Shown piece by piece: positions 1-26,615 of a stretch of 26,615 nt of DNA (within the stretch, counting starts at the first letter, position 1; every line of letters starts with the position of its first letter). The notes beneath the pieces are model-generated. The model saw only the letters and a list, made by a program, of their open reading frames with translations. It was not told the DNA's origin and did no database searches. Source of the DNA: a virus; the IMG/VR virus record IMGVR_UViG_3300000116_000178, positions 1 to 26,615 of that record; one strand, written 5' to 3'. A program made the translations under genes and the position numbers.

Positions 1-18
1 TAAGACAGCAATGGTTAG

Positions 19-162
19 ATGTATTACGTCAGCTCGATACAGATTCAGCAACTCACTGAGGAGTGGGCAACTGATCGTATTCTCCGTTTAATCGAATCAG
101 ATAATTTCGTAGATGCCAAAGCGATTGCGCTTGAGCATGGAATCGAATGGATCGACTTTTAG
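19..162 (+). CDS. small hypothetical protein (47 aa), end of upstream unit
   Basis: An ATG ORF of 47 codons (begins MYYVSSIQIQQ, ends IEWIDF) runs directly into an intrinsic terminator, with the stop codon at the foot of the terminator stem. That placement is the main reason to call it real. An in-frame TAG sits just before the ATG, so it is not the tail of a longer ORF in this frame. No Shine-Dalgarno sequence is visible. The product is mildly acidic, probably helical, and not recognised. A competing 26-codon ORF starts at 11 in another frame and is less convincing. Confidence 0.4.
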   Translation: MYYVSSIQIQQLTEEWATDRILRLIESDNFVDAKAIALEHGIEWIDF

Positions 163-187
163 CAGTCCCAAACAGGGGCTGTTTTTT
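162..187 (+). terminator. intrinsic (Rho-independent) terminator
   Basis: GCAGTCCC (162-169) pairs with GGGGCTGT (175-182) across a 5-nt loop (AAACA), giving 8 pairs including G-T wobbles. The stem runs directly into a T-tract at 182-187. It closes the unit that includes the small ORF at 19-162 and separates it from the packaging and structural operon. Confidence 0.8.
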
Positions 188-292
188 ATTGTCCCATGCC
201 CTAGGTATCGTTTTCATTCAGCTTTTCTATGTTGTTTGTTTATTATTGGAAGCATTGCTTTCGATAAACTTAGAGTTCCCCTCTAAGGACAA
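188..292 (+). promoter_or_regulatory. leader region, probable promoter, with hairpin before the first gene
   Basis: This 105-nt gap follows the terminator and precedes the first gene of the operon, so a promoter is expected here. It is AT-rich. GATAAA (263-268) could act as a -10 element, but I find no convincing -35 at the right distance. CTTAGAG (269-275) and CTCTAAG (281-287) form a perfect 7-bp hairpin with a TTCCC loop. Its 3' arm contains the AAG of the AAGGA ribosome-binding sequence (285-289) for the ATG at 293, so it could mask that site or act as an operator. Confidence 0.35.
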
Positions 293-451
293 ATGCAGCC
301 AGCAATCATGATCAAAACAGAGTCTCCATATATGGAGCTGTACACGATCAAAGCACTAAGCCAGGCTGATTTGGATTTTGCGAATGAGAATTTTCAAGAA
401 GCGGGATTACCGTTCCGCGTAGTCCGAGAAAATGGTGAACCCACTGCCTGA
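293..451 (+). CDS. small hypothetical protein (52 aa)
   Basis: A 52-codon ORF (MQPAIMIKTESPYMELYTIK...) has AAGGA four nucleotides before the ATG. It ends 20 nt inside the next ORF. The sequence ...SQADLDFANENFQEAGLPFRVVREN... looks like a compact alpha/beta protein, but I do not recognise a family. It contains a perfect 14-bp palindrome at 324-337. As the first gene of the structural operon it could be a late regulator or an uncharacterised packaging accessory protein; this is inference. Confidence 0.55.
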   Translation: MQPAIMIKTESPYMELYTIKALSQADLDFANENFQEAGLPFRVVRENGEPTA

Positions 452-878
452 TCTGCGTTTAGATGGGTCCAGATGCATTTCATCAATGGAGTATGTCACG
501 GAGGCTGCAGTACCACTGTGTCTTATCCCTGTGGACTTTCGTCATCCATTAGCTCAGCAATTTGAAGAGATCGACGAGGATGGTGATCTAATCCGCAGCT
601 ATGACGAGTGGGGTCTGGCGTCTGTACTGACTTATGCGTACTACAAGCGGGTACAAGCCAAGAGCCAGTACTCAAACATGGAGATGATGATTGGGGAATG
701 TCTGGAGATGTCCCGTCACTCCCCGCTTGAGAACAAGGCCTTATTCCAAACATTGAAACGCGAGATCAAAGCAGGCAATCAGGAACAAGCTGTTGGCTGG
801 TCAAAGGTTTTAGTTTCCAAAATTGCATCAGCACTTGCCGAACAACACGAAGAGCTGGAGGACGATGAGGAAGATTGA
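432..878 (+). CDS. hypothetical protein (148 aa)
   Basis: The ORF encodes up to 148 residues with a strongly acidic C-terminus (EELEDDEED). The middle part (about residues 60-125) is predicted helical by eye. The start is uncertain: the ATG at 432 overlaps the previous gene by 20 nt and has only a weak GAGA-like ribosome-binding sequence, and ATGs at 462, 474, 487 and others are alternatives. The first 20 residues read like read-through of non-coding sequence, so a later start is quite possible. It overlaps the next gene by 14 nt. No family recognised. Its place just upstream of the terminase genes suggests a packaging or late-expression accessory role. Confidence 0.6.
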   Translation: MVNPLPDLRLDGSRCISSMEYVTEAAVPLCLIPVDFRHPLAQQFEEIDEDGDLIRSYDEWGLASVLTYAYYKRVQAKSQYSNMEMMIGECLEMSRHSPLENKALFQTLKREIKAGNQEQAVGWSKVLVSKIASALAEQHEELEDDEED

Positions 879-1065
879 ACCCAGCGTCAATGACCAGCTG
901 AAGTTCGCAAAGTTGGTAAAAGAACTGGACAAGCTTGATCGCGACTCACTCCATGAGATTGCGATTGAATTGGCACGTCTGGCGTTGTTGATGCAACCAG
1001 CTGCTATCCGATGGGCAGCCCATGAAGCAGCAGCAAATTTAGGAGGATTTCATGGAACGCCCTGA
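865..1065 (+). CDS. small hypothetical protein (66 aa)
   Basis: I chose the ATG at 865 (MRKIEPSVNDQLK...) because a strong GGAGG lies at 857-861; an in-frame ATG at 823 would extend the protein into the preceding gene with no comparable signal. The product looks all-helical, with alternating charged and hydrophobic residues (KLVKELDKLDRDSLHEIAIELARLA) followed by an Ala-rich segment. No family recognised. It overlaps the terminase small subunit gene by 14 nt. Confidence 0.6.
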   Translation: MRKIEPSVNDQLKFAKLVKELDKLDRDSLHEIAIELARLALLMQPAAIRWAAHEAAANLGGFHGTP

Positions 1066-1480
1066 AAATCTGGACGAACGCCAGATATTGGCGGCTCAGT
1101 CGCTGGCTGCCGGTTGTTCAAACCGAGATGCATCCCGCCGAGCCAAATGCTCGATCGAGACCATCCGCGTCTGGCGCAAGCAGGCTGATTTCAATGATTG
1201 CATCTGGGAGTACCAGCAGCAGATCTTTCAGCAGTCCTTTGGCATCACGTCTGAGGCGTTACCAATGGCAGTAGCCAAGCTTCAGGAAATCATTGAAACA
1301 GATGATCCTGATGTAAACGCCAGCGTCAAGGTTGCAGCGATCAAGATCATGATCGACAGCGCCCAGAAACAGTACGAAACCCGCACCATCGAACGTCGTA
1401 TCGACCAACTGGAAGATTATGCAAGGCAGATTGCAGTCACGCCTATCACAGTTAGAGAAATTTCACCAGGAAAGGTCTGA
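1052..1480 (+). CDS. terS: terminase small subunit-like, N-terminal HTH
   Basis: The 142-residue protein opens with a helix-turn-helix (about residues 8-45: ERQILAAQSLAAG, CSNRDASRRA, SIETIRVWRKQ) of the kind that recognises packaging sites. A helical middle (about 65-110, probably for oligomerisation) and a coiled C-terminal region (about 110-130) follow. This is the usual layout of small terminase subunits, which bind phage DNA as a ring and load it into the large subunit. A perfect AGGAGG (1041-1046) sets the ATG at 1052. It lies directly before, and overlaps by 62 nt, the large subunit gene. The assignment rests on the HTH, the size and the position. Confidence 0.78.
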   Translation: MERPENLDERQILAAQSLAAGCSNRDASRRAKCSIETIRVWRKQADFNDCIWEYQQQIFQQSFGITSEALPMAVAKLQEIIETDDPDVNASVKVAAIKIMIDSAQKQYETRTIERRIDQLEDYARQIAVTPITVREISPGKV

Positions 1481-2828
1481 ACTAGAGGAAAAACGGCGCA
1501 CCCAAAGTACGGGTGAGTTATTCGTCGCCGGATTCCCTACTGAAGATCGATGGGCAGAGTTTGCGCCTTTGACGTGGATCAAGAGTGGCGGAACAATCAA
1601 GCGTTTCAAACCATATGACATCCAGAAGCAGTTAATTGAATCAATCCGCCAGAACCAATACACAATTGTTTTAAAAAGTCGGCAAGTAGGAGCATCAGAG
1701 ACCGTCTGCTCCTATTTGTTGTGCAGAGCGCTTACGGAGCCTGGGTTTTCTGCTGTTGTGTTCTCCAAGACTGCAGCCGACGCACAATCACTGGGTAAAA
1801 GGATTCGCGCACAAGCTGCCAGTATTGCTGAAGCGGACATTCAGTTCACGACAGAATCAAATAGTGAAATAAGTTTCGCTGGTCTTGGAACATTACTTTT
1901 CCTACCTGCTACACCTAGGGCGGCCAGGGGAATTCCCTCAGTGTCAGTAGTAGTTTTGGATGAAGCTGCTTTCCTCGGAAACGAAGCCGATCAAATATTC
2001 ACAGCCGTCCAACCCACGATGGCAACGCTTGGAGATAAAGGGCGAATGATTTTAATCTCAACGCCGAACGGCCTTGGGAATTTATTTGCCAATCTTTGGT
2101 ATACAGCAGACGACTGGAACAAATTCAAGATCCACTGGAAGGACATACCAACGTATGCCAAGGATCCGCAGTGGGGTGAAAAACAAAAGCGCCGTTCCAA
2201 ACTAAGCGATCGTGCATATCGCCAGGAATTCGAGCTTGATTTTGTAGCCTCTCAAGCCCAGCTTTATAACCCCGAATTAGTGGAGTTGGCCTGTAATGGT
2301 CAATGTATTGATTCCGGCTTTGTGGGTCGTGATTATGTAATGGCAGTTGACCCTGCTGCCGGTGGAGAGGATTATTGGTGCAGCATAATTTTGGACATCA
2401 CACGCATCCCATACCGTGTCGTCAATGTCTTCAGGATGCGTCAAAAAAGCAGTGATTATTGCATAAAACAAATTGTTGAGCAGGCAGAGAACTTCGCTCC
2501 TGCAAAGGTAATTGTTGAAAAGAATGGTGTTGGCGCAATCGTTTCCGAGGTTTTGTCTATGAAGCTGGCGAAGTATATGGTCGACCCTTACAACACCAAC
2601 AGACCCAACAAAATTACAAATACAGATCGCATTGCATATCTGCTAGAAAGGGAAGAACTAATGCTTCCGCGTGAGCCATTCTTTCAGGAGCTGTTGATGT
2701 TTCAGCAACTTGAAGGTGGCGATCGAAAAGCAGGCCCTGGTGCTCATGATGACTCTGTTATGGCCCTGGCACTTGCTTTAAGCGCGGTTGCACAAACACC
2801 TACAGCCGATTGGCTTGAACTTGTATGA
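1419..2828 (+). CDS. terL: terminase large subunit (ATPase-nuclease)
   Basis: The 469-residue protein has both halves of a DNA-packaging motor. ATPase half: a variant Walker A, LKSRQVGASE (85-94); Walker B with catalytic acid, VSVVVLDEA (D181, E182); and motif III, ISTPNG (213-218). RNase H-like nuclease half: D311 in AVDPAAGG, E367 in IVEKNGVG, and the acidic pair D444-D445 in AHDDSVMAL. It cuts concatemers and pumps DNA through the portal using ATP. The length is normal. The ATG at 1419 has GGAAG three nt upstream and lies inside the small subunit gene; the first 20 or so residues are not conserved-looking, so the start may be later. Confidence 0.95.
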   Translation: MQGRLQSRLSQLEKFHQERSELEEKRRTQSTGELFVAGFPTEDRWAEFAPLTWIKSGGTIKRFKPYDIQKQLIESIRQNQYTIVLKSRQVGASETVCSYLLCRALTEPGFSAVVFSKTAADAQSLGKRIRAQAASIAEADIQFTTESNSEISFAGLGTLLFLPATPRAARGIPSVSVVVLDEAAFLGNEADQIFTAVQPTMATLGDKGRMILISTPNGLGNLFANLWYTADDWNKFKIHWKDIPTYAKDPQWGEKQKRRSKLSDRAYRQEFELDFVASQAQLYNPELVELACNGQCIDSGFVGRDYVMAVDPAAGGEDYWCSIILDITRIPYRVVNVFRMRQKSSDYCIKQIVEQAENFAPAKVIVEKNGVGAIVSEVLSMKLAKYMVDPYNTNRPNKITNTDRIAYLLEREELMLPREPFFQELLMFQQLEGGDRKAGPGAHDDSVMALALALSAVAQTPTADWLELV

Positions 2829-3022
2829 AGGATGCCTACCAGGAGCGGGTAAGACAAGGGTTTGAAGACGATATCTGCGCCTACTTGGAGATGGAGCAGG
2901 GTGGAACACGTCTTCTTGACGATCTAGTTGAGATTCTGGAGGATTGGCACACTTATTATGCGGGCCAAGCGGACGAAATCAAGAAAGTTCTCCTGCGTCT
3001 TGGCATTAATCGGTACGATTAG
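2825..3022 (+). CDS. small hypothetical protein between terminase and portal (65 aa)
   Basis: The ATG overlaps the terminase stop as ATGA, indicating translational coupling. The 65 residues (MKDAYQERVRQGFED...) are acidic and probably all-helical, with one Trp and paired Tyr (DWHTYYAG). No known family recognised. Its consistent coupling to packaging genes suggests a role in packaging or portal assembly, but nothing in the sequence proves it. Confidence 0.7.
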   Translation: MKDAYQERVRQGFEDDICAYLEMEQGGTRLLDDLVEILEDWHTYYAGQADEIKKVLLRLGINRYD

Positions 3023-3032
3023 TTTGTAGAGT

Positions 3033-5114
3033 TTGGCTACAAGTTTGGCGGAAGTTTCAGATAACTCACAATTCAGAGAAGACGGGGTTCTTGTCAATGC
3101 GATCACCGGTCTAGGGACAAAACGAGATAAAAGTGCTTATTACGGCATTCAATCTCAGGGTTTGATGGCGGATGCGGATCTAGAGGCGTTGTATTTCGAT
3201 CCACTATGTCGTCGTGTGGTCGATGTATTTGCAGAAGCCGCCTTAGCCAAACGTCCAACACTCAAGTTTTCAGAGGAGCTTGAGGGCCACGACGAAATCA
3301 TTCGGAATATTGAGCAATATCTTGAGGATTCCGAGTCCTTCTTCTTTTTTGAGGAAGCATTGAAGCTGCAGCGCATCTATGGGGGTGCCGCAATCTTCAT
3401 GGTGTTCGATGACGGGATGGAACCAAGCGAGCCATTAAACCCCGCCCGTGTCCGTGGCATTGCTGATTTAGTCCCGCTGTCCAAGAAAGAGATAACACCA
3501 GATGAGTTCGACTATCTGAACTACAGAAATCCCACGCAATATCGAATCTCCACATCCAAGTCGTCGTCAAATACCAATGATCTTCAATACTTGTTGGTAC
3601 ATAGCAGCCGCATTCTGCGTTTCGATGGGCTCTATTTACCCTGGAGAGATCGACTCAACAACAGTGGGTGGGGATTATCCGCACTACAAGTGTTCTATGA
3701 CCCTTGGAAGAGGTACAGGGGTGCAACTGATGGGCTCTCGACAATGCTCAGCGAGATGGACTTGTTCGTACATAAGATACCTGGATTGGCAAATAAGATC
3801 ACCGCTGGTAAGGAGAGTGCCCTCAAAGCTCGTCTAGAAGCCAATTCCCTCGCCCGATCTTTGTATGGGGGCATGGCCCTGGATTCAGAGGAAGAGGTGA
3901 CATTCGCCGCCCGCAGTTTGGGAGGAGCACAGGATATTTTCGACCGCCTGCTCGACGACCTAGTTGCAGCGGCAGATATGCCGAAGCCTGTCCTGTTTGG
4001 GATGAGTCCTGCAGGAGGCCTGAGTGAAGCGGGCAAATTCGAGCAGAAACTATGGGCCAGTTCTATTGAGCGATACCAAAGCCACAGCTTGAAGCGGGCT
4101 TTTACTCGTTACTTGAACATCATTTTGTCTATTCGATCAGGCCCAACGGGTGGGAACCTGCCAACTCAATGGACAGCGCATTTCCCTCCGTATTTCGCCA
4201 GCTCCGATGCGGACAAGGCAAACATGCGCCAGCAGATTGCCCTTAGTGACCAGATTTACCTCAATGCAGGGGTAATCACTGCAATGGAGATCCGTGCCAG
4301 TCGATTCGGGGGCACGGAATACCAGTTAGATACGGTCTTACACGAAGAAGAGGAAGATCGTCTACTTGCTAAGCGGGAACTAGAGCATGAAGCCGCCCTA
4401 CAGGGCTTCGAGGGCCAACGACAAGCGCTGGAAAACAATGCCGAAGCCGCAAGGGTAGAAACAGATCCAGTGCCTTCTGACGAGCTTGTAGAAGACGCCT
4501 GCGACTTCCTGCATATGAATGGGCTGACCTTGATAGCAGGCACCAGCAATGGCATTTATCAGGTTGCTGCAGTTGTTCATCCAGATGGTCAACGCAACGA
4601 CTCAGAACCCGTTGTATTGATCGGCGGTCGTCTACGAGATCAGAAGTTGTATCGAGGTTTTGTGAAACGCCAGGACGAGACAATCGCCCCTGGCCCACTA
4701 TTGATGGGTTTCTATTCATCTCGCTCCGCCAGCCGTGCCCTAAAGCACTACTGCGATGAAGAAGAGGTCAGTGGCCTGAGCCTGTTGGACCCTCTCGACA
4801 TTGAGCATTTAAAGGTGACGTTCGATCGTTATGACAAGTCGATCGACTATGCGGGCATGACGTTCCCCGGCGGATATAACTCTCCAGTCAAAACACCTGA
4901 TCACAAAACTAAGTCCCACGCCGTGTTGGCGAAGGAAGGGGAGGAAGTAAAGCTGATTCGCTTTGGCCAGCAGGGGGTAAAGGGCAGCCCAAAGACTGAG
5001 GGCGAGTCAGAGGCAGCGCGTAACCGACGCAAAAGCTTCAAAGCTCGCCACGCCAAGAACATTGCCAAGGGACGGATGTCAGCAGCTTATTGGTCTGCCA
5101 GGACGAAGTGGTGA
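3033..5114 (+). CDS. portal protein (DUF1073-like) with extra C-terminal domains
   Basis: The 693-residue protein sits in the portal position right after terminase. Residues 1 to about 440 resemble the DUF1073 portal family: DPLCRRVVDVFAEAAL near 60, LQRIYGGAAIFMV near 115, a WG-containing stem region, and FGMSPAGGLSEAGKFEQK near 330, which is typical. Portals form the dodecameric DNA channel. The start is TTG at 3033, six nt after an in-frame TAG; TTG at 3045 is an alternative. Beyond the portal lie an unrecognised domain (about 485-600) and a very basic tail (about 625-693) with KLIRFGQQGVKG, RRKSFKARHAK and AAYWSARTKW. I recall the tail motif as a small stand-alone or fused module in marine viral proteins. 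No HxT pair of an Acb1-type phosphoesterase is visible. Confidence 0.88.
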   Translation: MATSLAEVSDNSQFREDGVLVNAITGLGTKRDKSAYYGIQSQGLMADADLEALYFDPLCRRVVDVFAEAALAKRPTLKFSEELEGHDEIIRNIEQYLEDSESFFFFEEALKLQRIYGGAAIFMVFDDGMEPSEPLNPARVRGIADLVPLSKKEITPDEFDYLNYRNPTQYRISTSKSSSNTNDLQYLLVHSSRILRFDGLYLPWRDRLNNSGWGLSALQVFYDPWKRYRGATDGLSTMLSEMDLFVHKIPGLANKITAGKESALKARLEANSLARSLYGGMALDSEEEVTFAARSLGGAQDIFDRLLDDLVAAADMPKPVLFGMSPAGGLSEAGKFEQKLWASSIERYQSHSLKRAFTRYLNIILSIRSGPTGGNLPTQWTAHFPPYFASSDADKANMRQQIALSDQIYLNAGVITAMEIRASRFGGTEYQLDTVLHEEEEDRLLAKRELEHEAALQGFEGQRQALENNAEAARVETDPVPSDELVEDACDFLHMNGLTLIAGTSNGIYQVAAVVHPDGQRNDSEPVVLIGGRLRDQKLYRGFVKRQDETIAPGPLLMGFYSSRSASRALKHYCDEEEVSGLSLLDPLDIEHLKVTFDRYDKSIDYAGMTFPGGYNSPVKTPDHKTKSHAVLAKEGEEVKLIRFGQQGVKGSPKTEGESEAARNRRKSFKARHAKNIAKGRMSAAYWSARTKW

Positions 5115-5251
5115 TGGATAAACATATGAAGAAGCTGCTGCAGTGTTATCAAGATGCTGATCAATGCTGCACTAGAAAGAAGGCTAAGAAGCTAATTAAG
5201 AAAGCAGCAAAGGCCTTTAAAAAGCTAAACAAGTTGCAGGGCCTTGAATGA
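5114..5251 (+). CDS. Lys-rich micro-protein (45 aa)
   Basis: This short ORF overlaps the portal stop as TGATG and the next start as ATGA, so it is tiled exactly between its neighbours. It reads MDKHMKKLLQCYQDADQCC followed by a lysine-rich amphipathic helix (KKAKKLIKKAAKAFKKL). Three cysteines are clustered in residues 11-19. A basic peptide made with the head genes might bind DNA or scaffold, but no family is recognised. Confidence 0.6.
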   Translation: MDKHMKKLLQCYQDADQCCTRKKAKKLIKKAAKAFKKLNKLQGLE

Positions 5252-5451
5252 ATTATTCCAGCGACAGTGACGACATTGAAGTAACGCTGAAGTGCAGTCT
5301 GTCTACTCTTAGGTCACTGCATGCTTGCGTTCAAAAGAGTTACCGCCAGTGGCCCGGTGGCGACCCCCAGGAGCAGGTCAACTTAGAGATTATGGCTTCA
5401 GGTTTGTATGTGGTGTTGATGGACTCACTTCTTGAAAATGATTTGGTTTAA
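5248..5451 (+). CDS. small hypothetical protein (67 aa)
   Basis: It starts by ATGA overlap with the preceding micro-gene and ends two nt before the minor head gene. The sequence MNYSSDSDDIEVTLKCSLST...LEIMASGLYVVLMDSLL suggests an acidic N-terminus followed by helices. No family recognised. The tight packing supports it being real. Confidence 0.65.
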   Translation: MNYSSDSDDIEVTLKCSLSTLRSLHACVQKSYRQWPGGDPQEQVNLEIMASGLYVVLMDSLLENDLV

Positions 5452-5453
5452 GT

Positions 5454-6326
5454 ATGGAAGATCTGATTGAAGATAACAACGATTTACTAGAGGAGGAGGA
5501 GCTAGCTGCAATTGCTGCGATCGTCGCTTTATTAGATCAAGGTCTTATTCGTTTAGCTCGTCAAGTGTTTGCTCAATTAGAAAGCGGTCCATCTCTTCTT
5601 GCATCGACAGAAGAGCTTCTATATGAGTTAATCCCTGTTGAGCCCCTAAAGGATGTTGATGATCCTGTCTTGCAGTCTGTGGAGAAACTTCTTCAGAAAT
5701 CGACATCCCTAGGTCTGGATTTAGCTTCAGAGTTATCAAAACCTCTAGTATCCGCGCCTGTCGCTGTTGGCATCTCAGCTGCGCTAATTGGATCAGCAGC
5801 ACTCCGAGCGCGAGGATACATAGGATTACAGGCGCGGTCATTTTCGGAAGAAGTAGCGGAGGCCGTAAATACTGGACTTATTAATAGCTCAACAACAAAG
5901 GATTTAACGAATGATCTAAGGCGTCGTTTGAAGGTTACAAGTGCCCGAGTCTCGACCATTATTAGAACCGAGGCATCACAGGCAAGATCAGAAGCTGTAT
6001 TTACTTATTATGCCGAGCAAGGGATCGACTTGGTTTGGTATTACGTCGCCCTTGGAGAAAGAACCTGTCCGCATTGTGCGGCTCAAGCTGGCAAAGTCTT
6101 TAAGCGTGGTGCAATCAGGGTTTTAAGGCATTGGAATTGTCACTGCACTCTGCTTGCGTATAAGTTGAACGAGAGTGATAAGAAGTCCTCTGTTGACAGT
6201 TTCCGCCTCAGCCATAGAAAACGAGTTCTAAGTTACGCTAGGTCTAAGGGTATTCGTCTTAATGAAGGCCCTGCGGCTTTCGACACCTCCAGGCCTGTTC
6301 CCTACGGTAAAAACGGACTTGTATAA
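5454..6326 (+). CDS. minor head protein, Mu gpF / SPP1 gp7 family
   Basis: The 290-residue protein carries the C-terminal head-morphogenesis domain of the Mu gpF/SPP1 gp7 family. The signature is VSTIIRTEASQARSEA (about 165-180), WYYVALGERTCPHCAAQAGKVF (C205, H207, C208), then WNCHCTLLAY (C229, H230, C231), a probable zinc site. Family members bind the portal, are packaged inside the head in a few copies and affect DNA delivery. The N-terminal 90 residues are acidic and helical, and residues about 100-125 are hydrophobic (VAVGISAALIGSAAL). The gene overlaps the next one by 65 nt in the +1 frame. Gene order portal then minor head protein is typical. Confidence 0.9.
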   Translation: MEDLIEDNNDLLEEEELAAIAAIVALLDQGLIRLARQVFAQLESGPSLLASTEELLYELIPVEPLKDVDDPVLQSVEKLLQKSTSLGLDLASELSKPLVSAPVAVGISAALIGSAALRARGYIGLQARSFSEEVAEAVNTGLINSSTTKDLTNDLRRRLKVTSARVSTIIRTEASQARSEAVFTYYAEQGIDLVWYYVALGERTCPHCAAQAGKVFKRGAIRVLRHWNCHCTLLAYKLNESDKKSSVDSFRLSHRKRVLSYARSKGIRLNEGPAAFDTSRPVPYGKNGLV

Positions 6327-6699
6327 ATCTGACGCCCCTAGATTTATGTTTAAGAGCAAGGCAGAAGCTGAAAAAGCTGGCCAGACTCTGGGGCTCGAAG
6401 GTTCGCATTCTCATCAGACTGAAGCTGGTGAAACGGTTTATATGCCGGGTAAAACTCACAAGGAATTTATGGAATCCCGAGACAAGAAAAGCGACGGACG
6501 CAAGGTTAAATCAAAATACCAAGCAGCCCGAGACGCGATGTACCAGAAGCGCCTGAAGGATATGGGCTCATACAGAAAGTACAGCGAGAAGAAGCAAGCC
6601 GACATGCACGGCGGCAAAAAGAAGAAGAAATCTCCTTATGCAGACGGTATGAAATCAGATGCAGGAACCATCGGGCGTGAGATTGACGGATTGCTATGA
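6262..6699 (+). CDS. basic head-associated protein, possible continuation of the minor head protein
   Basis: The ORF gives 145 residues from the ATG at 6262. The first part, which overlaps the minor head gene, has no family character, and the recognisable module starts near the second ATG at 6346: FKSKAEAEKAGQTLGLEG, SHSHQTEAGETVYMPGKTH. I recall similar SHxH...YMPGxTH stretches at the ends of phage head proteins and as small phage ORFs. The C-terminus is very basic (HGGKKKKKSPYADGMKSD). No good ribosome-binding sequence precedes either ATG. It may be translated by coupling, or as a +1 extension of the upstream protein. The function is likely in the capsid interior but unproven. Confidence 0.7.
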   Translation: MKALRLSTPPGLFPTVKTDLYKSDAPRFMFKSKAEAEKAGQTLGLEGSHSHQTEAGETVYMPGKTHKEFMESRDKKSDGRKVKSKYQAARDAMYQKRLKDMGSYRKYSEKKQADMHGGKKKKKSPYADGMKSDAGTIGREIDGLL

Positions 6700-7205
6700 G
6701 TAAGTTCCGTGATAAAGCTCTACATGCCAGGGCTGTTGCGGCTGCTAAGCGAAAGTTCAGAGTTTGGCCTAGCGCCTATGCCTCTGGTTATGTAGTCCAG
6801 CAATACAAACGCCTGTACAAGGAAAAGCACGGCTCAATGAGTGGTGCCTTTCGAGGTGATGACCTGGGTAAATGGTTTAACGAGAAGTGGGTCAGGATCA
6901 CATCGACGGGCAAGATTGCAGGTCCATGTGGCGAACGATCCAGCAAGGAAGGGAAGCCAAAGTGTCTACCAAAAGCCAAGGCACAGGCCCTGTCGACTGC
7001 GGAACGCAAACAAATAGTTGCTCGAAAGCGCTCTCAGGATCCCAATCCAAATCGCAAAGGCAAGGCCATCATGACAAGTAGTAAAACCCAAAGTGATGCG
7101 TACAAGCTGGGAAATTTGATGAAAGATGGATCTGAGGACCGTAAAAAAGTGCGTGATCGCCTGGCCAAGATTATGGACGGGTACAAAAAGAAAAACAGCT
7201 GCTAA
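6696..7205 (+). CDS. DUF5872-like basic protein
   Basis: The start overlaps the preceding stop as ATGA. Of 169 residues, about 60-125 match the pattern I associate with DUF5872: KWVRITSTGKIAGPCG, KPKCLPKAKAQAL, ER, ARKRSQDPNPNRKGKA. This Cys- and Lys-rich module recurs in large and marine viruses with no known function. The N-terminus (KALHARAVAAAKRKFRVWPSAYASGY) resembles another small motif often paired with it. The C-terminus (about 126-169) is charged and helical and ends in KKKNSC. The high basic charge and head-gene location suggest nucleic-acid contact; this is inference. Confidence 0.72.
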   Translation: MSKFRDKALHARAVAAAKRKFRVWPSAYASGYVVQQYKRLYKEKHGSMSGAFRGDDLGKWFNEKWVRITSTGKIAGPCGERSSKEGKPKCLPKAKAQALSTAERKQIVARKRSQDPNPNRKGKAIMTSSKTQSDAYKLGNLMKDGSEDRKKVRDRLAKIMDGYKKKNSC

Positions 7206-7241
7206 GTTTATGCGCTACATAGGGACATCTGGACTCGCATA

Positions 7242-7652
7242 TTGCCAGCAGCCTCAGCCTCACTAACGGGTGCTCTAGGAGAGACTGCATTTATGCAGCA
7301 TTTTCTAGCGCAAGGTCGTCTGGTATCGAAACCTATATATGACATTTGGAAAACGGACTTTGTAATTGAGTGGGAAGGTCAGTTAGTAAAGGTCAATGTC
7401 AAGACCATGTCCCAGGCCCCCAACGCTTTCCACACACAACTCCAGACAGGAGGAGGGGGCGGTAATAGGCGTCTGTATCGACCCGGAGAGATCGATTATT
7501 TCGGGATCGTTAATCTGAGTTATGAAATGATTTGGCTGGTCCCACTTGCAGCTGTTGAGGGCCGGACATTAATTTCATGGATACCGGATCATCTACGCAT
7601 AAGAAAGATTGCAAAGCGAGCTTTTAAGTGGGATCCATACCGTATTAAATGA
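7242..7652 (+). CDS. PD-(D/E)XK nuclease-like protein (I-Ssp6803I/PDDEXK_5-like)
   Basis: The 136-residue protein has the spacing of a small PD-(D/E)XK nuclease: GALGE (E14), KTDFVIEW (D39) and VNVKT (N52, K54). The third acidic or Gln position is Asn here, so activity is uncertain. The layout resembles the PDDEXK_5 family that includes the cyanobacterial intron endonuclease I-Ssp6803I, and also restriction-type folds. TTG at 7242 keeps the conserved GxxGE; the first ATG (7293) would delete it, though that ATG has a GGAG upstream. It sits between head genes, 36 nt after the previous stop. It could be a free-standing homing endonuclease or a packaging or recombination nuclease. Confidence 0.65.
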   Translation: MPAASASLTGALGETAFMQHFLAQGRLVSKPIYDIWKTDFVIEWEGQLVKVNVKTMSQAPNAFHTQLQTGGGGGNRRLYRPGEIDYFGIVNLSYEMIWLVPLAAVEGRTLISWIPDHLRIRKIAKRAFKWDPYRIK

Positions 7653-7704
7653 CCCAAACAGTAAAGCTAAGTAATTAACACATATAATTCGTTAGTATCA
7701 AAGT
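7653..7704 (+). promoter_or_regulatory. candidate promoter before the capsid gene cluster
   Basis: A perfect TATAAT lies at 7683-7688 in one of the few true intergenic gaps, 22 nt before the ATG of the protease-scaffold gene. No good -35 hexamer is present at the expected distance (7660-7665 is AGTAAA). The ATG also lacks a Shine-Dalgarno sequence (TTAGTATCAAAGT precedes it). A separate start of transcription for the highly expressed capsid genes is plausible but unproven. Confidence 0.3.
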
Positions 7705-8946
7705 ATGGGTCAAGTTTCTAGGTTTGATTATGGTCAGGTGACCAAGTCCGAAATGACGGACGAAGGTTACTTGAAGGTCTGGTGTAAGGCTGCCCGTGTG
7801 GGCACCCAGCGTTATACCCGAGGCGATGGCACACAAGTTGTGGAATATCGCCCTGAAGACGAAGTATCAAATCCCGAATCCCTAGCTTCCTTCGGAATGA
7901 AGGCAGTCACCCTTAATCATCCAAAGGTGCTGCTGGACTCGAAGACCACGAAGTTGCATCAGGTAGGGCATGCGGGATCGCATGTTCGCTTCTCCGATGG
8001 ATTTGTAGAGGTTGCATTGATCGTCACTGATCAAGCAGCAATTGAAGCAATTCAGAGAGGAGATGCACAAGAAGTCAGCGCTGGTTACAGAGTTGATTAC
8101 GACAACACGCCTGGTGTCACCCCTGAAGGTGAGTCTTATGACGGCATTCAACGCAATATCAAAGTGAATCACATCGCTTTGGTAAATCGCGGCAGAGCCG
8201 GACGTGAAGCCCGCCTACTACTCGATTCATGTGACCGCAACGATGCGGTGGCAGATGTCGAAAAACCGTCGAATTCGCCCGCTATTTCAATGGCAAGAAT
8301 TAACCTCGATGGTTTGGAAATCGAACTCTCCGCAGATGCTGCAGGAGCGGTCCAATCCTTCGTGAAGGATGCTGGGCGTGCTCAGGCGGAACTCCAGCAA
8401 AAGCTGGATGCGCAGGATCAGATTATCCAAACTGCAAGTACAGAAACATCCGAACTCCAGGGGCGTGCTGACGCTGCTGCTGGACGAATCACCGAGCTAG
8501 AGCAGCAATTGGCCGAGGCCGTTGCAGCAACAGAAAAGCGCGACGACGCTGCAGAGATTAACGCTGCCGTCAATGCTCGCATCTCAGCTCTGAACAAGTT
8601 TGCTCCAATTTTGCCCGAGGACTTTAAGTTCGACGGACAAGATGAGGCTGCAATTATGCAGCTTGCATATCAAAACGTCTTCGAGAAGGAAGCCCGCGAA
8701 GATGCGTCCGCAGATTATCTGCTGGGTGTATTGGACGGCGTGCTTGCTGCCATGGAGGACATCGATGAGGACGTAGAAGAAGTCAAAACTGACTCTGAAT
8801 TTGTCCCCGAAGAAGACGGCTCGAATGTCGCTGAAGTCCGCGCTGCTATTGCGCAGGTTCAAGCCACTGAGAAATTCGACGCCCAAGATTCTTACCGCCA
8901 GCAATTGCTGAATGGTTGGAAGTCAGATCTGTCGGCCACCGCTTAG
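7705..8946 (+). CDS. prohead protease-scaffold fusion (DUF2213)
   Basis: Residues 1 to about 175 match the DUF2213 pattern: VTLNHP (H72), VEVALIVTDQAAIEAIQRGDAQEVSAGY (S125), YDGIQRNIKVNHIALVNRGRAG (H156). The His-Ser-His set fits an assemblin-like prohead protease; assigning these as catalytic residues is inference. Residues about 196-300 form a scaffold-like segment that begins MARINLDGLEIELSADAA, followed by a long coiled coil (AELQQKLDAQDQ...ITELEQQLAEAVAATE). The acidic C-terminal region (about 345-375: MEDIDEDVEEVKTDSEFVPEEDG) and a final helix could bind capsid. The protein would guide capsid assembly and then cut itself out. It is followed directly by decoration and capsid genes, and its TAG stop lies inside the next gene's ribosome-binding site. 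Confidence 0.87.
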   Translation: MGQVSRFDYGQVTKSEMTDEGYLKVWCKAARVGTQRYTRGDGTQVVEYRPEDEVSNPESLASFGMKAVTLNHPKVLLDSKTTKLHQVGHAGSHVRFSDGFVEVALIVTDQAAIEAIQRGDAQEVSAGYRVDYDNTPGVTPEGESYDGIQRNIKVNHIALVNRGRAGREARLLLDSCDRNDAVADVEKPSNSPAISMARINLDGLEIELSADAAGAVQSFVKDAGRAQAELQQKLDAQDQIIQTASTETSELQGRADAAAGRITELEQQLAEAVAATEKRDDAAEINAAVNARISALNKFAPILPEDFKFDGQDEAAIMQLAYQNVFEKEAREDASADYLLGVLDGVLAAMEDIDEDVEEVKTDSEFVPEEDGSNVAEVRAAIAQVQATEKFDAQDSYRQQLLNGWKSDLSATA

Positions 8947-8957
8947 GAGAGAATTAA

Positions 8958-9548
8958 ATGGCTGTTACCTATTCCGAAAGTCTTGTCAGCAATCCCACTG
9001 GAGCACAAGGCACATATCCAAGCACCCAAACCAAGGGCCACGAGGGCATGCTTGGTGATCTACAGGCTTATGTTTCACGTTCTTACCAGAACGAGACGGG
9101 CGCTGTAATTCCTTTCGGTCATGCTTTGCTCCGCAATGGATCAGGCACAACCGATGCATCCGGCAAATTGCTTGCTGGTGCTTCTGCAACTGACATCGTC
9201 GGCGTTGCTCTTGACAGCAACACCTTCGCAATCGATTCAGATGCCAAAACCGCAGACGGTCGCGTTGGCTACAAAGCTGCCGCAACGATGAACGTGCTCT
9301 CAAAAGGCGTTCTGTATGTGTATTCAGCGCATGCAATCGCTCTTGGCGATGCAGTCCGCGTCTTCCATACAAACTCCGCTTCCGTTTCCTCTAATAAGGG
9401 ATATGTGGGCCGCTTCGGCAAAACTGCAGAAGCAGGAAAAACTTTTGAAGTCACCGCTGGTGCTCGCTGGTTGAGTTCCTGTGCTGCTGGTGGAATCGCT
9501 CTTCTTGAGATCGATCTTCCTGGTTTGACTGTTTCCGCCGATACTTGA
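8958..9548 (+). CDS. head decoration / structural cement-like protein
   Basis: The 196-residue protein lies between the scaffold and the major capsid gene, the usual place for a decoration protein. Its composition is Ala-, Ser-, Thr- and Gly-rich with short beta-like stretches. The pattern SRSYQNETGAVIPFGHALL (near 40-58) followed by DIVGVALDSNTFAID and GVLYVY...GDAVRV resembles structural cement proteins (Gp24-like) that bind capsomers from outside. A strong AGGAG (8945-8949) with 8-nt spacing sets the ATG. High expression is likely. The specific family is tentative. Confidence 0.72.
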   Translation: MAVTYSESLVSNPTGAQGTYPSTQTKGHEGMLGDLQAYVSRSYQNETGAVIPFGHALLRNGSGTTDASGKLLAGASATDIVGVALDSNTFAIDSDAKTADGRVGYKAAATMNVLSKGVLYVYSAHAIALGDAVRVFHTNSASVSSNKGYVGRFGKTAEAGKTFEVTAGARWLSSCAAGGIALLEIDLPGLTVSADT

Positions 9549-9561
9549 TAGGAACTAACTA

Positions 9562-10467
9562 ATGTCTGACATCCGTAATGACGAGGTGGGCCTATTTTTG
9601 GCTCGCGAGCTAGAAACCATTCTGGCCAAAAGTTTTGAAGTCTCTTATAGCGACATCAAATATTCGACTGTACTTCCGGTAAGTTCCGAAGTAGGCGAAG
9701 GGGCTGATTCTTACACCTACCGCGTGTTTGATGCCCAAGGCAAGATGGCAATGATTCAGGACAAAGGTTCTGATCTGCCCCGTGCTGATGTGCTGCGTAA
9801 GGAAGTAACGCTTCCTGTGCGCTCACTTGGTGCATCGTTTGCTTATTCAATCCAAGAGACCCGTGCTGCTGCAACGATCCCTGGAATGAACCTGGAGCAG
9901 CGTCGTGCTAACGCAGTGCGTCGTGCCTACGAAGAGAAAGTGCAAGAGGTTGCATTCTTCGGTGATGCCGCTTCTGGTATCGATGGCTTCTTCAACTCTG
10001 CACAAGTAGACAAGATCGTTCCTAACAAGTGGTTCGCCTCTACTTCTACCCCTGATGAAATGCTTGAGGTGCTTAATGAAGCTCCTACTCGCATTGTTTC
10101 CGGCTCTAAGCAGAAGGAAGTTCCCAACACAATTCTGCTGGATTACAATTCCTACAGGATTATTTCGACCACGGCTCGTTCTAGTACCTCGGATTCGACC
10201 GTGATGGAATTCTTCCTTCGGACGAACCCTTACATCCGTTCTATCGAGCCAATCAACGAGCTTGCTGCTGGTAACTCCAGCCTGAGCAAGGATCGCATGA
10301 TCTGCTACGACCGCAGCCCTGAGAAGCTGCAATTGCACCTTCCTAAGACTCTGGAATTCCTTCCTCCTGTTCGTCAGAACTTGGAATTCAGCGTTGCCGC
10401 TCACGCCCGCATCGGCGGAACTGCGGTTTACTTCCCTAAGAGCGTTCTCTACGTAGAAAAGGCTTGA
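9562..10467 (+). CDS. major capsid protein (DUF2184, HK97-like fold)
   Basis: The 301-residue protein matches the DUF2184 major capsid pattern: an N-terminal helical arm (GLFLARELETILAKSFEV), SYTYRVFDAQGKMAMIQDKGSDLPRADV (spine and E-loop region), ASFAYSIQETRAA, LEQRRANAVRRAYEEKVQEVAFFGDA (long spine helix), then the A-domain and a C-terminal AHARIGGTAVYFPKSVLYVEKA. Hundreds of copies would form the icosahedral shell. AGGA before the ATG gives a good start. It has no extra N-terminal delta domain, which fits the separate protease-scaffold gene upstream. Confidence 0.92.
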   Translation: MSDIRNDEVGLFLARELETILAKSFEVSYSDIKYSTVLPVSSEVGEGADSYTYRVFDAQGKMAMIQDKGSDLPRADVLRKEVTLPVRSLGASFAYSIQETRAAATIPGMNLEQRRANAVRRAYEEKVQEVAFFGDAASGIDGFFNSAQVDKIVPNKWFASTSTPDEMLEVLNEAPTRIVSGSKQKEVPNTILLDYNSYRIISTTARSSTSDSTVMEFFLRTNPYIRSIEPINELAAGNSSLSKDRMICYDRSPEKLQLHLPKTLEFLPPVRQNLEFSVAAHARIGGTAVYFPKSVLYVEKA

Positions 10468-10492
10468 TCCTTAAAACTTTATTCTTCAGAAA

Positions 10493-10903
10493 ATGATTGT
10501 TACTTACTCACCACAACTCGAAAACCCTTCTCGCGACAAGGAAGTCACTCTAGGCTTCACTTTTATCGGAGAGAAGACCGGCAGTTCTGAGTACGTGCAG
10601 TTCAAATCTGGGGTCAACCGCGATGTTGACCCTGCGGTTTGGGCACAGGTGAAAACCATGCCCTTAGCCAATGAACTGCTTCAGATCGGCGCTTTAACTG
10701 TTTCAGAGGACGTGGAGGTTGTTACCGATGCGCCCAAAGGAACCGGTGGCTTGGCATCAATGCCAGTCAAAGAGGCACTTGATTCAATCAACCGTACTTT
10801 CGACCTTGATCTTCTCAAGGAGTTGGACTACGCAGAGAATCGAGTTCGCATCAAGAATGCGATTCAAAAGCGAATCAAAGCAATCACTGAAGGCGAAGGT
10901 TAA
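10493..10903 (+). CDS. hypothetical protein after capsid gene, possible head accessory (136 aa)
   Basis: The ORF starts 25 nt after the capsid stop. The N-terminal half appears beta-rich (VTLGFTFIGEKTGSSEYVQFKSGVNRDVDPAVW), and the C-terminal half is helical (MPVKEALDSINRTFDLDLLKELDYAENRVRIKNAIQKRIKAI). Proteins of this kind often lie between the capsid and connector genes in such phages, but I cannot name a family. It joins the next gene by TAATG overlap. Confidence 0.7.
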   Translation: MIVTYSPQLENPSRDKEVTLGFTFIGEKTGSSEYVQFKSGVNRDVDPAVWAQVKTMPLANELLQIGALTVSEDVEVVTDAPKGTGGLASMPVKEALDSINRTFDLDLLKELDYAENRVRIKNAIQKRIKAITEGEG

Positions 10904-11232
10904 TGGCAGTCACCAGCACAAGTTTTTTAACTCGGTTCCCTGAGTTTTCAAATATCGAAAGTGCTGTCGTGACATTAACGATAGGCGAGGCCGAACGCCA
11001 GAACAACGAGGATGTGTGGGGCGACCAGTATGACGATGCGGTCAATTACATGACTGCTCACTTATTGGCCAGCCGTACACAGTCCATCGGGCAACAGATC
11101 GGTGTTTCCTCGTCTGTCCGAACAATTAAATATCAAGGTGTAGCTGGATACACCCTGGCTGATACAACGTATGGGGCCACATATCTATTTTTGCGTGAGG
11201 GGCTTGTCGAGCTGACAGGCTTTAGTTTCTAA
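10903..11232 (+). CDS. head-tail connector/adaptor (DUF4054-like)
   Basis: The 109-residue protein fits DUF4054: FLTRFPEFSN near the start, an Ile-Gly-Glu-Ala-Glu helix (TLTIGEAERQN), DQYDDAVNYMTAHLLASRTQ, and a C-terminal segment ending ELTGFSF. The family includes adaptor proteins that attach beneath the portal, like HK97 gp6. It is the first of a run of connector genes, coupled on both sides by TAATG overlaps. Confidence 0.8.
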   Translation: MAVTSTSFLTRFPEFSNIESAVVTLTIGEAERQNNEDVWGDQYDDAVNYMTAHLLASRTQSIGQQIGVSSSVRTIKYQGVAGYTLADTTYGATYLFLREGLVELTGFSF

Positions 11233-11609
11233 TGGGCGCTTATTCTCCTTTTGACAATTCCAAATTAGTATTCCAGGTATTTTCGTCATACTCGACTGAC
11301 CAATCAACCGGAAACCTAATTCAGAAGACTGTAGAGGAGACATATCTGTGCAATATTCAGCTTAGTGCCTCAAACTCCAAGACTAAAGCAGGTGCCAATG
11401 AAGTTGAAATTTTCTGCAGGGGTAAGTTACTAGCTCCTTCGACTTTTAGCTTTAAGATCAGGGTTGGCATGGAAGCTTCAGCAACTATTAATGGTCTACG
11501 TGGAAAATTAAGGATTTTAGACCTGGGATCTAATGTTCTATCGTTTGCACGATCAACACAATTTCAGGAATTCACAGCAGAGTTCGAGCAAATTGGCAAT
11601 GCAGGTTAA
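11232..11609 (+). CDS. putative head closure / neck protein (125 aa)
   Basis: The 125-residue protein looks largely beta-stranded (KLVFQVFSSY, ETYLCNIQLSAS, EVEIFCRGKLL, LRGKLRILDLG, EFTAEFEQIGNAG), which would suit a small beta-barrel head-closure or stopper protein. The assignment rests on position between the DUF4054 adaptor and the gp10/Z-like gene rather than on recognised motifs. Confidence 0.65.
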   Translation: MGAYSPFDNSKLVFQVFSSYSTDQSTGNLIQKTVEETYLCNIQLSASNSKTKAGANEVEIFCRGKLLAPSTFSFKIRVGMEASATINGLRGKLRILDLGSNVLSFARSTQFQEFTAEFEQIGNAG

Positions 11610-11611
11610 TC

Positions 11612-12028
11612 ATGCGTATCAAGAAAATCGGTATACAGCCCAATCAGGTTTCTGAACTTTTTAACAAAGCGTTGCAACAGGGTTTAGAGGAAGTTGTTCC
11701 TGAATTAGATACGCAGTTCACCAAAGAGATCCAGTCTGTCAAATGGGGCTGGCCAAACATTACTCAAAGGAAAAATGGCAGTGAAGCCTATTATGTAAGG
11801 GATATTGTTGACACTGGAGATTTGATGCGCAGTCAGGTCAATAATCGCGATAATAAATATTCGGTTACATGGTCTTGGTTGACTAATTACTCAGCCGTTG
11901 TACACAATGGCGCAAGACTTAAAAATGGCATTGTGTTGCTGGACCGCCCTTGGACTGAAACTGCTGTAAAGATCGTCGATCCATATGAGATCATTTCAGA
12001 TACACTTAGGAGAGAGTTAAATGGCTAG
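11612..12028 (+). CDS. tail completion / neck protein (HK97 gp10 or lambda Z-like)
   Basis: The 138-residue protein has the shape of HK97 gp10-type proteins: an N-terminal amphipathic helix (NQVSELFNKALQQGLEEVVPELDTQF), a middle stretch with a GDLMRSQ motif, and SAVVHNGARLKNGIVLLDRPW, recalling the YA..VH.G...RPF signature of that family. Such proteins sit at the head-tail junction. It overlaps the next gene by 8 nt, and its last codons carry that gene's AGGAG ribosome-binding site. Confidence 0.78.
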   Translation: MRIKKIGIQPNQVSELFNKALQQGLEEVVPELDTQFTKEIQSVKWGWPNITQRKNGSEAYYVRDIVDTGDLMRSQVNNRDNKYSVTWSWLTNYSAVVHNGARLKNGIVLLDRPWTETAVKIVDPYEIISDTLRRELNG

Positions 12029-12422
12029 TGTATCTCAAGTACGCTCAGTTTTAGACTCAATTATCGGAATTTATTTGGGTACTTATAACCTCCCAGATGG
12101 TTCTACATCCCCCGCCCTTTGGGTTCGGGGTTCGCAGCAAGTTCCCAAAGACTGGACAATCACAGGCACCGAATGTGTGCTTGATGAAGTACCAGAAGCC
12201 AGGAATGTGCCAACGATGTCTCAGGCGGTGTTCCTAAATTTATTTTGGAACGTAACTCTAACCAGCTACGACACAACCGTTACTTTAGAGAATCTTAGGT
12301 TGCTTCTTTTTCGGGCCTTCCCTGATATGGATACAGCGGTGTACACACCACAAACAGACATATCTTTTGAAAGTTTGAAAGTAACTATCCCCGACTACTC
12401 AATCCACACAGAGATAAGCTAA
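12021..12422 (+). CDS. putative tail terminator (lambda U-like)
   Basis: The 133-residue protein has an N-terminal helix (VSQVRSVLDSIIGIYLG), a strand-rich middle (FLNLFWNVTLTSYDTTVTLENLRLLLFRAFPD) and a C-terminal strand. That layout and its position directly before the tail tube gene match tail terminators, which cap the tube and join it to the head. No diagnostic motif is visible. AGGAG 8 nt upstream sets the start, and the end overlaps the tube gene as TAATG. Confidence 0.72.
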   Translation: MASVSQVRSVLDSIIGIYLGTYNLPDGSTSPALWVRGSQQVPKDWTITGTECVLDEVPEARNVPTMSQAVFLNLFWNVTLTSYDTTVTLENLRLLLFRAFPDMDTAVYTPQTDISFESLKVTIPDYSIHTEIS

Positions 12423-13009
12423 TGGCTCAACTCCCAGGATCCGCTTTTCTAAAAGGGCGCGATCGTCTTGTCCGAATTTCAGAAACAGGCGGAGCGCGTG
12501 CAGTGCCTGCAAGCCACGGTGATGGCGACCCTAATGCTGCATATACAATTCCCAGTGCTAATTATTCCAACACTAAATTACTCAAGGGCCTGACGGCAGC
12601 TGAGTACACTCCCTCACCGAATTCTCAGGAATTTTACCTGATGGGTGACGACGGTTTTCGTGACAGTGTTGGCGTCACAATGGCTGGTGAGCTGGCATGT
12701 ACGGCGTTTTTCATCCAAGGGCTTTCCAGTGGTGTGGCTAATACTGCCATTGATGACGCACTTGTCATGATCATGAAGTCTGAGAACGACCCTGATCGTG
12801 AGCTGTTTGTCGAAGTATTGACCTATTTAGGTCTTCAAGGTTCCGAGCACGTTTATAACACTCGCGCATTTAACTCCTGTATTACAGGCGTTTCTGAGAG
12901 TGCAGCTTCTGATGGAATTATCGAGTACTCCTGGTCCTTCCAATCACGCGGCCAGATTTTCGTTGGTGAGTTCAGTGCTGGCGTTACCAAGCTTGACGTT
13001 TACGCCTGA
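12422..13009 (+). CDS. major tail tube protein (lambda V-like)
   Basis: The 195-residue protein begins MAQLPGSAFLKGRDRLVRISE. It has a long beta-hairpin-like stretch (GVTMAGELACTAFFIQGL), a helix (VANTAIDDALVMIMKSENDPDRELFVEVLTYLG) and a C-terminal strand pair (GIIEYSWSFQSRGQIFVGEF), as in tail tube subunits that polymerise as hexamer rings. Size and position before the assembly chaperones and tape measure support the call. Expression is probably high, although it relies on coupling (TAATG) rather than a strong ribosome-binding site. Confidence 0.83.
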   Translation: MAQLPGSAFLKGRDRLVRISETGGARAVPASHGDGDPNAAYTIPSANYSNTKLLKGLTAAEYTPSPNSQEFYLMGDDGFRDSVGVTMAGELACTAFFIQGLSSGVANTAIDDALVMIMKSENDPDRELFVEVLTYLGLQGSEHVYNTRAFNSCITGVSESAASDGIIEYSWSFQSRGQIFVGEFSAGVTKLDVYA

Positions 13010-13239
13010 TGCAAGTTGATCTGCTTACCTCTGTGGATAAGCAGTCCTTCTTCATCAACTGCAGAGCTAAGGGAGAATTGCTTGAGGTGGGGGCGGTTTA
13101 TATCGCCCCTTCGTCGTCTTCTCCAATGAAACTTATATCTGAGGAAGGTGTTAGTTTGACTGTAGAAATCCCTGAAAATGCTTTCGACCAGATCTTAGAG
13201 ATGGTTGCGGCAGATACCTCTTTTTATATCATTTCATGA
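13009..13239 (+). CDS. small hypothetical protein between tail tube and chaperone genes (76 aa)
   Basis: The 76-residue product is coupled at both ends (TGATG and ATGA). It is beta-rich in its first two thirds (FFINCRAKGELLEVGAVYIAP, GVSLTVEIPENAF) and ends FYIIS. Lambda has no gene here, so this is an insertion relative to the lambda order. It might modify the tube or help chaperone assembly, but no family is recognised. Confidence 0.7.
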   Translation: MQVDLLTSVDKQSFFINCRAKGELLEVGAVYIAPSSSSPMKLISEEGVSLTVEIPENAFDQILEMVAADTSFYIIS

Positions 13240-13745
13240 GCAAGTATTCAAAAATTTTCTTCGGACAGAAGACGTATTACGACATTTTGCCTTTTCGATT
13301 CCCCATTTATAACGATTTAGTTGCCGGTGAGATCGAAGGTATAGAGGACTTAGCACGAAAGCAGGCGAAGAATACCTATGCGCTGCTCAAGATTGCTAAG
13401 GACGTAGCTCAGAAGCAAGAGATTCCTGTGCAGGAAGCCTTGGACGCCCTTAGTGACATCAATCAGAATCAGGATCTGTTGTATGAGTATGTAGAAGAGC
13501 TTGCTGATATCCAAACTCAGGGTCAATCTGTAAGCGAGCAGAAGATTCAGACTGTGACCTTGTTCATGCGTTACAGGGCCGAATTAAAGGAGCGCAACAA
13601 ATGGGTGCAGGTCTCTGATTGGGAGGAGGCAGATACAAGAGAAATGCCCCGCCGCCTGCTTGACGATATTTTTGATTTTGTGGATTGGGAACGGAACGGT
13701 TGGCCTAGTGACGAGGTTGACAGCGAGGATTCCGAGGGAAACTAA
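13236..13745 (+). CDS. tail assembly chaperone, short form (lambda G-like)
   Basis: The 169-residue, mostly helical, acidic protein lies between the tube and the tape measure. Its last codons (GAG GGA AAC TAA) contain a G GGA AAC slippery heptamer, so a fraction of ribosomes should shift to -1 and make a longer product using the next ORF, as for lambda G and G-T. The short form would coat the tape measure during tail assembly and not remain in the virion. The C-terminus is rich in Asp and Glu (WPSDEVDSEDSEGN). It starts by ATGA overlap with no Shine-Dalgarno sequence. Confidence 0.85.
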   Translation: MSKYSKIFFGQKTYYDILPFRFPIYNDLVAGEIEGIEDLARKQAKNTYALLKIAKDVAQKQEIPVQEALDALSDINQNQDLLYEYVEELADIQTQGQSVSEQKIQTVTLFMRYRAELKERNKWVQVSDWEEADTREMPRRLLDDIFDFVDWERNGWPSDEVDSEDSEGN

Positions 13746-13802
13746 CGATCGAGGTGGTCAACAAGCGTATTGCTTTTTTAAGGGAATATTTGGCCACCTC
13801 GG
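13736..13802 (+). promoter_or_regulatory. -1 programmed ribosomal frameshift signal
   Basis: The slippery heptamer GGGAAAC (13736-13742) is in the X-XXY-YYZ register of the G-like frame (G GGA AAC), directly before its TAA stop. After slippage the next codon is CTA at 13742. A stem of 10 contiguous pairs joins 13751-13760 to 13791-13800 (GAGGTGG with CCACCTC, a G-T wobble, C-G and A-T), extended by C13750-G13801 and a T13749-G13802 wobble. The spacer is 6-7 nt, which is optimal. A small AAGC/GCTT hairpin (13763-13766 with 13772-13775) may form in the 30-nt loop. Confidence 0.88.
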
Positions 13803-14179
13803 AGATTGATTTACTGATGCTGTATACAGAGTTCCGTGCGTCTCCAGCAGGCCAGGACATTGGTATGTATCAGTTTTCACGCATGCCATTGAAACTGGTG
13901 TATGAGATCGTGCGTTTGGCGGGTGACAGGGATAAGAAGTGGGCAAATATCTATTCAATTTCAATCGCACGTCTGAGTGGGATCGTTATTTCCGTTGCGA
14001 AAGGCTTTAGTGGAGATAAGTCTCCGATACCAGAGTTGGATCAGTTTTTGCCGTACCCATTGGATCAGGAGTCTAATGAATTCATTGCTGAAACCAAGTT
14101 GGTTTACAAGGGTTTATTGGCCAAACAAGTATTGCCACTTCACGTCATTGCAGCATTGAATAAAGTCATAACTGTTTAA
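13754..14179 (+). CDS. tail assembly chaperone, frameshift extension (lambda T-like)
   Basis: This ORF is in the -1 frame relative to the G-like gene and is open from 13721, so it is continuous with the slippery site. The annotated GTG at 13754 lies inside the predicted stem and lacks its own well-spaced ribosome-binding sequence, so it is probably expressed only as a fusion. That fusion would have 169 residues of G-like protein plus 145 encoded from 13742, about 314 in total. The T-like part is helical (LREYLATSEIDLLMLYTEF...LPLHVIAALNKVITV) and would bind tail tube subunits and bring them to the tape measure. Confidence 0.85.
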   Translation: MVNKRIAFLREYLATSEIDLLMLYTEFRASPAGQDIGMYQFSRMPLKLVYEIVRLAGDRDKKWANIYSISIARLSGIVISVAKGFSGDKSPIPELDQFLPYPLDQESNEFIAETKLVYKGLLAKQVLPLHVIAALNKVITV

Positions 14180-14211
14180 CCGATAAAATTAAATCAAGAC
14201 GAGGTAATTAA

Positions 14212-17200
14212 GTGGCTGTTCCGGCTAAGAATGTATATCAATTTACTGTTGATGTCGAAAATAGCAAGGCGCTTAAAAATCTTAGTGCTGTTGCGAAGGC
14301 AACTGATAAGGCTACTCAGCGAATTGAGAAGGATATAAAGAAGCAGATCAAGGCTAATTCCAAGAATGATCAATCAATAATTAAGACAAGAGCTGCTCTA
14401 TCCAAAGCAAGGGCGGAGTATAAGAAATATACAACAACAAAAAAAGCAGATGCATTAGCTGCTGATGCAGCGGCGCATAAAATGAAACAGCTCAATAAAG
14501 AGCTGTTCAATCAGACAGAAAAGCTACGAAAGGGCAAGCAGGCTATTAGGGGATATACAAGAGAACTTGATAAACTAGCCAATGCCGAAAGAAGAGCGGC
14601 AAATAGAGGGGGGACTCAATACAACCGTCCTATTGGACCTATTGGTCGCAATACTTATGCCAGCCAGGCTATGCCAGGCGGAGCAGGCTCCAGAGGCTTT
14701 GGTGGCCAACAAGGCAGGCGAGCTGGGTTTGCTCGCGGTGGCCGCAACATGATCTCGGCTGCTGGCGGTGCATTTGCTGGTGCTGGCGGCATCAGTGCTC
14801 TTGGAGCCGGTGCAGCTTCATTAGGTAGTGGGTTTGCCTTAAAATCTTCTATTCAGCAGGCGACGGCACTTCAGCAACAGGAATTAAAACTTCGAGTTCT
14901 ATCGAAGTCATATGGAGAATACGATGAGATTTTAAAAGAGGTTTCGCGTAATGCGGATATGTTCAACAAGTCGCAAAAGGACGCGACTACTGAGTTTGCA
15001 AATGTGTATGCAAGACTTCGCCCGCTGGGTATTGAGTTAAATGATATCAAGGGTGTTTATAAAGGTTTTAATGCCGTAGCAATTGCAAGTGGAGCCACTT
15101 CAGAGTCCACAAGAATTGCATTTATGCAACTTTCCCAAGCGTTGGGTAGTGGTCGTCTTGCTGGTGATGAATTCCGGTCCATCAGTGAGCAGATTCCTGG
15201 TGTTCTGATTCCAGTTGCCCGTGAAATGGGCGTCACGGTCGGTGAGCTTAAAAAACTAGGTGCTGAAGGAAAGATCACGTCCGATGTTCTGATCAACGCC
15301 TTGGGTAAGGGTTTTGAGGAAAACAAGGACAAAATCAAAGAACTTCTTAGAGAGTCCCCAACTGCAAAATTCACAGCATTAAGCAATGCACTTTCGGATA
15401 CTGCTGTCACCATTGGCGACTCATTGCTGCCTGTAGTACTGCCATTGGTAGAACTTGCAACTCGTTTGTTGGATACGATCGGGCGCTTACCTAACCCGGT
15501 TAAAGCCGTCTCCGGCGCTCTGTTCGGCTTAGGTCTGGCTTTCACTGCGGCGGCTGCAGGAGCTAAAGCTTTCGGCTTGTCACTGACAGGCGCGGCTGTA
15601 GCAGGCTTCGTCGCCCTGGCCGCCAAGATTGCACTAGCTGCAGCACCATTAATCGGTTTTGCAATGGTGATGGAGGAAAACATCCGTAAGAAGCAAGAAT
15701 TTGATGAAGCCCTGGCCAGCGATGAGCCAGAGATAATGAAAGACAAAATTGAAGAGTTAGGAGAGGCGCAATCTTCACTTAAGAAACAATTATCTAGCAC
15801 TAAAAAATTACCTTTTTACAGAGGCCAGGCTGGGGATATTGCTGATCTAAAAGGCAGAATCAAGGATTTGCAAGATGAGATCAAAGAACTTACAAAGCGC
15901 AGAACATTAATTATTGACATCGTTACCAAGGTCCATAAGATTGGTGGTATCGATTACAAAATGGATGGGCCTAAGGGTCGTTTAGTCCCTGTTAATCCGC
16001 CTGAAACTGTTTCTGAAAGACGAGAGCGCGAGGCTAAAGAAGCGGCGGAAAAATTAAAGGATAAGACAAAGAAAGGGCGCGGAGCTAATACAGCCGAACA
16101 AATCGCCAAGATTGAGTCGAATAATCGACGCCGCTTGAGTGAATTAGAAGCTACTAATCAAATAAACCGGATAAATAAAAGATATCAAATCGAAAACCGC
16201 CTTCAGCAAGAATCACACAGAATTCGTGAAGCTAATTTGCTTGGATCTGCCCGAGCAGCTTTAGAGATACAAAATGCTGAAAAAGAACAGAATGCTGCAA
16301 TTGATGCTCAGCTTAGAACACTTAACAATGCCATTACTGCCGCTGAGAGGCGTCTAGCAGCGGCTAAGCAGCAGTTTGTTGAGGCCGCGCCTGGTGCAGA
16401 CCGATCACGGGTTCAGGGCACTGTAAACAGCGCACAGGCCAGGCTCAACAGCGCTGTAGGCATCAGGGATGATTTTGCCGCTAACGCAGGCACAATGCGT
16501 AATAACGCATTCAATATTTCAGTTGCTCAATCGACCGAAGGGTTCCGTCAACGAGCTAAGGATGCGCAGCTTGAGGCACAGGCATTAAGAGAGCGTAATC
16601 GTCTGATGATGGAGGGCTTCTCTCCTGCTCAAGTTGAATTACAAATGCAGCTCACCGATATAGAGCGGGAACGAGTAGCTCAAATTAGTGCGCTGACAGT
16701 CGGCTCTGCCGGGTATGCGATTGCGTTGCAAGAGATCAATAGTAAAGCAGGCCTGGCAGCAGAGTCCGTCCGAAATTTGACTACAGCGCAGGAGGAGAAC
16801 AGTAATGCAATTACTGATTACATTGCCAATGCACAGGCTTATGTCGGTGACATTAAGGCTCGTATTGTTGATATTGCGTCAACAATTGAAGAAAGCATTT
16901 CCAGCGCTATTACAGGTCTTGTCAATGGCACGATGACTGCCACACAGGCATTCCATAGCTTCTTCAAGAGTGTTGGAGAAGCCTTTTTGAACATGGCCGC
17001 TCAAATGATCGCCAAGTTGATTGTGATTCAGCTATTAAAGTCGGCAATCGGAATGTTTGGTGGTTCATTCGGTGGTGGTGCAAATGTAGGTCAACAAGTT
17101 GATATGCCTAGTTCTGTAGGAATCGGAGCGGGGAATGGAATTATTCAGAACGGTGGAGGTCAAGGTTTTGGAACCTTTGGGCCTAACTTTGGTATTAGAC

Positions 17201-17502
17201 AGTTTGCCAAGGGTGGCATTGTCACTGGCCCAACCACCGCCTTAATTGGCGAAGGGGGTATGAATGAAGCTGTTGTTCCACTTCCTAATGGTCGGTCTAT
17301 ACCAGTCGATATGGGCAAAGGTGGTGGAGCAGGGGCTGTTCAAACCAATATCACAGTAAATGTTGATCAAGGCGGTCAAACAGATACAGAAACTTCCGGT
17401 GATAATGCCAATAAACTAGGTAAAGCCATCGACTCCGCTGTGAAGCGTGTAATTATGGATGAGCGCAGAGTTGGAGGACTACTTTACAATGGCCGACGTT
17501 AA
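14212..17502 (+). CDS. tape measure protein
   Basis: The 1096-residue protein sets tail length and is ejected through the tube. The start is GTG at 14212, with GAGG (14201-14204) seven nt upstream. In order: an N-terminal basic coiled coil (about 15-130), a Gly/Ala-rich linker (about 150-205), and a conserved tape-measure domain (about 215-400) with AFMQLSQALGSGRLAGDEF and SISEQIPGVLIPVAREMGV. Then come a hydrophobic segment (about 404-485: LLPVVLPLVELA, GLAFTAAAAGAKA, IALAAAPLIGFAMVM), a long coiled-coil zone (about 590-800), and a C-terminal part with FAKGGIVTGPTTALIGEGG and EAVVPL (near 997-1025), typical of lambda H-type proteins. It overlaps the next gene by 14 nt. Confidence 0.95.
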   Translation: MAVPAKNVYQFTVDVENSKALKNLSAVAKATDKATQRIEKDIKKQIKANSKNDQSIIKTRAALSKARAEYKKYTTTKKADALAADAAAHKMKQLNKELFNQTEKLRKGKQAIRGYTRELDKLANAERRAANRGGTQYNRPIGPIGRNTYASQAMPGGAGSRGFGGQQGRRAGFARGGRNMISAAGGAFAGAGGISALGAGAASLGSGFALKSSIQQATALQQQELKLRVLSKSYGEYDEILKEVSRNADMFNKSQKDATTEFANVYARLRPLGIELNDIKGVYKGFNAVAIASGATSESTRIAFMQLSQALGSGRLAGDEFRSISEQIPGVLIPVAREMGVTVGELKKLGAEGKITSDVLINALGKGFEENKDKIKELLRESPTAKFTALSNALSDTAVTIGDSLLPVVLPLVELATRLLDTIGRLPNPVKAVSGALFGLGLAFTAAAAGAKAFGLSLTGAAVAGFVALAAKIALAAAPLIGFAMVMEENIRKKQEFDEALASDEPEIMKDKIEELGEAQSSLKKQLSSTKKLPFYRGQAGDIADLKGRIKDLQDEIKELTKRRTLIIDIVTKVHKIGGIDYKMDGPKGRLVPVNPPETVSERREREAKEAAEKLKDKTKKGRGANTAEQIAKIESNNRRRLSELEATNQINRINKRYQIENRLQQESHRIREANLLGSARAALEIQNAEKEQNAAIDAQLRTLNNAITAAERRLAAAKQQFVEAAPGADRSRVQGTVNSAQARLNSAVGIRDDFAANAGTMRNNAFNISVAQSTEGFRQRAKDAQLEAQALRERNRLMMEGFSPAQVELQMQLTDIERERVAQISALTVGSAGYAIALQEINSKAGLAAESVRNLTTAQEENSNAITDYIANAQAYVGDIKARIVDIASTIEESISSAITGLVNGTMTATQAFHSFFKSVGEAFLNMAAQMIAKLIVIQLLKSAIGMFGGSFGGGANVGQQVDMPSSVGIGAGNGIIQNGGGQGFGTFGPNFGIRQFAKGGIVTGPTTALIGEGGMNEAVVPLPNGRSIPVDMGKGGGAGAVQTNITVNVDQGGQTDTETSGDNANKLGKAIDSAVKRVIMDERRVGGLLYNGRR

Positions 17503-17851
17503 TTTGACTCTTGATCTTCGTCTAGATATACAAGAGGTGACTTCACACAGAGTTCGTAAATATGGTTTCGGAGATGGCTATGAAGTCATTGCATCTGATG
17601 GAATTAATTCACGCATGACTGAATATGCAGTCAAAACAGAACCAATCAGGGCTGGTGGTATTCAAACGCAATTTCAAAACAATCTTGATCAAGTCTGTAA
17701 GGGTGATTATTTCCTGACTACATTGTCGCCGTTTTCAACTGAGCAACGTCGGTATCGTTTAAAAGATTCAACTTACCAACGTCAGATTATGCCCGCAAGC
17801 GGTGCCATGGAATTCAGCTTTACGTTGATAGAGGCCCACGCTTATGCCTAA
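17489..17851 (+). CDS. minor tail protein (lambda M-like)
   Basis: The 120-residue protein (from ATG 17489) has the lambda gpM pattern: HRVRKYGFGDGYEVIASDGIN near the start and a C-terminal MEFSFTLIEAHAYA, with a beta-sandwich layout. I prefer the ATG at 17489 (MADVNLTLDL) because GGAGG at 17473-17477 lies upstream with an 11-nt gap; an in-frame ATG at 17459 has no ribosome-binding sequence. The protein caps the tail tube near the tip, beneath the tape measure. Confidence 0.86.
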   Translation: MADVNLTLDLRLDIQEVTSHRVRKYGFGDGYEVIASDGINSRMTEYAVKTEPIRAGGIQTQFQNNLDQVCKGDYFLTTLSPFSTEQRRYRLKDSTYQRQIMPASGAMEFSFTLIEAHAYA

Positions 17852-18533
17852 CAGCAATATTATTCAAGAGAGTCGGGAGCTTGTTCAAGATTCTCCGATT
17901 ATTCTTTTTCATATCTCTGGTAACAGTTCAACATATGCGTCTTCATGGACGAACGATTTGTTTTTTGTTTCTCCAGAGCAGTCTGGTGGCAAATCTGTTC
18001 AGTATGTAGACAGGGATGGCGCAATACGCACCTATGAACCTTTGCCCATTGCAGCATCAGGTTTTGAATTAAGTGGCAGTAACTCATTGCCACAACCCAA
18101 GCTAAGCATTTCCAATGTGTATGGGCAGATGACCCTATACAACTTAGATTTTGAAGATCTAATTGGTTTTAGCGTTACCCGCATAAGGACTTATGCCAAA
18201 TATTTAAAATCCATTGATGGTGTGGCTCAATCATCGTTTGATGCCAATGCACATTTCACGCCTGATACATGGTGGTTTTCTCGTAAAACCGAGGAGAGTA
18301 AATTGGGTGTTGTATACGAACTCAATTCCGTATTCGACCTTGAGGGCTTAAATCTGCCCAAGCGCAGAATGTACAGCAATTTTTGTCCGTTCGAGTATCG
18401 AGGGCCTGAGTGTAATTACACTGGAGCTGCGGTCAGTACGCCTGATGTGTGCCCCAAAACTCTTGGTGCATGTAAGGAGCGATTCGGCACTGACTTACGT
18501 TTTGGGGGCTTCCCTGCAACCACTGATCGATAG
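17844..18533 (+). CDS. minor tail tip protein (lambda L-like, probable Fe-S protein)
   Basis: The 229-residue protein shows the gpL C-terminal signature: FCPFEYRGPECNYTG, DVCPKTLGACKERFG, RFGGFPA. Four cysteines (C181, C190, C203, C210) correspond to the set that binds a 4Fe-4S cluster in lambda gpL. The N-terminal part is beta-rich with a long LPQPKLSISNVYG segment, also family-like. It forms the ring between the distal tail and the central tip. It overlaps the M-like gene by 8 nt. Confidence 0.9.
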   Translation: MPNSNIIQESRELVQDSPIILFHISGNSSTYASSWTNDLFFVSPEQSGGKSVQYVDRDGAIRTYEPLPIAASGFELSGSNSLPQPKLSISNVYGQMTLYNLDFEDLIGFSVTRIRTYAKYLKSIDGVAQSSFDANAHFTPDTWWFSRKTEESKLGVVYELNSVFDLEGLNLPKRRMYSNFCPFEYRGPECNYTGAAVSTPDVCPKTLGACKERFGTDLRFGGFPATTDR

Positions 18534-18538
18534 CAGTC

Positions 18539-18880
18539 ATGGCAAAACTTTTACATCGCCGTATTGCCCAGATCGCCCGCAAGGCAGTACCAGACGAGGC
18601 CTGTGGGTTTGTCGTTGACGGAAAACCCGTACAGGTTGCTAACCAAGCCGATGAACCTGAGGGAGGTTTTTTAATATCTGCTCAAGATTATTTAAAATAT
18701 AGTACGGATGTAATCTTCCATTCACATCCTGTAGGTGACCATAGTTTTAGTGAGCACGACATTGTGGTTTCCGCCAATATGGAGCTGACCTCTTATCTAT
18801 ATATTGTCGAAGCAGACAGGCTTGAGATTCTTAGTCCTGCTGGTCAGATCGAAAAGTTTGAAAAGGTTTTAAACAGATGA
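18539..18880 (+). CDS. JAMM/MPN peptidase-domain tail protein (lambda K N-domain-like)
   Basis: The 113-residue protein is a complete JAMM metallopeptidase domain: E20 in PDEACGF, then H61-S-H63, seven residues, S71, and D74 (HSHPVGDHSFSEHD), an exact E...HxH-x7-S-x2-D motif that binds zinc. Lambda gpK carries this domain plus a C-terminal NlpC/P60 cell-wall peptidase; here the NlpC/P60 part is absent and the ORF ends cleanly. It sits in the K position between L and I-J. It may act in tail tip assembly. The end overlaps the next start as ATGA. Confidence 0.9.
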   Translation: MAKLLHRRIAQIARKAVPDEACGFVVDGKPVQVANQADEPEGGFLISAQDYLKYSTDVIFHSHPVGDHSFSEHDIVVSANMELTSYLYIVEADRLEILSPAGQIEKFEKVLNR

Positions 18881-21471
18881 TGAAGATACGGCTAGAGGGT
18901 GTAGCAGGCAAACGCTTTGGTTATGAGCACGAATTAAATGTGCGTACACCGAATGAAGCGATCAGAGCTTTGTGCCATCTCTTGCCAGGTTTTCGTGCAT
19001 TCTTATCTTCAGCGCATGAATTCGGGGTTTATTTTCAACTTTTAAATGGCGAGGAGTCGGTTGGTTATGACCAGCTCTCGTTTGGATCATCCCAGATGAC
19101 ATTGGTCCCGGTCATCACGGGCTCATTTTTTGGCAGCAATTTCGGAAAAATTCTTATTGGCATTGCTCTTGTTGCGTTCGCCTTCACAGGTTTCGGCTTG
19201 ATGACAGTGGGAGCTGCTATCGCGCCTGCCATTGCATCTTTAGGTTTTGGTCTAATTTTCACAGGTGTTGCGGGGTTATTTGCCCCAGGAGTACCAGACC
19301 CATCTTCGACAGAGGAAGGTCGTCCAGCGGATGATGCTATTACAAATGCGGCATCAGCCACAGCAGCCGATGGCACCCCAGTCCCGGCAGTTTATGGGGA
19401 AACGCTTGTAACAGGCATGCCAGTTGTCAGCTCATATATTCAGGACGGGGATGATTTTAATGAGCCCAAGGGGTTTTGGATGGCAGTTGTGTCTGAGGGG
19501 GAGATTGATGGATTTGCTGGTTTACAGGATGATAATTTGTTCTTCAATGGATTGAAGGCGGCAGCAGCGGGAGTAGATAATATTCAGTTCACTAATGGTT
19601 CACAAACTTCAGCAACGTCTTTAAATCTGCTTCAAAATCAAGGTTTTCACCTTCGTATTGGGGCATCCTTTCCTAAAGCCGGTGGTAGTTATGAAGAGCG
19701 TATTAGCGAGTCAGAGTCACCTAGTCCAACAGAAATAAGATCCCTAAATAATCCGTATGCCGACAAGCTACGGGTACGTATTCAGGAAGGGCCCTGCTAT
19801 CAGACAAAGACTCGCAGTGTTGTTAGCAACGGCAAAACTAATACAAACTATAGAGACTATACAGATGATAGTGACGCGGGGGGTGGAGATAATCCGCTTG
19901 CATATCAAATTACAGCCTTCGCTAATGGTGCGCTTTTTTATCAAAAAATAGTTGAACGTAATAAAAATTTAGCAAACACGGTAGCTGTTCATGAGATTGA
20001 CATTACTGGAGTGCAGCACCCGGTATCAGTAAAAGTTCAGAGAACTGATCGCGGTGATGCTAGACCGTTAGTTGTCCAAAAAGGTGGCAACAGCACCACG
20101 CAATTCTCATGGACGAAGGGTGATTTCACCTGGCTATCGATGGAAGTTTTATGGAACGAGAAACTCGTTTATCCCTTTACTTCTATGCTCGCGTGTAGTT
20201 TTCCTGCAGGAGCCACAACTACCCTCCCCTCCATAACGGCAAAGATCAGAGGTAGAAAGGTTCCTGTTCTTAGCAGCGACCTTAGTGTCAGTTATCAGTA
20301 TTCGCGTAATCCTGCTTGTGTCGTGCTGGATCTGCTGACTAACGCCCGCTATGGAGCCGGTCACCGCATCTTCACCACAAATGCTCCTTTAAATCAAGTC
20401 GTTCATCAGCCGGGCATACGTTTTACGGATATTGATTTAGCATCTTTCTATAAAGCACAGCAATATTGCGATGAGCATCAAATCACATTTGATGCAACTA
20501 TCGCCGGGGATGCGGATTCTATTGAACTCTTACGTAGTATTACTTCTACATTTCAAGGGCAACTAATTTATCTTGGTGGGGCTATTACTGTTGTTATTGA
20601 TGATCAAGTGAAATCAAGTCAGATTCAAGACTATAGACTTTTTACAGAAGCAAATGTAATTCAATCATCCAGTGGGGATAGCATCGAAACGCCTGCCTTT
20701 GTTTATGAGGGTACTGCGCGTAAGGCCAGGAGCACTGCGGTACAGGTTAGTTATATCGACAGTGCAAATTTTTACAAGGAAGCCAAAGTTTTAGTTGAAG
20801 ACCGAGATGCAATGCAAAAATATGGTTACAACCTTAAAAAAATTAGAGCCCTCGGCTGCACTGATAGGAACCTAGCTAAACGCCTAGGTCGTTATACATT
20901 GTCAACTAATATACGCTCAACTGAGACAGTTATGTTCAGTGTTGGCCCAGAGGGGGCGATGTTGATTCCTGGGGATGTCTGCCTTATTGGGGATCCACTA
21001 AAAACCCGAATCGAATCAGGTGGCCGCATTGTTTCCGCTTCTTCTAATCAGCTTGTTGTTGACAGGCAGCTAACCACAGGAGTCGACTACGGCACAGGCA
21101 GTTGGAAGTTGTATACATACACTAATGCCGGTATAGCGCAATGTAATACTGTTTCTTCTGTAGCTGGATTTAGCATTAACTTACAGGGTTCATTTTTGTC
21201 GCTTCCTACTTCAAATATGTTGTGGATTCTTGTGAATGAAGGCTCAAATAATAATTCTTTGCATCAATTCAATAGGTATCGCATTCAAAAAATAAGTGAA
21301 GATGCAGATGGTACTTTTAGCGTTATAGGTATTACATACGATCATGCCAAGTATGATTATGTTAATAAGCAACAACTAGATTACGGGGGAACGCACTTTT
21401 TAAGTGGTGGCCGAAATCCTGCATTACGAGCCGATGGTATCAGTTTTAAAATACGCAACCCGTCACCCTAA
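18877..21471 (+). CDS. tail tip protein, lambda I-J fusion
   Basis: The 864-residue protein begins with a lambda gpI-like module (1 to about 145): MMKIRLEGVAGKRFG, TPNEAIRALCHLLPGFRAFL, LVPVITGS, then a hydrophobic Gly/Ala stretch (about 92-143). In lambda this is a separate gene. A gpJ-like central tip part follows: GTPVPAVYGETLVTGMPVVSS (near 167-187), KIRGRKVPVL (near 456), NPACVVLDLLTNARYGAG, IDLASFYKAQQYCDE, and a C-terminal hub region with EDADGTFSVIGITYDHAKYDYV. The protein is shorter than lambda J because the FN3 and fibre regions are encoded by following genes. It forms the central hub that closes the tail and contacts the receptor-binding parts. Confidence 0.9.
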   Translation: MMKIRLEGVAGKRFGYEHELNVRTPNEAIRALCHLLPGFRAFLSSAHEFGVYFQLLNGEESVGYDQLSFGSSQMTLVPVITGSFFGSNFGKILIGIALVAFAFTGFGLMTVGAAIAPAIASLGFGLIFTGVAGLFAPGVPDPSSTEEGRPADDAITNAASATAADGTPVPAVYGETLVTGMPVVSSYIQDGDDFNEPKGFWMAVVSEGEIDGFAGLQDDNLFFNGLKAAAAGVDNIQFTNGSQTSATSLNLLQNQGFHLRIGASFPKAGGSYEERISESESPSPTEIRSLNNPYADKLRVRIQEGPCYQTKTRSVVSNGKTNTNYRDYTDDSDAGGGDNPLAYQITAFANGALFYQKIVERNKNLANTVAVHEIDITGVQHPVSVKVQRTDRGDARPLVVQKGGNSTTQFSWTKGDFTWLSMEVLWNEKLVYPFTSMLACSFPAGATTTLPSITAKIRGRKVPVLSSDLSVSYQYSRNPACVVLDLLTNARYGAGHRIFTTNAPLNQVVHQPGIRFTDIDLASFYKAQQYCDEHQITFDATIAGDADSIELLRSITSTFQGQLIYLGGAITVVIDDQVKSSQIQDYRLFTEANVIQSSSGDSIETPAFVYEGTARKARSTAVQVSYIDSANFYKEAKVLVEDRDAMQKYGYNLKKIRALGCTDRNLAKRLGRYTLSTNIRSTETVMFSVGPEGAMLIPGDVCLIGDPLKTRIESGGRIVSASSNQLVVDRQLTTGVDYGTGSWKLYTYTNAGIAQCNTVSSVAGFSINLQGSFLSLPTSNMLWILVNEGSNNNSLHQFNRYRIQKISEDADGTFSVIGITYDHAKYDYVNKQQLDYGGTHFLSGGRNPALRADGISFKIRNPSP

Positions 21472-21839
21472 TGGCTGCTATTGACCCAACCTCTCGCCTG
21501 ACTGTTTTCTGGGAGCCGCCTTTTAAGTTGGTTTCAGGTGCGCTTGATTATATATTCCCTGGCTCTGCCTTTAGTACTGAAGTTCCAGATACTCTTGTTG
21601 ATCGCTATGAGGTTGAGCTATACAACGATGTTCTTGGTCGGTATGAAAGCCAAGGTTATTTTTACACCACGCAAGCTGATCTAACTCTTGGTGATGCTGC
21701 TAGCGGTAAAGTAAGAATAAGAGCAATACTCCGCGATGGGACACGAACCAATTGGGTAACGTCCGGTACGCTTATCTTGTCTATGTTCGCTACAACTTTT
21801 GCGGACTCAGACAATGCAGTTTTCCTTAGTTTCGTCTGA
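21471..21839 (+). CDS. FN3-like tail tip protein (separated J domain)
   Basis: The 122-residue protein has a fibronectin type III-like pattern: SRLTVFWEPP at the start, DRYEVELYNDVLGRYESQGYFYTTQADLTL, and GKVRIRAILRDGTRTNWVTSGTL. In lambda-type tips FN3 domains follow the hub within J; here they start as a new ORF by TAATG overlap, so the module is encoded separately. It probably decorates the tip or links hub and fibre. Confidence 0.75.
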   Translation: MAAIDPTSRLTVFWEPPFKLVSGALDYIFPGSAFSTEVPDTLVDRYEVELYNDVLGRYESQGYFYTTQADLTLGDAASGKVRIRAILRDGTRTNWVTSGTLILSMFATTFADSDNAVFLSFV

Positions 21840-22240
21840 TGTCCTTATACGGAAGAGATGCGAATGGAGCGGACGCATACATCCGCGCCTCTGGTACAAA
21901 TGCCACAACAGATGGGCTTGTCACTTTTCACGATAGCTTTAGTAACGATTTTAAATTTAAAGCTATTGACACTGCTGCAAGTGTCGACGTTATTGCTTTA
22001 GTTTCTAGTACCAAGCTGCGGGTTATGTCTTTGACCCTTAGTGCTGATGCTGCATGCAACGTTCAATTCCAGACTGGAGGTTCTGTTGATGTGACAGGCA
22101 AAATCTATATCCCTGTGAATGGCACCGTGCATTTGTCAAATGCTTTGGGTCTATTCGAGTCAAGTTCAGGGGAGAAGATTAATGCTGTTTTGACTGGAAC
22201 GGCCAACGTTGGTATTTCACTCAGTTATCGCGAGGTCTGA
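21839..22240 (+). CDS. small beta-sandwich virion protein (133 aa)
   Basis: It starts by TGATG overlap. After the opening SLYGRDANGADAYIRASGT, it has alternating strands (DVIALVSSTKLRVMSLTLSADAACNVQFQTGG, GKIYIPVNGTVHLSNALGLFES, EKINAVLTGTANVGISLSYREV). This resembles the compact jelly-roll-like modules seen in phage tail and fibre proteins that end in a YRE/YVE strand. The likely role is a virion surface or fibre component; the family name is not certain. Confidence 0.7.
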   Translation: MSLYGRDANGADAYIRASGTNATTDGLVTFHDSFSNDFKFKAIDTAASVDVIALVSSTKLRVMSLTLSADAACNVQFQTGGSVDVTGKIYIPVNGTVHLSNALGLFESSSGEKINAVLTGTANVGISLSYREV

Positions 22241-22242
22241 TT

Positions 22243-22995
22243 GTGACCAGAGTACACGGCAAATTGTTTTCAGATAATCGTACTGGTGTATTGGTGGTCA
22301 AGCCTTCAGCACCCTTTTTCGGTGTCTCTAGGGACGAACGCATATACCCAGTCACTCAAGGTTCTATAGATATTTCACTGGATCCCACACCTTCTGGGGT
22401 TCATTATTTGATTGGCTACAAGGAAGATGGTGACATCCGTCGTACCGATTTCACGTTGCGTTGGCGGGTGCCTTCCATTCCCAGCTATGACGTAACCCCA
22501 GGCGCTGGTAACGCTAAGAAGACTTCCGAAGCGGCAGCTCCTAAGGCATCTGTTTATGAGCGTGTGCAGCTTAAGCGTGTTTCAACCGAACTTAGTGATT
22601 CTCTAGATAGCAATTTAAAGCTAAGTGCAGATCTTTCTGACGCCAAACTGCAAATCAAACAACTACAGGACGAACTAAGGGGTTATAAGCGAACAGCTGA
22701 TTATGTTTTAAGCCAGCGTGACAAGACAATTGCCCAATTAAGTGATCAATCTGCACCAGAGATCAGAACAGTTTACTTAGATAAGCCTGTTCCACCAGCG
22801 GCTCTTCAAGCAAGGGTATTACGCTTAGAAGCAGAGAACCAACGTCTGCTTGATTTGAATGTTGAATATTATAAATCAGTTGTACAGCTACATCAGTTAC
22901 AGTTAGATAAAGCTCGTACTAATCCAGAAGAACCGCAACTTGGAGTCACCAATACTCCTAAGTCTCGGTTGTTACGCAAGCTACTCGGTAAGTAA
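22243..22995 (+). CDS. tail protein with N-terminal beta domain and C-terminal coiled coil
   Basis: The 250-residue protein starts at GTG 22243 with GAGG seven nt upstream. Residues 1 to about 80 are a beta domain (GKLFSDNRTGVLVVKPSAP, ISLDPTPSGVHYLIGYKEDGD, FTLRWRVPSIPS) of a type I recall from cyanophage structural proteins. A short Pro/Ala/Ser linker leads to heptad-rich segments (about 105-160 and 185-225: LSADLSDAKLQIKQLQDEL, LQARVLRLEAENQRLLDLN). It ends in a basic tail (SRLLRKLLGK). It may be a trimeric or elongated connector in the tail tip. Confidence 0.7.
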   Translation: MTRVHGKLFSDNRTGVLVVKPSAPFFGVSRDERIYPVTQGSIDISLDPTPSGVHYLIGYKEDGDIRRTDFTLRWRVPSIPSYDVTPGAGNAKKTSEAAAPKASVYERVQLKRVSTELSDSLDSNLKLSADLSDAKLQIKQLQDELRGYKRTADYVLSQRDKTIAQLSDQSAPEIRTVYLDKPVPPAALQARVLRLEAENQRLLDLNVEYYKSVVQLHQLQLDKARTNPEEPQLGVTNTPKSRLLRKLLGK

Positions 22996-22998
22996 CTA

Positions 22999-23721
22999 AT
23001 GGCTCTTGACAATATTGCAGTAACTGTACGAGAGGGTGACAGCTTTGATGAGCTTTACCTAAATATTGAGAAACCGTGGGGTACTCCTTATGATTTTTCA
23101 AACTCTGTATTAGTTGCTGACATCCGTCGCTTCTTTAATGACAGCTCTAATCCAGTTTCTGCTGTTGACAGTTTCGGCATTGTTGAATTAGATGCTTCTA
23201 AAGGTCAGATTGCTCTTAAGCTCACGAGTCGACAGACCGAAGCTTTAGGGCGCAACGTCGTCTTGGGCTATACAGAGCGAGGAGAGGTTCAGACTGGTTT
23301 AGCTATTGCTGCTGATCCTTCAGACGAATTGCAGGGTAAGTTTCTATGGGATCTTAGGGAATACTTCTCTTCCCCGCAAGCTTCAATCACTTCAATTTCA
23401 TCGGGAACTTCTTTTACAACTACGGGTGGAGTGACTGCTAATAAAGTGCGGGTTACTACTGCCTCTGCTCATAATCTAACTGTCGAGGACCAGATTATTC
23501 TGTCTGCAACCGGCCAAAGTGTTTATGATGGGGTTGATTTCAATGCTAATAAACTTTCAATTATTAGTACCACTGTATTTGAAATTGATCCAACAACTGC
23601 AGGTGCTCCAGCATTTTCAGTGAGTTCAACTCAAGGAACAGTGAGTGTCTATAAAGAAGACACGCTTGCAATCGGGACTTTAGAAGTCCTTCCACGTATT
23701 TCCAGAGATTCCGTTAGCTGA
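22999..23721 (+). CDS. distal tail / baseplate-type structural protein (240 aa)
   Basis: The N-terminus (MALDNIAVTVREGDSFDELYLNIEKPWGTPYDFSNSVLVADIRRFF, then KGQIALKLTSRQTEAL, LQGKFLWDLREYF) follows the pattern of N-terminal attachment domains in baseplate and upper fibre proteins: a GDSF motif, strands, then a WDLR-type strand. The C-terminal half (about 130-235) is a Ser/Thr-rich beta region with HNLTVEDQIILSATGQSVYDGV, resembling a repeat seen in phage virion proteins. It probably links the tip to the fibre genes downstream. Confidence 0.7.
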   Translation: MALDNIAVTVREGDSFDELYLNIEKPWGTPYDFSNSVLVADIRRFFNDSSNPVSAVDSFGIVELDASKGQIALKLTSRQTEALGRNVVLGYTERGEVQTGLAIAADPSDELQGKFLWDLREYFSSPQASITSISSGTSFTTTGGVTANKVRVTTASAHNLTVEDQIILSATGQSVYDGVDFNANKLSIISTTVFEIDPTTAGAPAFSVSSTQGTVSVYKEDTLAIGTLEVLPRISRDSVS

Positions 23722-23732
23722 GGTAAACCTCT

Positions 23733-25349
23733 ATGGCCAGTGTAGAAGAAGGCGTTTCAGTTGTAACGGTAGGTAGAACTACCCCTATTCCAGCTGGTCA
23801 AAATACTTCCGCCAACTCCCTTCCTGTTGTTGTTTCATCGGATCAAACTCCGATTCCGATTCTAGATAATCTTTCCGCGCCTTCTCAGGTACGGGATGAC
23901 CTGTTAGGGATCCCCCGTGTCCAGACGCCATTGGCGATCTTTGATGACACGAATTTGATAGATGTCGACCCAAACATCTGGGCTGTTAGTGAGCAAACGA
24001 CAGCAGGATCGAAGGTCACAGAAGTAAACCATCTGTTGAACCAATCAGCGGCTGAATGCCGTCTGAAAGTTGCAGCATCTAACGGAAATATTGCCAGTTT
24101 AGTTACCAAGCAAGCTTGGCCCTATCAGACAGGCCGTATCACGGTTGCTTCGTTCGGTGCAGCGTTATCCACCGACACATCTGCCATCATTGAATATGGC
24201 ATGTTCGATGCTAGTGATGGTTACTTTATTCGAGTAGTTGGTACAAACTTGTTTTATGTACGGCGCACCTCCAGTGGTGAGCGTCCATCTGATCATCTGA
24301 ATGGTTATACAGCTCAAGGCGTCGATCCTACGACTTTCACTGTTGACGATCAGGTTTTGCTTGCTCAACCCAACCGCACTGATCTAGGAACTATTTATAC
24401 GATTATTAGTTCATCTCCCAATGTGATGGAAGAGATTGTTCCACGTAAGTATTGGAACGGCGACAAGATGGTTGGTGAGAATGGAGTCAGCTTGGTTGGT
24501 GCTGCTCAGACCAGCTCCATTCATGAACTTAGCCTGTCAAATCTTTGTATGGCCCGTATTGAATACGGATGGTACGGAGGTACAGGTTCACGGTTGCTCT
24601 TCTATGTGCCAGAGGATGCAAATCTTGGCGGAGTAACTGCAAAGAATGCTCGCTGGGTTATTGCACATAATCTCAATTGCTCTGATCGTGTTCCATTTCC
24701 ATCTTTAGGCAATCCGACTTTACCGATGCAATTTCGCATTGAGAAGTCTGGAAATCTCAGCTCTGATGCATACATTCGTAAATACGGCGCACAAATCAGT
24801 ATTGACGGTGGTGATGCTGAAAAGCTAAGTATCTTCTCTCAAGATGGCGCAAAGGTCGAAAATATCAACACAATCGCATTTAAGCCACTACTGGCTATCC
24901 GAATTAAGGAACTGATTACTAACAATCAAGGCGAATCAAAACGCTGCTTGTTGCGAGCTTTTCCATTACTGCTTTCAATGGTCAGCTCTCATAGGGCACA
25001 GTTCCTGTTGGTAAAAAATCCAGATACTCTCGTTGATAGTAGTTCAGCTGCAGTTACCACTTTCACATCTTCTGGAACTTTGAGCGCTGTCGAGTTTAAC
25101 TCTCCTGATAGTGCTTCAAACGCCATTGCCGCTTTCACGGGAGGTGAGCAGATTGCAAGCTTCTTCACAGGTGACGCAGATGCTTCTACGCAAGCTTTGA
25201 CAGAGATTTTTAGTTATGCACGTAGTTACCTAACTCGGGAGGCGACTGCTTCAACAGGTACTGCAGGTGACGTTCTGGTGATCGCAGCTAGATCAATCGA
25301 TGCATCGTCTAACACCTGTAAAGCCAGCCTTACTTGGGGGCAACGCTGA
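23733..25349 (+). CDS. tail fibre / receptor-binding structural protein, paralogue 1
   Basis: The 538-residue protein starts at an ATG with GAGG nine nt upstream. The N-terminus has PIPAGQNTSANSLPVVVSSDQTPIPI, a motif I recall from cyanophage virion proteins. The central part has ARIEYGWYGGTGSRLLFYVPED, ARWVIAHNLNCSD (near 305) and LPMQFRIEKSGNLSSDAYIRKYGAQISIDGG (near 328-360), again typical of marine phage structural proteins. A separate C-terminal domain (about 430-538) ends CKASLTWGQR. It is beta-rich with no enzymatic motif, and it is colinear with the following gene. Confidence 0.78.
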   Translation: MASVEEGVSVVTVGRTTPIPAGQNTSANSLPVVVSSDQTPIPILDNLSAPSQVRDDLLGIPRVQTPLAIFDDTNLIDVDPNIWAVSEQTTAGSKVTEVNHLLNQSAAECRLKVAASNGNIASLVTKQAWPYQTGRITVASFGAALSTDTSAIIEYGMFDASDGYFIRVVGTNLFYVRRTSSGERPSDHLNGYTAQGVDPTTFTVDDQVLLAQPNRTDLGTIYTIISSSPNVMEEIVPRKYWNGDKMVGENGVSLVGAAQTSSIHELSLSNLCMARIEYGWYGGTGSRLLFYVPEDANLGGVTAKNARWVIAHNLNCSDRVPFPSLGNPTLPMQFRIEKSGNLSSDAYIRKYGAQISIDGGDAEKLSIFSQDGAKVENINTIAFKPLLAIRIKELITNNQGESKRCLLRAFPLLLSMVSSHRAQFLLVKNPDTLVDSSSAAVTTFTSSGTLSAVEFNSPDSASNAIAAFTGGEQIASFFTGDADASTQALTEIFSYARSYLTREATASTGTAGDVLVIAARSIDASSNTCKASLTWGQR

Positions 25350-26615
25350 TGACGACGGCCTACAACCTACCCGAAGATGTTGGCCAAAATGCCATCGTCA
25401 GAAATGGGGAACAGGTGCAGGCCGAGGGTACATTTCCAGCCGGTCAAAAGTCGGCTGCTAAGAGTATTCCTGTTGTCCTGCCGAGCGAGAGTACATATCT
25501 ACCAATAATTGACAATTATCGAATCAAAACGCAAGTTGATCGTGATCTGCTTGGCACACCTAGAGTTACCACTCCTTATAATTTTTTAACTAGGGACGAT
25601 CAATTCGAGCTTTCAGCAGAAGATTGGATTTATGATGTCTCAGGTTTAAACGAGCGCCCTGATGATGACAGCACTCAGTCTGCTCGTTGGACACAGCTAA
25701 GTAATTCTTCTGCTGAATACAGCCCTGCTCCGTTGGGGGAAGTTAAGTACAACCCTAACGCTAATTCAGCACAACTCATCCTTAGTAATAATGATGGTGG
25801 TTTTCAACGTGCCCGCATTGCATCAAAGCGCAGATATCGGTATCAACCTGGGCGCATCGCCAGAGTAAGCCTTGCTACTCGCCTTTCTGTAAAAGGCAGC
25901 CCTATCAGCCTTACACGTCTTTGGGGTGTTGGTGACGCTTCTGATGGATTTTTCGTCGAATGTAAAGGCGACGGAGACGGAGACCGTCTTAATATTTTAT
26001 ATAAAAATAGCGCTGGTAATGGACTATCTTTTGAGACCAGAGTCCCACGTTCTCAGTGGACTGGTGACAAATTAGATGGCACAGGTAAGAGTAAACAGAC
26101 TTTAGATCTAAGTAAGACATTCATGACTCTTATAGAGTTTGGATGGTATGGCGCGAGTGACATAAAAATATATTTCTTTGTTGTTGATGAAGACGATCAG
26201 CTGCCTACCTCTATTTCTCAAATTCCCAGAGCACGTTGGATTCTGGCGCATGAGCTAATCTTGGCTGATACTTTAGTCAGGAATGATCTAACAGAGCCAG
26301 ATGGAATTGGTGGCATCCGTGATTACGACGTACCTTCATTACGCACGCCTGCTCTTCCAATTTTGGTGGAGATTACCAACAGTGGTAATTTAAGTCGAGC
26401 ACATTTTATAGAACGATATGGCGCTTCTATTCTTATAGATGGAGGCACGGATGATAAAGCGCAGATTCGAGTCATCGATGGCAGTTTTGGCACAGAAGTA
26501 CCTCCAGTTATCGGTGGCAATAATTCAGGAGCTGGTCAATCAGTTGCCACTGTGCGATCTAAGGAAGTTCTAGTTAACTCTAGAGGTGAGCAGGCCGACA
26601 ACTTTTTAATGACAG
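25349..26615 (+). CDS. tail fibre / receptor-binding structural protein, paralogue 2 (3' end beyond window)
   Basis: The ORF starts by TGATG overlap and stays open to the window edge, giving at least 422 residues. It is a diverged paralogue of the preceding gene: FPAGQKSAAKSIPVVLPSE, QVDRDLLGTPRVTTPYNF, TLIEFGWYG, RARWILAHELILADT and ALPILVEITNSGNLSRAHFIERYGASILIDGG align in the same order with the first copy. It differs by insertions and many substitutions, so the duplication is old. It is probably an alternative or partner receptor-binding subunit. The C-terminal end is not visible. Confidence 0.8.
   Translation, partial: MTTAYNLPEDVGQNAIVRNGEQVQAEGTFPAGQKSAAKSIPVVLPSESTYLPIIDNYRIKTQVDRDLLGTPRVTTPYNFLTRDDQFELSAEDWIYDVSGLNERPDDDSTQSARWTQLSNSSAEYSPAPLGEVKYNPNANSAQLILSNNDGGFQRARIASKRRYRYQPGRIARVSLATRLSVKGSPISLTRLWGVGDASDGFFVECKGDGDGDRLNILYKNSAGNGLSFETRVPRSQWTGDKLDGTGKSKQTLDLSKTFMTLIEFGWYGASDIKIYFFVVDEDDQLPTSISQIPRARWILAHELILADTLVRNDLTEPDGIGGIRDYDVPSLRTPALPILVEITNSGNLSRAHFIERYGASILIDGGTDDKAQIRVIDGSFGTEVPPVIGGNNSGAGQSVATVRSKEVLVNSRGEQADNFLMT

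Follow-up and report, generated by a model that had tools for sequence, protein, structure and literature searches.

Results

The window analysed here, the whole stretch of 26,615 bases from an IMG/VR virus record, displays a lambda-like gene order with terminase, portal, major head protein, tape measure and minor tail proteins. Two overlapping reading frames, called here G-like and T-like, immediately precede the tape measure gene, which was confirmed by Pfam (TMP_3, 6e-37) and by many PHROGs tape measure families. Further upstream, an ORF of 195 aa, for which no Pfam or PHROGs family was matched, sits where the major tail protein would be expected and has a homologue in Synechococcus phage S-CBS4. 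The relevant features are the following:

12422..13009, + strand: 195-aa ORF, candidate major tail protein judging from its location alone
13236..13745, + strand: 169-aa G-like ORF whose zero-frame product has SEGN as its last residues; relatives 58-99% identical
13736..13742, + strand: putative slippery heptamer G_GGA_AAC, in register with the zero frame; all 46 relatives have it right before the stop
13742..14179, + strand: T-like frame, 145 codons, -1 entry; own start codon not conserved
13743..13745, + strand: zero-frame stop TAA, contiguous with the heptamer; relatives have TAA or TGA
13743..13749, + strand: 7-nt spacer from heptamer to stem
13750..13761, + strand: putative stimulatory stem, 5' arm (fold and covariation)
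about 13767..13789, + strand: possible inner second hairpin stacked on the main stem (helix 2), weakly suggested by the fold
13790..13801, + strand: putative stimulatory stem, 3' arm (fold and covariation)
14212..17502, + strand: tape measure protein

The 3' end of the G-like ORF reads GAG GGA AAC TAA, the heptamer forming its last two sense codons in the X_XXY_YYZ register. The -1 frame, which re-reads the C at 13742, continues as CTA ACG ATC GAG GTG GTC AAC AAG (LTIEVVNK) and stays open for 145 codons, up to the stop at 14177-14179. The predicted G-T fusion would have 169+145 = 314 residues, with a junction peptide of the SEGNLTIEVVNK type. An earlier note on this DNA, made from the letters alone, had described here a frameshift cassette with GGGAAAC in register at the end of G, a -1 frame open straight into T, a fusion of about 314 residues and a stem of 11-12 pairs beginning 6-7 nt downstream. 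This anatomy is borne out on every point, the stem comprising 12 pairs (13750-13761 with 13790-13801, including one G-U at 13758-13793) after a spacer of 7 nt, a distance that lies within the range of about 5-9 nt typical of stimulatory structures.

The heptamer alone is uninformative, since GGGAAAC occurs twice in the window for three occurrences expected and since 37 in-register XXXYYYZ sites are found in its 7840 codon positions. The unusual part is the combination of a heptamer directly before a stop, an open -1 frame and a stem. The strongest support for the putative signal is the conservation of the heptamer across 46 relatives. When viral contigs were searched with G, with T and with alignments of each, relatives were retrieved whose G identity ranges from 39% to 99%; all 46 viral contigs in which G is at least 58% identical carry GGGAAAC directly before TAA or TGA, with T in the open -1 frame. 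Conservation in related phages had been proposed in the earlier note as a check and was thus found, while relatives devoid of heptamer and stem that keep two ORFs with clear starts were looked for and not encountered. No relatives were found in genome contigs of bacteria and archaea. Scanning the viral contig collection for the DNA pattern (heptamer plus stem) gave 30 contigs, of which 29 already belonged to the family by G and one by T.

Amino-acid constraint does not account for the invariance of the heptamer, because GGA represents 16% of Gly codons in the family G genes (AAC being 67% of Asn codons), because the preceding codon always ends in G, whether it encodes Glu, Gln or Ser, and because this Ser codon is TCG in four of four cases, TCG making up 6% of Ser codons.

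The window contains one other in-register heptamer within two codons of a stop, TTTAAAC at 18868-18874 (ORF 18539-18880), where the -1 frame is also open into the next ORF. Six relatives extend over that gene end and all of them lack the site; it is therefore attributed to chance and serves as a negative control.

T could also be translated alone, from GTG 13754 or from another internal start coupled to the end of G, the heptamer being incidental. Gene finders would indeed choose GTG 13754, and starts coupled to termination are frequent in the tail operons of phages. However, this codon lies inside the stem and is kept in only 10 of 31 sequences; since other codons replace it in the remaining 21, it is probably not a start, as had been suspected. 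No start position is common to more than 11 of the 31 sequences, and five of them (L041, L046, L051, L052 and L062) have no ATG, GTG or TTG within the first 45 T codons. Moreover, conservation of T extends to its residues 1, 2 and 4, ahead of any start. Given conserved residues from codon 1 and no conserved start, T, which is open from the heptamer in all 46 relatives, is best read as a -1 extension of G. An independent start, which would in addition leave the invariant GGGAAAC unexplained, appears very improbable to us.

The 80-nt RNA downstream of the heptamer folds at -25.3 kcal/mol (z -3.76), and 1 of 200 shuffles is as low. The stem region was aligned gap-free in 35 distinct sequences, across which 90% of stem cells are paired (21-47% in slid controls). 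The stem covaries beyond coding constraint. Its covariation is 0.344 versus 0.133 in shuffled alignments, a value reached by 0 of 500 shuffles. Since both arms are coding, a second control exchanged codons only between sequences that share the residue concerned. Pairing at the four pairs that join two third codon positions is 70% (78% at most) in 1000 such codon-preserving shuffles and 98% in the real alignment, it being understood that all these shuffle counts overstate independence because related sequences share ancestry. The pair changes are dispersed over several branches of the G tree, with 6, 8 and 4 parsimony changes for the three main covarying pairs. All four Watson-Crick types are seen at pair 13756-13795 (GC, AU, UA and CG, together with GU and UG) and at pair 13759-13792 (CG, UA, GC and AU). 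In five sequences added after the stem had been defined, 9-11 of the 12 pairs form. The compensatory changes for which the earlier note had asked are therefore present.

Covariation proves structure and not function, and the stem could serve some other purpose in the RNA, such as transcript processing or a block to translation, its covariation being unrelated to frameshifting. Against this, the 7-nt spacing is fixed relative to the invariant in-register heptamer. The stem is not terminator-like, as it has no U tract and lies inside the T frame, and no Rfam family matches. Two divergent relatives, L091 and L062, keep a slippery heptamer with different structures just 3' of it, as a frameshift stimulator would. 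We consider such another job scarcely plausible and regard the stem as the probable stimulator of a -1 shift.

Other RNA elements were considered around the junction. The earlier note had mentioned a large loop that may hold a second hairpin: the hairpin can be drawn, but its support is no better than coding constraint (76% paired, 70 of 1000 amino-acid-preserving shuffles being at least as high). Pairing of the loop with downstream sequence gave no conserved helix for a pseudoknot, which is an optional and not a defining trait of such signals. As to an upstream Shine-Dalgarno stimulator, GAGGA-like motifs amount to 4.71 versus 4.59 under synonymous recoding (109/300), i.e. Shine-Dalgarno-like sequence is no more abundant than acidic codons yield by chance. 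Elsewhere, positions 13066-13130, within an ORF of 76 aa just 5' of G, are among the strongest 60-nt RNA folds of the window (-28.3 kcal/mol).

Towards the limits of the family, both parts of the signal change. L062 (G 58% identical) keeps GGGAAAC followed by TGA and its downstream fold differs. L091 falls outside the 46 relatives: its G is 61% identical to that of L062, the most divergent member, yet its heptamer is GGGAAAG, that of lambda, placed ten bases before the G stop, one codon further out. In L098, whose identity to L062 is 39%, GGGAAAC lies 46 nt upstream of the stop. S-CBS4 (HQ698895) encodes homologues of G (31% identity) and T (hhalign E 4e-7), with an in-register A_AAA_AAA at the junction, T in the -1 frame and the pair located 5' of the tape measure gene; no notable stem was detected downstream of this A run (z +1.6). 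The -1 G-to-T arrangement is thus older than its signal, since heptamer and stem both change in these outgroups.

The replacement structures have their own features. In L062 (2495-2580), an unrelated fold GAGGACG...CGTCCTC encloses a nested GC-rich hairpin. In L091 (2001-2600), a different long stem is found, GATATCGAT...ATCGATATC, both signal parts being naturally exchanged.

We found no credible family for G in Pfam, PHROGs and solved structures, nor for T in Pfam and PHROGs. Predicted folds are of modest confidence (pLDDT 61 for the G model and 71 for the T model), and Foldseek returned only weak matches, none convincing, a few of them labelled tail assembly chaperone with E about 1.

Discussion

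Taken together, the register, the open frame, the stem, the conservation and the covariation support the reading as a -1 frameshift cassette. Very probably, a working signal for programmed -1 ribosomal frameshifting links the two tail-assembly-chaperone-like genes of this lambda-like tail module. We infer that the shift occurs, its efficiency and the role of the proteins; what was directly established is the anatomy of the junction, its frames, their conservation, the covariation of the stem, the lack of a conserved T start and the adjacency of the tape measure gene.

According to the proposed mechanism, most ribosomes would read G_GGA_AAC_TAA and terminate, giving the 169-residue G-like protein. 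A minority would pause at the stem seven bases downstream, where both tRNAs would slip back by one base, from GGA to GGG and from AAC to AAA. Slipped ribosomes would then continue with CTA-ACG... to produce the 314-residue G-T fusion. If the proteins work as in lambda, it would be G that binds the tape measure protein, the tail tube protein being recruited through the T part of the fusion.

Transcriptional slippage, which also gives shifted products from repeats and could operate on the run of seven A in S-CBS4, deserves next to no credit as the source of the fusion here, because no run in GGGAAAC is longer than three and because a stem conserved at a spacing of 7 nt is in keeping with slippage of ribosomes.

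The layout of this putative ribosomal signal echoes that of E. coli dnaX, in which A_AAA_AAG is likewise followed directly by a stop and then by a stem-loop. Unlike the present site, dnaX is a cellular gene, its shift yields a short truncated product and it uses an upstream Shine-Dalgarno stimulator. Within phages, the junction resembles lambda G/GT: a pair of overlapping ORFs precedes the tape measure gene, T lies in the -1 frame, and an in-register X_XXY_YYZ near the end of G goes with a minor long fusion, predicted in the present case (PMC5009743). It differs from lambda by GGGAAAC with an immediate stop, by the long conserved downstream stem and by the proteins themselves, for which no sequence match to known tail assembly chaperone families was detected in Pfam and PHROGs. 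G-T recoding next to the tape measure gene is a mark of lambda-type tail assembly chaperones (PMC5009743). The label of tail chaperone used in the earlier note thus fits the gene order and the recoding but finds no counterpart among known chaperone families, so that the chaperone role of G and T is a probable one, deduced from these two traits. The same note had opposed a heptamer ending in C to the GGGAAAG of lambda. This C is present; however, it is not new at a g-t junction, as the haloarchaeal tailed virus HCTV-1 has the same G_GGA_AAC there (PMC5009743). HCTV-1 is an archaeal virus, and the likeness noted here is that of heptamer and junction. Conversely, S-CBS4 shares homologous G and T, the -1 frame and the position upstream of the tape measure gene, but its A_AAA_AAA stands well before the G stop and is not followed by a notable stem.

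How often the shift would occur is uncertain, because AAC is a poorer A-site shift codon than AAG in E. coli, which may not be the host: A_AAA_AAC is less efficient there than A_AAA_AAG (PMC5009743). The nearest cultured phage, S-CBS4, is a cyanophage. One could imagine that an unannotated marine siphophage chaperone family, probably of cyanophages, has settled on the 'mammalian-type' G_GGA_AAC with a long simple stem because the host Asn tRNA reads AAC in a shift-prone manner, unlike that of E. coli. Since close outgroups use GGGAAAG or an A run, the heptamer switch could match the state of host tRNA. We nevertheless regard this explanation as speculative and rather unlikely.

A literature search returned no description of a tail frameshift for the group to which this marine phage fragment belongs. 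The mechanism is classic and the heptamer is known from HCTV-1; what is new is the protein family together with very clean evidence for the signal. The junction thereby adds a well supported example to this classic kind of recoding, one with unusually clean covariation and with proteins unknown to the family libraries. It also offers a homology-independent route to finding the tail assembly chaperones of uncultured marine phages, and illustrates that a -1 G-to-T arrangement can outlast its own signal.

Finally, the comparison points to a probable annotation error in S-CBS4, where gp032 and gp033 are annotated as hypothetical proteins only. Both look like truncated calls: the G ORF would start upstream at MSKYS and T would be its -1 extension. 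In HQ698895.1, G covers 19779-20324, the A7 run 20276-20282 and the T frame 20282-20749.
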